A DNA stretch of 64,000 bases, taken from assembly GCF_003583365.1 (NCBI RefSeq), contig NZ_QXED01000002.1, positions 434,001 to 498,000 on the forward strand, read 5' to 3'. The notes beneath the pieces were generated by a model. It was given only the letters and a program-made list of their open reading frames with translations, searched no databases and was not told the origin of the DNA. Positions 1-64,000 of the stretch are shown piece by piece. This DNA is from Fibrisoma montanum. Lineage in GTDB: Bacteria; Bacteroidota; Bacteroidia; Cytophagales; Spirosomataceae. The number at the start of each line of letters is the position of its first letter. The stretch's first letter is position 1. The position numbers were made by a program, and so were the translations under genes.

Positions 1-2119
1 GGGGCTTCGTCAGGGCGTAGATTCGGTAGCCAAGTTCCTCGTCCACAAGTACTTCCTTTAAGGGTTGATCAGCGCTTGTCACGCTTGTTTGAACACCCGT
101 CCCCGTAGCCAGATGCACCGAGTCGATGGGTGCCGCGCTGTTATTCGTCAGCAGGTAGGTGCCTTGTATCTGCACGGTTCGCTGCCTGGAATAGATTTCG
201 ACCTGGAGGATTACGCCGGTCAGCAGGGGCTGAGGTACGTTCTGGTACCGGCGGTAACGCTGCTCGTAGGCTGCCCGCTGCGCCATGGTGGCGGAACTGC
301 TGGTGTAGTCATGCAGTACGTTGGTGTTGTAGAAAATAAAACCCCCGAATGCCAATATGACACCCGTTGCCGCCCCTGATACCCAGACCAGCGAAGTTGT
401 GAAGCGCCGACGGGCCAGCCGAAGCCGTGAGGCCACACTGCCTTCCCGGCTCCGCACCCAGAAAAGCACCGCCACTACCGCCAGCAACAGCGCCCACGCG
501 GCCCAGTAACCTTTAAACCACAGCCAGGGCACCAGCGTGGGCCCGAAGCCAGCCATGTCAGTATACGTCCAGGATGGGCTGGCGGCAAAAATGAGCAGCT
601 TGTGCTCAATTCCCAAGGTCGGCGCAAAGGTGATGGCCCCGTAGACCACAAGGGCTACCAGATGACCCACAAACTTCTGATTCACCAATACGTGTACGCA
701 AAGGGCCAGCAGGGCAAAAAGCAGATAATCGACCAACTGCAGCCCGAACAGGACTGGTACGAACAACCCTATGACAGGACTGCCACCGCCCAATGCCACC
801 TGCGCCACTAGTCCGGCCGTCATCACGAAGATCAGCCACATCGGCAGCACCAGGCTCAAGGCCAGAAATTGACTCCCAAAAAGAACCCATTCCGGCACCG
901 GTACTACGTTCGCCAGTTCACTCAGGCCGGTTTCCCGTTCCCGCCATACCAGTTCGCCGGCGTAAAAAATGGTGAGCAGGGCGATGAGTGTCCAGAAAAA
1001 CTTTGGTTCCGTCAGTGGAGCCGTCAGCAGATGCAGGATAAAGTCAGTTCGGGGCAGTAAGGGCGTGCCCCGACCTTTCAGATTGCCGCGTATGGTTAAT
1101 CCGAACAGCAGGGCCAGAATAGCCAGCAGGGGCAAACCGGCCTTGCTTTTAGCGAGCGACAGAAAGGCGCTCCAGGTAATCAGGCGTAACTGACGCAGCT
1201 GCGTAGCAAGGCCGTACGTTCCTCTTTCAAGCGGCTGCGTGTCTTCGGCTTTCCAGTTCAGGCTCTCCTGGTCAGCCACACTGGATGCCAGCAGTTGACG
1301 GGTTTTCTGCCGCTGGGCGGTTTCGGGTAAGATAAACTGGAAACGGAAATAGGTAAACGCCAGCATACCCAGCGAAATACCCAACCACAGCAGGCGGTTG
1401 GTGAGGAAAGAGCCTTCCAGCAGCAGCAAGCGCGTATTCTTCTCCAGCGGACTCCAGTCATTGTTCAGATGGTCCAGCACCGGGCCAAAGCTCATCGGAT
1501 CAGCCAGATTGCCCCATTGTCCCACCTCCGGCAGCACCGGCCAGATCAGGTAAGCAGCCGCGAACAGGGCTGCTCCGGCCAGATAGCTCCCCAGGGCCCG
1601 GCGGCTGAGCGTCGCCAGCGAGAACTGAATGGCGGTGGCAAAAAAGGCGTTGGGCAACGCGATAAAGCAAAACGTAGTGAGGTAAGCCGCTACCCGGAAT
1701 GGCCCCAGAATGTCGGCCTCCACCCCGGAACAGTGCATGGCCAGCAACAAGCCCGCCGGAATGGCGAGCAGGATAAGGACACTGAGGGTAAAGGCGGCCC
1801 CGAACCGCCCGCCCAGATAGGCGACTTTGCTGGCGGGGGTGGTGTAGGTGAGCGAATGCATGCGGGTCTGTACGTCGCGGGTTGCGGCATCGCCTGCTAC
1901 GGATGCACCGATCAGAAGCCACTTTACGCTGCAGATAACCGTGACGGATGCCATGACGATGGGCGCATTGAGCAGAAAATACCCGTCCCGCGCATCGGAC
2001 GCATAATTGGCGATAACAATCAGGAAAGCGATGATCAGAATAACCGCGAAGTAGAGCCAGGTCGTGGCCCGGCGGAACTGGTAGCGGAATTCCAGCGCAA
2101 AAATTTGTCTGAATTTCAT
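1..2119 (-). CDS. ABC-2 type permease, probably fused to an M1-type peptidase (partial, C-terminus off window)
   Basis: The minus-strand frame opens at ATG 2119 and stays open to position 1, so about 706 residues are visible and the 3' end is missing. It begins MKFRQIFALEFRYQFRR and has many hydrophobic membrane segments, for example FAVILIIAFLIVIAN near residue 25. A last membrane segment lies around residues 590-605. After it the visible part turns soluble and ends LVDEELGYRIYALTKP. In Bacteroidota, permeases of this build are known to continue into an M1 aminopeptidase-like domain; the HExxH motif would be outside the window, so that part is inference. Its ATG overlaps the stop of the upstream ATPase gene (ATGA), so the two are translationally coupled and form one exporter. 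Confidence 0.8.
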   Translation of the reverse strand, partial: MKFRQIFALEFRYQFRRATTWLYFAVILIIAFLIVIANYASDARDGYFLLNAPIVMASVTVICSVKWLLIGASVAGDAATRDVQTRMHSLTYTTPASKVAYLGGRFGAAFTLSVLILLAIPAGLLLAMHCSGVEADILGPFRVAAYLTTFCFIALPNAFFATAIQFSLATLSRRALGSYLAGAALFAAAYLIWPVLPEVGQWGNLADPMSFGPVLDHLNNDWSPLEKNTRLLLLEGSFLTNRLLWLGISLGMLAFTYFRFQFILPETAQRQKTRQLLASSVADQESLNWKAEDTQPLERGTYGLATQLRQLRLITWSAFLSLAKSKAGLPLLAILALLFGLTIRGNLKGRGTPLLPRTDFILHLLTAPLTEPKFFWTLIALLTIFYAGELVWRERETGLSELANVVPVPEWVLFGSQFLALSLVLPMWLIFVMTAGLVAQVALGGGSPVIGLFVPVLFGLQLVDYLLFALLALCVHVLVNQKFVGHLVALVVYGAITFAPTLGIEHKLLIFAASPSWTYTDMAGFGPTLVPWLWFKGYWAAWALLLAVVAVLFWVRSREGSVASRLRLARRRFTTSLVWVSGAATGVILAFGGFIFYNTNVLHDYTSSSATMAQRAAYEQRYRRYQNVPQPLLTGVILQVEIYSRQRTVQIQGTYLLTNNSAAPIDSVHLATGTGVQTSVTSADQPLKEVLVDEELGYRIYALTKP

Positions 2120-3045
2120 AGCGCTATACCCTCCGTTTTTGGCTGCTGACTTGTTTGGCCGAAGCACCCCGTCAGGGCACTGAAATAGACATCCTCCAGG
2201 TCCGGCTCCACCGGGTCAAATCCGTTGCCGGGACTTTCCGGGCTGTACACATGCGCTACGGTGCGGCCACTCAACCGTTTGGCCGAAATGATCCGGTGCT
2301 CCCGCTCCAGCGCAGGCAGAGATTGTTTATCAGTCAGCTTGCGCCAGATCCGGCCTTTGAGGGCGGCCACAGCTTCCAGTGGTTTGGCTTCCAGCAGAAT
2401 CTGTCCTTTATCGATGATGGCCATATTCGTGCATAGTTCAGCCACATCAGCCACAATGTGCGTGGAAAGAATCACTACGCTGTTTTCCCCTACTTCGCTG
2501 AGCAGATTGAGGAAACGTACCCGTTCGGCGGGGTCGAGGCCCGCTGTTGGCTCGTCGACGATCAGCAATCGGGGGTTGCCCAGCAAGGCCACCGCCACGC
2601 CAAAGCGTTGCCGCATACCACCGGAGTAGCCACCCAGCTTCTGCTTACGCTTGTCCCACAGATTGGTTTGTTTAAGTAAGGCCTCGGTGGCTTCTCTGCG
2701 CACGGCCCGGTTGGTGATGCCTTTCAGCACCGCGAAGTAGTCGAGCAGTTCTTCGGCACTGGCTTTGGGATACACACCGAACTCCTGAGGCAGGTAACCC
2801 AACGTCTGGCGCACGGCTTCCTTCTGGTTGACCACATCAATATCGCCCAAAACGATCTGCCCTTCATCGGGCTCCTGCAACGTAGCGAGCGTACGCATGA
2901 GGGTTGATTTGCCCGCGCCGTTGGGGCCGAGCAGCCCATACATACCCGGTGGAATAGTCAGGGAGACGTTGGTCAACGCCTGCACGGCATTGGAATACCG
3001 TTTGGAGACATTACGGATGGTTAGGCCTGGTGGGTGCGCTTCCAT
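2116..3045 (-). CDS. ABC transporter ATP-binding protein
   Basis: A 309-residue nucleotide-binding subunit that should energise the permease encoded directly downstream. Visible motifs are Walker A GPNGAGKST near residue 39, Q-loop PQEFGVYP, signature YSGGMRQR, Walker B LLIVDEPTAGLDP and switch histidine in LSTHIV. The remaining C-terminal part, after about residue 220, resembles the accessory region of ABC-2 exporters. The gene shares a 4-base ATGA overlap with the permease. No strong Shine-Dalgarno sequence is seen in front of the start, as is usual in Bacteroidota. The transported substrate cannot be told from the sequence. Confidence 0.9.
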   Translation of the reverse strand: MEAHPPGLTIRNVSKRYSNAVQALTNVSLTIPPGMYGLLGPNGAGKSTLMRTLATLQEPDEGQIVLGDIDVVNQKEAVRQTLGYLPQEFGVYPKASAEELLDYFAVLKGITNRAVRREATEALLKQTNLWDKRKQKLGGYSGGMRQRFGVAVALLGNPRLLIVDEPTAGLDPAERVRFLNLLSEVGENSVVILSTHIVADVAELCTNMAIIDKGQILLEAKPLEAVAALKGRIWRKLTDKQSLPALEREHRIISAKRLSGRTVAHVYSPESPGNGFDPVEPDLEDVYFSALTGCFGQTSQQPKTEGIAL

Positions 3046-3295
3046 TGGATCGGCAAGTGTTACAGTTAATCGTCAGGAGTGAGGACAGTGAAGCACGTTG
3101 AGGATGCTTTCCTGCGCTGTTTTCTACGAAGCAATGGACACCGGATCGGAACGCGAAACGAGATATACGAAGGCGGTGAAGTAATCGACCAGGGCTGGCT
3201 TTGCTTCCGCCAACGTATGGCAGGCTCTATTGCATAGCTCGTAGATCAGGATTGGCATCTGGTCGAGAAGATGACCTGCGTACGGCAGGAAAAAA

Positions 3296-3303
3296 TAACT
3301 TTG
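3296..3303 (+). promoter_or_regulatory. TAnnTTTG promoter element directly before the kinase gene
   Basis: TAACTTTG matches the Bacteroidota -7 element exactly and ends 4 bases before the ATG at 3308. If used, transcription would begin at or next to the start codon, giving a leaderless or near-leaderless message. No TTTG -33 element was found at the usual distance, so chance is possible. Confidence 0.35.
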
Positions 3304-3307
3304 TTCT

Positions 3308-4348
3308 ATGGAGCGGATCAAAAAAATCTTCCGGCTGATTCACCTGTCTCTCTGGGGCTTATTTACCTTTTTGGTGGGTTTGCAGTTGGGGAGCGAAGGC
3401 GACACCCACTGGCTCAGCACCACCGCGGGATTTGTTGCAACCTGTACCTATGTTTTTTACACTCATTTCTACGTACTGACCCGCTATGCCGGTAAGCGAG
3501 GGCGCAGGGGCTATTGGCTCAGCCTGGCTGGGGTTCTGTTGACCGGGCCTTTCCCTTTTTTGTTTTTCCACCACAAAGCGCTGGCTACCTGGTCCCTTTT
3601 CTTAAATTACTACGGTATGCAGCTGCTTTCAACGGTACCCGTTTTTGTCTTCCTGAGCTGGCTGGCCAGGGTCACCGAAACTCTGGTTGTTAATACCATC
3701 AGGAAAGAGCAGTTGGAGAAGCAGGCTGCCGAGACAGAATTGCATTATCTAAAATCGCAGATCAATCCGCACTTCCTGTTCAATACCCTTAATAACATTC
3801 ACACGCTGGTGTATAAACAGGCACCCGCAGCCCCGGAGGCTGTTATGCAGCTGGCCTCGTTGATGCGCTATATGATTTACGAGTCCAATGCGGCCACGGT
3901 TCCGCTTTCGAGGGAGATGGGTTATTTGCGGGATTATGTGAGTTTGCAGCAGCTCCGCTACAAGAACAGTCCGGTGGTGGACCTGCAGATAGAGGGGGAG
4001 ACCGACTCCTGCTACGTGGCTCCCCTGTTGTTCATCCACCTGCTCGAAAACGCTTACAAACACAGCCCCGCCCGGCTGGAACCCGGCGACCTGAAGGTAC
4101 GGGTCGCGGTCAGGGAAGACAGCCTCGCCTTCAGTGTGCAGAACCCAATCGGAAAGCATGTGGCCAAAACGCTGGACGAACCGGGTGGCATCGGGCTGCC
4201 CAATGTCCGGAAAAGGCTGGCGTTGTTGTATCCTGACCAGCACTCGCTGACCATTCAGAACACCGGCGAAACCTTTACGGTCGTTCTCACCATTCGCGGT
4301 CTTCATTCACAAACTCATGAAAGAAAAGCTCACCTGCTGCATCATTGA
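3308..4348 (+). CDS. LytS/YehU-type membrane sensor histidine kinase
   Basis: A 346-residue kinase with four hydrophobic membrane segments in the first 130 residues and no periplasmic sensor domain. The phosphoacceptor box is SQINPHFLFNTLNNIHTL, with H155 as the likely acceptor; this is the His_kinase (PF06580) signature. The ATPase half shows HLLENAYKHSP (N-box) and GGIGLPNVRKRL (G-box). Its last 32 bases overlap the next gene, a LytTR regulator, so the two make a coupled two-component system. The signal sensed is unknown. Confidence 0.9.
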   Translation: MERIKKIFRLIHLSLWGLFTFLVGLQLGSEGDTHWLSTTAGFVATCTYVFYTHFYVLTRYAGKRGRRGYWLSLAGVLLTGPFPFLFFHHKALATWSLFLNYYGMQLLSTVPVFVFLSWLARVTETLVVNTIRKEQLEKQAAETELHYLKSQINPHFLFNTLNNIHTLVYKQAPAAPEAVMQLASLMRYMIYESNAATVPLSREMGYLRDYVSLQQLRYKNSPVVDLQIEGETDSCYVAPLLFIHLLENAYKHSPARLEPGDLKVRVAVREDSLAFSVQNPIGKHVAKTLDEPGGIGLPNVRKRLALLYPDQHSLTIQNTGETFTVVLTIRGLHSQTHERKAHLLHH

Positions 4349-5045
4349 GGACGAGCACCTGGCCCAGGAAATACTGGAAGAGTACATCAGCAAAGTCCCG
4401 TTTCTGGAGTTAAAAGGTGTCTACGACAGTCCCCTGGAGGCCGCCGGCCCGCTGGCGGAAAACAAACCCGACCTGCTGTTTCTGGACATCAGCATGCCGG
4501 ATCTGGATGGGCTGAGTTTCATCCCGATGCTGAGCCCCAAACCCATGATTATCCTTACTACCGCCTACGATCAGTACGCGCTGAAGGCCTACGAACTGGA
4601 GGTGAAGGACTACCTGTTGAAACCCTTTACGTTTGAGCGGTTTTACAAAAGCGTTCTGCGTCTGTACCAGCAGCAAAGTCCCCGCCATAGCGGGGAAAAG
4701 AAGGAAGAAAGAACGGAAACGAAGAACGGGCCGGGGTATATGTTTCTCAAGGTGGGCCACCGCATCCAGAAAGTGGCTATTGGCGATATTCTTTTTGTGG
4801 AGGGTATGAAAGACTATTTACGGATTCATACCGCGGACGAGAAGATTATGACGCTGTTGAGTTTCGCCAAGCTGGAAGAGCTGTTACCCGCCGAGGCTTT
4901 TGCCCGCGTGCACCGATCCTTTCTGGTCGCAATTGACAAAATCGACCACATCGAGAAAAACCGGATCTGGATTGCTGACCAGATCATCCCCATCACTGAT
5001 ACGTATGCCGAGGCTTTTTATAAGCTGCTGAAGGGGTTACAATAG
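4317..5045 (+). CDS. LytTR-family response regulator
   Basis: A 242-residue regulator with a receiver domain (residues 5-120) and a C-terminal LytTR DNA-binding domain (about 140-240). The phosphoacceptor is D57 in FLDISMP; the acidic pocket E11/D12 and the lysine in YLLKPF are present. LytTR features include FLKVGHRIQKV and FARVHRSFLVA. The start lies inside the upstream kinase gene by 32 bases, so the pair is almost certainly cotranscribed and functionally matched. Targets are not evident; proteins of this class often regulate a nearby exporter, and the divergent ABC pair at 1-3045 is a candidate. Confidence 0.92.
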   Translation: MKEKLTCCIIEDEHLAQEILEEYISKVPFLELKGVYDSPLEAAGPLAENKPDLLFLDISMPDLDGLSFIPMLSPKPMIILTTAYDQYALKAYELEVKDYLLKPFTFERFYKSVLRLYQQQSPRHSGEKKEERTETKNGPGYMFLKVGHRIQKVAIGDILFVEGMKDYLRIHTADEKIMTLLSFAKLEELLPAEAFARVHRSFLVAIDKIDHIEKNRIWIADQIIPITDTYAEAFYKLLKGLQ

Positions 5046-5207
5046 GGGGGCTTAGCTCGAATCAAGAATCGGTCAAAAGGGCGGCAACTTTCAACCAACA
5101 ATACGTTCATCTCTGGCCCCAGGAGCGCTCTACCCTATGGCTTTCTGTGGTGCATTATCAACGCGGCTTTTTTTGCAACAAGGTTTTAATGATGCGTCCT
5201 GCCTGGT

Positions 5208-7829
5208 TTAAGGCTGAAGTTCAAGTCGATACGTGTTCAATTGGCTGGGGCCGAACGGCACGTTGAGGCTGCCTTTCGTCGGAGATACCGTGCGTTCGTT
5301 GGTCTCAATATGGGTTGTCTGCCAGGCCCGCCTGATGGGTCGGGCCAGTTGAAGCCCTGGCGTAACGGCCGTATTGGTTACGTTCCAGAAGCGGGTAAGC
5401 AGGCCGTTGTTGATACCTTCTTCGCTGGGTTTCAGGCTCCAGAGCAGCACATTCCGGTCGGTGACCGTTAACAGTGAATAGGTCGCGGCTGGGTAACTGC
5501 CAGCTGAGCCTGTCACGACACCGGTTACTAGTGGGTTCTGGTGTTCGAGTGAAAAACGCATGGCGGCCAGCGCATCGAAAGCCGATTGATGCGTGGTGAG
5601 CGCAAACTGGTAGCGGAAGGCAGTAGCTCCGTTTTGTTTCAGAATGCCAAGTTTTGGCCCGTCAACCTGTCCGCCCGCCAGCGCGTTCAACTGGGTCGAC
5701 GTTTCCCACAGCGAATCGGTTGTGCTTTGGCCCAATTTAAAGAAACTGCAATCCATGTTGGATACCGTTACGCCATAAGCAGCCTCGCTCAGATCAGCGA
5801 AATGATTGAACGTTAGCCAGTCGTAGCGGCCCAGTGCGCTGGTGCCGTTTCGGGCAGCATAATGACCGCCACGCGTTTCTTTTTTTGCCGTGAGAATCGC
5901 ACCCAGTTCTTCATGGCGAGTCGTGGGTTTGGTTAAGTTGAGTGAAAAGGCCCAGGTTTTTATCGAATCAAAATTGGCCTGGATGCTGTCTTCAATCTCG
6001 ATACGCCGACTGTTTTTGTACAACGTCACCCGGACGGTATGCGCAATCGGATCGTTGGAAACTGCTTTGAGCGTTACGGATACGGCTCCCGCATTGTCGA
6101 CCTCGACCGTATTGCCAGCATCCGGATTTGTTGTGCCCAAATCATTTAACAACCGTCCGTCAATTGACTGGATAACGTTTCGGTTACCAGCGCGCAGATC
6201 CACCAGTTCGCTGATAACGCCTGATTTGCGCAGGCGAAGCCGGTAATAGCCATTCTGTATGGTTTCGCCGTTCACCTGAGCAGCCAACGGTTGTCGGGTT
6301 GGAGCGCCGGTCCGAATCTCAAAGACTTTGTAACCCACCGAGGGTATGTTCTCAGCCCAGATGCGTAGATACGGCCGGCCCCCTTTACGAATCACCTGAC
6401 TGGTTGCTTCGATGTTGGTCTGTACGTCAATCACCTTCACCGGATCGTTGCCAACAAAGGCAAAATCAGCTACATCGCTGCGAATCCAGCTAAGCGGGTT
6501 GAACACATAAAACCGAATTGCCGTACCGCTTACAGCCTTCACGTGGCTCCCCAGCGCAGTTACTGATCGGTTGTAAAGCGTGTCGACATAACCGGTGATG
6601 TAGTTCTTCTGCTTGGTCTGCCAGTCGGCCCGCTCCTGGCGGGTAACCGGCCCGTCGGCGGTCCAGTCATGTTCCCAATACAGCCCATACGCATCCCAGG
6701 CCTGCTTTCGGGCGGGCGTCAGGTCGCGGGCAAACGTAGAATCTTTCAGCGACACGAACGAGGCCAGGGCTTCGGCGGTGCGTAGCTTCTCGGTAGCTCG
6801 ACGGACCTGGGCCGTGGTTTCATTCATCGATGCCGGGTACAGATCCCACTCGTTGCCATAGCTGACCGACTCGCCTGGTAGGTTGGGGTAGCTTCGGTCA
6901 ACATCTCGAAAAAAGTCTTCTTCGTTCGACACCCGCACCCGGCGGTTGGGTGTCGTACCGGTCTGTGCCGCCCTGATGAAATCGGGTGCGACAAACGTAC
7001 TGAGATCGTCCCAGCCGTAGCCAAACGCCCCGGCTACGTTGTAAGGATAGGTTGAGCTCGCCGAAACGGTGTCACAAAGAGTCGTCAGGTCATTAATCGT
7101 GCGGGCAAAATTAGCGGCTATACCCGCTGTTTTACGTTGCGGCCGGGTTTCGGCATACCCGCCGACCCCGCTATTTTCTCCGGTCAGGTTGTACCACTTC
7201 ATGATGACGCTGCGCCGGTCGGGGCCCATATACCGGTACAACTGGTGGTTCCGGTGAGCCAGACTGGCATTGGCAATCCGGCTCGCACAGCCACACACGC
7301 CCCGCCAACTGTATTTGGCGCCCGCTCCCGCCCAAAGCGAACTCAGCCCCATCGGCAGCGTCTGATTTTCCATGCATACCGCCATCGAAAACCGCAGCCG
7401 GGACGCCGGACCGCTATACTGCCGTTCGAGCTGCCCGGCGTAGTACATGCCCCGCAGGACGGCTTCAGTCGGCTGCCCGCCATACGTACTAACCAGTGCA
7501 TTTAACGGACTGCTGATGTGCCCTGATTTGAGGTAGCCTATCAATCGATCAAACTGGGCCGGACTGCGATACTTCTGATACGTCCGCAGCCAGTAGCTGC
7601 CGTCGCAGTTGAAGCGGGCCTGGAAGTCGTCGGGGTTGTTGCGGGTCGAATCAATCTGGCCCATGTAGTAGTCCAGCATGTGCACAAAAGCCGAGTCGTA
7701 CTGCGCTTCGTTGCCCGTCCACATGTAGTCGGTATGGTCGTCGTTGGCCAGATACAGCCGTTTGACGGGCTGCGCCTGAGTAGCCAAAGCGGATGTTAAT
7801 AAAAAGACGACGGGAAGAAGTGCTTTCAT
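5208..7829 (-). CDS. Secreted glycoside hydrolase family 38-like protein (alpha-mannosidase superfamily)
   Basis: The start at 7829 gives MKALLPVVFLLTSALATQAQ, a clean signal peptide; an in-frame ATG 45 bases upstream would only add an atypical leader. The mature protein opens with LYLANDDHTDYMW, resembling the His/Asp metal-binding opening of GH38 enzymes. The middle holds aromatic-rich loops and a Cys pair (VCGC). The C-terminal half (from about residue 470) looks like the beta-rich GH38 C-terminal region. It probably acts on exported or environmental glycans. No polysaccharide utilisation partners (SusC/D) are adjacent. It converges on the LytTR gene and diverges from the choice-of-anchor I gene. 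The substrate is unassigned. Confidence 0.65.
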   Translation of the reverse strand: MKALLPVVFLLTSALATQAQPVKRLYLANDDHTDYMWTGNEAQYDSAFVHMLDYYMGQIDSTRNNPDDFQARFNCDGSYWLRTYQKYRSPAQFDRLIGYLKSGHISSPLNALVSTYGGQPTEAVLRGMYYAGQLERQYSGPASRLRFSMAVCMENQTLPMGLSSLWAGAGAKYSWRGVCGCASRIANASLAHRNHQLYRYMGPDRRSVIMKWYNLTGENSGVGGYAETRPQRKTAGIAANFARTINDLTTLCDTVSASSTYPYNVAGAFGYGWDDLSTFVAPDFIRAAQTGTTPNRRVRVSNEEDFFRDVDRSYPNLPGESVSYGNEWDLYPASMNETTAQVRRATEKLRTAEALASFVSLKDSTFARDLTPARKQAWDAYGLYWEHDWTADGPVTRQERADWQTKQKNYITGYVDTLYNRSVTALGSHVKAVSGTAIRFYVFNPLSWIRSDVADFAFVGNDPVKVIDVQTNIEATSQVIRKGGRPYLRIWAENIPSVGYKVFEIRTGAPTRQPLAAQVNGETIQNGYYRLRLRKSGVISELVDLRAGNRNVIQSIDGRLLNDLGTTNPDAGNTVEVDNAGAVSVTLKAVSNDPIAHTVRVTLYKNSRRIEIEDSIQANFDSIKTWAFSLNLTKPTTRHEELGAILTAKKETRGGHYAARNGTSALGRYDWLTFNHFADLSEAAYGVTVSNMDCSFFKLGQSTTDSLWETSTQLNALAGGQVDGPKLGILKQNGATAFRYQFALTTHQSAFDALAAMRFSLEHQNPLVTGVVTGSAGSYPAATYSLLTVTDRNVLLWSLKPSEEGINNGLLTRFWNVTNTAVTPGLQLARPIRRAWQTTHIETNERTVSPTKGSLNVPFGPSQLNTYRLELQP

Positions 7830-8138
7830 AGTTATTACTACACGCAGAGGAACCGAGAACTTAGTGAGTTTCAAAGACAGGAGCTGGCAGCACCCGGATT
7901 CCGCTCAAACACATTGGTTTGGGCCACCGCGATCATCGCTATAAGAGCGTGCTCTCCGAAAAACGGCACATAGTGTGTTTTCTGAAAATAAATAAAAACT
8001 GGATTTCTTAGCAAGGTATTTCGTAAGTAGTTGTAATACAAGGGTTAAGGTTATCGTAAGCTTAATATTTAGGTAATATCCGGTTTTCTAATTTTAACCG
8101 CTTATTCATCTGTTTATCTACTAACCAATCACCCTTGT
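7830..8138. other. Divergent intergenic region, 309 bases
   Basis: Separates the GH38-like gene (minus) from the choice-of-anchor I gene (plus). The right part, from about 7980, is AT-rich and carries the PHO-box-like repeats described separately. No open frame of interest or RNA gene was recognised in the left part. Confidence 0.7.
8063..8096 (+). promoter_or_regulatory. PHO-box-like tandem repeat plus -7-like element
   Basis: TAATATT at 8063 and TAATATC at 8074 are exactly 11 bases apart, with a degenerate third unit 11 bases further upstream (8052). Eight bases after the last unit comes TAATTTTA (8089), one base off TAnnTTTG. The same architecture precedes both PhoX genes at 40054 and 43506. 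PhoB-type regulators bind direct repeats with an 11-base period, so phosphate control of the 8139 gene is inferred. Confidence 0.55.
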
Positions 8139-11100
8139 ATGAAGAGACTTTTCCTGTTTGCGTTGCTGGTGCTCGGCCCCTTGCTGTCGTTTGCTCAGCT
8201 GGCGCCCGGTAGTATTGCCTTTACCGGCATAAATGGCGACGGTACCGACGATCTGGCGTTGGTCGTACTTGATGCAATTCCTGCCAACACAACTATTTAT
8301 CTTCGGGACTCTGAATGGACTGGCTCGTCGTTTCCGCTAAGTGACGAAGGCCGAATCACCTGGACTACCGGTGGGGCCGTAATTCCGGCTGGTACGGTCG
8401 TAACGTTCACGAATGTAAACAATGCTGCCCCAACGGTAAGTGTTGGATTGGCTTCTCAGGTTGGCAATCCCGGTATTTCCAACGATGGTGATGGCGTTTT
8501 TGCTTTCCTCGGATCTGACGATAATACCCCTACTACCTTTCTGGCGGCCGTGGCTACCAATGGGGCCGGTAGCTTCGGCACCCTCAGCGGGACGGGCCTG
8601 TCGCTCGGCAGTACGGCCGTGGCTCTCAGCGGTGAAGTCGCCATTGGAATTTACAACGGTACCCGAACCGGTATTTCGCGGAGTTGCCTGCCTTCCGTTA
8701 TCAATAACTCCGCTAACTGGCAGACTCAGATAAACAGCGGTGGTAATCAGGCGGCCGACGGTACGGCACCCGACGTGCCCTTCAGCACAACGGCGTTTAC
8801 CTTCGGTGCATCATGCCCGCTGCCAACCGTAGCGTTCAGCGTAGCGAGCCAGACAGTGAATGAGAATGCCGGTCAGGCCACCGTGACGCTTTCAATCACG
8901 AATCCGGGCAGCCAGAGTGCGTCTGTGCAGCTTTTTGTGTCGTCGGGATCGGCCACGAACGGCAGCGACTACAGCCTGTCGGTGCCGCAGACGGTGACCT
9001 TCCCGGCATCGTCATCCGCTAGTCAGACCGTTGTGATTCCGGTTACAGACGACGCAACGGCCGAAGCCGATGAATACATTTTGCTGCGGTTGCAGAATCC
9101 AATTGGCGCGCAGATCGGTTCCGGCAACTCGCAGGTTGTTTTTATCCGGGACAACGACAAACCGGCACCGACCAGCAGCGATCCTGGTTTTCAGCTTCAA
9201 CTGCTGACCAGCTACCGCAACCCAACGGCGGGGTCGTCGGAGATTGTGACGTTTGATAAAGGCAGCAGGCGCCTGTTCATTGCGAACTCGATTGGCAATA
9301 AAATTGACATTGTCAACTTCGATAACCCGTCTGCGCCTACGCCCGTTTCGTCCATCGACGTATCGGCGCTGGGTGGAAGCATCAACAGCGTAGCCGCCCG
9401 CGACGGCATTGTGGCAGCCGCCATTGAAAGTGTGCCGAAGACCGACAACGGTAAAATTGTATTCTTCGACGTTAACGGAAACAAACTGAGCGAAGTAACG
9501 GCCGGGGCACTGCCGGATGCCGTATTCTTCTCGCCCGATGGTCGATACGTCGTAACACCCAACGAAGGCGAACCGTCGAATGATTACCAGACTGATCCGG
9601 AAGGGTCGGTAACGATCGTCGACATCAGCGGAGGGGTGGCTAATCTGACGCAGGCCAACGCTACCACGGTAAGCTTTGCCTCGCTGAACGGCATGAAAGC
9701 CATGCTGCGCAGCATGGGCGTCCGGCTGTTTGGTAAGAAAGGGGGCGTTGTCGACGGTAGCAGCGTGGCCGAAGACCTGGAGCCGGAATATATTACGTTT
9801 ACGCCCGATTCGAAACTGGCGTACGTAACGCTCCAGGAAAATAACGCGATCATCGTTATTGATCTCGTTAACAAAACGATCGCGACCAAAGATGGCCAGC
9901 CGTTCATTAAGCCGCTCGGCCTGAAAGACCATAGTCAGGTGCGCAATGCCCTCGACCCGACGGATCAGGGCGGGAATCAGGTGTTGATAAACGCACCAAT
10001 TTTTGGTATGTACATGCCGGATGCCATTGCAACGTTTACGGCGAATGGTCAGACGTACTTTGTGACGGCCAACGAAGGCGATGCCCGCGAGTATGATCCC
10101 GTGCTGATTGAAGAAACCCGGATTGGCTCGCTTAATCTGGACCCAACGGCCTTTCCCAATGCGGCCGATCTGAAGAATAACCTGATCTTAGGCCGCCTGA
10201 ACGCGACAAACCAGACGGGCGATACGGACGGGGATGGCGATATTGACAAAATTCACGTACTGGGCAGCCGATCGTTTACGGTATGGGATGCCAACGGCAA
10301 TCTGGTGTGGGACAGTGGCGATGATTTTGAGCGCTATACCCGCGATAACTTCTCGAACCTGTTCAACGTCGACAATGGTACGTCGGTGGCTACCAAGAAC
10401 CGGAGTGATAACAAAGGACCTGAACCGGAAGGGATCACCACCGCTCAGATTGGCAGCAAAACGTACGCGTTCATTACTCTGGAACGTACGGGGGGCGTGA
10501 TGGTCTACGACGTAACGACCCCGACGGCTCCGCAGTTTGTGACGTACACGGTGAACCGGAGCGTACCGCCCAATAACGCGACCGACGATCGCGGTCCGGA
10601 AGGCGTAATCTTTATCTCAGCCGCCGACAGCCCCAACAGTAAGCCACTTGTGTTGCTGGCGAACGAAACCAGTAACTCTATTTCGGTCTATCAGATCAAC
10701 GGTGTGCAGAGTCAACAGCCGCTGGCCCTGATCGATCCTTTATACAACTGCGCTACGGGTGAAATTACGTTCCGCAGCGAAGGAGGGGATGGTTCACCCG
10801 TTGAGTACATGGCGATCGGCGTAAAACCGTACAGCACCAACCCCAACGGGGTTATCGAACAGGAGAAGCGCAACGACCCTAACAGTGGTACGGTGGTAAC
10901 GCTGATGGCCCGCCAGAGCGGGGTAGTGGTCATGCGTGACTTTGATTTTGGTGCCTTCTGTAGTGGTACTAACCCCTCGCAGCCACTGGCGCTGATCGAA
11001 CCGCTTTACAACTGCCAGACCGGTGCCATCACCTTCCGCACGACGGGCGGTAACGGTACGCCGATCGAGTTCCGGTCGGTGGGTATCAAGGACTGGTCGA

Positions 11101-11780
11101 CCGACCCGAATGGTGTGATTGATGCCGCCAAGCGTAACGACCCCAACAGCGGCACGGTGGTAACGCTGATGGCTCGTCAGAGCGGGGTAGTGGTCATGCG
11201 CGACTTTGATTTTGGTGCCTTCTGCGGGGGTACTAACCCCTCGCAGCCGCTGACGCTGATCGAACCGCTCTACAACTGCCAGACCGGTGCCATCACCTTC
11301 CGCACGACGGGCGGTAACGGTACGCCGATCGAGTTCCGGTCGGTGGGCATCAAGGACTGGTCAACTAACCCGAATGGGGTCATCGAACAGGAGAAGCGCA
11401 ACGATCCCAACAGTGGTACGGTGGTAACGCTGATGGCCCGCCAGAGTGGGGTAGTGGTCATGCGTGACTTTGATTTCGGTGCGTTCTGTCGGCAAAGCGC
11501 CCGCGTGGCCGCTACGGAAGCCGTTGAGTCGCTGAACGTACGGCTGCTGGGTAACCCGACCAGGGAGGACGTAGTTGCTGAAATCAAGGGGGCCGCCGGT
11601 CAGACATTGACCGTGTCGCTGACGGATCTCAACGGCCGGGCCGTCGAAACGAAAACCATTGACAAAGCCGCCCCAACCGAGTGGGCTGTGTTCGACATTC
11701 GTCGGCAGTCGACGGGGATACTGTTGCTGAAAGTAGCTACGCCCAAACAGACCAGAACGGTCCGGGTTGTGAAGCAATAA
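8139..11780 (+). CDS. Choice-of-anchor I family secreted protein with Calx-beta domain, three 88-residue repeats and T9SS sorting tail
   Basis: A 1213-residue secreted protein. Residues 1-20 form a signal peptide ending FAQ. A lamin-tail-like segment follows (SIAFTGINGDGTDD), then a Calx-beta domain (about 225-335). The choice-of-anchor I propeller-like domain (about 345-855) has NEGEPSNDY, a Ca-binding-like DTDGDGDID and a run ending SNSISVYQ. Three near-identical 88-residue units start with QPLxLIxPLYNC (about 860, 948, 1036). The last 85 residues are a T9SS type A sorting domain ending RTVRVVKQ. Choice-of-anchor I proteins are related to alkaline-phosphatase/phytase-like secreted proteins; a phosphatase role here is inference, strengthened by the PHO-box-like site upstream. 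Confidence 0.8.
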   Translation: MKRLFLFALLVLGPLLSFAQLAPGSIAFTGINGDGTDDLALVVLDAIPANTTIYLRDSEWTGSSFPLSDEGRITWTTGGAVIPAGTVVTFTNVNNAAPTVSVGLASQVGNPGISNDGDGVFAFLGSDDNTPTTFLAAVATNGAGSFGTLSGTGLSLGSTAVALSGEVAIGIYNGTRTGISRSCLPSVINNSANWQTQINSGGNQAADGTAPDVPFSTTAFTFGASCPLPTVAFSVASQTVNENAGQATVTLSITNPGSQSASVQLFVSSGSATNGSDYSLSVPQTVTFPASSSASQTVVIPVTDDATAEADEYILLRLQNPIGAQIGSGNSQVVFIRDNDKPAPTSSDPGFQLQLLTSYRNPTAGSSEIVTFDKGSRRLFIANSIGNKIDIVNFDNPSAPTPVSSIDVSALGGSINSVAARDGIVAAAIESVPKTDNGKIVFFDVNGNKLSEVTAGALPDAVFFSPDGRYVVTPNEGEPSNDYQTDPEGSVTIVDISGGVANLTQANATTVSFASLNGMKAMLRSMGVRLFGKKGGVVDGSSVAEDLEPEYITFTPDSKLAYVTLQENNAIIVIDLVNKTIATKDGQPFIKPLGLKDHSQVRNALDPTDQGGNQVLINAPIFGMYMPDAIATFTANGQTYFVTANEGDAREYDPVLIEETRIGSLNLDPTAFPNAADLKNNLILGRLNATNQTGDTDGDGDIDKIHVLGSRSFTVWDANGNLVWDSGDDFERYTRDNFSNLFNVDNGTSVATKNRSDNKGPEPEGITTAQIGSKTYAFITLERTGGVMVYDVTTPTAPQFVTYTVNRSVPPNNATDDRGPEGVIFISAADSPNSKPLVLLANETSNSISVYQINGVQSQQPLALIDPLYNCATGEITFRSEGGDGSPVEYMAIGVKPYSTNPNGVIEQEKRNDPNSGTVVTLMARQSGVVVMRDFDFGAFCSGTNPSQPLALIEPLYNCQTGAITFRTTGGNGTPIEFRSVGIKDWSTDPNGVIDAAKRNDPNSGTVVTLMARQSGVVVMRDFDFGAFCGGTNPSQPLTLIEPLYNCQTGAITFRTTGGNGTPIEFRSVGIKDWSTNPNGVIEQEKRNDPNSGTVVTLMARQSGVVVMRDFDFGAFCRQSARVAATEAVESLNVRLLGNPTREDVVAEIKGAAGQTLTVSLTDLNGRAVETKTIDKAAPTEWAVFDIRRQSTGILLLKVATPKQTRTVRVVKQ
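10716..11493 (+). repeat. Three in-frame tandem repeats of 264 bases
   Basis: Units begin at 10716, 10980 and 11244, exactly 264 bases (88 codons) apart; the third is slightly shorter. Units 2 and 3 are nearly identical at DNA level, unit 1 is more diverged. Each encodes a segment with YNCxTGxITFR and a conserved RNDPNSGTVVTLMARQSGVV block, ending in DFDFGAFC. The near-identity of units 2 and 3 points to recent duplication. Confidence 0.9.
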
Positions 11781-11802
11781 CACGTAAAGGTTATCTTTTT
11801 TG

Positions 11803-11836
11803 CACAACGCCCCGGTCGTCTGGCCGGGGCGTTGTG
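11803..11836. terminator. Hairpin between convergent genes
   Basis: Perfect 13-base stem CACAACGCCCCGG / CCGGGGCGTTGTG with an 8-base loop, directly abutting the recO stop codon. It lacks a clear U-tract on either strand, but its position between two convergent 3' ends suggests a bidirectional terminator or 3' end protector. Confidence 0.65.
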
Positions 11837-12529
11837 TTAACCCAGCACCTCCCGCAGCACGGGCAGTGATTTAACCTCGCCCAGCGAATCGATGTGGATC
11901 TTGTAGTACGATACCAGCGCATCCAGCAGTTCATTCCGGGCCGATCGGCTTAGTTTGATCGGCGTACCCAGTGGCTGGCGTAACATAGCGTTGAGTGCGC
12001 TGGTCAATTCATCGTCGGCCAGAAAAGGTACCGAGTTTTCGTGGAGCTGCTCTTCAAACTCACGGGCGCTCTCGGGGCCAAAGCCCAGGAAAAACGACAA
12101 TTTGAGCAGGAACGTCAGGTGGAAATTTTCGTAATTCGTCCGGGCATCTTCCAGAAACAAGACCGAATCGATCAGAAACCGGAACAGCACCGGGTTGCCG
12201 GCTTCTTCCTTCAACGTCTTGGTCAGCATTTCCGTTACGAAAATGGCCATGCTCGATTTGGCCACTTCAAACGGAATGCTTTGAAATGGGTAGTTTGTTT
12301 TGGCTTCCGATAGCCGGTGCAGATCGCGGTCGTCTTTGTAGTAAACAACCATTTCCAGGAGCGTCAGGGGCTGGAACAGAGCGATCTTGTTTGATTTGCT
12401 TTTCGCCGAACGGACACCGTTGACTATATAGCTCTGGAGGCCAAATTCTTCGGTATAAACGCGGGCTATGATGGAGGTTTCGCGGTAACGCAGGTAACTA
12501 AGGGCAATGCCCCGGGTCTTTTGCAGCAT
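11837..12529 (-). CDS. recO: DNA repair protein RecO
   Basis: A 230-residue protein matching RecO in length and layout. The N-terminal OB-fold half has TRGIALSYLRYRETSIIARVYT and GVRSAKSKS; the helical C-terminal half includes LTFLLKLSFFLGFGPE. RecO assists RecR in loading RecA onto SSB-coated DNA in the RecFOR pathway. The zinc cysteines found in some RecO proteins are absent here. The gene stands alone between a convergent secreted-protein gene and a divergent FAH-family gene. Confidence 0.9.
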   Translation of the reverse strand: MLQKTRGIALSYLRYRETSIIARVYTEEFGLQSYIVNGVRSAKSKSNKIALFQPLTLLEMVVYYKDDRDLHRLSEAKTNYPFQSIPFEVAKSSMAIFVTEMLTKTLKEEAGNPVLFRFLIDSVLFLEDARTNYENFHLTFLLKLSFFLGFGPESAREFEEQLHENSVPFLADDELTSALNAMLRQPLGTPIKLSRSARNELLDALVSYYKIHIDSLGEVKSLPVLREVLG

Positions 12530-12658
12530 ACGGTTCTTTAGGCACGGAACAGCTTTGACTATATCCCGTGACCGTTAATCGGATCGTTACTAATATAACA
12601 AAATTGACTGGATTTTTCGTGGGTTTACCTTATAATTGGCGAATTTCCGAACCTTCGC

Positions 12659-13510
12659 ATGAAACTTTACAAAACCCGCCACGGCATCGTCGTCGAACAT
12701 GACCGTACCGACAGACCCGCCCAATTCCACCGCGCCCCTTCCGACGACTGGGACTATCTGGTTAATCAGGACGACCTTTACCAGTTTCTGGAACAGGAAG
12801 TGCCTTCGTCCGCAGCGTCGGACGATTATCAGAACTGGATCAAGTCAGACCTCCTGGCGCCCATCGGCCAGCAGGAAGTCTGGGCGTCGGGGGTGACGTA
12901 TCTCCGCAGCCGCGATGCCCGCATGGAGGAGTCCAAAAAAGCAGGTGGTGGCGACTTCTACGACCGGGTGTACGATGCCGAACGGCCTGAATTATTTTTT
13001 AAATCGACCGCCACGCGAGTGGTTGCTCCCGGCGACAAAGTACGTATCCGGCAGGATTCCACCTGGAACGTACCGGAGCCGGAACTGACCCTGTTCATTA
13101 CGTCGGGCGGCAAGATTGTGGGCTATACCTGCGGCAACGACATGAGTTCCCGAAGCATCGAGGGCGAAAACCCGCTGTATCTGCCTCAGGCCAAGACATA
13201 CGACGGAAGCGCGGCTCTGGGCCCCTGCCTGTACGTTCCCGGGAAGCCCATTGCCGCCGATGCGACGATCCGGCTCCAGATTATGCGGAACAACCAACCG
13301 GCTTTCGAAAACAGCATCGGTATTGATCAGATGAAACGCAAACATGATGAGCTGGTTTCGTTTCTGTTTCGGGAGTGCTCGTTCCCGAATGGCTGCTACC
13401 TCATGACGGGTACGGGGATTGTGCCGCCCGACGATTTCACGCTGGAAAAAGGCGACGTCGTCCGGATTACGATCGATGGCATCGGAACGCTGGAGAATCC
13501 GGTTGGCTAA
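12659..13510 (+). CDS. Fumarylacetoacetate hydrolase (FAH) family protein
   Basis: A 283-residue cytosolic enzyme with the FAH catalytic fold in residues 75-283. Metal-ligand regions are visible: [11 protein letters not shown] (about 135-146), [14 protein letters not shown] (about 160) and the substrate loop [13 protein letters not shown]. The last pattern is close to 2-keto-3-deoxy-sugar-acid dehydratases/hydrolases of the family, so a role in sugar-acid catabolism is possible but not shown. No sugar-acid pathway genes are adjacent. A strong hairpin terminator follows at 13553. Confidence 0.8.
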
Positions 13511-13552
13511 CCATCAGGACTGGCTTTTCGGAGCCTGAATAGAGATTGTTTT

Positions 13553-13583
13553 AGCGGAGCTGTAGCAACGGCTCCGCTTTTTT
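13553..13583 (+). terminator. Intrinsic terminator of the FAH-family gene
   Basis: Stem AGCGGAGC / GCTCCGCT with a 10-base loop followed by six T. It sits between the FAH gene and the convergent AraC gene. Confidence 0.8.
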
Positions 13584-13588
13584 ATTGG

Positions 13589-14419
13589 TCAGTAAAACTT
13601 CCCCGGTTTGCTGATGCATATGCCACCCTGCGCCAGTTGGTTGACAAACTGCCGGGGCGAAATGCCCATGTATTGCTGAAAATCCTTAATCAGATGGCTA
13701 TGGTCGTGGTAGCCAAATTCATATACCAGCGATAGCCAATCTACGGAGGTTGTCGGTTGTTGACAAAGAAATGCCACTACCTTCTTGAACCGCAGGAACC
13801 GGGCCAGCTCTTTGGCCGAGTAGCCAAGCTGTTTCTGGAGCGTTGATTGAATCGTGCGGGCCGAAACGTTCTGTTTGGCCGCTAACATTCTGACCGGCTC
13901 AACGGCCGCATTGTTGAAATAAGGAATGCTTTCCAGCATCGAACTCGTTGTCGAATCGACCGGGGCGGCATGCGTCAGGGCGTATTCATTGAGCAATCGC
14001 AACCGATCCGCCAGAGTGGTTATCGGGGCTAGTTGAGCCCACAACTCACTAAAGCAGCTTTTATTCAGCAGTACGTCGGGATCGTGGATGTCTTCGGCTT
14101 TCAGTGTCTGCATGGGCACGTGCAGCAACCGGTAAAAGCCGTTCAGCGTGAAGTTCACGACAATCAGGTCGGCTCCGGTGGGGAGTTCATACGTCAGCGT
14201 TTTCTGCAAGGGTCCCAACACGGCCGTCTGGCTAATAACGTAGGGTGCATCGCCCAGCCAGACGGGAACAGCAGGCCCGAAATTGAACACCAGCAACATC
14301 TCGTAATTCGGGAATAATTGCTGCCGGAGCGGTGCGTCCTGTGCCTTCTGCTGAACGCAGTAGTAGTGGCTGAACACGGTCGCCAGTCGTTCGTCGGCCT
14401 CAATCAGTTGGCTGCTCAT
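13589..14419 (-). CDS. AraC-family transcriptional regulator
   Basis: A 276-residue protein with a cupin-like N-terminal half (NYEMLLVFNFGP) and a C-terminal AraC HTH pair (about 180-265) including LGYSAKELARFLRFKKVV and YEFGYHDHSHLIKDFQQYMG, followed by SPRQF. It is divergently transcribed from an NmrA-family gene with a 150-base shared control region, the classical arrangement of a regulator and its target. The effector molecule is unknown. Confidence 0.9.
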   Translation of the reverse strand: MSSQLIEADERLATVFSHYYCVQQKAQDAPLRQQLFPNYEMLLVFNFGPAVPVWLGDAPYVISQTAVLGPLQKTLTYELPTGADLIVVNFTLNGFYRLLHVPMQTLKAEDIHDPDVLLNKSCFSELWAQLAPITTLADRLRLLNEYALTHAAPVDSTTSSMLESIPYFNNAAVEPVRMLAAKQNVSARTIQSTLQKQLGYSAKELARFLRFKKVVAFLCQQPTTSVDWLSLVYEFGYHDHSHLIKDFQQYMGISPRQFVNQLAQGGICISKPGKFY

Positions 14420-14569
14420 CGAATAAGAACCGTTTCGTTTTCTTACAATTTTGCCCGGCTGTGGTGGCGGACCTTTGTCCTGTCAGAACGAAAAAAATCA
14501 TATTTCGGCTCACTCAGGTCAAAATAAGTTCTGGCGCTGATCCTGATGGAGCCCTAAACGTCAAAACGT

Positions 14570-15466
14570 ATGAATGCTACCGCAATGTCACAAAACGAAT
14601 CCACTGCGCCTGCCATTCTGATAACCGGGGCAACGGGCAGTGTTGGATCAGAAGTAGTTAAACTACTGGCTGAACAAGGTACTACTTTTCGGGTAATGGT
14701 TCGATCGGCCAACGATGCCGAACGGCTATCAACGCTACCGGGAGCCGAGGCTGTGTTGGGAGACTTCAACGAACCGGCTACGCTGGCCAAAGCGCTGGCG
14801 GGCATAAAGCACGCTTTTTTGCTGACTAACTCCTCAGAGCAGGCCGAAGCGCAGCAGGTATCATTCGTCGCTGAAGCCCAGCGGGCCGGGGTTCGGCACC
14901 TTGTCAAACTATCGCAGTTTGCGGCTGATCGAAACTCCCCCGTGCGGTTTCTGCGCTACCATGCGGTGGTTGAGCAGGCGATTCGGGAGTCAGGTATAGC
15001 CTTTACGTTTCTGCGCCCGAATCTGTTCATGCAGGGCCTGCTAGGCTTCCGGGAGCCGATTATGCACCAGGGTAAGTTCTTTGCTGCCGTAGGCGATGCC
15101 CGGATCACCGCCGTTGACGTTCGCGATATTGCCGCCGTTGCCGCAGCCGCTCTGACGGAGCCTGGTCATGAAGGCAAGATATACAACATTACCGGCCCGG
15201 AAGCCCTGACCCACGCGGAGATGGCCGATCAATTGTCCGATGCGCTCGGTAAGCCTGTCACCTTTGTGAATGTACCACCGGTTGCCATGCGTCAGGCCCT
15301 GATAGCGGCTGGTTTCCCAGATTGGCAGACCGATGGACTGCTCGAAGACTACGCGCATTACAGCCGCAACGAAGCGTCGGGGGTATTTCCGGATGTGGAA
15401 GAAGTTACCGGTAAAGGAGCCCGAACATTTGCGGATTTTGCCCGGGATTACGCGGTTTTTTTCTGA
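14570..15466 (+). CDS. NmrA-family NAD(P)-binding oxidoreductase
   Basis: A 298-residue Rossmann-fold protein with GATGSVG at residues 20-26, MVRSANDAERL (phosphate-binding RS region) and the atypical SDR pattern FLRPNLFMQ. NmrA-like proteins act as NAD(P) sensors or quinone-type oxidoreductases (QorB-like). The start could be 14570 or the in-frame ATG at 14585. It is divergent from an AraC regulator that probably controls it, and is followed by an unusually long perfect hairpin at 15496-15568. Confidence 0.87.
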   Translation: MNATAMSQNESTAPAILITGATGSVGSEVVKLLAEQGTTFRVMVRSANDAERLSTLPGAEAVLGDFNEPATLAKALAGIKHAFLLTNSSEQAEAQQVSFVAEAQRAGVRHLVKLSQFAADRNSPVRFLRYHAVVEQAIRESGIAFTFLRPNLFMQGLLGFREPIMHQGKFFAAVGDARITAVDVRDIAAVAAAALTEPGHEGKIYNITGPEALTHAEMADQLSDALGKPVTFVNVPPVAMRQALIAAGFPDWQTDGLLEDYAHYSRNEASGVFPDVEEVTGKGARTFADFARDYAVFF

Positions 15467-15495
15467 GTACGTCAGATAATTGCTAACGGATCAGT

Positions 15496-15568
15496 TAGAA
15501 CGCTGATGGTCATGATCCTTATGATTAATCATGCTAAAATCATAAGGATCATGACCATCAGCGTTCTA
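15496..15568. repeat. 31-base perfect inverted repeat (long hairpin)
   Basis: Arms 15496-15526 and 15538-15568 are perfectly complementary over 31 bases around an 11-base loop. It lies between the NmrA gene and the GMC subunit gene, both on plus. There is no T-run after it. It may serve as terminator or RNA-processing site, or be a mobile palindromic repeat. Confidence 0.85.
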
Positions 15569-15640
15569 TATGTATTAGTAGAAACGATAGCGTATCTGTC
15601 TTTTCAATAACTCAAGCGTAACAAATAGTAGTACCTGATT

Positions 15641-16180
15641 ATGCAGCGACGATCCGTATTGAAAAATCTGGCCATCGGCGTTGGCGGGCTGGTGAGCCTA
15701 CCCGCCTGGGCCTCCGGCTGGACACCTGAATCGATTGGACGGGTATCGACCGTAGCGCTCAACGAAGAAGCGCTACTGGGCGAACTGGTCGAAACCTTTA
15801 TTCCGCAAACCGATACGCCCGGAGCCAAAGCACTCGGGGTACACCAGTTTGCGTTGCGCATGATTCGGGATTGCTACGATCCGTCAGCGCAGACTATGTT
15901 GCAGCAGGGACTGGCGCTGATGGATTCCACCGCTCAGCAGACGCACGGCAAAGGGTTTATGAAGTGCGATGCGACCCAGCGGAAAGACGTACTGACCAGA
16001 CTGGCGGCTTCGACCGATCCCGTTGGCAAACCGTTCGTCGACATGGTTAAAGGGTTGACGATCCGGGGGTACACAAACTCTGAGTTTTATCTGGTGAATG
16101 TGCAGAAGTATGTGATGGCGCCCGGTTTCTACCACGGCTGTGTGCCGGTGCAGAAAATTGCCGTGAACGGTACCCGGTAA
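15641..16180 (+). CDS. Gluconate 2-dehydrogenase subunit 3 family protein
   Basis: A 179-residue small subunit starting MQRRSVLKNLAIGVGGLVSL, a Tat-like twin-arginine signal with an RRSVLK box. The body is helical with FIPQTDTPGAKALGVHQF, a family hallmark. Such subunits accompany membrane or periplasmic GMC-type flavin dehydrogenases, and the large subunit follows 23 bases downstream. The Tat signal would export the complex with its folded FAD partner. Confidence 0.88.
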   Translation: MQRRSVLKNLAIGVGGLVSLPAWASGWTPESIGRVSTVALNEEALLGELVETFIPQTDTPGAKALGVHQFALRMIRDCYDPSAQTMLQQGLALMDSTAQQTHGKGFMKCDATQRKDVLTRLAASTDPVGKPFVDMVKGLTIRGYTNSEFYLVNVQKYVMAPGFYHGCVPVQKIAVNGTR

Positions 16181-16203
16181 GTTGGTTTCCCACTTTTTCC
16201 AAG

Positions 16204-17943
16204 ATGTCAATGGCTTATCTAAACATAGATTCAGTTAAAGCGCGTACGTTCGACGCAATCGTGATTGGTTCGGGGATCAGTGGCGGCTGGGCGGCTAAAG
16301 AGTTGACCGAAGGCGGACTGCGGACGCTCGTACTGGAGCGTGGTCGCGACGTGAAACACATCACCGACTACCCGACCACGATGATGCAGCCGTGGGAATT
16401 TCCGCACGGTGGACAGCTTTCTAAAGAATACCGGGACGCCAACCCGATTGCCAGCCGTTGCTACGCGAACCGGGAGGACGCCAGTCATTTCTTCGTCAAG
16501 GACGCCGAGCATCCCTACGTGCAGGAAAAGCCGTTCGACTGGATTCGGGGCTACCACGTGGGCGGAAAATCGCTGATGTGGGCACGGGGAACGCAGCGCT
16601 GGTCGCAGTACGATTTCGACGGCCCCGCCCGCGACGGTTTCGCGGTGGAGTGGCCGATTGGCTATACCGACATCGCGCCCTGGTACAGCCACGTCGAACG
16701 GTTCGCCGGGATCTCAGGCAACAAAGACGGCCTGCCGCAACTCCCCGACGGCGAATTCCTGCCGCCCCATGAGCAATCGTGCGTGGAGAAGCACTTCACC
16801 AATGAAATGGCGAAGCACTACAACGGAACGCGGCCGGTCATCATCGGCCGGTGCGCGCACCTGACCAAGCCGCAGCCCATTCATTATCAGCAGGGCCGGG
16901 CGCAGTGCCAGAATCGGTCGTTGTGCCAGCGGGGTTGCCCATACGGCGGGTATTTCAGCAGCAACTCCTCTACGTTGCCCTGGGCGGCTAAAACCGGTAA
17001 GCTGACGCTCCGGCCGGATTCGGTTGTGCATTCGATCATCTTCGATGAAAAGAAAAACAAAGCGTCTGGCGTGCGAGTCATCGACGCGCATACGAAGCAG
17101 ATGACGGAGTACTACGCCCGGATCATCTTTGTCAATGCGGCCTGCCTGAACAGCAACCTGATTCTGATGAATTCCAGATCGAACCGGTTTCCGAACGGAC
17201 TGGGCAACGATAACGGTCTGCTGGGGAAATACATGGCGTTCCATAATTTCCGCACAACCATTTCGGCCGAGTACGAAGGGCTGCTGGAGTCGACCACCGA
17301 AGGCATTCGACCCAACAGCAGCTATATTCCGCGGTTCCGCAACGTATTCAAGCAGGAAACGACCGGTCCGGCGTCCCAGTTTCTGCGGGGCTACGCGGCC
17401 GGGTTTGGTTCTTCGCGTATGACAAGTGCCGATACGTCGGGCGTAGGTGAAGAACTGAAAGCCAGTCTGATGCAGCCCAAATATGGTAACTGGCGCGTCA
17501 ACTCGTGGATGATGGGCGAAACGATCCCCAAAGAAAGCAGCTACGTAACGCTGGACTCAAATCTGACCGATCCGTGGGGAATTCCGCAGTTGAGGATATC
17601 GGTTGGCTACGACGATAACGACGAGAAGATGATTCGTGATTTCCACGAGCAGATGACCGAAATGTTGACCGTTGCGGGCTTCATCAACATCCAGACCCAT
17701 GATGTGCCGGAAAAAGCCCCGGGCCTGGATATCCATGAGATGGGGGGCGTCCGGATGGGTAAAGACCCCAAAACGTCACTGCTCAACAAGTGGAACCAGT
17801 TCCATACCTGCAAAAACGTGTTCGTGACGGACGGGGCCTGCATGACGTCGACCTCGACCCAGAACCCGTCGCTGACGTTCATGGCCATTACGGCGCGGGC
17901 GGCCAATTACGCCGTGAAAGAGCTGCGGAAGGGAAATTTGTAG
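16204..17943 (+). CDS. GMC-family FAD-dependent oxidoreductase (large subunit)
   Basis: A 579-residue flavoprotein. FAD binding is shown by IVIGSGISGGWAAKEL (GSGISGG at 22-28) and the acidic end of the second strand, VLERG. The C-terminal catalytic region holds HEMGGVRMG and STSTQNPSLTFMAITARAA. A Cys-rich stretch CQNRSLCQRGCPYGG sits mid-protein, as in gluconate/sorbitol-type dehydrogenases. Together with the upstream Tat-signal subunit it forms a periplasmic sugar or polyol dehydrogenase; no cytochrome subunit is adjacent. The exact substrate cannot be called. Confidence 0.9.
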   Translation: MSMAYLNIDSVKARTFDAIVIGSGISGGWAAKELTEGGLRTLVLERGRDVKHITDYPTTMMQPWEFPHGGQLSKEYRDANPIASRCYANREDASHFFVKDAEHPYVQEKPFDWIRGYHVGGKSLMWARGTQRWSQYDFDGPARDGFAVEWPIGYTDIAPWYSHVERFAGISGNKDGLPQLPDGEFLPPHEQSCVEKHFTNEMAKHYNGTRPVIIGRCAHLTKPQPIHYQQGRAQCQNRSLCQRGCPYGGYFSSNSSTLPWAAKTGKLTLRPDSVVHSIIFDEKKNKASGVRVIDAHTKQMTEYYARIIFVNAACLNSNLILMNSRSNRFPNGLGNDNGLLGKYMAFHNFRTTISAEYEGLLESTTEGIRPNSSYIPRFRNVFKQETTGPASQFLRGYAAGFGSSRMTSADTSGVGEELKASLMQPKYGNWRVNSWMMGETIPKESSYVTLDSNLTDPWGIPQLRISVGYDDNDEKMIRDFHEQMTEMLTVAGFINIQTHDVPEKAPGLDIHEMGGVRMGKDPKTSLLNKWNQFHTCKNVFVTDGACMTSTSTQNPSLTFMAITARAANYAVKELRKGNL

Positions 17944-17946
17944 TGT

Positions 17947-17988
17947 AGACAGTCAAGCGCCCGCAACGTTGCGGGCGCTTGACTGTCT
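17947..17988. terminator. 42-base perfect palindrome between convergent genes
   Basis: Arms of 21 bases meet with no unpaired spacer at the centre. It lies 3 bases after the GMC stop and 5 bases before the S8 protease stop, so it probably terminates both transcripts. No U-tract is present. Confidence 0.75.
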
Positions 17989-17993
17989 GATGG

Positions 17994-19208
17994 TTAAGGA
18001 ACGCGCGATGCCTTCGGATCCGGCTTGCCATCCCGGTCGCCGGTAACAAAGCCTTTTCCGTAGATTTTACCACCGTTGGCGAGCAAAATACCCGACAGGT
18101 GGGCCGTTGCCATTGACGTTCCTTCCGAGAAAAAGGTATAGTTGCCGTTGTGCACTGTTGATTTAATGCTTACGCCCGGAGCAGCAAAATCGATCGGTGG
18201 ATTTCCTGAGCAGGATACTTTAGCAAAAACGCCCTTATTGTCATGGGCCGATGCGGTAAAAATATTCGGGCCGTTCACCCGCCCCGGTGAAAACAAGTTG
18301 GCATCTGTTACATTGTAGGTATTTCCGGCTGAAATAGCAATGAAAACGTTTACCGACTGCGCTAAACGCAAAACGGCCTCATCAGCGGGGGCCGCGTTCT
18401 CCGAGCCGACACTTAAATTAACTACGTCGCCCGCTTTAGCGTTGGCAGCAACAAAATCGATACCGGCAATAAAGGTAGAAAGCGTGATATCCGTGAAGCG
18501 GTGACCCACTTTAACCGGAATTACGGTAGCGCCCGCAGCAATACCAACAACACCGTACGTGTTATTCTTGGCCGCAATAATTCCCGCCATGTGAGTGCCA
18601 TGCCCATGATTGTCGTCCAGTGACGTAGACCCTTGGCCGGATGTTACAAAATTTTTACCGCGACTGGCATTTACATTCAGGTCTGGGTGGTCGAGGTCGA
18701 TTCCCGTATCGACAATCCAGGCTACGTTATTGCCCGTGTAGCTGGTTGGGCCACCCACGGCCGTGATGCCCCAAGGTACCTCCTGCTTAGCCGACGACCG
18801 GGCACCGGCTTCGTCAATACGTGTTGGCTCCGTTGTCACCATAAGCCGGTCTGACTCAATTCTGGCGACGTAGGGGCTTTGCCGAAGCTGTTCAACCTGT
18901 TCAGCAGTAAGCCGGGCCGAAAAGCCTGTCATAACCGATGTGTATACCTGCTCAACAAGGGCTGGTTTAAGCTTGATCTGGCTCAGCAGGCGGGTGGCCT
19001 GTTGCCGCATGACCGAAACACGATCCTCGTAGGTCCCCGATAGCCGGGCGTTACCAAACGGAAGTTCTTTAAGTGTGACGATATACTGATCTTTAATAGC
19101 TAGGGGGGTGGTCAGATCAGTAACCGGATTAGAAGACCGGCAGCCAAAAAGTAGTATGGCACAAACAAACAGTATGGAGGCTGTTTTTGACAATAAATTA
19201 GTAAACAT
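17994..19208 (-). CDS. S8 subtilisin-family serine protease, lipoprotein
   Basis: A 404-residue protease. The chosen start gives MFTNLLSKTASILFVC with lipobox LLFGC (C23), predicting a lipoprotein; an upstream in-frame ATG lacks a signal. An inhibitor I9-type propeptide follows (DQYIVTLKE to ARIESDR). The catalytic triad is visible: D167 in WIVDTGID, H203 in GHGTHMAG and S365 in GTSMATAH; the oxyanion region is AISAGN. The 3' end abuts a long palindrome shared with the convergent GMC gene. The upstream region to 19410 is AT-rich. Confidence 0.9.
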   Translation of the reverse strand: MFTNLLSKTASILFVCAILLFGCRSSNPVTDLTTPLAIKDQYIVTLKELPFGNARLSGTYEDRVSVMRQQATRLLSQIKLKPALVEQVYTSVMTGFSARLTAEQVEQLRQSPYVARIESDRLMVTTEPTRIDEAGARSSAKQEVPWGITAVGGPTSYTGNNVAWIVDTGIDLDHPDLNVNASRGKNFVTSGQGSTSLDDNHGHGTHMAGIIAAKNNTYGVVGIAAGATVIPVKVGHRFTDITLSTFIAGIDFVAANAKAGDVVNLSVGSENAAPADEAVLRLAQSVNVFIAISAGNTYNVTDANLFSPGRVNGPNIFTASAHDNKGVFAKVSCSGNPPIDFAAPGVSIKSTVHNGNYTFFSEGTSMATAHLSGILLANGGKIYGKGFVTGDRDGKPDPKASRVP

Positions 19209-19410
19209 CGTTTCGGATATGTGTACGGTGGCTCGTTTAAATATGATGCTGAAAATTAATAAGAATCGTGCTAACAACGAATTTATACAACCGTGCTGGA
19301 TAGACTTTTCACAGTAATTTAATCTGTAATCTATAGAGGTAAACTATTGATTAGTAAAGGCTTATTGCAAATAATAACTTTACCCAAAAGTTGTTACTTA
19401 AACAGATGAG

Positions 19411-20538
19411 TTAATTGCTGACTACGCGGATGCGTTCACGAACAATAGCCACTTTTTCGCGAAGCTGTTCCAGATCGGTGTCCATGACCGTTACGTGGCC
19501 CATCTTCCGGAACGGCTTGGTTATGGCCTTTCCGTAGAAAAACGGGAATACGCCCGGCAGGGCCAGCAGGTTTTCCAGGCCTTCGTACCGGGCGGGGCCG
19601 GTGTGGCCGTCTTCGCCCAGGAGGTTCACCATAGCGGCCGGCTGGTAGGAAGTCGTATCGCCGAGGGGATAGTTCAGGATGGCCCGCCAGTGCTGTTCAA
19701 ACTGCGACGTTACGTTGGCCCGGATGGTGTGGTGGCCGCTGTTGTGGGGGCGGGGCGCGACTTCGTTGATCAGCACATTCCCTGCTTTATCCAGGAACAG
19801 TTCAACCGCCAGCAGCCCCACAATGCCAAAGGCGTCGGCAGTTCGGCGGGCGATGTTCTGCGCCTGTTCATTCACTGCAGCTGAAATATCGGCTGGTGCA
19901 AAGAGGTATTCGACCAGATTCAGTTCAGGATGAAACACCATCTCGACGGTCGGGAACGTACTGACGTCGCCCCGTTCGTTGCGGGCTACGATGACCGCCA
20001 GCTCTTTTTCGAAATCAACGGCTTTTTCCAGCACGCCCGGCGCGTCAAACGCTTTTTCGACATCAGCCACGGACGCAATACGCTGCACCCCCCGTCCGTC
20101 GTAACCGTCGCGGCCCAGTTTGTGGAAGGCAGGCAGGAAATCGGCTGATTTAGCTACGTCAGCGCGGTTTTCGGTCAGGATAAAATCAGCCGTAAGCAGG
20201 CCGTGGTCGCGGTAAAATTGTTTCTGTAACCGCTTGTCCTGAATAGTCCGGATAACCGACGGCTGGGGGAACACCCGCTTGCCTTCCCGTTCGAGGGCAT
20301 CGAGGGCGTCGACATTGACCCGCTCAATCTCGATGGTCAACACATCAACGGCCTGGCCAAACCGGTATACCGTATCGTAATCAGTCAGCGAACCGTGGGT
20401 GAATTGTGAGCAAAGATGGCGGCAGGGCGCGTCTGCATCAGGATCGAGAACATGAACGCGCAGGTTCCAGTCGATAGATGCCTGCAGAAGCATCAGGCCA
20501 AGCTGGCCTCCGCCAAGAATACCAATCGTGGGTGTCAA
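19411..20538 (-). CDS. purK: 5-(carboxyamino)imidazole ribonucleotide synthase PurK
   Basis: A 375-residue ATP-grasp enzyme that converts AIR, ATP and bicarbonate to N5-CAIR in purine synthesis. Visible are GILGGGQLGLML at the N-terminus, FHKLGRDGYDGRGVQ (ATP loop) and NEVAPRPHNSGHHTI near residue 260. It begins with TTG at 20538: no in-frame ATG lies before the essential GGGQLG motif. PurE is not adjacent. The start codon lies 4 bases inside a 22-base inverted repeat structure (20543-20630), which could affect translation. Confidence 0.93.
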   Translation of the reverse strand: MTPTIGILGGGQLGLMLLQASIDWNLRVHVLDPDADAPCRHLCSQFTHGSLTDYDTVYRFGQAVDVLTIEIERVNVDALDALEREGKRVFPQPSVIRTIQDKRLQKQFYRDHGLLTADFILTENRADVAKSADFLPAFHKLGRDGYDGRGVQRIASVADVEKAFDAPGVLEKAVDFEKELAVIVARNERGDVSTFPTVEMVFHPELNLVEYLFAPADISAAVNEQAQNIARRTADAFGIVGLLAVELFLDKAGNVLINEVAPRPHNSGHHTIRANVTSQFEQHWRAILNYPLGDTTSYQPAAMVNLLGEDGHTGPARYEGLENLLALPGVFPFFYGKAITKPFRKMGHVTVMDTDLEQLREKVAIVRERIRVVSN

Positions 20539-20542
20539 AACA

Positions 20543-20630
20543 GTTTGTAGTTTGTGGTTTGTAGGTAAACGGTCAGGGTGCCGTTCACTTCATGGTGCAA
20601 ACTTCTAACTACAAACCACAAACTACAAAC
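20543..20630. repeat. Inverted repeat of the TTTGTAGTTTGTGG family, copy 1
   Basis: Arms 20543-20564 and 20609-20630 are perfectly complementary (22 bases) around a 44-base loop. It fills the gap between the GIN-protein stop and the purK start, so it is in the purK 5' leader. Related copies are at 35011-35087 and 48846-48917. Confidence 0.9.
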
Positions 20631-20643
20631 CATAACTCACAAA

Positions 20644-21342
20644 TTAATCCCTCCGCGTAATATCTGAGCCGCCAGATTCCTTCTTCGCTACTATCCTGGC
20701 CGGACCGTAGTAATACAGGTCGCTGCCGCCGGTAGCCAGCATGGTAAGTTCCTTGGTCGCGTTGACGTACACGTCGGAGCCGCCGGTCGAGCGGGCGTTG
20801 CAGACGTCGGCAGTCAGTTTGCGGGCGTCGAGTTCGGAACCGCCCGAACCGTCGGCATTCAGCTTGCGCACGGAGCCCTGCAGGATGACATCGGCACCGC
20901 CCGAAGCCGCTACGTTCAGCTCATCGGCTTTCAGGGTCAGTTTAACATCAGAGCCACCCGATGCATCCAGATCGAGGTTTCGAAACGAAAGACTGCCTTC
21001 GCCAAGCACGTCGGAGCCTCCACCTGCCTTCAACTCAGTTAGTTGTTTGACCGTTACGTAGGCTTTCACGTAGCGGTTGCGGCCAAAGTTGAAACCCATC
21101 GACCCTTTGCGGTCGATAGATAGGAATAAAATGCCGTTCTTTACTTCCGAACGGACCTCGTCTTCCTCGGCTCCTTTGACATCGAAAGTCAGTTTTTCGG
21201 TATTGCCCTGACGGAGATATACATCGATACCACTGCTGACGTGCAGGCCGGTGAAACCCGGAACAGGCCGGTCTTTCCGCCACGTGTCGTCGCTACGTAT
21301 CAACCCCGGAAGGAGTAGAAACAGGAGAGTGATTGATTTCAT
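20644..21342 (-). CDS. GIN-domain (DUF2807) secreted protein
   Basis: A 232-residue protein with a short signal peptide (MKSITLLFLLLPGLIRS). The body is a right-handed repeat with recurrent GGSDV/GGSDL/GGADV motifs and GLHVSSGIDVYLRQG at the start, typical of head GIN domains of Bacteroidota. The family is envelope-associated and of unknown function. It is upstream of purK on the same strand but separated by an inverted repeat, so a shared role is unlikely. Confidence 0.85.
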   Translation of the reverse strand: MKSITLLFLLLPGLIRSDDTWRKDRPVPGFTGLHVSSGIDVYLRQGNTEKLTFDVKGAEEDEVRSEVKNGILFLSIDRKGSMGFNFGRNRYVKAYVTVKQLTELKAGGGSDVLGEGSLSFRNLDLDASGGSDVKLTLKADELNVAASGGADVILQGSVRKLNADGSGGSELDARKLTADVCNARSTGGSDVYVNATKELTMLATGGSDLYYYGPARIVAKKESGGSDITRRD

Positions 21343-21466
21343 GCGGTAGTTGATTGGGTAGATGTCTGGAAGATGCTAAAAAAGCCGGTCACGTTGCACG
21401 GGGAGCCGAAAAAAATGTCCGCTTTTGAACAGCGCCCTGTCCGGCAGCGGACGAGCCTATTTTTTA

Positions 21467-21474
21467 TACTTTTG
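21467..21474 (+). promoter_or_regulatory. TAnnTTTG -7 element upstream of the MacB-type ATPase
   Basis: TACTTTTG matches the Bacteroidota -7 consensus exactly in an AT-rich patch. It lies 111 bases before the ATG at 21586, implying a long leader. No TTTG was found at the proper -33 spacing. Confidence 0.4.
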
Positions 21475-21585
21475 TAAATTATTGTAAGATAGTGACTTAC
21501 AAGGCTGGCACGAGGGTTGTCGAAGGTTGGACAGCTCATTTGCTGTCCTCTTAACCGAAACAGTCTATACACGAACTACCTGCGC

Positions 21586-22281
21586 ATGTCTACTTTACTC
21601 TCGCTTCGCAACGTATCAAAGTTTTACCCGGCCGGATTCGGACGGGTCTACGTCCTTCGCAACATCAACCTCGATATTGCTGAGGGGGAATTTATTTCCA
21701 TCATGGGTCCGTCGGGATCGGGTAAATCAACCCTGCTGCACATCCTGGGGCTGCTTGAGGAGCCATCGGAAGGCGAATACCTGTTTCAGGATGAACCCGT
21801 GCAGAAGCTGTCGGAGAAAAAACGGACCGAACTGCACCGCACCCGAATCGGCTTCGTATTTCAGGCGTATCACCTCATCGACGAACTCACGGTCTACGAA
21901 AACATCGAGACGCCGTTGCTGTATAAGGGCCTGAGCGGGTCGGAACGGAAAAGCCGGGTGGCCGAACTCCTCGACCGGTTCAATATGGTGGCTAAGAAAG
22001 ACCTCTTCCCGACGCAGCTCTCGGGAGGCCAGCAGCAGCTGGTAGGCATTGCCCGCGCGCTGGCCGCTAACCCGAAGGTCATTTTCGCCGACGAACCGAC
22101 CGGCAATCTGCATTCAGACCAGGCCCGCGATATTATGGAGCTATTCCGGGAACTGAACCAGAAAGACGGCGTAACGATCGTTCAGGTAACCCACTCGGAG
22201 GTGAACGCTGGCTACGGCAACCGCATCCTGACCTTGAAAGACGGCTGGCTCGAACCGGAAAAAGCGGTGCTTAACTCGTAA
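21586..22281 (+). CDS. MacB/LolD-type ABC transporter ATP-binding protein
   Basis: A 231-residue ATPase. Walker [10 protein letters not shown] is at 41-49, signature LSGGQQQ, Walker [15 protein letters not shown]. This subclass energises MacB/LolCE-type mechanotransmission exporters. The start at 21586 matches family N-termini; a longer frame upstream adds unrelated residues. No permease is adjacent: the next gene is a convergent aminotransferase overlapping by 11 bases, and a TolC/MacA-like pair follows beyond it. The signature has LSGGQQQL rather than the usual LSGGQQQR. Confidence 0.88.
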
Positions 22282-23062
22282 AAATCCGTCGGATCTCCGC
22301 TGCTTGCGCGCTGTCAAACTGTCCGCTGAAGACCTGAATCCCGATTGCGTTAGCCGCAAAAAGAACATCCGCTGATTCGGCGAGGGAGGGGGGAAACAAC
22401 CCCTCCTGGGTGTCGGGCCATGCGCGCAGCAGTTGCCGACGAGCAATGCCGTTTACGCAGCCGGTGTGCAGGGAGGGGGTAAACAACGTCCCGTTCCGGA
22501 ACCAGAACAGATTCGACGCTACGCACTCCGCAACGGAACCGTCGGTGCTGAGCAGGACGACATCATCCAGCTTATGCGCCTGCCGATGCAGACCCGCCAG
22601 CACGTACGGGAGCGCGTTGAGAGTTTTAAACGCCGAAATCACTGATTCCGAAAGCCGTACGTCCTCATAGATGCCAATGCGGGGTTTAGCCGTAAGCATA
22701 AACGGTTGGCCTGGTTGGGCGGTGATGAGCCAGTCAACCTCGTTGCTGGTTGGCGTATAGAGCCCTCCGGGACGGCGCCAGACCTGGATTTTGACCCGTG
22801 CGGCTTGCATACTCAGCCCATTCCGTCTGATCAGATCAAGGGTCTGTTCAGACAACTGCTCAAGCCCGGCCGCCGGCTCAGACAACTGCAGGGCGGCCAT
22901 GCCCTTCGTCAGCCGGTCGAGGTGGTCGGCCCAGAACCACAGCCTGCCCGACTCGTACCGGATGGTTTCAAATAACCCGTCGCCGTACAGAAACGCCCGG
23001 TTGTCGGGCAGAAGCTGAAACGTCTGCTGGTTAATTATATCCGAATTATAGACCAGATACAT
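22271..23062 (-). CDS. Class IV PLP-dependent aminotransferase (PabC/IlvE/DAAT superfamily)
   Basis: A 263-residue fold-type IV enzyme. NRAFLYGDGLFETIRY near residue 22 is the family N-terminal motif, SAFKTLNALPYVLA holds the probable PLP lysine, and SVAECVASNLFWF matches the class signature. Members include aminodeoxychorismate lyase and branched-chain or D-amino-acid transaminases; length and motif pattern would suit PabC but the substrate is not resolved. It converges on and overlaps the ATPase gene by 11 bases. Confidence 0.85.
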   Translation of the reverse strand: MYLVYNSDIINQQTFQLLPDNRAFLYGDGLFETIRYESGRLWFWADHLDRLTKGMAALQLSEPAAGLEQLSEQTLDLIRRNGLSMQAARVKIQVWRRPGGLYTPTSNEVDWLITAQPGQPFMLTAKPRIGIYEDVRLSESVISAFKTLNALPYVLAGLHRQAHKLDDVVLLSTDGSVAECVASNLFWFRNGTLFTPSLHTGCVNGIARRQLLRAWPDTQEGLFPPSLAESADVLFAANAIGIQVFSGQFDSAQAAEIRRIFTS

Positions 23063-23077
23063 GCTTTTTTTTAACCG

Positions 23078-23115
23078 TTTGTCCTAAAACGGTAGATTGA
23101 CCGAAGTTTACTTTG
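23078..23115 (+). promoter_or_regulatory. Candidate promoter of the TolC/adaptor operon
   Basis: TTTG at 23078 and TTACTTTG at 23108 resemble the Bacteroidota -33 (TTTG) and -7 (TAnnTTTG, one mismatch) elements, with 26 bases between them. The start codon at 23146 is 30 bases downstream. Confidence 0.4.
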
Positions 23116-23145
23116 TAACATTGAAACATCAAAACACGACGTATT

Positions 23146-24618
23146 ATGTTCGTTGCGTGGAAACGATCAGGTTGGATGACTGCCTGGCTGCTGGGTGCTG
23201 GCTTAACGGTAGCAGTAGCTCAACCTGCCCCCAATACCTCTAATCGCCTGAGCCTGGAACAGTGTGTTGACATTGCCGTGAAAAATAACATTCAGGTTCG
23301 CCTGGGGCAATTGACCATAGAAAACACTGATCTGCAACTGAGGCAATCCCGGAATAACCTGCTGCCGACGGCCAGTTTTGTCGCTAATCAGTCGCTGAGT
23401 GGTGGTGGTCGTCAGATTGACCCGTTTACCAACGCCGTTATTCCGCAGTCGACGGTTAATACCAGCAACTACGGGTTGAGCGGTGGCTTTACTATATTCA
23501 ACGGCTTCTTTTTGCGGAACACCGTCAAGCAGAACGACCTGGCGCTGCAGGCCAGCCAGAAAGAATTGGCAGCAACGCAGAATACGGTGGCGCTGAACGT
23601 CGTGCAGCAGTATCTTAACGTTCTGACGGGTCAGGAGCAATTGATTGTGGCGCAGCAACAGGCGGCTGCTACCCAGGCGCAACTGGATCGTACGCAGCGG
23701 CTGGTTAACGCCGGCTCCGTGCCCGAAGCGAACCTGTTTGAAGTGCGGGCGCAGCTGGCGAATGACGAGGTGGCGATTGTGAACGCCCAGAACCAGATTG
23801 ATCTGGCTAAGCTGGCGTTGCTGCAGGCCATGAACCTGCCGCTGGGACAGCCCATCGACGTGGTTTCGGTAGCCGTGCCAGATCCGTCGGTTGCTCCTTA
23901 TGAAGCAACGCCCCAGCAGATTTATGAAATTGCGCTGGACAATATGCCTGACGTACAGGGGGCCGAACTGCGGGTGAAAAGTGCCGTAGCCGGCGTGCAG
24001 GCGGCCCGGGCTAACTTTTACCCGATTCTTTCTGTTAATGGCAACCTGAATACATTGTTTACCAGTACGGCGACCCGTACTACGTCTATTGATACGACCA
24101 ACATCAGCCTTCAGCCCAGCGGTCAGTTTGTTATTCTGAACAACGAGCGATTGCCCGTTGTAAGCCCGATTCCGCGTTCGACCCGGGCGCAGGTTCCGTA
24201 TGTCGACCAGTTGACGAATAACCTGAACCGGTCGGCTACGTTGAGTCTGCGGGTGCCGATTGTCAATGGGTTCCAGGCCAGAAACCGGGTGGGGGTTGCC
24301 AAGATTCAGCAACTGAATGCGCAGCTTCAGGCAGAAAATATCCGGTTGCAGCTGCGTCAGAATATTGAAACGGCCTATACGAACATGCGGGCGTCGGCCA
24401 ACCGGTACCGGGCTACCCAGGCATCGGTTGTTTCGCTGGAACGCGCCTTCCAGGTAGCCGAAAGCCGGCTTAATGCGGGCGCTATTAACGCAACAGACTA
24501 TAACGTAGCGAAATCGAACATCGATCGCGCGCGGGCCAGTCTTGTGCAGGCCAAGTATGATTATGTTTTCCGAACCAAAATTTTAGATTTTTACCAAAAT
24601 AAACCGTTATCGTTTTAA
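23146..24618 (+). CDS. TolC-family outer membrane efflux protein
   Basis: A 490-residue protein with signal peptide (to about residue 26, AVAQ) and two internally related halves, each with long helical coiled-coil stretches (QNDLALQASQKELAATQN; ANDEVAIVNAQNQIDLAK). LSLEQCVDIAVKNNIQV is the typical TolC opening. It forms the outer membrane channel of a tripartite exporter or type I secretion system. The adaptor gene follows 75 bases later in the same operon. Confidence 0.93.
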   Translation: MFVAWKRSGWMTAWLLGAGLTVAVAQPAPNTSNRLSLEQCVDIAVKNNIQVRLGQLTIENTDLQLRQSRNNLLPTASFVANQSLSGGGRQIDPFTNAVIPQSTVNTSNYGLSGGFTIFNGFFLRNTVKQNDLALQASQKELAATQNTVALNVVQQYLNVLTGQEQLIVAQQQAAATQAQLDRTQRLVNAGSVPEANLFEVRAQLANDEVAIVNAQNQIDLAKLALLQAMNLPLGQPIDVVSVAVPDPSVAPYEATPQQIYEIALDNMPDVQGAELRVKSAVAGVQAARANFYPILSVNGNLNTLFTSTATRTTSIDTTNISLQPSGQFVILNNERLPVVSPIPRSTRAQVPYVDQLTNNLNRSATLSLRVPIVNGFQARNRVGVAKIQQLNAQLQAENIRLQLRQNIETAYTNMRASANRYRATQASVVSLERAFQVAESRLNAGAINATDYNVAKSNIDRARASLVQAKYDYVFRTKILDFYQNKPLSF

Positions 24619-24693
24619 GGGGTGAGCAAGGGAATTGGGAGAAACGGGACAGCCCGTTACTTTCGTGGTCTTGTTCGCCCAATTCTCTAACCT

Positions 24694-26115
24694 ATGAAAC
24701 GTAAGTCGAACCGCATCTGGTGGGTATTAGGCGGAGTGGTGGTAGTGCTCATTGTGGGACTGGTAGCGGCCAAGCAGGCTGGTATCATCGGCAAGCCTAA
24801 ATCAACCGAAGTAGATTTTGCAGTAGCTAAGCTAACCGACATTACCGAGCGAGTCAGTGCTTCGGGGCGGGTGCAGCCTGAAGTAGAAGTTAAAATCAGC
24901 CCCGACGTATCGGGAGAGATTATTGGGCTGTATGTGAATGAGGGCGATCCCGTTAAAGCCGGGCAGCTGTTGTGCCGGATCCGTCCCGATAACTACGAAT
25001 CGCTGATGTCGCGGGCACGGGCAACGGTCAATCAAAGCCGGGCGCAGTTTGAGCAGTCGAAAGCGTCGGTCGCTCAGTCGGAAGCCCGCTTAATCCGGGC
25101 CAAAGCCGATTACGAGCGTAACCGTAAACTGTTTGCTGATAAGGTGATCTCCTCGGCCGACTTCGAAACCGCCGAAGCGAATTACAATGTAGCCAAGCAG
25201 GAAGTTGAAGCGGCCCGGGCCAACGTACGGGCTGCGCAGTTTAACATCCAGAGTGCCGAAGCGGGTCTGCGCGACGCCAGCGAAAACCTGCGCAAAACCA
25301 CCATCTACGCGCCTGTTGGCGGTACCATTTCCAAACTGAACATCGAACTTGGCGAACGCGTTGTCGGTACGTCGCAGATGGCCGGTACCGAACTGATGCG
25401 GATCGCCAACCTTCAAAACATGGAAGTGCGCGTCAACGTCAACGAAAACGACATTGTGCGGGTAAACCTGGGTGATACGGCCGACATTGAAGTGGACTCG
25501 TACACAACGGCGGGACGGAAATTCAAAGGCGTTGTGACGGAAATTGCCAACACCGCCAACGGTTTGGCCAGTTCGTCGGGTACGGCCGCAGCCTCGCTGT
25601 CGACGGACGCCGTCACTGAGTTTGAAGTCAAGGTGAAGATTCTGAATAACTCCTACAGCGATCTGCTGGCCGAAAAAGACAAGAAAGGGTACCCGTTCAA
25701 GCCGGGTATGACGGCCTCCGTCGAGATTATTACGGACCGGAAGAACGGGGTGCTGGCTGTGCCCATCGCGGCCGTGACGACCCGGGGTGCCAGTGGAGCC
25801 GATGCCGCTACGCAGGCCGGTTCCGACGAGGATGACGAGGAAGTCAAACCAGCGAATCAAACGCCAGCGTCGGCCGAAAAGAAGCAGCAGATTACGGAAA
25901 TCGTATTCGTCAATCAGGGCGGAAAGGCCGTACAGCGCGTAGTGAAAACCGGCATCAGTGATTTCGACAACATTGAAATTAAATCGGGTCTGAAAGCCGG
26001 TGAACAGGTAATAGCCGGACCGTTCCTGGTGGTATCCAAACGGTTGAAAGACGGTGATCTGGTGGTTAAACGCGATCCGAACAAACAGAAAAAGAAAGAA
26101 GAGGCTGAAGAATAG
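24694..26115 (+). CDS. MacA/HlyD-type periplasmic adaptor protein
   Basis: A 473-residue membrane fusion protein: one N-terminal membrane anchor (WWVLGGVVVVLIVGLVAA), lipoyl half-motifs (GRVQPEVEVKISPDVSGEI and KTTIYAPVGGTISKL), a central coiled-coil hairpin rich in Ala/Arg/Glu (about 115-215), beta-barrel and C-terminal domains with VPIAAVTTRG. An acidic linker (GSDEDDEEV) and a Lys/Glu-rich tail are lineage-specific. It should bridge the TolC protein to an inner membrane ABC permease, but none follows; the AT-rich island starts 170 bases downstream. Confidence 0.92.
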   Translation: MKRKSNRIWWVLGGVVVVLIVGLVAAKQAGIIGKPKSTEVDFAVAKLTDITERVSASGRVQPEVEVKISPDVSGEIIGLYVNEGDPVKAGQLLCRIRPDNYESLMSRARATVNQSRAQFEQSKASVAQSEARLIRAKADYERNRKLFADKVISSADFETAEANYNVAKQEVEAARANVRAAQFNIQSAEAGLRDASENLRKTTIYAPVGGTISKLNIELGERVVGTSQMAGTELMRIANLQNMEVRVNVNENDIVRVNLGDTADIEVDSYTTAGRKFKGVVTEIANTANGLASSSGTAAASLSTDAVTEFEVKVKILNNSYSDLLAEKDKKGYPFKPGMTASVEIITDRKNGVLAVPIAAVTTRGASGADAATQAGSDEDDEEVKPANQTPASAEKKQQITEIVFVNQGGKAVQRVVKTGISDFDNIEIKSGLKAGEQVIAGPFLVVSKRLKDGDLVVKRDPNKQKKKEEAEE

Positions 26116-26136
26116 CGTCTGCCTTCGTCGGAACAA

Positions 26137-26160
26137 ACGCCCGGTTAACTCGCCGGGCGT
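26137..26160 (+). terminator. Weak hairpin after the adaptor gene
   Basis: Stem ACGCCCGG / CCGGGCGT with an 8-base loop, 21 bases after the stop. No T-run follows, so termination efficiency is uncertain. Confidence 0.5.
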
Positions 26161-26284
26161 ACGCATTTAAGTGGAATCCCAAATCACTAAGATGCTCATG
26201 GTCGCCTACACGCCTACTATAGCTAGGATCGTGATGCGGGAAGGGTTTGAAGAGTTTGTGAGAGTGGGACAAGCGACCAGTTGA

Positions 26285-27217
26285 TTATAATAGACGGTTT
26301 ATTCTGCTCCCTGCAAGCCGCTCCTTAACTCGTTCAGCCTGATTTATTTTCTGACACTTTAACAACTCTTCATTACGAGTTTGATATGTTGATGACAAAC
26401 GACCTTCATAAGCTAACGACTTGCAATTAAGAGTTGTCTCATCGTTACCTGACAATCGACCATTTTTAAACAAGGCAAAGCCTTTACCGGAAGCTATTCG
26501 ATAATAATTAGTAAAGACATAGCGGTCATGATATGCTTCCCTAATAATTGTTAAGTTGACTGGATAAGGAAACGTAGTTTTGAAATAAGTCATTAAGTTA
26601 TCGTACTGTCCTTGAATAGGGCGAAAATCATTCTTAGAATCGTATCCAATCAACGTGATATCAAATCTGAATCCCTCTGCTAACGAGCTTGGCATAAGAT
26701 TAGCACAGATTGACTTGATATTTTCAAGGTTTGTGTCATTAGAAAATAAGTAGTTGTCAGTTAACACAAGTGCATTGCAAGGATGCTTAACTTTATTTAA
26801 AATAGACCAATCCCGTTGAATACGATCAATACGTAATTCTTCTGCGTAAAACAAAAAATCTGCTTTTTCCAAACAATCTGTTGAAACATAAAAACAACCA
26901 AATTGCTCGTCAATAGTTAGCGATAACCCATCGATAAAGAATAATCTTGGTTCACCTGTTTCATGGAACGCTTGGTTTTGACAGGCTGTAGAAAATGTAA
27001 AGTCTGAAGCCGTGATATTTTGCGTAATCTGTCGGAGTAAGGTCTTTACGTCGCGCTTAGCCGGATCGTTATAGGCTTCATCAATATCTACATCAACGAT
27101 TACTTCAACATTTGAACGTGAACTCTTTAGCAAATTTTTAATATAGAAATGCCGGTCGGTCTGCTCTTCGTACAGAAATAGGTTCTCAAGGAAAGCTAAG
27201 TTAACATACACTTTCAT
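26285..27217 (-). CDS. Unknown protein, partner of the OLD-like ATPase
   Basis: A 310-residue protein I do not recognise. It has no signal peptide or membrane segment. It is AT-rich like the ATPase gene one base upstream (stop and start nearly touch), so the two form an operon. A mid-protein block VKHPCNALVLTDNYLFSN and a C-terminal block HDRYVFTNYYRIASGKGF (H230) are the best landmarks; the HDR-plus-TN pattern is loosely reminiscent of phospholipase-D-like effector domains, but that is a guess. The position downstream of an ATPase sensor fits an effector of a defence-type system. Confidence 0.65.
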   Translation of the reverse strand: MKVYVNLAFLENLFLYEEQTDRHFYIKNLLKSSRSNVEVIVDVDIDEAYNDPAKRDVKTLLRQITQNITASDFTFSTACQNQAFHETGEPRLFFIDGLSLTIDEQFGCFYVSTDCLEKADFLFYAEELRIDRIQRDWSILNKVKHPCNALVLTDNYLFSNDTNLENIKSICANLMPSSLAEGFRFDITLIGYDSKNDFRPIQGQYDNLMTYFKTTFPYPVNLTIIREAYHDRYVFTNYYRIASGKGFALFKNGRLSGNDETTLNCKSLAYEGRLSSTYQTRNEELLKCQKINQAERVKERLAGSRINRLL

Positions 27218-27218
27218 A

Positions 27219-28745
27219 TCAGTTATGGCGACTTTTATTACGCTTTAACTTAAGTAATTCTAATTCCCAATGAGCAGCTTCATCAAAGAACCCCGGCCCG
27301 AAATCATCGGACAAACTGCCATCTTCAAGTATATTTATCTTTTTCACCTGCTTCTCACCGGGTGGTATGTTGTTTGGATCGTTAAAATAGTAAATGACTG
27401 TATCTTCCGGCTTGATTGTGCCTTTTGCAGTTAAGTATTGAAGTTTACGAATAATATACTCTGAGTGGGTTTCAACGATAGAATGGACCCCGCGAGATGC
27501 TCCCTGCGCAAACAAGTCCGCTAATAAACTCTGAAGTTTAGGATGTAGATTAGCTTCTGGCTCCTCCAGAAGAAGTGTAGAATTGATCACATAATAACCT
27601 TTCTTATGTTCTTTAACGTAATCATAATTTTCCATAGCCTTGACCGCGAACAAAATGATCAGTGATACAACTTGATTGTAGCCAAATCCAAAATCTCTTA
27701 ATCGATGTCCATTTAATGTGAGGAAGTATAATTCTTTATCTTTATCATGAGTTAAATTAATTGTGCCTTTAATGTCAAGTATTTCACTAAAAAAGTTAAG
27801 CATATCGTTATGTTCGTTTTGAAAGTGTTGATATTGTGTGAAATTTTTAAAAAGATATATAATTTCATCTTTATCTTCCTCGCTGTAATAACTCTTCGTC
27901 TGTTTCCTTAGAGTAGTGAAGTAGTATAATTCTTTTAATGCTATATCATCATTATTATATGCATTTAGAACTTGTGTTTCGACAAATTTCGCCATAGTAG
28001 TCTCTACAAGAGAAGCCATCTTTGCAGAATTGTCTACGTCAAATCCAACAGTTAAAAACCAATTTATTATTCCATTTAAGTCAACTTTATAAAATGACAA
28101 CAAGCTTTTATATTCTTCATATAAGGCATTTTTATCTATTTCAATGTTTAATTCGATGCCAGTATACTCAATATTGTTTTGGTCAAAGTATGGTTTTAAA
28201 CAATAGCTCTTTTTTACTTCCTGGTCAAATATTATTGGATTAAAATAAATATGATCAGGTGAAAATTTGATAATTAATTCTCTTTTTCCTGTGTAAAGGC
28301 TTTTACTAAAAGCTTCAAGTCGATTATTAAAAACACGAAATGAAAATCCTTCTCGAAGAGGGGGTGTTCCAATATAGGTGCTATTAGTTATTACTTCGTT
28401 GATAAATCTTGATAGTGGTTCGCTGTCATTTATAAAATTAAGTGGGCTGGTTGGTAGATAGTATGTGAATATATCATTATCGATACTACGGCTTTTTATT
28501 GAATTTGTATTGAATAAACCATGGATGTGACCATCAAGAGTAAGAAAACTGTTGCCTAAGGAGTCATTTCTTAAGGGTAATATGTTTTTTTCGTAATTGT
28601 CTTTAAGCAGTAATAACGCCTTAAGTAGCGAACTCTTCCCTGAATTATTAGGCCCTACCAACAACGTAATCGGCGCAAAATCAAACCAGGTGTACTCTTT
28701 GAATACGCGGAAATTTTCTAAACCGAAACCGGAGAGGTGTGGCAT
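27219..28745 (-). CDS. OLD-like AAA ATPase with DUF3696-type tail
   Basis: A 508-residue ABC/SMC-class ATPase. It opens LSGFGLENFRVFKEYTW, with Walker A GPNNSGKSS at 31-39. Walker B and neighbouring motif LLLEEPEANLHPKLQ (about 390-405) and the H-loop VETHSEYIIRKL follow. The C-terminal IYYFNDPNNIPP and GFFDEAAHWELELL match DUF3696 tails of the OLD-like group. The gene is strikingly AT-rich against its surroundings, indicating recent acquisition. Similar ATPases are sensors in phage-defence operons; here the partner gene follows by one base. No TOPRIM nuclease domain is visible, so the nuclease or effector function would lie in the partner. Confidence 0.85.
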   Translation of the reverse strand: MPHLSGFGLENFRVFKEYTWFDFAPITLLVGPNNSGKSSLLKALLLLKDNYEKNILPLRNDSLGNSFLTLDGHIHGLFNTNSIKSRSIDNDIFTYYLPTSPLNFINDSEPLSRFINEVITNSTYIGTPPLREGFSFRVFNNRLEAFSKSLYTGKRELIIKFSPDHIYFNPIIFDQEVKKSYCLKPYFDQNNIEYTGIELNIEIDKNALYEEYKSLLSFYKVDLNGIINWFLTVGFDVDNSAKMASLVETTMAKFVETQVLNAYNNDDIALKELYYFTTLRKQTKSYYSEEDKDEIIYLFKNFTQYQHFQNEHNDMLNFFSEILDIKGTINLTHDKDKELYFLTLNGHRLRDFGFGYNQVVSLIILFAVKAMENYDYVKEHKKGYYVINSTLLLEEPEANLHPKLQSLLADLFAQGASRGVHSIVETHSEYIIRKLQYLTAKGTIKPEDTVIYYFNDPNNIPPGEKQVKKINILEDGSLSDDFGPGFFDEAAHWELELLKLKRNKSRHN

Positions 28746-28751
28746 ATTATT

Positions 28752-29123
28752 TTATTTGCTAATGAATGGATTAATGACCGTTAGGTCGGAGATGTGAGAG
28801 AAATCGTCGGCGTTGTTAGTGTATAAGTCAAAGTCGTTTAGCAGGGCGGTAGCCGCTATAATCGCATCGCCAACCGACATCTTTCTGGCTTGGCGTAACA
28901 AGATTGCTTGATCAATTACGGTGTCGTCAATTGCCAGCACGGTTGTCGTTTTGAAGACACCCTCCAGATAAGCTTTGTCATCATTGGTTAGATTACGATA
29001 GCCTAACGCTTCTAACTTTGTTATGATTGAAACACACGATGCCTTATCCAAAATCAGCGGACGAAGGAAAGAAAACTCCGTTTTTGCTGCATATATGACC
29101 AAATTAGAATCAAGTATTCTCAT
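28752..29123 (-). CDS. PIN-domain toxin (VapC-like ribonuclease)
   Basis: A 123-residue PIN protein with acidic residues D5 (RILDSN), E38 (TKLEALGY), D86 (SVGDAIIAATAL) and D106 (NNADDF), the expected Mg-binding set. PIN toxins cut tRNA or rRNA. Its ATG overlaps the stop of the upstream small gene (ATGA), which is the antitoxin position. The ATPase cassette follows 6 bases downstream, so toxin, antitoxin, ATPase and partner may share one transcript. Confidence 0.85.
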   Translation of the reverse strand: MRILDSNLVIYAAKTEFSFLRPLILDKASCVSIITKLEALGYRNLTNDDKAYLEGVFKTTTVLAIDDTVIDQAILLRQARKMSVGDAIIAATALLNDFDLYTNNADDFSHISDLTVINPFISK

Positions 29124-29371
29124 TCTTCGTCTCGAAATGGTAATTTACGGTCCTGGCGTGACTCATGCAGGTGTTCAAGCATAGCGTCAAGGTCCAGATT
29201 GGGACTACCCTGCATTACTCGTTTTCGAGCTTCCTCTCGTTCCTTATTACTCAATGGAGCCTGATTTGCCATCGGCGTTCGCGGTTTGATTGCAATCAAT
29301 TCTAAATCAGCCAGATCTTCCAGCAGCTTTATTGCTTTTGGATTCAGAATTTCGACGGAGTAGATTGGCAT
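29120..29371 (-). CDS. Antitoxin of the PIN toxin
   Basis: An 83-residue protein from the ATG at 29371, MPIYSVEILNPKAIKLL; an alternative ATG 36 bases upstream would add MYFANRSKPDVI. It has an Asp/Leu-rich helix (LLEDLADLELIAIKP) and a charged, probably disordered C-terminal half (NKEREEARKR to KLPFRDEE), as in antitoxins that wrap PIN toxins. The 4-base overlap with the toxin gene supports the pairing. The DNA-binding fold is not obvious. Confidence 0.7.
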   Translation of the reverse strand: MPIYSVEILNPKAIKLLEDLADLELIAIKPRTPMANQAPLSNKEREEARKRVMQGSPNLDLDAMLEHLHESRQDRKLPFRDEE

Positions 29372-29417
29372 AATTACATCAGGTTTACTTCTATTTGCAA
29401 AATACATAAAATCTCAT

Positions 29418-29580
29418 TTACCCCGCCAACACCAGCCGTTCCCGCGTTCGCGTTATGCCTATGTACTGATAGTTCAACCTGGGTGCACTGGTAGGCGTCC
29501 AAGAGTTGAGCAGCGTCGTATTGAACTTGCTGCCCCGTGAAGTTGAATCGTGAACCGAAATCTCATATACTGGAGTTCGG
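29418..29580 (-). pseudogene. Decayed C-terminal fragment of a UvrD-like helicase
   Basis: A minus-strand frame ends at 29418 with LNYQYIGITRTRERLVLAG, matching motif VI of UvrD/Rep-type helicases (yVAlTRAreRL). Upstream it reads VYEISVHDSTSRGSKF and then hits a stop; related sequence seems to continue in another frame to about 29665. No start or helicase core is present. It abuts the antitoxin end of the AT-rich island, so it may be what is left of the gene the island replaced. Confidence 0.5.
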
Positions 29581-29713
29581 TAAAGACGTAGTCGTTAGCC
29601 AGGCTGTTTTGCAGGGACGTATCCAGACAATCTTGCGACAGGCCACGGAGAATTACGGTAGCCAAACGCGCTAATCATTTTTCCACTTCCTGCTTTTTGG
29701 CGTAATTCACCAC

Positions 29714-30718
29714 ATGAAGCAACAAAATCCTGTCCGCCTGACCATGGTGGGCGGGGGGAGTTGGGCCACGGCGCTCATTAAAATTCTCTCCGAAAATAAC
29801 ATCAGCATCAAGTGGTGGCTTCGAAAGGAGTCGGATGCAGAACACATCAAAAAGTTTGGTCATAACCCCAGCTACCTTAGTGATGTGCTGATCAACACCC
29901 GGAAGGTGAAGGTCTGCACCCGGATCAAAGATGCGTTTCGGGATAGTGATTACGTTGTGCTGGCCGTCCCGGCTGCGTTTGTCAGCGATGCCTTGTCGGG
30001 CATAAAGCCTGAGCATTTTGCCGGCAAGTGCGTTATCTCGGCCATCAAGGGCATGATCCCGTCGGCCAATCAGCTCGTGACCGATTGGGTGCGGGAACAA
30101 TACGACGTGCCGGCCAACCGCATTGCCGTGATTGCCGGGCCGTGCCATGCCGAAGAGGTGGCCCTCGAAAAACAATCGTACCTGACCATTGCCTCGCAGG
30201 ACGTAGCCTGTGCCGACGAAGTGGCCGCTATGCTGAGCTGCCGTTTCGTGCAGACTTCAAGCGTGGATGACATCTACGGGATCGAGTACAGCGCCGTCAT
30301 GAAAAATATCATCGCGCTGGCCTGCGGTATCACCCACGGACTCGGCTACGGCGACAACTTTCAGGCCGTACTGGTGTCTAACGCGATGCAGGAGATCAAG
30401 CGGTTTGTCGACGCCATTTTCCCAAAGCACCGCGACCTGAGCGGGTCGGCCTACCTCGGCGATCTGCTCGTGACGGCTTACTCACCTTTCAGCCGGAACC
30501 GTACGTTCGGGACGCTGATCGGGCGGGGGTACACCATTCAGTCGGCGCAGATGGAAATGAACATGATCGCCGAAGGTTACTACGCCGTTAAAAGCATCCA
30601 CGCCATCAACCAGCAGTTTCGGGTCCACATGCCCATCACCGACGCCGTGTACAACATTTTGTACGAACGGGCTTCGCCTACTCTGGAGATGGAAGGCGTG
30701 AAGCGGCTGTTGAACTAG
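29714..30718 (+). CDS. gpsA: NAD(P)H-dependent glycerol-3-phosphate dehydrogenase
   Basis: A 334-residue enzyme that reduces dihydroxyacetone phosphate to sn-glycerol 3-phosphate for phospholipid synthesis. Visible are the nucleotide-binding VGGGSWATAL at 12-21, SAIKGMIP, AGPCHAEEVA and the catalytic-domain YSAVMKNIIALACG containing the active-site lysine; GSAYLGDLLVTAYSPFSRNR is also typical. The start fits the family and comes shortly after the AT-rich island boundary. A hairpin overlaps the stop codon. Confidence 0.95.
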   Translation: MKQQNPVRLTMVGGGSWATALIKILSENNISIKWWLRKESDAEHIKKFGHNPSYLSDVLINTRKVKVCTRIKDAFRDSDYVVLAVPAAFVSDALSGIKPEHFAGKCVISAIKGMIPSANQLVTDWVREQYDVPANRIAVIAGPCHAEEVALEKQSYLTIASQDVACADEVAAMLSCRFVQTSSVDDIYGIEYSAVMKNIIALACGITHGLGYGDNFQAVLVSNAMQEIKRFVDAIFPKHRDLSGSAYLGDLLVTAYSPFSRNRTFGTLIGRGYTIQSAQMEMNMIAEGYYAVKSIHAINQQFRVHMPITDAVYNILYERASPTLEMEGVKRLLN

Positions 30719-30728
30719 CCGCTTCACG
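30697..30728. terminator. Terminator overlapping the gpsA stop
   Basis: Stem CGTGAAGCGGCT / AGCCGCTTCACG (12 bases) with an 8-base loop and TTTCGTTT after it. The left arm is coding sequence for the last gpsA codons. It lies between convergent genes and could act both ways. Confidence 0.75.
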
Positions 30729-30734
30729 TTTCGT

Positions 30735-33700
30735 TTACTGCTTCATTACTTTCCAGATGGCCTGCTTGCCGTCGGTGGTTTCTATCCGGAGAATGTACTG
30801 GCCGGTGGGCAACGTACTAATGTCCCATTCGGCTCGCCGAAGCCGCTGGTCAATGGCTTGTCGGCGGACTTCCCGGCCCTGGGTGTCGTTCAGGTGCAGC
30901 GATGATAGGGGGGCCGCCGAACTAGTCAGTTCAATAATCAGCCGGTTCGTCGTGGGGTTTGGAAACACCGAAAGGCCTTTGATGGTCAGGGGTTCGTTGG
31001 CCAGAGCCAGCGCACTGACAACGACCGAATTCTTAACCGTTCCGCTAGCGCAGTTGGCATCACTGAGGTTTGTAAGCGTCAGGCTGTAATTCGTCGGCTG
31101 CGTGGCCCTCAGCACCGTCGTATAAGGCGAAGTGGCCGTCTGAATGCTTTGATTATCCCAGCGGGTAAATCGCCACGGGGCTGCGCCGGTCAGGGCAACG
31201 GAAACCCGGGCGCTGTCGCCCAGTACGAACGTCGGCTTGTTGCTGCTCAGTTCGGCCGTGGGTAACGCAGATACCGTAATCTGGATGGAGTCGCGGCTAA
31301 GCAGGGCCGGCTGGGTAGCTTCCAGGTATACTACGTAGCGACCGGGAGCCAGCGTAACCGGCAGCACAGTCGCTACCGTTGCCGTGCGGGTAGCGGCCGT
31401 ATACCGGGTCGTCTGCCCGCCCGATTTGACGATCACAGCATATTGGTTGCCAACCCCGGCTTTACCCAGCAAGCTGTAGGTTGCAACCAGTGAGTCGCCG
31501 GGGCAGTAGGTACTCTTGTTCAGTCGGGAAAGCGACAGCCGGGGATTGACCGTGATGCTGAGCGTAGTGTCAGTGCCGGCGCAGCTACCCGTGTAGCAGC
31601 TGCTCCGATACGTCGTGTTAGCCTCGGGCTTGACCACCAGCCGGTTCGATCCACGTACCAGCCGATTCGTGACCGTTTCGGCCTCACTGGTCCATGACCA
31701 GACAACATCCGTACACCCGGCGGCCTGTAGCGTTACGCTTTCGCCGTATTCAACAGTCTGTTTAGTCGTCGACAGCGTAGGCTTCGGTGCGTTGGCGCAG
31801 GCTGTGTACCGGAGCAACTGGAAGGGCCCGCCAAACCACACGTTGCCGTGAATATCGGCGGTCATATCGCCCAGGTTAGTGTAATACGGCATGTCGGCCA
31901 GTTTCTGCCACGTAGTGCCATTATAGCGGTATAAGGTGCGGGGTACTGAGTTATTGATCACATACAGATTTCCCTGCGGGTCGTTGGTTAGATTCAGGGC
32001 GTACGAAATCGGGATGGCCGGACTGGTCAGCGTCGTCCACGACTGGCCGTTGAAGCGGGCGAGGGCTGGAAAGGGGAACGTAGTATGCGACTGCGACACC
32101 CACAGGTTTCCTAATCCGTCGACAGCCATACCGAGCAGGTATCTGCCCAGTTGAGGGGTGTTGCTATTGCTGAACGTCTGGGTGGTTCGTGTAACGAGGT
32201 CAACCCGGATCAGTTCGTCGACACTCTGGTCCGGGTTGTTACTGATAAACCAGACAGCACCAGCCTGGACCAGCGTTCGGCTTATGCTTCGATTCGAGGG
32301 CAGCGCATACAGACTGGTTAAGCTATCGCCTTTCTGCTCCTGCAACCCGTTATAGCTAATAAACAGCTTGGGATTCGCATTAAAGCGGTTAATGCCGTAT
32401 TTACCCGTTGTAAAGGTAGTCCGTTCCGTAAGGGCACCGTCCTGTTCCGATAATTTGCCCAACTGGTTGAACACCAGCGGGAAGCCGTCCTTGAAAATAT
32501 TGATTGACACCCGGTTGGTTACCCATACGTTGCCCGAGCCATCGACGCTATGAGCCAGGGAACTGTTCCCGACCTTACCACTGGTGCCATTGCGGTCATA
32601 CATAGTCAATTTCAGGCTGTCCTGCGTGATGCGGGTAAGGCCATTGGAACTACTGTACCAGATGTTGTTGCCAACTGAACTGACCGGCCCATAGGCTGTA
32701 CCCTGCGGCCAGGTCGGCATGGTTGAGCTACCCACAAACGCCCACCGGTCCGAAACCGTCGCCGAACCCGTCCGAAACGACTGCACCAGCCGGGTCAGCA
32801 AGCCTACAGGGCGGGTGGCTAATTCAGTATTAAACTCCTCCAGCTTCAGGTAATAGGTTGTGTTGGGCGACAATTTCTCAAGCAGACCCGAATACGTATA
32901 ACTGCCGGTAAACGACTTGGTATACACAGGCTTAGTGAATAACGAATCGGTAGCGAGGGTAGCAACAACCCGACTGCTTTGGCCGGTTGTGGTATAATAC
33001 AGGTACGGGACCGTCAGCGGAGCCAGGTCGCTTGCATTATTGTAGAAAGGGAATATGAGGTAGTACGGCTCCGGATTCACCAGGTAACGGCCCGGCGCCG
33101 ACCACGGGCCCGGTCGACCGTTGACCACCGCCCGAACCCGCCACCGAACAACGCCGAACCGGTAATTTGAGACCGAGAAAGCTGCCTGTGGACGCGTATC
33201 GGTGGATGGGTATTTGAATAGCTCATCATTGCCGTCCGTAATCTGAATTTCGTAGTTTGTTGCTCCATCGACCGGCTGCACCGAAAACTGCCGATTGCCC
33301 TGGTTGAGCGAGAACCGCTGATCGGGGGTTGGAGACAGCAGAAGCGGAGCTGCAATTGTGTTTGTTGGGGCAAGCTGCAACTGGCCGGCTGCTGACCAGG
33401 CCGACGTACCAAACGAGTTACTGGCCCGGACCCGAACGTAATACGTCTGTCCCGGCGATAATTTGCTGAGCAGATAGCCGTTGACACTGGCGGTATCGCT
33501 GACGATTTTCTGGGCGAAGTTCGCATCGGTGGCAACCTCAATGTCGTAGCGGTTGGCGGCCAGCGCACTCGCCCAGGTCAAAAAGGGCGTACCGTACAGG
33601 GTTTCCTGCGTGCGCAGAGCCGGAACGGTAGGCGCGGAGGTAACCTTCGCAAAATTCCTGACGGCATGATCGGTCATCAGCGTCTGACACAGCGGATGGA

Positions 33701-34442
33701 ACGTCAGCAGTGAGCCGCAATAGCTCATAATCGTTCCGGGAATAGTCTGGAGCGAGCCCGTGTAACAATCGCCGGTGTTAGTAGCCTCGACCGTCGAGCA
33801 GAAATCGATTGGACCACCCGGCCACGAGCAGTTGTGGGTATGGGGTGAGCCGAACGTATGCCCAAACTCATGGGCAATGGTGTTCAGATCACCCTGGTTA
33901 GCCGAAATAATCTGAGCACCACCCAACGAACCCAGTCCGCCCGCGCCCGACGATTGCTTCGTAATGAAATAAATGCGTTTGTCGTACGGAACCTGCCGGA
34001 GTTGAGTAGTAGTGGTCCAGATGCGATCCATAATTGGCCATAAATCATACAGATTCTCTTTGCCTTTGTACGGGTCCGGTTCGGTGTCTTTCCAGATGTG
34101 GAAGAAAACGACGACCAGCTGGGTGTTGATCTCGCGTTCGTAGATACGCGACGTTTGTTCGATCTTGTCCAGAAAGAAGCTCTTGATTCGATTGGTGTCC
34201 TTGTCAAACTCTACGTACGTGTCGGAATCAATTTCAACAGCTACCCGGCAGATGTTTCGTTCGCCGGCCGCTTTACGGGCGCGCTGCTGGGCCATCAACT
34301 GAGGGAGCCGACCCATCAGCCGCACGGTGCTGTCGGGCAGGACGCGGTCGTTTACTCCGCAGGGCAGGAGGTTCTGGGCGGATGTGTTGAGCCAGAAAAA
34401 AGAGAACAGGCCCAGCAAAGCCAGTCGGTAGAAGAGAGTCAT
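30735..34442 (-). CDS. Secreted zinc metalloprotease with fibronectin-like and propeller-like regions and T9SS tail
   Basis: A 1235-residue protein. The start at 34442 gives the signal peptide MTLFYRLALLGLFSFFW ending near NTSAQ. A reprolysin-like (M12B) catalytic domain follows, with HEFGHTFGSPHTHNC at about 191 supplying the three zinc histidines. Fibronectin III-like segments (YYVRVRASNSFGTSAWS, about residue 330), a two-component-regulator propeller-like stretch with TADIHGNVWFGGP (about residue 850) and a C-terminal T9SS sorting domain ending QYILRIETTDGKQAIWKV complete it. It is exported by type IX secretion, probably for protein degradation or surface processing. No regulatory partner is adjacent. 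Confidence 0.88.
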   Translation of the reverse strand: MTLFYRLALLGLFSFFWLNTSAQNLLPCGVNDRVLPDSTVRLMGRLPQLMAQQRARKAAGERNICRVAVEIDSDTYVEFDKDTNRIKSFFLDKIEQTSRIYEREINTQLVVVFFHIWKDTEPDPYKGKENLYDLWPIMDRIWTTTTQLRQVPYDKRIYFITKQSSGAGGLGSLGGAQIISANQGDLNTIAHEFGHTFGSPHTHNCSWPGGPIDFCSTVEATNTGDCYTGSLQTIPGTIMSYCGSLLTFHPLCQTLMTDHAVRNFAKVTSAPTVPALRTQETLYGTPFLTWASALAANRYDIEVATDANFAQKIVSDTASVNGYLLSKLSPGQTYYVRVRASNSFGTSAWSAAGQLQLAPTNTIAAPLLLSPTPDQRFSLNQGNRQFSVQPVDGATNYEIQITDGNDELFKYPSTDTRPQAAFSVSNYRFGVVRWRVRAVVNGRPGPWSAPGRYLVNPEPYYLIFPFYNNASDLAPLTVPYLYYTTTGQSSRVVATLATDSLFTKPVYTKSFTGSYTYSGLLEKLSPNTTYYLKLEEFNTELATRPVGLLTRLVQSFRTGSATVSDRWAFVGSSTMPTWPQGTAYGPVSSVGNNIWYSSSNGLTRITQDSLKLTMYDRNGTSGKVGNSSLAHSVDGSGNVWVTNRVSINIFKDGFPLVFNQLGKLSEQDGALTERTTFTTGKYGINRFNANPKLFISYNGLQEQKGDSLTSLYALPSNRSISRTLVQAGAVWFISNNPDQSVDELIRVDLVTRTTQTFSNSNTPQLGRYLLGMAVDGLGNLWVSQSHTTFPFPALARFNGQSWTTLTSPAIPISYALNLTNDPQGNLYVINNSVPRTLYRYNGTTWQKLADMPYYTNLGDMTADIHGNVWFGGPFQLLRYTACANAPKPTLSTTKQTVEYGESVTLQAAGCTDVVWSWTSEAETVTNRLVRGSNRLVVKPEANTTYRSSCYTGSCAGTDTTLSITVNPRLSLSRLNKSTYCPGDSLVATYSLLGKAGVGNQYAVIVKSGGQTTRYTAATRTATVATVLPVTLAPGRYVVYLEATQPALLSRDSIQITVSALPTAELSSNKPTFVLGDSARVSVALTGAAPWRFTRWDNQSIQTATSPYTTVLRATQPTNYSLTLTNLSDANCASGTVKNSVVVSALALANEPLTIKGLSVFPNPTTNRLIIELTSSAAPLSSLHLNDTQGREVRRQAIDQRLRRAEWDISTLPTGQYILRIETTDGKQAIWKVMKQ

Positions 34443-34538
34443 AGTATGGGTGTGGATATGGTAACGGATAGGTAACGAAAGTAAAGAAGATTTCAACGAT
34501 CCGTTCACGCATTTATCGTTCGGTAGCTAGTAGGACGG

Positions 34539-34602
34539 AAGACCCGGTACAATGCAAAAGGACACCCAGATCTGGGTGTCCTTTTGCATTGTACCGGGTC
34601 TT
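34539..34602. repeat. 64-base perfect palindrome (32-base arms)
   Basis: Arms 34539-34570 and 34571-34602 pair without mismatch or central spacer. A T-run continues on the plus side (34601-34605). It lies between the HIT gene stop and the metalloprotease start, both on minus. It may end the HIT transcript or be a mobile palindromic element. Confidence 0.9.
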
Positions 34603-34614
34603 TTTACGGTTATT

Positions 34615-35004
34615 TTACAGGAATAATCTGATTTTTTCCGCTGTTTCGGCCAACTCTTCCTGCGTCGGTTTCATCTTGTTATTAAAGTTTATATCGGCCA
34701 TGCTGTTGAGCGGAATCAGGTGTACGTGGGCGTGGGGCACTTCAAGCCCGATTACGGCCACGCCGATTCGCTTGCAGGGGATGGCTTTTTCAATGGCTGG
34801 AGCGATCTTTTTGGCAAAGGCCATCAGGCCCGCGTACAAGTCATCGTCCAGAGCAAAGAGATAATCAATTTCCTGCTTCGGGATAACCAGCGTATGACCC
34901 GTCGTGGTGGGCATTACGTCCAGGAAGGCGAGGTAGTCGTCGGTTTCGGCAATCTTGTGGGCCGGAATCTCACCGGCAACGATTCGGGAGAATATTGAAG
35001 GCAT
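34615..35004 (-). CDS. HIT-family nucleotide-binding hydrolase
   Basis: A 129-residue HINT/HIT protein with the catalytic triad motif HAHVHLIPL near residue 98 and the N-terminal IFSRIVAGEIPAHKI. It hydrolyses AMP-linked substrates such as aminoacyl-AMP or AMP-lysine conjugates. The start at 35004 fits the family; the longer frame simply translates the inverted repeat lying upstream. It follows greA on the same strand, separated by that repeat. Confidence 0.92.
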   Translation of the reverse strand: MPSIFSRIVAGEIPAHKIAETDDYLAFLDVMPTTTGHTLVIPKQEIDYLFALDDDLYAGLMAFAKKIAPAIEKAIPCKRIGVAVIGLEVPHAHVHLIPLNSMADINFNNKMKPTQEELAETAEKIRLFL

Positions 35005-35010
35005 TTTGTG

Positions 35011-35087
35011 GTTTGAGGTTTGTAGTTTGTGGTTTGAAGTTAATGCAGACACCTACAACTTCAAACTACGAACTACAAACCTCAAAC
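35011..35087. repeat. Inverted repeat of the TTTGTAGTTTGTGG family, copy 2
   Basis: Arms 35011-35041 and 35057-35087 are complementary at 29 of 31 positions with a 15-base loop. It fills the space between the greA stop and the HIT gene start, ending 6 bases before the start codon. Confidence 0.9.
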
Positions 35088-35094
35088 TATGCGC

Positions 35095-35568
35095 TTACCG
35101 GCCTATATCAACTACGACAAATTCCATAACACCCGCCGGCACTTTAATTTCGGCTTTGTCGCCTACTTTTTTACCCAGCAGGCCTTTACCAATCGGTGAA
35201 CCCACCGAAATCTTGCCGGTTTTCAGGTCGGCTTCTTCTTCCGATACCAGCGTGTAGGTCACTTCGGCACCGTTCTTCGTGTTTTTGATCTTCACCGTCG
35301 ACAGTACGGACACCTGCGAGGCATCAATGGTCGATTCATCCAGAATACGGGCGTTGGCGACGATATCTTCCAATTTTGAAATTTTAAGTTCCAGCAGCCC
35401 CTGCGCGTCTTTGGCAGCGTCGTACTCAGCGTTTTCGCTGAGGTCACCTTTATCGCGGGCTTCGGCAATCTGGCGGGCAATATCGGCCCGGCCTTTGGTT
35501 TTCAGATCATTCAGCTCCGCTTTGAGCCGATTGAGTCCTTCTTCGGTGTAATACGAAATCTTTCCCAT
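35095..35568 (-). CDS. greA: Transcription elongation factor GreA
   Basis: A 157-residue Gre factor. The N-terminal coiled coil carries LSENAEYDAAKDAQGLLE with the conserved acidic tip residues (D and E) that rescue backtracked RNA polymerase by stimulating transcript cleavage; the C-terminal FKBP-like domain ends SPIGKGLLGKKVGDKAEI. The start at 35568 gives the usual MGKISYYTEEGLNRLK. It is followed by the HIT gene. Confidence 0.96.
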   Translation of the reverse strand: MGKISYYTEEGLNRLKAELNDLKTKGRADIARQIAEARDKGDLSENAEYDAAKDAQGLLELKISKLEDIVANARILDESTIDASQVSVLSTVKIKNTKNGAEVTYTLVSEEEADLKTGKISVGSPIGKGLLGKKVGDKAEIKVPAGVMEFVVVDIGR

Positions 35569-35977
35569 GAGTTTACTTACTCGTTACAAATTTTTCACAT
35601 TGGTTTAGGAGCCCTCCCGTCGTCGGTTACTGCGCGTAAGCCCGTAAAAAACAAAAGAACGGCACACTGTCCGTTCTGCAACCAAAAAGGGTTTTCTTTG
35701 CAGCTACGTCAGAATCGTCGTCGGACCAGTCGGTAATATGGATCGTTCGATCTTCGCATAAACGATAGCCGGACGTTTTGAGCGCCCGGCCGTTCGTAAG
35801 TCTGCGACAAAAATAATAATACTTCCGTGCGTTGACAATACACTACCGGCCAACGACGCAAAAACATAGGAAACGGTTAACCAGACGCTGGTTGCTGGCC
35901 ACTGGAGAGTATACCAAAGACGGTCGAATGATCAAAACTGGGTGTACCGCATAGTCAGCAGCCGGGTCCTGATAAGT
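35569..35977. other. Divergent intergenic region, 409 bases
   Basis: Between greA (minus) and fmt (plus). A small hairpin AGAACGG / CCGTTCT at 35656-35677 is the only structure noted. No convincing open frame, tRNA or repeat was found; promoters for both genes should lie here. Confidence 0.5.
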
Positions 35978-36907
35978 ATGGCTCTTCGTATTATTTTCAT
36001 GGGTACGCCCGATTTTGCCGTTGCCAGTTTGCAGCGGCTCATCGACGCGGGCAAACACGTAGTGGCCGTCGTTACGGCTCCCGACCGACCCTCAGGCCGC
36101 GGACTGCAGGTGGTATCGTCGCCGGTTAAGAAAACCGCCGAAGCCGCTGGTATCCCGGTGCTGCAACCCGAAAAGCTGCGCGATCCGGAATTTCTGGAGC
36201 AATTACGTAGCTACGCGGCCGATCTGCAGGTGGTCGTAGCGTTTCGGATGCTGCCCGAGGTGGTGTGGGCCATGCCGACCATCGGTACGTTTAACCTCCA
36301 TGCGTCTCTACTGCCGCAGTATCGAGGGGCCGCACCGATTAACTGGGCCATCATCAACGGCGAGACCGAAACCGGCGCTACAACGTTCTTTATCGAGAAG
36401 GAAATCGATACGGGGCAGATGATCTTCCAGGATCATGAGCCTATTCAGCCCGACGATACGGCCGGTACGCTCCACGACCGGCTCATGGAGCGGGGAGCCG
36501 ACCTGGTACGTAAAACGGTCGACGCCATTGAGGCCGGAGAGTACCCACGGATTCCGCAGCCGACCGCTACGGACCTGAAACCGGCCCCGAAACTGAACCG
36601 CGACAATACCGAAATCAACTGGAATCAGCCGACCGACGTAGTGCGGAACTTCGTGCGGGGGCTGACGCCGTACCCGTCGGCCTGGGCGATGTTGAACGAG
36701 AAATTTTTCAAAATTTACGGGGTGTCGGAGGCTACTGAGCCAACCGGTGATGCCGCTGTTTCGGCTGAGCCGGGTCAACTCTATACCGATACCAGGAAGG
36801 TTATTTTAGTTCGGGTGGCCGATGGCTGGCTGTCCATTGATCAGTTGCAGGCCGAAGGCAAACGACGCATGACCGCCGAGGAGTTTTTGCGGGGTAATCG
36901 GCTTTAG
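35978..36907 (+). CDS. fmt: Methionyl-tRNA formyltransferase
   Basis: A 309-residue enzyme that formylates initiator Met-tRNA from 10-formyl-THF. Visible are IIFMGTPDFAVASL, the catalytic asparagine/histidine region FNLHASLLPQYRGAAPINWA and the C-terminal tRNA-binding OB-like domain (from about 205). The ATG at 35978 gives the family N-terminus MALRIIFMG; an upstream GTG is unlikely. It is followed without gap by a deacetylase remnant and folA, so folate-linked genes are neighbours. Confidence 0.95.
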   Translation: MALRIIFMGTPDFAVASLQRLIDAGKHVVAVVTAPDRPSGRGLQVVSSPVKKTAEAAGIPVLQPEKLRDPEFLEQLRSYAADLQVVVAFRMLPEVVWAMPTIGTFNLHASLLPQYRGAAPINWAIINGETETGATTFFIEKEIDTGQMIFQDHEPIQPDDTAGTLHDRLMERGADLVRKTVDAIEAGEYPRIPQPTATDLKPAPKLNRDNTEINWNQPTDVVRNFVRGLTPYPSAWAMLNEKFFKIYGVSEATEPTGDAAVSAEPGQLYTDTRKVILVRVADGWLSIDQLQAEGKRRMTAEEFLRGNRL

Positions 36908-37218
36908 TCATAGCTAGCTACGACTGGAATCTGCCCGCGGGTGTGCCTGTAACCGATGAAAATCTGCGTAAACACAAAACCGAACAGTTCATCACCCTGT
37001 TGAAACGGTGCCGGCCGGGTATTACGTACATTATTCTGCACGCTACGGATGCCGGCCCTTCGTTCACATCCATTTCGGGCTCGGGGCCAACCCGCCGGGG
37101 CGATATGCTGGCCATGATGGACCCGGCGCTGAAAGCCTTTGTGGAGCAGGAAGGTATTATTGTTACGACCTGGCACGAACTAAGCAACCGCCGGGCGAAA
37201 AGTCAGGCAAAGCGATAA
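36898..37218 (+). pseudogene. C-terminal remnant of a ChbG/YdjC-like polysaccharide deacetylase
   Basis: A frame beginning after a stop at 36895 encodes ASYDWNLPAGVPV, then GITYIILHATDAGPSF and ending VEQEGIIVTTWHEL. This looks like the last 100 residues of a carbohydrate deacetylase of the ChbG/YdjC type. The metal-binding N-terminal part is missing and fmt occupies its place. A GTG at 36943 could start a 91-residue protein, but without catalytic residues it is probably not functional. folA starts 6 bases after its stop. Confidence 0.5.
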
Positions 37219-37223
37219 CGTAT

Positions 37224-37730
37224 ATGAAAATCAGTATGATAGCAGCCGTTGCGCAGAACGGGGTCATTGGTCGAAACAACGATCTGCCCTGGCACCTGCC
37301 CGACGACTTTGCGTTTTTCAAACGAAAAACCCGCCACCATCCGGTCATCATGGGGCGCAAATCGCTCGAAGCACTCGGCAAACCCCTGTCCAACCGAACG
37401 AATATCATCCTGACCCGCGACCAGAACTTCACGGCTGAGGGCGTTACGATTGTGCACACGCTGCAAGAAGCCGTAGACGCTGCAAAAGCAGTCAATGATC
37501 AGGAGATTTACATCATTGGGGGAGCGGAGATTTACCGGATGGCGCTGCCGATGGCTACGACCCTCTATATCACCGAAATTGAGAAGGCGTATGAGGGAGA
37601 CTCCTACTTCCCGGAGTTTGACCGGGCCGACTGGCAGGAAGTAAGCCGACAGCATCACCCCGCCGATGAGCGCCATGAAGCCGCCTTTGATTTTGTGGAA
37701 TACGAACGGAAACCGACCACCGTGGCATGA
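37224..37730 (+). CDS. folA: Dihydrofolate reductase
   Basis: A 168-residue DHFR producing tetrahydrofolate. Motifs include SMIAAVAQNGVIGRNNDLPWHLPDD (residues 4-28, catalytic Asp in LPDD), VIMGRKSLEALGKPL, IILTRD and IYIIGGAEIYRM. The start at 37224 gives MKISMIAAVAQ; an open frame extending upstream is only read-through of the deacetylase remnant in another phase. A hairpin terminator follows. Confidence 0.95.
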   Translation: MKISMIAAVAQNGVIGRNNDLPWHLPDDFAFFKRKTRHHPVIMGRKSLEALGKPLSNRTNIILTRDQNFTAEGVTIVHTLQEAVDAAKAVNDQEIYIIGGAEIYRMALPMATTLYITEIEKAYEGDSYFPEFDRADWQEVSRQHHPADERHEAAFDFVEYERKPTTVA

Positions 37731-37732
37731 AA

Positions 37733-37759
37733 AAAGCCGGCCCCAGGGAGACCGGCTTT
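37733..37759 (+). terminator. Hairpin terminator after folA
   Basis: Stem AAAGCCGG / CCGGCTTT with an 11-base loop, starting 2 bases after the stop. The pairing T-run is TTTCT only, so it may be moderately efficient; it also lies before the convergent small membrane gene. Confidence 0.65.
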
Positions 37760-37777
37760 CTCGTTACGTTTACCGGG

Positions 37778-37939
37778 CTATATACCTCGTCCCTGAATCA
37801 GACGAAGCACCACGGCGATGATTGCAATAACTAATAGGATGTGAATAAGGCCTCCCAGTCCAAAGCTATTGAATCCCAGGAAACCCAGCAGCCAGATGAT
37901 GATCAGAATGACTGCGATGGTGTATAGTAAATTGCCCAT
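37778..37939 (-). CDS. Small lmo0937-family membrane protein
   Basis: A 53-residue protein, MGNLLYTIAVILIIIWLLG, with two hydrophobic segments separated by FNSFGLGGLIH and a short basic tail (RLIQGRGI). This pattern is the lmo0937 family, widespread and of unknown function, often general-stress induced. The ATG at 37939 was preferred over one 27 bases upstream because it begins the conserved part. Confidence 0.8.
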   Translation of the reverse strand: MGNLLYTIAVILIIIWLLGFLGFNSFGLGGLIHILLVIAIIAVVLRLIQGRGI

Positions 37940-38080
37940 TGTTGTTTTGTGAAACGTTGAGTGCACAGTTTCGACTCTCTAACTATCTTGCTGGCAGTAT
38001 GTTGCAAAATGGTTCAGTAACTTATTAAATGTATGGTTTTGTCTAATAGTACAAGGCATTAATGTACTTAATGACGTGGC

Positions 38081-38881
38081 ATGATTCATAACGATCCCTG
38101 GGCATTTCTACGAACCCATACGGCCGCCCGCATTGCACAGGGCCGCACCGGGCACAGTCTGCCCACCCGGGCTCTGCTCAACTTTCAGCTCGATCATGCC
38201 TGCGCCCGTGATGCTGTGTATTCGCAGTTGGACACCGAAACGCTCTGCAATCAACTGGACCAGGTGCAGGCCGGGGCATTACGGCTCCATAGTCAGGCTG
38301 CCGACCGGCGTCAATTTCTGCAACGGCCCGACCTGGGCCGGCGGCTCGATGTCCGGTCGGCGGAACTGATCCGGGCCAGTGCCGGGCAACACTCAGACGT
38401 TTCGCTGAGCCTTGTGCTGGCCGACGGGCTCTCCGCTACGGCCGTGAACCGCCACGCGCTGCCGGTTCTGGCGGGATTAGTTGCCGAAAGCCAGCGAGTT
38501 GGATGGAGGCTTGTGCCGCTGTGTCTGGTTGAGCAGGGGCGCGTTGCCATTGGCGATGAGATTGCCCACGGTCTGGGCGCTGACCTGGTAGTTGTGCTGA
38601 TCGGCGAACGGCCGGGATTATCATCGCCCGATAGCCTGGGCGCGTACCTGACGTACCGACCGCGCCCCGGCCTGACCGACGAATCGCGGAACTGCGTGTC
38701 GAACATCCGGCCCGAAGGATTACCGTACGACTTTGCCGTCCGGAAGCTGATGTATCTGCTGACCGAGATGAGCATCCGGCGCCTGTCGGGGGTGGACCTG
38801 AAAGACGAGATGCCTATGCATACACTACCTGATATTTCTTCCCGGGCAGTGAGCGCACAAACCCCCGAAACTCCAGATTGA
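38081..38881 (+). CDS. eutC: Ethanolamine ammonia-lyase small subunit EutC
   Basis: A 266-residue B12-binding subunit of the adenosylcobalamin enzyme that splits ethanolamine to acetaldehyde and ammonia. Family motifs are LDHACARDAV, LADGLSATAV, QGRVAIGDEIAHGLGADL, IGERPGLSSPDSLGAYLTY and ESRNCVSNIRPEGL. The obligate large subunit EutB is not found next to it on either side. Its last 68 bases overlap the convergent dprA gene. Either eutB is elsewhere in the genome or this subunit is a leftover; the reading frame itself is intact. Confidence 0.9.
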   Translation: MIHNDPWAFLRTHTAARIAQGRTGHSLPTRALLNFQLDHACARDAVYSQLDTETLCNQLDQVQAGALRLHSQAADRRQFLQRPDLGRRLDVRSAELIRASAGQHSDVSLSLVLADGLSATAVNRHALPVLAGLVAESQRVGWRLVPLCLVEQGRVAIGDEIAHGLGADLVVVLIGERPGLSSPDSLGAYLTYRPRPGLTDESRNCVSNIRPEGLPYDFAVRKLMYLLTEMSIRRLSGVDLKDEMPMHTLPDISSRAVSAQTPETPD

Positions 38882-39923
38882 GCAGCACCGATGCCAGTCG
38901 ACCCATCGGAATCTGGCTCTTCCAGCTTAATTCATCAATATGCAGATCGGCACTTTGCCGCAGCAGCGCCACGATCTGACTTTCCTCTTCCGTGATGTCG
39001 AGCGGTAGGGCAGGGGCCTGTTGTTTGCGTGGTTCACTGACCGCAGGCTGATCCCAGTTGAGGGCTTCGATCAGATCGGGCGGGCTGGTGTAAATCTGCG
39101 CTTTGTTCTCCCGAATCAGCTTGTTGCAACCCTGCGAGAACGTCTGCGTGAGCTGACCTGGTACGGCAAATACGTCGCGATGGTAGTTGTTAGCGTACTC
39201 GGCCGTGATTAATGCCCCGCCTTTGGCCGCAGCTTCGACCACCACAATGGCGTCGCTCAGGCCCGCGATGATGCGGTTACGGGCCGGAAACAGGTGGGCG
39301 TCGGGTTTGGTGCCGGGAATGCTCTCGGTCAGTAATCCGCCCTGTTCCTGCATCTCCTGCGCCGTTTTCTGGTGCACAGCCGGGTAGATAACATCCAGTC
39401 CACTGGCCATCACGCCGATGGTAGGGAGGCCGTTGAGCAGGCTGGCGCGGTGGGCGGCAACATCGATGCCGTAGGCCAGCCCGCTGATGACGCTGACCCC
39501 GTAAGGCACCAGGCTCTGGATGATCTCGTCAGTGATGCGCCGACCATAATCAGTGGCCTGTCGCGTACCTACCAGCCCGATGGTTCGGGTTGCGTTCAGG
39601 TCGCCCTGGCCCCGATAGTACAGCAGGGCGGGCGCGTCGTAGAGCGGTTTAAGGCGCGACGGATAACCGGCATCGGTGTAGAACAGCGCTCGGGCGTTCA
39701 GTTGCTCCAGCCGGCGAAGCACCTGCTCGGCTTCGGCCTGCAGGCCGGGTTTGAGAACGGCGCGGGCCGTCACCTCGCCGATGCCTGGAATCTTCTGGAG
39801 TTTGGCCGGCGACGAGCGAAACACATCGGCCGCTGAGCCGCAGTAGCTAACAAGCTGACGGATAAGGATGCTGCCCACGCCGGGGGCGAGGGTCAGGGCA
39901 ATGGGGTGTAAAGAATCAGTCAC
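38814..39923 (-). CDS. dprA: DNA-processing protein DprA
   Basis: A 369-residue protein with the Rossmann-like DprA fold: TIGLVGTRQATDYGRRIT, SGLAYGIDVAAHRASL, GVMASGLDVIYP and PARNRIIAGLSDAIVVVEA. An N-terminal helix-hairpin-helix-like segment (KIPGIGEVTARAVLKP) and a C-terminal winged-helix (LHIDELSWKSQIPMGRL) are present. DprA loads RecA on incoming single-stranded DNA during transformation. It starts with GTG at 39923. The 3' end overlaps eutC by 68 bases. Confidence 0.93.
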   Translation of the reverse strand: MTDSLHPIALTLAPGVGSILIRQLVSYCGSAADVFRSSPAKLQKIPGIGEVTARAVLKPGLQAEAEQVLRRLEQLNARALFYTDAGYPSRLKPLYDAPALLYYRGQGDLNATRTIGLVGTRQATDYGRRITDEIIQSLVPYGVSVISGLAYGIDVAAHRASLLNGLPTIGVMASGLDVIYPAVHQKTAQEMQEQGGLLTESIPGTKPDAHLFPARNRIIAGLSDAIVVVEAAAKGGALITAEYANNYHRDVFAVPGQLTQTFSQGCNKLIRENKAQIYTSPPDLIEALNWDQPAVSEPRKQQAPALPLDITEEESQIVALLRQSADLHIDELSWKSQIPMGRLASVLLNLEFRGFVRSLPGKKYQVVYA

Positions 39924-40053
39924 GAATCGGTGGGTAATGTGGCTCGAACGTAAGCCAATGCAAGTTTAGTGATTTTATGAATGGCGTTATTTTATGCAAG
40001 TAAACACATGTAATTTTTTTGTTATAAGCGACTCGCCAACTTTAGCAGTCATG

Positions 40054-40097
40054 TAACATTGGTGTAATATTCAGGTAATGGGTGCTGGGTTACTTTG
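40054..40097 (+). promoter_or_regulatory. PHO-box-like tandem repeat plus -7-like element before PhoX copy 1
   Basis: TAACATT (40054), TAATATT (40065) and TAATGGG (40076) start exactly 11 bases apart. Seven bases after the last unit lies TTACTTTG (40090), one mismatch from TAnnTTTG. The start codon is 29 bases on. The spacing matches copy 2 base for base, supporting activator-dependent control, most simply by a PhoB-type regulator. Confidence 0.65.
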
Positions 40098-40126
40098 TGT
40101 AAACTTTTCACATACGTATACCAGCT

Positions 40127-41596
40127 ATGTACCGTAGCACACGTTTACTCTCAACGACTACCGCTTTATCGCTGATGGCGATGGCGGCCTGCACGGATCA
40201 CCGCGATCCAAATAGTCCACCGATCACCCTCCAGAACACGTCCGTGACGCCGGCGCTGGTTCGGCCAATTGCCGGAGCGGGCGGCCGGTTAAACGCCGAC
40301 GCCATCAAGATTTATTCACTCATCAGCAGTGACGACAGACTCGAACAGTCGCCTAACTTCGTTTTTGGTGGCTCGGCCGACGGAGCCGGTATGTTCCAGA
40401 ACCCGGATGGTACCTACTCCATCATGGTCAACCATGAGGATAACTTCTCTGTATCGCGCATCACGCTCGACAAATCGTTCAAGCCAGTTAAGGGCGAATA
40501 CGTACTGAACTCCGACGGTGGGCAGTGGCGCCTGTGTTCGGCAACGCTCGTGACACCGGTCGAACACGGATTCGGGCCGTATTTCATGACCTGTGGCGAA
40601 AGCGGTGAAGAGTCGCGTACGCACGCGCTACGCGTCGATGCCGATCCGCAGCAGGCAGCCATCACGCGCGAAGTTGAAGCGCTGGGCCGCTGGAGCGCCG
40701 AAAATGCGGTGCCGCTACCTAAGACGGCTTATCCGGGCAAAACGGTGATCATCATCGGCGACGACGATTCGGCTACCAACGGTGGTCAGGTGGCGCTGTA
40801 CGTATCCGACCGCCCCGGCGACCTGGAAAACGGCTCCCTCTACATGCTGAAGCGCAAGGATAACAACCAGCGTGAGATGGACATGAAGACCGGCGATGTA
40901 CACGATGTTGAATTCGTTAAGATCGAAAATCATAAAACCCTGTCGGGAGCGCAGATCAACGCCAAAGTAAACGAACTGAAAGCCATGAAGTTCGGCCGCG
41001 TTGAAGACCTCGACTACCGCAAAGACAACGTAGGCCGTGAGCTTTATTTCAACGTAACGGGTCAGGCGACTACCGGTGCCAATGCCGACTATTCACGTAC
41101 GAAATACGGGCGCGTGTACAAACTGGTGCTGGACTCGAACGACCCCCTCAAGGGTAAACTTCAGGTGGTGCTGGACGGCGACGACCGGAACGGTATTGCG
41201 AAGGAGTTTCAGAACGTCGACAACATCTGCGTAACCAAGAACTATCTCTACACGCAGGAAGATCCGAACGGATACGGGGATGAAAAGCACGATTCGTACG
41301 TATATCAGTACAACCTCGCCACGGGTGCGATGACCAAAATTCTGGAACTGGATCACCGCCGGACGGCTCCGGATGCGGCCAAATACAACGTAGGAGGGAC
41401 GTCGAAATTCGGCGACTGGGAATACGGTGCCATGGTTGACATCTCCGACGTAACGGGTCGCCCGAACACCTTCATGCTGTGCATTCAGCCCCACACCTGG
41501 ACGGATGCAAAATACGCCGGTGTCGATGGCGGCACAAAGCGTAGAACCGAGCGCCAGGCCAGCCAGATCGTTATTGTCGAAGGACTGCCCCGGTAA
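40127..41596 (+). CDS. PhoX-family alkaline phosphatase, lipoprotein (copy 1)
   Basis: A 489-residue DUF839/PhoX-type protein. The signal MYRSTRLLSTTTALSL ends in lipobox AMAAC (C22). IMVNHEDNFSVSR, TPVEHGFGPYFMTCGESGEES and GRVEDLDYRK match PhoX signature regions; acidic ligands for the Fe/Ca centre fall in these blocks. The product should be a surface or periplasmic lipoprotein that releases phosphate from organic esters. It is the first gene of a duplicated cassette, followed by a di-haem peroxidase after an intergenic hairpin. The PHO-box-like repeats upstream suggest phosphate-starvation induction. The family call is from motifs; activity is inferred. Confidence 0.8.
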   Translation: MYRSTRLLSTTTALSLMAMAACTDHRDPNSPPITLQNTSVTPALVRPIAGAGGRLNADAIKIYSLISSDDRLEQSPNFVFGGSADGAGMFQNPDGTYSIMVNHEDNFSVSRITLDKSFKPVKGEYVLNSDGGQWRLCSATLVTPVEHGFGPYFMTCGESGEESRTHALRVDADPQQAAITREVEALGRWSAENAVPLPKTAYPGKTVIIIGDDDSATNGGQVALYVSDRPGDLENGSLYMLKRKDNNQREMDMKTGDVHDVEFVKIENHKTLSGAQINAKVNELKAMKFGRVEDLDYRKDNVGRELYFNVTGQATTGANADYSRTKYGRVYKLVLDSNDPLKGKLQVVLDGDDRNGIAKEFQNVDNICVTKNYLYTQEDPNGYGDEKHDSYVYQYNLATGAMTKILELDHRRTAPDAAKYNVGGTSKFGDWEYGAMVDISDVTGRPNTFMLCIQPHTWTDAKYAGVDGGTKRRTERQASQIVIVEGLPR

Positions 41597-41619
41597 ATCA
41601 ACTGACGTATACTAATAAT

Positions 41620-41652
41620 GCCTGACTGGTTTCCGCGCCGGTCAGGCTTTTT
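41620..41652 (+). terminator. Hairpin with T-run between PhoX copy 1 and its peroxidase
   Basis: Stem GCCTGACTGG / CCGGTCAGGC (one T-G wobble) with an 8-base loop, followed by TTTTTATA. It is a good intrinsic terminator and lies inside the presumed operon, so the peroxidase is probably expressed by read-through. Confidence 0.75.
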
Positions 41653-41672
41653 ATATCCGGTTCATCAACGCT

Positions 41673-43496
41673 ATGATTTCAATACCCAAAGACACCAGAA
41701 CCAATTCTCGATCTCGGCTCCGGCCGCTTGCCTGGCTGGCCCTGGGCGCGGCTGCACTGATTGCCCTGTATGGCTGGCTGCGGCCCCAACCCGCTCCGGC
41801 CGAGGCCGTGAAGGCGCAGTTTATGCAGGACATTACTGAGCTCGACAGCGCCGTTAGTCAGCTTCAGCGGGTCATCGGGCAGCGCCGGCCGGCAGCGGTT
41901 GTGCAGTCGGCGTTTCGGCAGGCGCGGCTGGCCTACAAACGGGTTGAATTCATATCGGCGTACTACAGCCCCGAAACGACCCGGGCGCTCAACGGGCCGA
42001 ACATCCCGGAGGTGGACGACGACCTGCGGGTCAACGCACCGGAAGGCTTTCAGGTGCTGGAGGAACTGGTATTTCCCACCGTTGACCCTGCCAGCTACGA
42101 CGAAGCGCTTCAGCAGGCGAATCTGCTCCGTTCGAACGTAGGACGGCTCCGGAAAATCTCGCAGACCAACGAACTCACCGACAGTCACGTATTTGACGCC
42201 ATGCGGCTGGAGGTATTTCGAATCATTACCCTCGGCATTACCGGCTTCGACTCGCCGGTGGCGTTTCACTCCCTGCCCGAAGCCGTCAGTGCGCTGGAAA
42301 GTTTGCGGGAGCAACTGGATCATTATCAACTGGCCGATCAGCAGCCAGACCTCGCCCGGCGGTTGGATAAAACCTTTGCCGGTGCCGTGCAGGCGCTCCA
42401 ATCGGCCCGGAGTTTCGACGACTTCGATCGGCTTACGTTCATTAAACAGGAAGCGAACGTACTGAGCGGGCTCATTGTCGACGCTCAGAAATCCCTGCAC
42501 ATCCCGGCTTTCAACGAATCACGCCTGCTGTCGACTACGGCTCGTACGCTTAACGATACGAACGCATTCGACCCGAGCTACTTCGTGAATTTCAGCGAGC
42601 AGCGGGCTACCCCCGGCCGGGTGGCGCTTGGTAAAATGCTGTTCTACGACCCGATTCTGTCCGGTCAGCCGGGACGTACCTGCGCGACCTGCCACCAGCC
42701 CGACAAGGCGTTTACGGACGGTGAACCCAAAAGCCTGGCGGTGGGCGTTGGCGGTCGACGTATCGCCCGCAACGCCCCGACTTTGCTCAATGCAGCTTTG
42801 CAGGCTGCGCAGTTTGCCGATTCACGGGTGGTGTATCTGGAAGATCAGGCCAGCGACGTAATCCAGAACGTGGACGAAATGCACGGATCACTGCCCAGGG
42901 CCGTCCAGGCGTTGCAGAAAAATCCGACGTACAAGGCGCTCTTTGCCACAACCTACAAGGAGGGCGTAACGGAGCAGACGCTGAAAAATGCCGTGGCCAG
43001 CTACGTCCGGTCGCTCGTCAGCCTCGACTCGCGGGTGGACCGCTATCTGCGCAATCAGCCGGCGGCCTTGACGAATGAAGAGAAGCTTGGCTTCAACCTG
43101 TTCATGGGCAAGGCCAAGTGCGCGACCTGTCACTTTTTTCCCTTGTTCAACGGTACGGTGCCGCCGGGGTATCAGGAAACGGAAAGTGAGGTACTTGGTA
43201 CGCCGGCCACTCCCGATGGCAAACACGTTGATCCGGACGTTGGAAAATTCGTGCTGACCAAACGCGAGCCGCATCGCTACGCCTTCAAGACGCCGACCGT
43301 CCGGCACGTAGCGAAAACCGCGCCTTACATGCACAACGGCGTGTACCGGACACTGAACGAGGTAGTTGAGTTCTACAACAAGGGCGGAGGGAACGGTTTA
43401 GGGTTTAATCTTGAGAACCAGACATTACCGTTTGATAAACTGAATCTGACGGACGGCGAGCAACAGGCACTGACAGCGTTCATGAAGGCACTCTGA
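41673..43496 (+). CDS. Di-haem cytochrome-c peroxidase with imelysin-like N-terminal domain (copy 1)
   Basis: A 607-residue protein anchored by one N-terminal membrane segment (LAWLALGAAALIALYGWL). Residues 50-280 form a helical domain with YKRVEFISAYYSPE, NGPNIPEVDDD and EGFQVLEELVFP, resembling imelysin/EfeO-type domains. The C-terminal half is a MauG/CcpA-type peroxidase with haem motifs CATCH at 337-341 and 483-487 and the axial-ligand region YMHNGVYRTL (M553). It should use periplasmic electrons to reduce peroxide or to oxidise a partner. Its constant neighbour PhoX suggests a shared pathway, not known to me. Confidence 0.85.
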   Translation: MISIPKDTRTNSRSRLRPLAWLALGAAALIALYGWLRPQPAPAEAVKAQFMQDITELDSAVSQLQRVIGQRRPAAVVQSAFRQARLAYKRVEFISAYYSPETTRALNGPNIPEVDDDLRVNAPEGFQVLEELVFPTVDPASYDEALQQANLLRSNVGRLRKISQTNELTDSHVFDAMRLEVFRIITLGITGFDSPVAFHSLPEAVSALESLREQLDHYQLADQQPDLARRLDKTFAGAVQALQSARSFDDFDRLTFIKQEANVLSGLIVDAQKSLHIPAFNESRLLSTTARTLNDTNAFDPSYFVNFSEQRATPGRVALGKMLFYDPILSGQPGRTCATCHQPDKAFTDGEPKSLAVGVGGRRIARNAPTLLNAALQAAQFADSRVVYLEDQASDVIQNVDEMHGSLPRAVQALQKNPTYKALFATTYKEGVTEQTLKNAVASYVRSLVSLDSRVDRYLRNQPAALTNEEKLGFNLFMGKAKCATCHFFPLFNGTVPPGYQETESEVLGTPATPDGKHVDPDVGKFVLTKREPHRYAFKTPTVRHVAKTAPYMHNGVYRTLNEVVEFYNKGGGNGLGFNLENQTLPFDKLNLTDGEQQALTAFMKAL

Positions 43497-43505
43497 TCGC
43501 AATGT

Positions 43506-43549
43506 TAATATTGCCTTCATATTGAAGTAATATGCGGTTGGTAGATTTG
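43506..43549 (+). promoter_or_regulatory. PHO-box-like tandem repeat plus exact -7 element before PhoX copy 2
   Basis: TAATATT (43506), TCATATT (43517) and TAATATG (43528) start exactly 11 bases apart. Seven bases later comes TAGATTTG (43542), an exact TAnnTTTG. The start codon is 32 bases on. This is the best-conserved of the three sites and lies only 10 bases after the first cassette's stop codon. Confidence 0.7.
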
Positions 43550-43581
43550 TATAAAAGTTTTTATACTTTTTTTAACAAATT

Positions 43582-45072
43582 ATGCGCTACAGCAATCGTT
43601 TACTTACTACCACTACTGCTTTATCACTGCTGGCAATGGCAGCCTGCACCAGCGAGGAAAACCCGAACGTTGGAAGTACCGGCGTCGTGTTCAAAGACTA
43701 TTCCGTAAACCCGTCGCTGGTGAAAACCATGCCGGGTTTTGAAAACCTGCAGGTTAACACGCTCATCAGCTCAGACGACAAACTGGAACAGTCGCCGAAT
43801 TTCGTGTACGGCGGCCAGCCCGACGGTGCTGGTCTTATGAAAGACCCCAGCGGCAACGGCTACATCTTCGTGACCAACCACGAGTACCTGCGCTCAGCGT
43901 CACGGGTATTCCTCGATAATACCTTCAAGCCGGTAAAAGGCGAGTACATCGTTGACTATGAAGGTGGTACATGGCGGCTTTGTTCAGCCACCCTGGCCAC
44001 TCCCGAAGAGCACGGCTTTGGCCCGGTGTTCCTGACGGCCGGTGAAAGCGGTGCTGAGTCGCTCGTACACGCGATCAGCCCGACCGGTGCGGCCGATAAG
44101 AAGAACAAAGATCGCGTGCTGCCCGCTTTAGGGAAAGCGTCGATGGAAAACGCCGTACCGCTGCCGAAGGATGCATTCGCCGGTAAGACGGTGATCATCA
44201 TTGGCGAAGACGACGCGAGTGGGCAGGTACTGGCCTACGTATCAAACACGGTAGGTGATCTGCAGAACGGCAAACTGTACTTCCTGCGGGCGAAAAACCA
44301 GGACCCGGTTGAAACCAGCATGAAAGTTGGCCAGACCTACGACGTGGAGTTTGTCGAGGTGGACAACGCCAAAACGTCAACGGGGGCTCAGATTGCCACC
44401 CAGTCGGTTGAGAAAAAAGCCATCCAGTTTGCTCGCGTGGAAGATGTTGACTACCGCAAAGGTGGTGGCGCTGCCAGCCGCGAGATCTACTTCACGGCAA
44501 CGGGGGTTGCTCAGAACGGCGGTACGCAGCCCGTAGCCGGCAAAACCATGTGGGGTCGGGTGTATAAATTAGTGCTGGATGCAGCCAATCCGCTGGTTGG
44601 TAAGCTGACACCGGTCATTGATGGTGAGGTTGATCCGGGCAACAGCATCGTGAACCCTGACAACCTGTGCGTAACGGAAAACTACGTATACATCCAGGAA
44701 GATGGTGACTCATTCTATCCGGCCAACAAGCATGATGGTCGCATCTGGCAGTTTGCCATTGCAACGGGTCAGAACAAGCCGGTGATCGAAATGAATCACC
44801 GCCGGACAGAATCGACATTCAACACCAAGTACAACTCGGTTAATTCACAATTGCTGAGTTCGTGGGAATACGGTGCCATGCTGGATATTTCAAACATCGT
44901 TGGTACACCGAATACGTTCCTGGTTAACCTGCACCCGCATACCTGGCGTGACATGAAATACAGCAACGCCGATGGTAGCTCGGTGACGAAGGCTACCAGC
45001 CTTACTGACGGCGCAACTGGGGCTTATGCCGAAGGTGGTCAGACAATCATTGTTCGCGGCCTGGCCCGTTAA
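43582..45072 (+). CDS. PhoX-family alkaline phosphatase, lipoprotein (copy 2)
   Basis: A 496-residue paralogue of the 40127 gene. The signal peptide is nearly the same (TTTTALSLLAMAAC, lipid anchor C22), and the blocks VTNHEYLRSASRVFLD, EEHGFGPVFLTAGESG and SWEYGAMLDISNI align throughout. It differs in a shorter front segment and extra Lys-rich loop after ISPTGAADKK. It has its own promoter-like repeats, so both copies can be induced separately. The role should be phosphomonoester or diester hydrolysis at the cell surface; diverged loops hint at different substrates. Confidence 0.8.
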   Translation: MRYSNRLLTTTTALSLLAMAACTSEENPNVGSTGVVFKDYSVNPSLVKTMPGFENLQVNTLISSDDKLEQSPNFVYGGQPDGAGLMKDPSGNGYIFVTNHEYLRSASRVFLDNTFKPVKGEYIVDYEGGTWRLCSATLATPEEHGFGPVFLTAGESGAESLVHAISPTGAADKKNKDRVLPALGKASMENAVPLPKDAFAGKTVIIIGEDDASGQVLAYVSNTVGDLQNGKLYFLRAKNQDPVETSMKVGQTYDVEFVEVDNAKTSTGAQIATQSVEKKAIQFARVEDVDYRKGGGAASREIYFTATGVAQNGGTQPVAGKTMWGRVYKLVLDAANPLVGKLTPVIDGEVDPGNSIVNPDNLCVTENYVYIQEDGDSFYPANKHDGRIWQFAIATGQNKPVIEMNHRRTESTFNTKYNSVNSQLLSSWEYGAMLDISNIVGTPNTFLVNLHPHTWRDMKYSNADGSSVTKATSLTDGATGAYAEGGQTIIVRGLAR

Positions 45073-45091
45073 TTCTTCAACTTCAGTACGT

Positions 45092-45123
45092 ATAACCCTT
45101 CGACCACGCGGTCGAAGGGTTAT
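45092..45123 (+). terminator. Perfect hairpin between PhoX copy 2 and its peroxidase
   Basis: Stem ATAACCCTTCGACC / GGTCGAAGGGTTAT (14 bases) with loop ACGC, followed by TTTGC after the stem. As in copy 1, a strong structure separates phosphatase and peroxidase, only 15 bases before the next start. Confidence 0.75.
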
Positions 45124-45138
45124 TTGCTTCATTCGACT

Positions 45139-46947
45139 ATGCAGAATAATCCGATTCGGCTCCTGCTGACGTTACTGGGCGTTACGGCCGTTTTGGTCAT
45201 TTTACTGGGCATGATTGCCCACTTTAATCGCCCTGTGCTGTCGCCGGTTGAGCAGACAAAGCAACAGGTTAGCCGTGACTTACAGCAACTAGCCGACCTG
45301 ACAAAGCGTCAACTGCTCCCCCTGGCCGAGCACAGCCAGTCGGTTGATTCGCTCCGGCGGGCGTTTCTGGCCTGTCGTTCAGCCTACAAGCGCGTAGAGC
45401 CCTTTACCGAATACTTCTTCCCCGCTACGTCGCGGTTGGTCAACGGTCCACCCTTGCCGGAGGTCGAAGCCGAGGAAAACAAGCTGTTTGAGCCGGAGGG
45501 TTTGCAGGTCATTGAAGAACACCTGTATCCGGCCTTCGATCCGGCCGGCCGGGCTGACCTGGTGCGGGAGGTGAAAAAACTATCCAGCGAACTGGCGCGC
45601 TACCAGACGCTCTGGGAAGCTACCGACTTTACAGACGCCCACATTTTCGACCTCCTGCGGCTCGAAGTATTCCGTATTGTTTCGCTCGGCATGGCCGGGT
45701 TCGATACGCCGATGTGCCAGACCGCTATGCCCGAAGCGGCCGTCGCGCTGACGTCCATGCGGACGTACCTGAGTCTGTTCGAGACAGATTCGCCGGGCTA
45801 CGCGGCCCTGGACAGGCAGCTACAACAGGCAGCCGACTATCTGAATCAGCACCCTGATTTTGACAGCTTCGACCGGGCGCATTTCATCACGACCTACGCC
45901 AATCCGTTGTCAAAACAACTGCTGACGTATCAGCGGGCGCTGGGCATCGAGCCGTTCAAAGATCGTCGCCCACTTCGTCCCGACGCCGAAACGTTGTTCG
46001 CGGCCAACGCTTTTGATCCGGATGCTTATGCCGCTACGGTCGACGCCCGCATGAATCCGGCCAAGATCGAACTGGGTCGGCGGTTGTTCGCTGACCCGGT
46101 GCTGTCGGCGAATAACCAGCGGGCGTGCGTAAGCTGCCACCAGCCCGACAAAGCCTTTACGGACGGATTAACGAAAAACAAAACCCTGACGGGGCAGGGG
46201 CTCATTGGTCGCAATACGCCCACGCTGCTCAATGCGGCCCTGCAAGCCGGGCAGTTTTACGACCTGCGGGCATCGTCGCTGGAAAACCAGTCGTTCGACG
46301 TAGTGCACAATGTTACCGAGATGAACGGCTCGCTGGAACAGGTAGCCAAAAAGCTACGGGTCGACCCATCGTACGTGGCCCAGTTCAGGAAAGCGTTTCC
46401 GGAAAAAAACGGGGCGATTGAACCGTTCCAGATTCAGAATGCGCTGGCCAGCTATGAGCGAACGCTGGTGTCGTTCGATTCACGCTTCGACCGGTACATG
46501 CGGGGACAGAAAACGGCGTTGTCGGCCGAAGAAATTCACGGCCTGAACCTGTTTATGGGCAAGGCCAAATGCGGAATCTGCCATTTCATGCCCTTGTTCA
46601 ACGGGACGGTGCCGCCCGGCTACACAGACAGCGAATCAGAGGTGATCGGCGTTCCGGCCACCACCGCAGAAACGGAAATAGACCCCGATCTGGGACGGTA
46701 TGCCCACACCAAACTGGATGTACTGAAGTATTCTTTCAAAACCCCGACCCTTCGGCACGTAGCGAAAACCGCGCCCTACATGCACAACGGCGTGTACCGG
46801 ACGCTCGACGAGGTAGTTGAGTTCTACAACAAAGGGGGCGGCAACGGCCTGGGCTTCAACCTGGCGTATCAGACCTTGCCGGAAGACAAGCTAAACCTGA
46901 CCGCCACCGAAAAGAAGGCCTTGGTGGCGTTTATGAAGGCGTTGTAA
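45139..46947 (+). CDS. Di-haem cytochrome-c peroxidase with imelysin-like N-terminal domain (copy 2)
   Basis: A 602-residue paralogue of the 41673 gene. The ATG at 45139 (MQNNPIRLLLTLLGVTAVLV) is preferred over a TTG 15 bases upstream. The front domain again has YKRVEPFTEYFFP and EGLQVIEEHLYP. Haem motifs are CVSCH at 330-334 and CGICH at 478-482, with the YMHNGVYRTLDEVVEFYNKG region near residue 548. The C-terminal DNA is nearly identical to copy 1 over about 85 bases while the rest has diverged. A weak hairpin at 46965-47001 separates it from the convergent glycosyltransferase. Confidence 0.85.
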   Translation: MQNNPIRLLLTLLGVTAVLVILLGMIAHFNRPVLSPVEQTKQQVSRDLQQLADLTKRQLLPLAEHSQSVDSLRRAFLACRSAYKRVEPFTEYFFPATSRLVNGPPLPEVEAEENKLFEPEGLQVIEEHLYPAFDPAGRADLVREVKKLSSELARYQTLWEATDFTDAHIFDLLRLEVFRIVSLGMAGFDTPMCQTAMPEAAVALTSMRTYLSLFETDSPGYAALDRQLQQAADYLNQHPDFDSFDRAHFITTYANPLSKQLLTYQRALGIEPFKDRRPLRPDAETLFAANAFDPDAYAATVDARMNPAKIELGRRLFADPVLSANNQRACVSCHQPDKAFTDGLTKNKTLTGQGLIGRNTPTLLNAALQAGQFYDLRASSLENQSFDVVHNVTEMNGSLEQVAKKLRVDPSYVAQFRKAFPEKNGAIEPFQIQNALASYERTLVSFDSRFDRYMRGQKTALSAEEIHGLNLFMGKAKCGICHFMPLFNGTVPPGYTDSESEVIGVPATTAETEIDPDLGRYAHTKLDVLKYSFKTPTLRHVAKTAPYMHNGVYRTLDEVVEFYNKGGGNGLGFNLAYQTLPEDKLNLTATEKKALVAFMKAL

Positions 46948-46964
46948 GGAAACGTAGCGATGGC

Positions 46965-47001
46965 CCGTGTGGGGTCAGGTTTTGAGCCCGGCACCACACG
47001 G
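46965..47001. terminator. Hairpin between convergent peroxidase and glycosyltransferase genes
   Basis: Stem CCGTGTGG / CCACACGG with a 21-base loop; two further G-C pairs form past a bulge. No T-run. Confidence 0.45.
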
Positions 47002-47006
47002 CCGTT

Positions 47007-47699
47007 TCAATTTCGCAGGGGCTTCCGGGCGAAGCTGACCATCTGCCGGGCGTAGGCTACCGGTCCGACGTACGTAACGATGTCGGCGTACATCTGGGCG
47101 TCCTTCAGAAACCCTTTTACCGGCCCACTTTTGTCCATTTTGTAGGTGTTTGTCGCCGACCACGGAAACCACCGCACTACTTTGTGGTGCTGCTGCATAT
47201 ACTCGTTGATGGCCACTTCCAGTTGAAACCCCTCCACCGGCTGCTGAAAGATTGCGTCGAGGTCCCGCTTGCGGATGATCCGTTCGCCCGATAACAGGAT
47301 GTCGCCCCGGTTGAACTTAACGAACCAGTCGGCATGGACCCGGCGGAGAATCACCATATCGACTTCATCGTGGTTCCGGATGGCCCGGATCGCCTGCTCC
47401 AGTTCGGCGGGGCTGATGGCCTGCAAATCGGCGTCCATGAGCAGCACCAGTTCTTCGCTTACGGCGGCTAATCCAGCCTTGATGGCCCCCGCTTTTCCGT
47501 GGTTTTCGGTTAGTCGGATCACGTCAATATGGGGCCAGCGGGCCTCAATCTCCGGACAACAGTCCTCGTCTGACCCGTCGTCGATGCAAATGATCTGCGT
47601 AATCGAACGAACCTGCGTAACTACGTTCAGGACGTCGAAAAGCCGGTTCCCTTCGTTGTAAAAGGGAATCAGACACGCGACGTTTCGTGTCGTTTTCAT
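47007..47699 (-). CDS. Family 2 glycosyltransferase
   Basis: A 230-residue soluble GT-A enzyme. LIPFYNEGNRLFDVL and CIDDGSDE are the nucleotide-sugar-binding opening; the metal motif is LMDADLQAI (DAD), and ENHGKAGAIKAGL is the usual loop between them. No membrane segment is present, unlike polyprenyl-phosphate transferases of the family. The acceptor is unknown and no cell-wall cluster is adjacent. Confidence 0.87.
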   Translation of the reverse strand: MKTTRNVACLIPFYNEGNRLFDVLNVVTQVRSITQIICIDDGSDEDCCPEIEARWPHIDVIRLTENHGKAGAIKAGLAAVSEELVLLMDADLQAISPAELEQAIRAIRNHDEVDMVILRRVHADWFVKFNRGDILLSGERIIRKRDLDAIFQQPVEGFQLEVAINEYMQQHHKVVRWFPWSATNTYKMDKSGPVKGFLKDAQMYADIVTYVGPVAYARQMVSFARKPLRN

Positions 47700-47783
47700 G
47701 GGCGTTGAGTGTTTGCCACAAAACTATCCGGAATGGCCGTTAGTTTTGCGGCACCTGTAAAGTGCAGGTTAACGGTCCCGTCT

Positions 47784-48434
47784 ATGTTACCCTACCAACC
47801 TCCGATTATCTTCTCCGAAGAACAAGTACTGAGCCGCAGCCGAGCGTTCTACGAGTATGTGAACCGTCGCCGGACGGTGCGTGACTTCTCGGACCGGCCC
47901 GTGCCGCGCGAGGTGATCGAGCAACTGATCATGGCCGCGTCGACGGCACCATCGGGGGCGAACAAGCAACCGTGGACGTTCTGCGCAGTGGGCAATCCGG
48001 CCCTGAAGCAGCAGATTCGGGAAGCGGCCGAAGCCGAAGAATACCGGAGCTACAACGGGCGGATGTCGCCGGAGTGGCTGGCCGACCTGGCCCCGCTCGG
48101 GACGGACTGGCGAAAGCCTTTTCTGGAAACGGCCCCCTGGCTGATTGTGGTGTTTCGGCGGATTTATGAACCCGTCGGTGAGCAGAAGCGCAACAACTAC
48201 TACGTGATGGAGTCGGTAGGGCTGGCCTGCGGATTTCTGCTGGCGGCCATTCACGACGCGGGGCTGGCAGCCCTCACGCATACGCCCAGCCCGATGGATT
48301 TCCTGACAAAGCTGCTGGAGCGTCCGGCCAACGAAAAGCCGTTTCTGCTTATTCCGGTGGGGTACCCGGCTCCGGATGCGCTGGTTCCGGATATTCATCG
48401 GAAGCCGGCTGATCAGGTGATTGTATGGTATTGA
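47784..48434 (+). CDS. Nitroreductase-family flavoprotein (iodotyrosine-deiodinase-like)
   Basis: A 216-residue FMN enzyme. RRRTVRDFSDRPVPREVIE followed by ASTAPSGANKQPWTF is the FMN-binding pattern, close to the iodotyrosine deiodinase-like branch; LACGFLLAAIHDAGLAALTHTPSP is the typical C-terminal region. The ATG at 47784 was chosen because the upstream extension lacks similarity. It converges on the MerR gene, and their 3' ends overlap by 86 bases. Confidence 0.88.
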   Translation: MLPYQPPIIFSEEQVLSRSRAFYEYVNRRRTVRDFSDRPVPREVIEQLIMAASTAPSGANKQPWTFCAVGNPALKQQIREAAEAEEYRSYNGRMSPEWLADLAPLGTDWRKPFLETAPWLIVVFRRIYEPVGEQKRNNYYVMESVGLACGFLLAAIHDAGLAALTHTPSPMDFLTKLLERPANEKPFLLIPVGYPAPDALVPDIHRKPADQVIVWY

Positions 48435-48777
48435 CGGCTTCCGGATCGGCCGGGTCGAGACTGTCGCGAACCTGCTGCAGAAACCCCTTGATTTCGGTCA
48501 GCCGGGCAATGATCCGGGCGTTTTCGCGCTGGCGGGCGGTGCGGGTTTTGAGGTAGTCGCGGGCACCGGCCAGTGTAAAGCCTTTACCGTCAATCAGCTC
48601 AAAAATCTCCTTCAGGTGTTCAATGTCGGCCTGCGTGTAGACGCGGTCGCCGGCGCGGTTTTTCTTCGGCTTGAGCGATGGAAACTCAGTTTCGTAGAAG
48701 CGTAGTTTGGACGTGTTCGTACTGAACATGTCGGCTACTTCCCGTATGCCGTAGTATCGTTTGCCCGGATGCTCCAT
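48349..48777 (-). CDS. MerR-family transcriptional regulator
   Basis: A 142-residue regulator starting MEHPGKRYYGIREVADMF at 48777, with winged-helix MerR motifs (STNTSKLRFYETEFPSLKP and NRAGDRVYTQADIEHLKEI) in the first 75 residues. A coiled-coil dimerisation helix follows, then an acidic Pro-rich tail (PAHPEPGTPPE). It has no effector-binding cysteines, so it is a short MerR such as those in Bacteroidota near alaS. It is divergent from alaS; the 3' end overlaps the nitroreductase gene. Confidence 0.88.
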   Translation of the reverse strand: MEHPGKRYYGIREVADMFSTNTSKLRFYETEFPSLKPKKNRAGDRVYTQADIEHLKEIFELIDGKGFTLAGARDYLKTRTARQRENARIIARLTEIKGFLQQVRDSLDPADPEAVNTIQSPDQPASDEYPEPAHPEPGTPPE

Positions 48778-48845
48778 ACGACAAACTTCCTGACCTTCCT
48801 GAAAAAACGCAAGTTTTGGCGTAAATTTGCGGCCTGATTGTTTGT

Positions 48846-48917
48846 AGTTTGTGGTTTGTGGTCCGTAGTTCGTTTCACCAGGGATTGCCTGCGTCCGATT
48901 AGTACGAACCACAAACT
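48846..48917. repeat. Inverted repeat of the TTTGTAGTTTGTGG family, copy 3 (degenerate)
   Basis: Arms AGTTTGTGGTTTGT (48846-48859) and ACGAACCACAAACT (48904-48917) pair at 13 of 14 positions; the left arm continues the family unit leftwards to 48841. It lies in the gap between the merR and alaS genes, 21 bases before the alaS start. Confidence 0.7.
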
Positions 48918-48938
48918 GCTTAACAGTTTACTGAAAAC

Positions 48939-51710
48939 ATGACTTCCCACGAAATACGCCGGCATTTTCTCGACTTTTTCCGTTCCAAAGACCACCTGAT
49001 TGTTCCCTCGGCTCCGCTGGTTGCTAAAAACGACCCGACGCTGATGTTCAACAACTCGGGCATGGCGCAGTTTAAGGACTTCTTTCTGGGCAACGGAACG
49101 CCCCCGTCGAAGCGCGTCGCGGATACGCAGAAATGCCTGCGGGTGTCGGGAAAGCACAACGACCTGGAGGATGTGGGCTTCGATACGTACCACCACACCA
49201 TGTTCGAGATGCTCGGCAACTGGTCGTTCGGCGATTACTTCAAAAAGGAAGCCATCGAGTGGGCGTGGGAACTGCTGACCGAGGTGTACAAACTGCCGAA
49301 AGACCGGCTCTACGTATCGGTCTTTCAGGGCGATGAGCGCGATGGCGTACCGTTCGACCAGGAAGCGTTCGACCTCTGGAAGCCCATCGTCGGCGAAGAC
49401 CGGATCATCTACGGCAACAAAAAGGACAACTTCTGGGAGATGGGCGATACGGGGCCGTGCGGTCCCTGCTCCGAAATTCACGTTGATCTGCGCCCGCAGG
49501 CCGATGTCGACCAACAGCCCGGCAAAGAACTCGTCAACGCTGACCACCCGCAGGTTGTCGAAATCTGGAACCTGGTGTTCATGCAGTTCAACCGCAAAGC
49601 TGACGGGTCGCTGGAGCCGCTGCCCGCCCGCCACGTCGACACGGGCATGGGCTTCGAGCGGTTGTGCATGGCCATTCAGAGCAAGCTGTCGAACTACGAC
49701 ACCGACGTATTTACGGGTACGATCCGCGTCATTGAAGAACTCAGCGGCCGCTCGTACGACGCCAAAATGAAAGCGTCTGACGGAACGTCTGACGAGGAAC
49801 AGCGCATGACGGCCGTAGCCATGCGTGTGATCGCCGACCACATTCGGGCCGTATCATTCGCCATTGCCGACGGTCTGGTGCCGTCGAACGCCAAGGCGGG
49901 GTATGTAATTCGCCGGATTCTGCGCCGGGCCATTCGCTACGGGTACTCGTACCTGAATTTGACCGAGCCGTTTATGACCAAGCTCGTGCCGACGCTGGCG
50001 ATGCAGTTTGCCGACGTATTCCCCGAACTGAACGCCCAGCGCGATTTCGTCGCTACGGTGATTCGGGAAGAGGAGATTGCCTTCCTGCGGACGCTGGGAA
50101 CGGGTTTAGGTCGGCTGGATCAGATCATCGGCCAGTTGACGAGCGAAGGCAAAGCTACCATCCCCGGCGACACAGTCTTTGAACTGAACGATACGTTCGG
50201 CTTCCCGGCTGACCTTACCGCGCTGATTGCCCGCGAAAAAGGCCTGACCATCGATGAAGAAGGCTTCCAGAAAGCGCTGGCCGAACAAAAAGCCCGTTCG
50301 CGGAAAGATGCTGCCTCGTCGGCCGGGGATTGGATCGGTGTTAATGATGAAGGACAGGCGTCTGTATTTGTCGGTTACGATCAGACCGAAACAACAACCC
50401 GTATTGTAAAATATCGCAAGGTTCAGAATAAACAGGGAACGCAGTACCAGATCGTACTGGCCGAAACGCCGTTTTATGCAGAATCTGGTGGGCAGATTGG
50501 GGATGTGGGGACGTTAACGTTGAGATTAGGCAGCCAGGACTTGGTGACATTGGATGTAGTGGATACAAAAAAGGAAAATGACCTTGCCATACATCTAGTC
50601 AGTCCTAAACCAATTCCAACCCTCGCTTATTATGCGGCTGGAGATAACTCGTTCTCGCGATCTGAAACGCTCGGTGATGATGAAGAACAGCTGGAACAAC
50701 TGCTCAAGCTTTCTGATACAGTTGTTGCTAAGATAGATTCCGAACGGCGGATGTTGACCTGCAGCAACCACTCCGCTACGCACCTGCTGCACGCGGCTCT
50801 GCGTGAGGTGCTGGGGACGCACGTAGCGCAGAAAGGCTCCTACGTTGGGCCGGATGCCCTGCGGTTTGACTTCTCGCACTTCCAGAAGGTGACCGACGAG
50901 CAACTGGCCGAAGTTGAACGCATCGTCAACGAAAAAATCCGCGAAGACATTAAGCTCGACGAAAAACGGAACGTACCGATCGAAGACGCCAAAAATATGG
51001 GCGCTACGGCCCTGTTCGGCGAGAAATACGGCGACTTTGTCCGCGTCATTACGTTCGACCCCAATTACTCCGTCGAACTTTGTGGCGGTACGCACGTACC
51101 CTCCACGGGCCACATCGGTCTGTTTAAGTTCACGTCGGAAGGGTCGGTATCGACCGGTGTCCGGCGGGTGGAAGCCAAAACCGCCCTTGGAGCCGAAGCG
51201 CTGGTAAACGAGCAGTTTGCTACCGTCAACGAACTGAAGGAGTTACTGAAAGCACCGAAAGACCTGGTGAAAGCCGTACAGTCGCTGCTGGAAGAACGTA
51301 GCGCCCTGCAAAAACAGGTCGAAGCACTCCAGAACGAGAAGGTGCAACAATTGAAGAACCAGTTACTCGACAAGATCGAAGCCGTAAATGGGCACAGTGT
51401 TCTGGTGGAGAAGGTCGACGTACCGTCGGCTGATGCGCTCAAGCAACTGGCCTACGATCTGAAAGCCAAGGTGGATAACCTTGCGCTGGTGCTGGGTGCC
51501 GACATCAACGGCAAGCCACAACTGGCCGTAATGCTGCCCGACGAACTGATCAAAGGCAAAGGGCTGAATGCCGGGCAGGTCGTGAAAGAACTGGCCAGGA
51601 ACATCAAAGGTGGTGGGGGCGGTCAGCCGTTCTTTGCTACGGCCGGCGGCTCCGATGCCTCCGGGCTGGATGCGGCCCTGGCGCAGGGAAAACAACTGCT
51701 GGCGCAGTAA
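48939..51710 (+). CDS. alaS: Alanyl-tRNA synthetase
   Basis: A 923-residue class II synthetase. The catalytic domain (1-460) has MFNNSGMAQFKDFFLGN and GMGFERLCMAIQ. The editing domain holds HSATH near residue 609 and VELCGGTHVPS near 715, the zinc-binding residues that clear Ser/Gly mischarging. The C-terminal GGGGGQPFFATAGG is the C-Ala glycine-rich motif. It is somewhat longer than typical bacterial AlaS (about 875). Residues 467-605 are encoded by a noticeably AT-richer block. A strong terminator follows. Confidence 0.96.
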   Translation: MTSHEIRRHFLDFFRSKDHLIVPSAPLVAKNDPTLMFNNSGMAQFKDFFLGNGTPPSKRVADTQKCLRVSGKHNDLEDVGFDTYHHTMFEMLGNWSFGDYFKKEAIEWAWELLTEVYKLPKDRLYVSVFQGDERDGVPFDQEAFDLWKPIVGEDRIIYGNKKDNFWEMGDTGPCGPCSEIHVDLRPQADVDQQPGKELVNADHPQVVEIWNLVFMQFNRKADGSLEPLPARHVDTGMGFERLCMAIQSKLSNYDTDVFTGTIRVIEELSGRSYDAKMKASDGTSDEEQRMTAVAMRVIADHIRAVSFAIADGLVPSNAKAGYVIRRILRRAIRYGYSYLNLTEPFMTKLVPTLAMQFADVFPELNAQRDFVATVIREEEIAFLRTLGTGLGRLDQIIGQLTSEGKATIPGDTVFELNDTFGFPADLTALIAREKGLTIDEEGFQKALAEQKARSRKDAASSAGDWIGVNDEGQASVFVGYDQTETTTRIVKYRKVQNKQGTQYQIVLAETPFYAESGGQIGDVGTLTLRLGSQDLVTLDVVDTKKENDLAIHLVSPKPIPTLAYYAAGDNSFSRSETLGDDEEQLEQLLKLSDTVVAKIDSERRMLTCSNHSATHLLHAALREVLGTHVAQKGSYVGPDALRFDFSHFQKVTDEQLAEVERIVNEKIREDIKLDEKRNVPIEDAKNMGATALFGEKYGDFVRVITFDPNYSVELCGGTHVPSTGHIGLFKFTSEGSVSTGVRRVEAKTALGAEALVNEQFATVNELKELLKAPKDLVKAVQSLLEERSALQKQVEALQNEKVQQLKNQLLDKIEAVNGHSVLVEKVDVPSADALKQLAYDLKAKVDNLALVLGADINGKPQLAVMLPDELIKGKGLNAGQVVKELARNIKGGGGGQPFFATAGGSDASGLDAALAQGKQLLAQ

Positions 51711-51729
51711 CGGTCAGGTATATAAGTCG

Positions 51730-51762
51730 GCCGGTTGGGCACTCGCCCAACCGGCTTTTTTT
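51730..51762 (+). terminator. Intrinsic terminator of alaS
   Basis: Stem GCCGGTTGGGC / GCCCAACCGGC (11 bases) with loop ACTC followed by seven T, 20 bases after the stop. Confidence 0.92.
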
Positions 51763-51779
51763 AAGAAAAGCGCCTGGTA

Positions 51780-52187
51780 TCAGCTGAAGTGCTGATTGAC
51801 AATTGCCTGAAGCATGGCCTTCGTCAAAGGTTTCGACAGATACCCTTTCACTTCGTTGAACTGGCTGGCCCGGGTGGTATCGGCCGGGAAGAGCGAGGTA
51901 GTCAGCATAAGCAGAACCACGCGGCTTTGCAGGCTAGGGTCGATCTGCCGGTAGTGTTCGAGGAACTCAAAACCGTTCATACCGGGCATATTGATATCCA
52001 GCAGAATGATATCCGGCCGGATGTAGTCCGGGTGGTCGGTATCAGTCAAATACGCCAGGCCCAACTGTCCATTTTCGGCTACGCGAACGGTTTCGCAGAG
52101 TCCGGTTTCTTCGATGATCAGCTGATGGAGGTAATTATCGTCGGGGTCGTCGTCAATTAAGAGAATGCACCGAATCGGCCTGGGCAT
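51780..52187 (-). CDS. CheY-like single-domain response regulator
   Basis: A 135-residue receiver with D12-D14 acidic pocket, phosphoacceptor D64 in LLDINMPGMNGFEF, and LSKPLTK near the end. There is no output domain. The size and pattern resemble Rcp1-type regulators that serve phytochrome-like or hybrid kinases. Its first 35 bases overlap the upstream kinase gene, so the pair is coupled and the kinase is its likely phosphodonor. Confidence 0.92.
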   Translation of the reverse strand: MPRPIRCILLIDDDPDDNYLHQLIIEETGLCETVRVAENGQLGLAYLTDTDHPDYIRPDIILLDINMPGMNGFEFLEHYRQIDPSLQSRVVLLMLTTSLFPADTTRASQFNEVKGYLSKPLTKAMLQAIVNQHFS

Positions 52188-53316
52188 ACTGATGGAGGTG
52201 TTTTATGACTTTGGGAATGGTAAAGTAAACGGTAGTGCCGCTGCCGACGACGCTATCGAGCCAGATCTGACCGCCGTAAATATCAATAACCTTTTTACAG
52301 GTAGCAAGTCCGATGCCGGTTCCGGAGTATTCGTTTCGGCCGTGCAGCCGTTGAAAAATCTGAAATACCCGCTCGAAATACTGCTGTTCGATGCCGATGC
52401 CATTGTCGCTGATAGCGAACCGGTATTGTTGAATCTCGTCCATAACCTGGATTTTGACGTAAGGAGCTACGCCGGGACGCCGGTATTTAAGAGCGTTGGT
52501 AATCAGATTCTGAAAGAGTTGTTTCAGATCGGTTCCGTGTCCCATGATAGTCGGCAAAACGGATTTGTCGATCGTGGCACCGGTCGCCTGGATTTCGGCC
52601 TGCAGCTCTTCAGTAATCTCATTAACCAATCGGTTCAGATCGACGGGTATGTAGGCCATGTCGCTGCCCACCCGCGAAAATTCCAGTAAATCCCTGATCA
52701 GATGCCGCATCCGTTCGGCAGCCGCCGACGATACCGTAATGAGTCGCCGGGCATCGTTGTCGAGCTGGTTACCGTGTTTGGCTTCGAACAGCGTCAGGTA
52801 GCTGGTGATGGTTTTCAACGGCGACTGCAGATCGTGGGAGGCAACGTAGGCAAACTGCTGGAGTTCCTGATTGGAGCGGGTCAGCTCCTGCATGGCCAGT
52901 TGCCGGTACGACAGTTCGCGGTCGTATTCGCGGGACGTGCGCAGCCCAACGGCCTCCTTGAAATAGCGAACCAGCGCAATCACCGTCGCCACGGACACGA
53001 CACCCGTGAAAAAGCGGATCAGGGCGTTGATCCGGTAGGCCGGTAGCCAGAACATCATGGCGTCGATAAGGTGCGTAAGGCCGCAAAGAAGAATAAACGC
53101 ACCAAACAGCCAGAATACACCCGGAAGCGGTACGCCCTTTTTTATGATGACAAACCGGATCAGAATCAGCGGAATTGCCATGTAGGCCAGCCAGATGGTC
53201 AGGTCCGAGAGAATGTATAACCAGCCGTGAAAGTCGGACCAGGTTCCGCAAAGCCATCGGGGAGGCCAGTCGCCCATATCCGTCAGGCGACGAAAGAAAT
53301 CAAAAACTTGCTCCAT
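52153..53316 (-). CDS. Sensor histidine kinase with ethylene-receptor-type membrane domain
   Basis: A 387-residue kinase. Three membrane segments (about 33-58, 66-90, 96-118) precede a coiled coil, a HisKA domain with H161 in VASHDLQSPLKT and a HATPase domain (NALKYRR, DNGIGIEQQ, GTGIGLATCKK). The membrane domain contains D38, Y45, I48, P49, I75, C78 and H82. These correspond with a constant offset of 13 to Asp25, Tyr32, Ile35, Pro36, Ile62, Cys65 and His69 of plant ETR1, residues known to be needed for ethylene binding through copper. Thus a copper/ethylene-like ligand sensor is inferred. Unlike ETR1 there is no GAF domain. The response regulator gene overlaps its 3' end. Confidence 0.87.
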   Translation of the reverse strand: MEQVFDFFRRLTDMGDWPPRWLCGTWSDFHGWLYILSDLTIWLAYMAIPLILIRFVIIKKGVPLPGVFWLFGAFILLCGLTHLIDAMMFWLPAYRINALIRFFTGVVSVATVIALVRYFKEAVGLRTSREYDRELSYRQLAMQELTRSNQELQQFAYVASHDLQSPLKTITSYLTLFEAKHGNQLDNDARRLITVSSAAAERMRHLIRDLLEFSRVGSDMAYIPVDLNRLVNEITEELQAEIQATGATIDKSVLPTIMGHGTDLKQLFQNLITNALKYRRPGVAPYVKIQVMDEIQQYRFAISDNGIGIEQQYFERVFQIFQRLHGRNEYSGTGIGLATCKKVIDIYGGQIWLDSVVGSGTTVYFTIPKVIKHLHQYAQADSVHSLN

Positions 53317-53474
53317 GAGTGAGTTACAAACGAGTACAGGGCGTGTATAACTTGCCTGACGTCGACTGACTGTGCGTACGGGTCGCGGGGACTACAGGCA
53401 GTTTGCACGTATAAAACTACCAAATAATACCATAAACAGCAGGTCCGCCGAAAGAGATGTGATGAAAGTTTTAG

Positions 53475-53482
53475 TATGTTTG
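53475..53482 (+). promoter_or_regulatory. TAnnTTTG element before a short open frame
   Basis: TATGTTTG is an exact match to the Bacteroidota -7 element, 28 bases before the ATG at 53511. No -33 TTTG was found at the usual spacing. Confidence 0.35.
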
Positions 53483-53510
53483 CCTACTACGTTTTTTATA
53501 CACTCGCTAC

Positions 53511-53624
53511 ATGAAAAAACAACTACTAATGCCAGCTTTTCACTCCAGCCCTCCGTTCTCATTCAGCCTGCAACAGGCTGTTACCCTACAGACTGCCTCT
53601 CAGGCTGTTTGTCTATCTTCCTGA
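53511..53624 (+). CDS. Putative 37-residue peptide, doubtful
   Basis: ATG AAA AAA opens a 37-residue frame, MKKQLLMPAFHSSPPFSFSL and on to VCLSS, 28 bases after an exact -7 promoter element. No RBS or homology can be seen. An overlapping longer frame (53462-53713, ending QYGQIVSVVKTK) is an alternative, and neither may be real. No modification or transport genes for a small peptide are nearby. Confidence 0.2.
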   Translation: MKKQLLMPAFHSSPPFSFSLQQAVTLQTASQAVCLSS

Positions 53625-54083
53625 CCGACTTCGTATACATTATCCCGTTCGATCAGGAGTCGGCGGCCGAAGGGCAATACGGTCAAATTGTGTCGGTTGT
53701 TAAGACGAAGTAATCGGTAGTTCGCCAATTTTCGTATGTATACAAATAGGCTCCGTTGGTATTCGGGGTACTTGACCACCTACTACGCTATTTGAGTTAC
53801 GAGAAAGGAAAATAAACCACGGGTTGGTTGCCCGTGCAGACACACTTTTCCGGTAATGTCATAGCCACTGCCAGTGCAACGCTGATCCGTTCCCACCGAT
53901 CTGTTACGGCACCATACCTGTCGTTACATTAGATGCAGATACGTAGAATCAGGATCTGCAAACCCAAAGAACAGTGTCGCCGTTGTAAACAGAGGTACGG
54001 CACTCGAAACGTACAGTTCTATCCAACTAATGTGCAAAATCGGAGTTCGCCGGATGGTGACTTCTGGTTGTACTTTACACTCT

Positions 54084-54869
54084 ATGGACCCGATCAATAT
54101 ATTAATTGTTGAGGATGAAGCTATTTTGAGAATGGACTTGTCGCAACGGCTGTCGCAGATGGGGTATCAGGTTGTTGCCGTGGCCGATAACGGCCCCCGG
54201 GCCCTTGCATTGTATCAGGAACACTCTATTGACCTGGCGCTGCTCGACATACATATTCTGGGCGAGTGGGATGGTATTGAAACGGCCCGTCGGATGCGGC
54301 AGATCAGGCCGATACCCGTAATTTTTCTGACGGGGCTGACCGATAACGATACGTTTGCGCGTGCGCGGACGGTGTCGCCGGCTGCCTATATCTCCAAACC
54401 CTTCAATGATTTCAGCCTGCGGAGTGCCATTGATCTGGCCGTCCAGAATTTTGCTCTGCCGCCCGCTACCGATGAATCGGCTACGGAGTCGACTGCTGAT
54501 CATACCCTTCCGGAAGGAGCCGAACCGATTGGGAAAGGGGAATTGATTCTGCATACCAGGGAATACGTGTTTATCAAGCAGAATTACCGGTTTACGAAGT
54601 TCCGGATCGACGACGTACTGTATCTGCATTCCGAAGGCAACTACACGGACATCATCACGAAAGAATCCAAATACACGCTTCGGCTGGTGCTCGGTAAAGT
54701 ACTGGAAAAGCTACAGACCCCCGACATCGTGCGTACGCATCGTTCGTACGCCGTGAACCTGCGGCACGTTGATTCGTTCAGTGAACACGAAATTTACATC
54801 CGATCGCACTGCATACCCGTCGGGCGGAGCTACCGCGGGGAGTTTATGAAAGGATTCGAGTTTAAGTAA
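54084..54869 (+). CDS. LytTR-family response regulator
   Basis: A 261-residue regulator with receiver (E10, D11; phosphoacceptor D55 in LALLDIHILGEWDG; lysine in ISKPFND) and a C-terminal LytTR domain (FIKQNYRFTKFRIDDVLYL, VRTHRSYAVNLRHVD). The ATG at 54084 gives the family start MDPINILIVEDEA. No kinase is directly adjacent: the LytS-type kinase is distant, while the 7TM-type kinase at 56831 lies beyond the ABC-F gene. It is an orphan regulator within the window. Confidence 0.9.
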   Translation: MDPINILIVEDEAILRMDLSQRLSQMGYQVVAVADNGPRALALYQEHSIDLALLDIHILGEWDGIETARRMRQIRPIPVIFLTGLTDNDTFARARTVSPAAYISKPFNDFSLRSAIDLAVQNFALPPATDESATESTADHTLPEGAEPIGKGELILHTREYVFIKQNYRFTKFRIDDVLYLHSEGNYTDIITKESKYTLRLVLGKVLEKLQTPDIVRTHRSYAVNLRHVDSFSEHEIYIRSHCIPVGRSYRGEFMKGFEFK

Positions 54870-54951
54870 GGCGCTTACTGGTCAGGTCCGGCCTTCGGGC
54901 GCGAACTGACCTAAAATACGCAGCCGGTCCCGACAATGGCGTAAATTTTCG

Positions 54952-54959
54952 TACCTTTG
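54952..54959 (+). promoter_or_regulatory. TAnnTTTG element of the ABC-F gene
   Basis: TACCTTTG is an exact Bacteroidota -7 match, 28 bases before the ATG at 54988, an ordinary leader length. Confidence 0.5.
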
Positions 54960-54966
54960 CGGTTAA

Positions 54967-56619
<1,653 letters not shown>

Positions 56620-56643
56620 GTTTAAAGCACATACTATTGTTTG

Positions 56644-56679
56644 AAAAGCCGCGCCAGCAGAAGCTGAGCGCGGCTTTTT
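56644..56679 (+). terminator. Intrinsic terminator of the ABC-F gene
   Basis: Stem AAAAGCCGCGC / GCGCGGCTTTT (11 bases), loop of 13, ending in five T. Confidence 0.88.
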
Positions 56680-56830
56680 GCTGCCTGAAGCCAGGCCGGC
56701 GGAGTGGTGGCTGGTTGTTTTTCCGCAATAGAAATTGAAAATCGTTTGAAGGTAATTGGTTTAGGTTAAGTATATTAAGCCATCTTTTGTAGTTGCCTTA
56801 TCCCTGCCTTAGCGTTTGATTTCCCCGCTC

Positions 56831-59041
56831 ATGAAGTTACTGTCACTCGTCGTGCTCCTGTTCCTGATCGGGGAGCAGGTACTGGGTCAGGCCGTGGTTC
56901 GTATTGACAGCTTACCCGCACAGGGCGTAGTGCTCAATCAGGGCTGGCGGTGGCAGGCGGGCGATAATCCCAATTGGGCGAAGGCAGACGTGGATGATCG
57001 GCACTGGCCGACTATCGATCCGACCCAAAACATCACTGAGCTGGCCCAAATCCAGCAAACGTCCATCGGCTGGCTGCGGCTGCATCTTCGGTTCGATTCT
57101 ACCTTAACCAGCCAGGTGATCAGCCTGCTTGTTGATCAGCAGGTCGCTTCGCAGATTTACCTGAACGGACGGCTCATTGGTCAGTTTGGTCGGGTAAGCG
57201 CCAATCCGGACCAGGTAGAAGCTTACAATCCATCCGGAGCGGATCAGGCTCTGTGGCAGGCCACCCATTTTCAGGTAGATACTCAGCCTCACCAGGTGCT
57301 GGCGGTACGTTTCGCGCGGCAACCGAAAATTCCTTACTTTAAATTTTGGGGTCAGCCGATTCCCTTTCTGCTCATCAAGCTCCACCAGGCGGACCAGCGC
57401 AACCAGTATCGCATGGATAGCGTCGGTAATTTTGATGCTACGTTTCTGGACTACTTCAAGGGGGGACTGTTTCTGATCCTGTCCCTGCTGCATCTTCTGT
57501 TTTATAAATGGTATCCGGCCCAGAAAGTTAATGCCTGGTTTGGGCTTTATTGCTTCCTGGCTGCCTGGGCTTATCTGAACCAACCCCTTATTTATCAATA
57601 CGTTCATAGTGTGCCTCTACGGATGTACGGGGCCGTTGGGCAGTTGGTACTTTACTTTGGGGGGCATCTGGCTTTTCTGGGAGCCGTTTATATCATTTTT
57701 GATAAACGCATCGGGGTGCTGTTCTACACCGCCCTTCTGGTCTTTACCGTTTATGTTATCCTGTTCGCCTTACAGGTAAATATGCCCGATGGGCTGAGCA
57801 TTTTACTGGCCCTGCTGCTGACAGATGTTCAGGCAACCCGACTGCTGTTGCTGGCCGCCCGTAAACGGGGGCCGGAATACTGGATTCTTACCATGGGGGG
57901 GATCGGTTTCATCGTCTTTCTGATTGCCTACATAGCCGTTCCGTTCTTACCCGTAACGGTCTTCACTAAACACATCCTACTGCATGTGTTTTATAATTTC
58001 AGTACGCTCAGTTCCCCGGTCAGTGTGACCCTGTTTCTGGCTACACGGTTTGCGCAAACCAACCACTCACTGGCCGAAAAACTGTTGGAGGTCGAAGCCC
58101 TATCGGCTCAGACGCTGGCGCAGGAACAGGAGAAACAACATCTGCTGACCACCCAGAACGAAACCCTTGAAGAGCAGGTAAGCATCCGCACTGCCCAGTT
58201 GAGTCAGTCCCTGAACGAGTTGAAAGAAACGCAGGCACAACTGATTCAGAAGGAAAAACTGGCCAGTTTAGGGGAACTCACCGCCGGCATCGCGCACGAG
58301 ATTCAAAACCCATTGAACTTCGTCAATAACTTTTCGGAAGTGAGCACTGAGCTCATTGAGGAACTGAAAGAAGGGCCGTTTCAACAGCTGCCTGAATCCG
58401 ACAAAGAACATGCCGGGGAAATTCTGAGTGATCTGGAACAGAACCTGCAAAAGATCACCCAGCACGGCAATCGGGCCAGTCGGATTGTCAAGGGCATGTT
58501 AGAACACTCCCGCAGCAGCCCCGGGGAGCGTCAAGCCACCGACCTGAACGCGTTGGCAGATGAATACCTACGACTGGCTTATCAAGGACAGCGGGCCAGA
58601 GACAAGGCGTTTCAGTGTCGGGTAGTGACCAACTTTGATTCCGCGTTAGGCCGGGTAGACGTAGTACCGGCGGAGATAGGCCGGGTACTGCTAAATTTGT
58701 TGACCAATGCATTTTATGCGGTCAATGAGCAGCGCAAAGCGGCTTCCGCAGACTATACGCCCACCGTTTGGGTCAGTACCTTGCAAAAAGCAGAACCAGG
58801 TGGACAGCGGGCGGTCGAAATCCGCATAGCCGACAACGGAACGGGCATAGCGGAATCCGTGAAGGCCAAGATTTTTCAACCTTTCTTCACGACTAAACCC
58901 ACCGGCGAGGGGACGGGCCTGGGGCTGTCACTAAGCTACGATATCATCACCCAGGGCCATCAGGGTTCCTTACAAGTTAGCAGTGAAGAAGGGCAGGGGA
59001 CTGAGTTTATGATTCAGCTTCCTCAACTGGAAAAAGTTTGA
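56831..59041 (+). CDS. 7TM-type sensor histidine kinase
   Basis: A 736-residue kinase. The ATG at 56831 gives a signal peptide (MKLLSLVVLLFLIGEQVLGQ). A periplasmic beta-sandwich follows (about 25-190; GWLRLHLRFDSTL, QIYLNGRLIGQFG), then seven membrane segments (about 215-410), a coiled coil (EKLLEVEALSAQTLAQEQ), HisKA with H489 in GIAHEIQNPLNF and HATPase with NLLTNAFYAV and GTGLGLSLSYD. This is the 7TMR-DISM architecture. No response regulator is next to it; the orphan LytTR regulator at 54084 is the nearest candidate. Confidence 0.9.
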   Translation: MKLLSLVVLLFLIGEQVLGQAVVRIDSLPAQGVVLNQGWRWQAGDNPNWAKADVDDRHWPTIDPTQNITELAQIQQTSIGWLRLHLRFDSTLTSQVISLLVDQQVASQIYLNGRLIGQFGRVSANPDQVEAYNPSGADQALWQATHFQVDTQPHQVLAVRFARQPKIPYFKFWGQPIPFLLIKLHQADQRNQYRMDSVGNFDATFLDYFKGGLFLILSLLHLLFYKWYPAQKVNAWFGLYCFLAAWAYLNQPLIYQYVHSVPLRMYGAVGQLVLYFGGHLAFLGAVYIIFDKRIGVLFYTALLVFTVYVILFALQVNMPDGLSILLALLLTDVQATRLLLLAARKRGPEYWILTMGGIGFIVFLIAYIAVPFLPVTVFTKHILLHVFYNFSTLSSPVSVTLFLATRFAQTNHSLAEKLLEVEALSAQTLAQEQEKQHLLTTQNETLEEQVSIRTAQLSQSLNELKETQAQLIQKEKLASLGELTAGIAHEIQNPLNFVNNFSEVSTELIEELKEGPFQQLPESDKEHAGEILSDLEQNLQKITQHGNRASRIVKGMLEHSRSSPGERQATDLNALADEYLRLAYQGQRARDKAFQCRVVTNFDSALGRVDVVPAEIGRVLLNLLTNAFYAVNEQRKAASADYTPTVWVSTLQKAEPGGQRAVEIRIADNGTGIAESVKAKIFQPFFTTKPTGEGTGLGLSLSYDIITQGHQGSLQVSSEEGQGTEFMIQLPQLEKV

Positions 59042-59104
59042 TGGTCACCTGTAGGGTGGAAGGTAAGAAACCAATCAGCACATCAACTGTTGGAATACGG
59101 TACC

Positions 59105-59174
59105 ACGGCTATCACCGTCAGCGGTCAACCCAATAGCCTCAGTGATAACTTGATAACCAATAGTGAGCTGGGTC
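59105..59174 (+). repeat. Left copy of a 70-base direct repeat
   Basis: Same length as the right copy at 60128-60197 and strongly similar; the last 39 bases match at 35 positions. The differences fall mostly at every third base, and both translate to a segment with NLITNSELG, so this looks like duplicated coding remnant. Together the copies bracket the MNT/HEPN genes. No gene is seen in 59042-59337 otherwise. Confidence 0.75.
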
Positions 59175-59337
59175 AGGGCCTGCATGAAGCCGCAGCGCGG
59201 GGAGCGGTGGAGCGGTAGTGTAAGTCCGCCATCTTGCCAGATGAACTTTGTGGCAAACCATGGGCTTCAACTGATTGCTCCCGGTTTTGGTGTTTTTTAT
59301 CCTGGTGAAGTTTATAACTTAGCTGAAAAAGCCTGCT

Positions 59338-59673
59338 ATGCCGATGCCCTTTTCGCACTTTGTTGAATCAGTGGCTACCGAATTCAAACAGGAGCTTCAA
59401 ACTATGTACGGCGACCAATTCATTGGCTTGGTTCTGTTTGGTTCCTACGCTCGTGGTGACTATCAGCCGGAATCAGACATGGATTTTGCTGTCGTGCTGA
59501 AAGATCCTGCTACTCGACCGGCGGCCGAAATCGTCCGACTAGCTCCCCTCAGTGCTGAACTTAGTCTCAAGCATGGCGTCTTGGTTTCAATCTTGCCCGT
59601 ATCTGAGCAGAAACTCAATACGTCCGGGCAGAGTGTATACGAAGCCATTCGGCAGGAAGGGATTCAGTTATGA
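59338..59673 (+). CDS. MNT-type nucleotidyltransferase antitoxin
   Basis: A 111-residue minimal nucleotidyltransferase. LFGSYARGDYQPESDMDFAV carries GS at 35-36 and the D47/D49 metal pair of the fold. In MNT/HEPN pairs this protein AMPylates and silences the HEPN toxin. The stop overlaps the start of the HEPN gene (ATGA), and the two sit between direct repeats. An in-frame ATG 6 bases on is an equally possible start. Confidence 0.88.
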   Translation: MPMPFSHFVESVATEFKQELQTMYGDQFIGLVLFGSYARGDYQPESDMDFAVVLKDPATRPAAEIVRLAPLSAELSLKHGVLVSILPVSEQKLNTSGQSVYEAIRQEGIQL

Positions 59674-60077
59674 GCAAATTGTATGAAGCTCAGCGGGCCT
59701 TAGAACGAGCTGAGGATACGCTACATGAATCGGCTCATGACTTAACGGGTGGTTTTACAATTGCAGCGGCAAACCGTGCCTATTACGCTATTTTCTATTG
59801 CCTCACTGCTTTGCTATACACCGAGGGTTTACATACAAAGCGTCATTCCGGAGCCCAGGGGAAGTTTCATGAATTGTTTATTCGAACCGGTCGATTTCCC
59901 CGAGAAACAATCGTATGGGTACAATTAACGTTTCAGCTTCGTCAATCGGGCGATTATGATTTAGAAGCGGACATTACTGTTGAAGAAGCTCGCCAATCGC
60001 TTGACTACGCCCATGAGTTTTACGCGCTCACAAAGGAGTATGTGGATGACCACATAAAAAGCCGACAAACACCGTAG
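59670..60077 (+). CDS. HEPN-domain toxin partner
   Basis: A 135-residue all-helical protein with the HEPN pattern NRAYYAIFYCLTALL (R36) and ERAEDTLHESAHDL before it. HEPN partners of MNT proteins are RNases or tRNA-cutting toxins, with the Rx4-6H motif not clearly visible here, so activity should be treated as inferred. It overlaps the MNT gene by 4 bases. Confidence 0.87.
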   Translation: MSKLYEAQRALERAEDTLHESAHDLTGGFTIAAANRAYYAIFYCLTALLYTEGLHTKRHSGAQGKFHELFIRTGRFPRETIVWVQLTFQLRQSGDYDLEADITVEEARQSLDYAHEFYALTKEYVDDHIKSRQTP

Positions 60078-60127
60078 AGGTTTACAAGAACCATGCTGTG
60101 GCATAAGTGATGTCGGGACGCGATAGC

Positions 60128-60197
60128 ACGGTAATCATTGGCAGCAGCCAATCTAATGGCCTCATTTATAACTTAATAACCAATAGTGAGCTGGGCC
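60128..60197 (+). repeat. Right copy of the 70-base direct repeat
   Basis: Pairs with 59105-59174. It reads STVIIGSSQSNGLIYNL then ITNSELG in the frame matching the left copy. The two copies lie 1023 bases apart, enclosing the MNT/HEPN genes. Confidence 0.75.
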
Positions 60198-60257
60198 GGA
60201 GTGCCAAAAAAAGACTGAACGACTACGTTCCGGCCTAGTTGTAACTCGCCCTGATCC

Positions 60258-61136
60258 TTAATTAATCGGCTCTTCATTCAGAATGTCCCGGTGAATCTGT
60301 CCGGGCAGCAACCGATACACAGGAATCTTTACGCGAAACTGCTTGCAAAATCGTCGGATGGCTTCGTCGATTTCTGCGTGCGAATACCGCGACGAAAAAT
60401 GGCCCAGAATCAGGATGTCGATGCGCAGGTCGGCTACGATTTGCAGCACGGACTCCAGCGTACTGTGTCGGTTGCGGTTCATGTCTAGCCCCGCAAACTC
60501 GTCATTAGTTAGAAACGTGGCCTCGTGAATCAGGATGCCGGTAGTATCCCACTGCTCAAAATTTTCTATGGGTGTATCGCCGGAGTAGGCTAGTAGGTTC
60601 GTGCGGACTTCATACGTCATGTTTTCCCTGCCAATGTCGCTGGCCAACTGACGGAGGGTTTCGCCGGGCAGGGATAACAGATCCGGTTTCAGCTTGTGCC
60701 TGACCTGATAGACCTGATAGCCCAGGCTTTTTACCTCGTGCGGCTGCGCCCGGATGACGTGGTTATTACGTACTGATTTTACAAACGTATCGTTCTGAAT
60801 CTCGACGTGTTCGTCGGCGCGGACGGGCGTCCAGCGGGTTTGCTTCACCCGTTCGTCCAGTTGCTTACTGAAGGTTTCCAGGGCCGGAAACGACCCTGAA
60901 TCGGCGGGGAAGAACAATTGCGGAAAGCCTTCCCGCGCGTTGAGTTCATTTAGTCGCAGCAGGCCCGTTACGTGGTCGCGGTCGGCGTGGGAAATGAAAA
61001 TGTGGTCGATCTTGCGGGATTTTTGGAGTAAGGAAGCTGATACGCCATCTCCGGCGTCGAAGAGCAGGCGAAGTTCTTCAATGAAATACCAGGTCGAGAA
61101 CAGGGCCGTTGAGTAGCCGGTTATGGTCAGAGTCAT
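60258..61136 (-). CDS. Metallo-beta-lactamase fold hydrolase (RNase Z-like)
   Basis: A 292-residue enzyme from the ATG at 61136, MTLTITGYSTALFSTW; an upstream frame adds a non-homologous stretch. The metal site is HADRDH at residues 50-55 plus H-bearing blocks ILIHEATFL and ILGHFSSRY. These features and the length are close to ribonuclease Z/ElaC-like hydrolases, and the motif HEATF is shared with that family. tRNA 3' processing is possible, but a different phosphodiesterase role cannot be excluded. It diverges from the GT39 gene. Confidence 0.8.
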   Translation of the reverse strand: MTLTITGYSTALFSTWYFIEELRLLFDAGDGVSASLLQKSRKIDHIFISHADRDHVTGLLRLNELNAREGFPQLFFPADSGSFPALETFSKQLDERVKQTRWTPVRADEHVEIQNDTFVKSVRNNHVIRAQPHEVKSLGYQVYQVRHKLKPDLLSLPGETLRQLASDIGRENMTYEVRTNLLAYSGDTPIENFEQWDTTGILIHEATFLTNDEFAGLDMNRNRHSTLESVLQIVADLRIDILILGHFSSRYSHAEIDEAIRRFCKQFRVKIPVYRLLPGQIHRDILNEEPIN

Positions 61137-61567
61137 TTGCTCGGGGAAACAATTGGTAATGTATGTCAGCAACCCGATGCCCGGCCGGATGTTTACTAGC
61201 TGACGGTGAGCAAGACCCTGCGGGGTTAGTAGCCGCCGATATTCCGCCGAAAAAATACGTAGCGGCATCACCAGCGCTTTGACCGGTCAAACGTTGGTGA
61301 AAAGCAACCGCCCGATGTCTGTACTTTTTGTGAACTGGTCCGCAATACGGCTTCCAGAACTGTATAGCCAGATTATATGAAACAGCCGATAACCGGTTGA
61401 TAACTACAACTTTGTTTTTATGAAGCCTTCGGCTAAATAGAAACATGGCATAGTCCTTGTCCGGTCTAATGTCAAAGGACTGGCGTATAAGTAATTTACA
61501 ATCAGTAATTTATAGAAGGGTTATTCTATGCGTGGCCGGTTCTCACCAACTTGTAACAAACGGTTGT

Positions 61568-63241
61568 ATGCACGTTGACGCAGTAAAAGCACAGAGTAGT
61601 ACCACCGAACCGCTTCGCCAGAATCATACCTGGATTACTACGTTGGATCGGTATCCGCTGGGGGTTTGCCTTACGCTTTTCGGTATTGCCACCGCCGTTA
61701 ACCTCTACAAACCGTTTCACATTGATGATACCTACCATCTTGAAGCCGCGCAGTGGATTCAACAACAGCCGCTCAGGCCAATGTCGGGTCAGATAAACTG
61801 GTATCAGCATAAAGAGCCAATGTACCAGGCTAATCAGCCTCCCCTGTATTTCTACCTGATAGCCGCCGTCGGTAGTCTGTTTGGCTACGCTGAGGTAAGC
61901 CTTCACCTGATGCAGGCTTTCTTTACGTTTCTGGCTATCTACTTTTTTCAGCAGATTGCCCGGCTTCTGCGTGTTGAGAACGGCGGATTGCTGACCGCTT
62001 TCTTTACGCTTTCGCCGGCTTTTCTGGTCAGTCAGAACCTGATGGTCGATGTGCCGCTGGTGGCCCTCATGCTTGCCTTTTTCTATGTGCTATTAACACC
62101 CCGTATGCCTACCGACCGGATGCGGTATCTGCTTGCTGGTGCTACGTTGAGTGTCTCGCTGCTGATCAAATACTCAAGCATACCATTGGTGGTTGTACTG
62201 CTGGTCATTATTCTGTTCAGAAAGCACTATGCGTACCTATGGGCTGTGTTGATACCTATTGGGGTGTTGGCGGTATGGTCGTACGCCAACCTTCAGGAAT
62301 ACGGCTCCATTCATCTGTTGGATCGACCGCGGGCTTCCTGGTCATTTGGTCGTTTTGCTCATACGATAAAAATGCTGCTCATTGGGCTGGGTGCTATTTC
62401 GCCATTTACCCTGCTGTTCTACCTAGGCTTGATTCGGCGGCAACGCAGCCCGCCTACGGCCTGGGTAGTCCTGCCTTTGGGTGGTATGGTGGGTTTTGTG
62501 ATGGCAACTTACACGCAGGTTATTTCTGAACAGGTGGCGTACCGGCTGCTATACGGCTTATTTCTGCTCAATGGCCTGGGATTGCTTGGCTTGACGACAC
62601 GGCGGGGGAAGGACGTAGTCATGGCCGTACGTACTGGCCATAAGCCAGACGAGCCACCCTTTGTCTTTCTGCTTTGGGTGGGCTCGGTAGCGACATTTAT
62701 GGTGCTGTTTTCGCCGTTTATGGCCACAAGGCACATCCTGCTGATGCTGCCCCCAATGCTGTTCCTGTGTGCTCCGCTGCTTAAGCGGGTTCCATCGGCC
62801 ATCGCTGCGTTTGGGGTGGGATTCGCGTTCTGTCTGGGCGTAATGCTCGCCGTATCAGATTGGTGCTACGCTGATTTTTACCGGCAGACGGCGCGTGAAA
62901 TCCGTAAACAATTGCCGTCAGATCGGCGGGTGTGGGCATTGGGCCACTGGGGATGGCAGTGGTACGCTACTCAGGCTGGTATGCAACCTTACGAATCGGG
63001 GCTGTCGCCCTTGAAAACAGGCGATTACGTAGTGATACCGCTTGGCGTAGACCGTCAGACGCTGAGTGCTGATGTTCGAACCAGGGTGGTTAAACGCATC
63101 GTACCAAACGGTACGTTACTCACTTTTTTTTCGACCGGTCACGTTGCCCGGTTTTACGCAGGCACGTCGTGGCATCTGACGAGGGCGCCGATCGATACGG
63201 TCGTTATCTACGAAGTGGCGGGAAGATACCCTAAGCCCTGA
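61568..63241 (+). CDS. GT-C (GT39/ArnT-like) membrane glycosyltransferase
   Basis: A 557-residue integral membrane protein with about ten hydrophobic segments. The catalytic loop HIDDTYHLEAAQW (acidic DD motif) after the first segment and ANQPPLYFYLIAAVGSLFG match PMT-2/ArnT-type enzymes that use polyprenyl-phosphate sugars. The C-terminal part is a soluble periplasmic region. The ATG at 61568 is preferred; the longer frame to 61457 adds an implausible N-terminus. The acceptor, possibly lipid A or a surface polysaccharide, is unknown. Confidence 0.85.
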   Translation: MHVDAVKAQSSTTEPLRQNHTWITTLDRYPLGVCLTLFGIATAVNLYKPFHIDDTYHLEAAQWIQQQPLRPMSGQINWYQHKEPMYQANQPPLYFYLIAAVGSLFGYAEVSLHLMQAFFTFLAIYFFQQIARLLRVENGGLLTAFFTLSPAFLVSQNLMVDVPLVALMLAFFYVLLTPRMPTDRMRYLLAGATLSVSLLIKYSSIPLVVVLLVIILFRKHYAYLWAVLIPIGVLAVWSYANLQEYGSIHLLDRPRASWSFGRFAHTIKMLLIGLGAISPFTLLFYLGLIRRQRSPPTAWVVLPLGGMVGFVMATYTQVISEQVAYRLLYGLFLLNGLGLLGLTTRRGKDVVMAVRTGHKPDEPPFVFLLWVGSVATFMVLFSPFMATRHILLMLPPMLFLCAPLLKRVPSAIAAFGVGFAFCLGVMLAVSDWCYADFYRQTAREIRKQLPSDRRVWALGHWGWQWYATQAGMQPYESGLSPLKTGDYVVIPLGVDRQTLSADVRTRVVKRIVPNGTLLTFFSTGHVARFYAGTSWHLTRAPIDTVVIYEVAGRYPKP

Positions 63242-63540
63242 TCACCTTTGACCCACCGGCGGAAAACGAGGGACGTAACGCCGGGGTGTTTCCGGAACCC
63301 TCCGCGATGCTTATCTTTGTCGTACGGGCTTACTGAAGGTGCCAACGGAAAACCAGCCCCGTGTTGCCGGAACACGTAGTAGGCACCCTGTTTCAGGGAC
63401 CAGCATGTCCGGTTGTACCCACCTGTTTTCGTACTCGCAGCCTGGCCTGCATCAGCGCGGTGTCGGCCAGTGCAGTTAGACAGAAGAGATACGCTGGCCG
63501 TCTGAAAGCAGGCTGCGCCGTAAGTAACCAATAGCTTTTG
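63242..63540. other. Intergenic region, 299 bases
   Basis: Between the GT39 gene and the OmpR-type regulator. Nothing convincing was seen: no hairpin with T-run, no exact -7 element, no RNA gene. A minus-strand open frame crosses it but has no gene features. Confidence 0.5.
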
Positions 63541-64000
63541 CATGAAAATTCTATTAGTCGAAGACGAAGATCGGTTGGCTTCGTTTATCCGCAAAGGTAT
63601 GTCGGCCGAAGGGTATGAGGTTGAAGTGGGCTATGATGGACGTACGGGCCTGTCGCTGTTTCGCCGGGATATATATGACATTATCATACTGGACGTGAAT
63701 CTGCCCCAAATCAATGGGTTTGAACTGTGCCGGTTGATTCGGTCGGAGAACGAGACCGTTGCCATACTGATGCTGACTGCTTTGGATAGTATGGCCGATA
63801 AGTCGGATGGCTTTAACGCCGGCGCCGACGATTACCTCACCAAACCGTTCGAGTTTCAGGAATTGCTGCTCCGGGTCAGAGCGCTGATGCGTCGGCACGG
63901 CGGTTCCAAACAAACCCAGGTTCTCCGGCTGGCCGATCTGGAACTGAACCTGGATACTAAAACCGTAACGCGAGCCGGCAAACGCATCGACCTGACCACC
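63541..64000 (+). CDS. OmpR/PhoB-family response regulator (partial, 3' end off window)
   Basis: The first 153 residues are visible. The receiver has E7/D8, phosphoacceptor D51 in IILDVNLPQINGFELC, T in LMLTALDS and K in DDYLTKPFEFQELLLRVRALMRR. After residue 125 the winged-helix output domain begins (LADLELNLDTKTVTRAGK). The layout matches CusR/CopR-like or PhoB-like members; a kinase gene would be expected just outside the window. It could be a PhoB candidate for the PHO-box-like sites, but nothing here proves that. Confidence 0.92.

Follow-up and report, generated by a model that had tools for sequence, protein, structure and literature searches.

In plants, the ethylene receptor ETR1 combines a GAF domain with a fused receiver, carries two cysteines near its N-terminus and signals chiefly via CTR1. 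As set out in a 2026 review, Cys65 and His69 of ETR1 hold Cu(I), and the distance between histidine and copper increases upon ethylene binding (PMC13012798). The same review describes an aspartate that tunes affinity, for which a salt bridge with a lysine is proposed; exchanging aspartate for asparagine lowers affinity ~100-fold (PMC13012798). Seven residues are reported to be required for ethylene binding in ETR1 (PMC11819568). Putative ethylene receptors are also described in bacterial phyla besides cyanobacteria, and Azospirillum brasilense is presented as a non-photosynthetic bacterium with a functional receptor (PMC11819568, PMC7700396). The first 130 residues of this receptor, AzoEtr1, are reported to bind ethylene in yeast, and a PAS domain is present (PMC11819568). 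For Synechocystis, ethylene is described as a negative regulator of the receptor (PMC7700396). Bacterial ethylene-receptor-like kinases are an already known kind, found in many bacteria. The closest characterised system to the locus described here is AzoEtr1/Azorr-etr1 of A. brasilense.

We analysed a 64,000-nucleotide stretch of Fibrisoma montanum DNA, hereafter the window. An earlier note on this DNA had proposed a bacterial histidine kinase with an ETR1-type domain (Table 1). Pfam agrees. ETR1_N (PF25487) matches aa 30-123 (E 1.5e-30; 105.8 bits, cut-off 27), HisKA aa 152-217 (E 1.8e-11) and HATPase_c aa 261-369 (E 1.4e-25). Both kinase domains are intact and score well, and neither a PAS nor a GAF domain was found by Pfam at E 0.01. 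A profile search of the genome (7.79 Mb, 39 contigs) gave this single ETR1_N match, and the same profile matched 0/14 control genomes. Given the E value and the empty controls, a chance match is excluded. Chance, or an unrelated three-helix domain, is likewise ruled out by the Pfam match taken with family-wide conservation. Judged by sequence, the membrane domain is a true relative of that of the plant ethylene receptor.

Table 1. Features of the receptor locus, in window coordinates.
Feature	Position	Strand	Basis
Single-domain CheY-like response regulator, 135 aa	51780..52187	-	Pfam Response_reg aa 8-130, E 6e-16
Sensor histidine kinase, 387 aa	52153..53316	-	ORF and Pfam
Ethylene-receptor-type membrane domain, aa 28-124	52945..53235	-	Pfam, alignment, predicted helices
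Cys23 codon, motif RWxCGxW, N-terminal of helix 1	53248..53250	-	Alignment
His161 codon, SHD motif, presumed phospho-accepting His	52834..52836	-	Alignment

Residues D38, Y45, I48, P49, I75, C78 and H82 are all present in the window protein. These correspond to the seven ETR1 positions that the earlier note gives as necessary for binding. Alignment with MAFFT, for which the Arabidopsis ETR1 membrane-domain sequence was entered by hand, pairs them with ETR1 D25, Y32, I35, P36, I62, C65 and H69. The offset is 13 throughout, just as had been claimed. In the same alignment D38 lies at Asp25 and R101 occupies the Lys91 position; charge is retained and the residue type differs. The window protein keeps equivalents of the residues of the ETR1 Cu(I) site and of the proposed salt bridge, with Arg replacing Lys.

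The claimed three-helix, ETR1-like layout was recovered by structure prediction. A model based on 41 aligned sequences (mean pLDDT 83.9) has helices at aa 28-58, 65-87 and 94-124, and block means of pLDDT are 72-89 across residues 21-130. These three predicted membrane helices precede the kinase domains. The model also contains a short N-terminal helix and a helix at 128-184 carrying H161, so helix 3 is predicted to run almost directly into the H161 kinase helix. His161 is invariant in the 41-sequence full-length alignment; we assume its role as phospho-acceptor from knowledge of the HisKA family. A single-sequence prediction was poor (mean pLDDT 45.1) and is superseded by this model. By sequence, no solved structure of the membrane domain was found, the sole match to E 1 being an NADH dehydrogenase subunit (E 0.12). 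In a fold search with the whole model, the 50 of 488 matches listed were histidine kinases or proteins containing one, and are uninformative on the membrane domain. According to the 2026 review, an ab initio model of ETR1 accounts for EPR data better than the AlphaFold model does, and neither agrees with them fully (PMC13012798). Hence, helix packing is left out as evidence.

The sensor domains sort into an RWxCGxW type, to which the window belongs, and a PHGxC type. A Cys before helix 1 is part of both defining motifs and is present in 97/97 and 19/19 sequences, respectively. In a first set of 119 bacterial rows, all seven residues occur in 89/97 RWxCGxW, 19/19 PHGxC and 0/3 other sequences. 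Adding eight loci from a profile search of class genomes gives 93/103, 20/20 and 0/4. These counts leave out the window itself (L001), broken copies (L009/L063 and L049), near-identical duplicates and weak loci (L162-L168, L170). The pattern used to find the named loci itself includes I75 and C78, which makes both columns preselected in that set. Rows from whole-genome profile searches carry no motif preselection; in the 52 such rows, to which the family genomes contributed the 30 best of their 43 matches, all seven residues occur in 44 and Cys with His in 51. Within the widened RWxCGxW set, Cys and His are kept by 103/103 and one of the seven residues is missing from 10. At position 101, the counterpart of ETR1 Lys91, 97 of the 103 carry a basic residue (80 Arg and 17 Lys) and the other 6 have Leu; in the PHGxC type, 19 of 20 carry Lys there and the remaining one Gln. 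One weak locus, L162 (27.5 bits, cut-off 27), lacks the signature Cys; its relationship is doubtful, and if counted it would be one further failure. Three others from the class search (L163-L165) resemble unrelated membrane proteins on reading.

Each helix has its conserved positions concentrated on one face (permutation p 0.001, 0.006 and 0.034). The key residues lie no more than 54 degrees from the conserved face, and on helix 2 the deviation of C78 and H82 from it is at most 25 degrees. A Cys/His pair pointing into lipid, which the earlier note had named as an outcome that would tell against its proposal, is therefore indirectly disfavoured.

We also compared the helix-1 acid (position 38) with the helix-3 base (position 101). 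Among 125 rows, leaving out ETR1, L048 and L161, 5 lack the acid and 9 lack the base. Each loss of the acid is paired with loss of the base, and acid lost with base kept occurs in 0/5. Base loss without acid loss is seen in L132, L157, L158 and L160; the rows with changes at either position are L034, L035, L040, L132, L157-L160 and L169. The best tree has 4 acid and 6 base changes. The joint losses may fit a salt bridge, and the pattern is suggestive rather than significant because only 2 independent pairs fall on supported branches.

In a maximum likelihood tree of 120 sensor domains, the 97 RWxCGxW sequences all fall to the same side of a branch supported at 96/96. Once five long or hand-entered rows are removed, the RWxCGxW and PHGxC types separate cleanly (100/100). 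With all rows included, the PHGxC type needs two changes, odd rows falling among it, and ETR1, whose branch is long, groups with the RWxCGxW side at weak support (80/18). The domain offers few columns and inner branching is uncertain. The PHGxC type takes in AzoEtr1 (L138) and the cyanobacterial sequences sampled, together with the other proteobacterial sequences and some from Bacteroidota. The RWxCGxW clade spans Bacteroidota, Planctomycetota and Verrucomicrobiota. Hence, AzoEtr1, the one assayed bacterial receptor in our sample, lies outside the clade of the window sensor. What our analysis adds is that this sensor belongs to a separate clade, well supported in the sensor-domain tree.

The earlier note had stressed novelty outside plants and cyanobacteria. 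This was overstated, both in view of A. brasilense, introduced above, and because the domain is widespread. We found ETR1_N in 43/150 sampled genomes of the same family (Spirosomataceae, Cytophagales) and in 21/395 sampled genomes of the phylum; counted over 395 sampled class genomes, 15 exceed the family cut-off and 21 match at E 0.001. A peptide-pattern scan of a species-genome collection confirmed 352 relatives among 361 stretches, and the best 80 of these 352 belong to Bacteroidota, Planctomycetota and Verrucomicrobiota. Searching plasmid records at the protein level yielded 18 of them: 7 from Azospirillum, 4 cyanobacterial and the rest mixed (Novosphingobium, Rhodovastum, Blastomonas, Eleftheria and Rhizobium).

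Several of these loci have features of their own. Plasmid p2 of Novosphingobium sp. ES2-1 (L134, 1998-3465) encodes an ethylene-type kinase whose gene overlaps that of a receiver; the plasmid is predicted to be conjugative and a cas9 gene lies close to the kinase. On plasmid p1 of A. brasilense MTCC4038 (L049, 5973-6597) the AzoEtr1 orthologue is split over two frames, through sequencing error or a real break, unlike the AzoEtr1 gene of L138, which is intact at 525 aa. Gramella sp. AN32 (L084) and a Bacteroidia MAG (L085) have stand-alone sensor proteins of 159 and 166 aa (~4920-6900), with a separate kinase-like gene within 41 bases downstream. Another locus (L100, 4920-5492) encodes a 190-aa sensor-only protein, and no kinase was recognised directly beside it. 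Diverged ethylene-type sensor domains also occur on two contigs listed as viral (L148, 3001-3234; L149, 1399-1605), where host contamination is possible. These keep Cys and His and differ at the Asp and Pro positions; that of L148 looks like a stand-alone small membrane protein.

The kinase gene is coupled to a receiver gene. The earlier note had described a 35-base overlap with a CheY-like regulator; the ORF coordinates place the overlap at 52153-52187, and the Response_reg match (E 6e-16) confirms the type of protein. Response_reg is the sole domain found, and Asp64 is the presumed phospho-accepting residue. Across 31 rows of the window's clade, the receiver start overlaps the kinase gene by exactly 35 bases in 18 and lies at -4 to -44 bases in 5, and 8 rows have no adjacent receiver. 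Counting kinases with their gene end inside the locus, a receiver is directly downstream in 53/93 of the RWxCGxW type and 4/14 of the PHGxC type. Receiver orthologues (at least 55% identity) occur in at least 23 of the 150 family genomes. This search scored 27 candidates in most genomes, and misses are possible. Of the 23 genomes, 21 have an ETR1_N match, one being the broken gene of G008, and 2 (G053 and G055) do not; across all 150, the proportion is 43/150. Conversely, no receiver match at 1e-18 was found in seven sampled ETR1_N genomes: G003, G017 and five of one genus (G070, G081, G090, G099 and G115). The receiver is therefore dispensable.

Five Rudanella and Fibrella genomes have the receiver orthologue (62-66%) unlinked and placed elsewhere. 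No kinase was recognised among the ORFs read around it. Its neighbour in these loci (L150-L154) is presumably an O6-methylguanine methyltransferase-like gene, judged by its sequence. Such a gene is also found downstream of the linked pair in Arsenicibacter (L068). Since the methyltransferase-like gene adjoins both, its link with the receiver may be old.

The wider neighbourhood is variable. The other window neighbours are found in 1 of the 26 loci listed, that of Fibrisoma limi. In 79 named loci (80 returned, minus L063 with its broken kinase ORF), the receiver is the most frequent neighbour, present in 44; another kinase-like gene occurs in 14, and every other family, identified by reading, in at most 7. 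No conserved third gene naming the output was seen in these 79 loci. The kinase and receiver would thus form a portable pair with its output elsewhere, because the pairing recurs while other neighbours are shared with F. limi only. None of the window neighbours identified points to ethylene, and a genome search for ACC deaminase gave a best match of 56 bits against a curated cut-off of 392. Three copper-ATPase genes exceed their curated cut-off; such a match also occurs in 13/14 control genomes.

Upstream of the receptor gene, on the opposite strand, lie a LytTR response regulator (54030-54869, +) and a large histidine kinase (56816-59041, +), with an ABC-F ATPase-like gene in between. This arrangement is present in F. 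limi and in 0 of the other 25 loci listed. In Spirosoma (L055, L058, L061, L062, L064, L065 and L067), genes that we take, from their sequences, to be glucose-6-phosphate dehydrogenase-like and 6-phosphogluconolactonase-like lie upstream of the pair in 7 loci each. A presumed ribose-5-phosphate isomerase B-like gene is downstream in 6. Glycogen or starch phosphorylase genes are reported in the vicinity of AzoEtr1 and GeiEtr2 (PMC6682694, PMC11819568).

Our interpretation is that the locus probably encodes a minimal bacterial two-component system. Its sensor is of the ethylene-receptor type and most likely holds Cu(I) through C78 and H82 and binds ethylene at the copper. Ligand binding would disturb the metal site and the putative D38-R101 contact between helices 1 and 3. 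Helices 1-3 would move, and helix 3 would transmit the change to the kinase helix, altering autophosphorylation of H161. Phosphate would pass from H161 to D64 of the overlapping receiver. Having no output domain, the receiver would need to act on other proteins, as a phosphate carrier, a sink or a CheY-like effector. We favour ethylene as the signal because of the ETR1_N match, conservation of the seven residues, the one-sided pattern of conservation, the parallel with AzoEtr1, co-occurrence of the receiver and the copper-ATPase genes. Several observations weaken the case. Among the papers listed we saw no binding assay of any RWxCGxW-clade member and no paper on Bacteroidota ethylene receptors, although earlier mention in print is possible, and AzoEtr1 is of modest similarity and from outside the clade. 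Furthermore, 10/103 relatives miss a residue, 6/103 have Leu at the Lys91 position, no ethylene-linked neighbour or ACC deaminase over the cut-off was found, and the receiver is dispensable.

Some of these same observations would suit a sensor that binds Cu(I) and responds to something else, either copper status or another ligand such as acetylene, CO, NO or O2. The clade stands apart from AzoEtr1 and the sampled cyanobacterial sequences, has R, K or L where the PHGxC type has Lys in 19/20, and keeps Cys and His throughout; no ethylene gene was recognised nearby. We nevertheless think a different signal unlikely. All of the ethylene-binding residues, beyond the two metal ligands, are conserved in 93/103 sequences, and 0/22 of the most recurrent neighbour families listed are copper-gene-like, judged by reading. 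A decayed or repurposed relative, with residues kept for folding and a constitutive kinase that senses no ligand, is far less plausible still. Decay does occur in the family: the Fibrella rubiginis receptor gene (L009/L063) has an in-frame TGA in helix 1, a remnant in G042 (C16:51200-51352) has two TGA codons and the frame of L161 is broken in helix 1. In addition, L048 lacks equivalents of Tyr, Pro, Ile62 and Cys, and several other relatives have Asp replaced. The window gene, however, is intact, keeps all seven residues and has well-scoring kinase domains, and 18 of the 31 clade members share its overlap with the receiver gene.

Returning to the ethylene interpretation, we infer that the window protein probably binds ethylene. 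Whether this extends to the whole RWxCGxW clade seems to us evenly balanced. Under that proposal, these sequences would be a second clade of true Cu(I)/ethylene receptors in non-photosynthetic Bacteroidota, Planctomycetota and Verrucomicrobiota. The simplest form would be a bare sensor-kinase with a single-domain receiver, sensing plant or microbial ethylene. If the clade does bind ethylene, the range of ethylene sensing reaches well past cyanobacteria and plant-associated proteobacteria and takes in widespread Bacteroidota. How ethylene binding reaches the kinase is listed as unanswered in the 2026 review (PMC13012798). With neither a PAS nor a GAF domain found in it, the 387-aa form offers a naturally simple construct in which to study this coupling. 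Natural variants of the Asp and of the basic residue in relatives are ready tests of the proposed salt bridge. The RWxCGxW clade is worth assaying.

Compared with described systems, the window locus is nearest to that of F. limi BUZ 3 (L050). The kinases are 91%, the receivers 92% and the domains 93% identical, neighbours match on both sides and the only differences are ordinary sequence divergence. Plant ETR1, again from the hand-entered sequence, shares the three-helix domain and seven equally spaced residues, and differs in having Lys91 where the window has Arg101. SynEtr1 (slr1212, Synechocystis) and GeiEtr1 and GeiEtr2 (Geitlerinema) are likewise described as having an ethylene-binding domain on a histidine kinase (PMC6682694, PMC11819568), with one N-terminal Cys as in the window (PMC6682694). 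SynEtr1 is also described as signalling via a response regulator (PMC6682694, PMC11819568). By description, SynEtr1 differs in its phytochrome-like domain, GeiEtr1 in a GAF domain and GeiEtr2 in PAS and GAF domains, none of which Pfam reported here (PMC6682694, PMC11819568).

AzoEtr1 offers the closest parallel in a characterised system. It too is an ETR1_N-type membrane histidine kinase with all seven residues, and its next gene encodes an overlapping 135-aa receiver without an output domain; the overlap is 8 bases there and 35 here. AzoEtr1 differs in length and in its PAS domain (525 aa, against 387 aa and no PAS found here), and is of the PHGxC type, having Lys where the window protein, of the RWxCGxW type, has Arg101. 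The sensors are 32% identical over 136 columns and the receivers 28% over 80 columns. Because these identities are modest, the kinase-receiver pairing common to both may be convergent rather than inherited.
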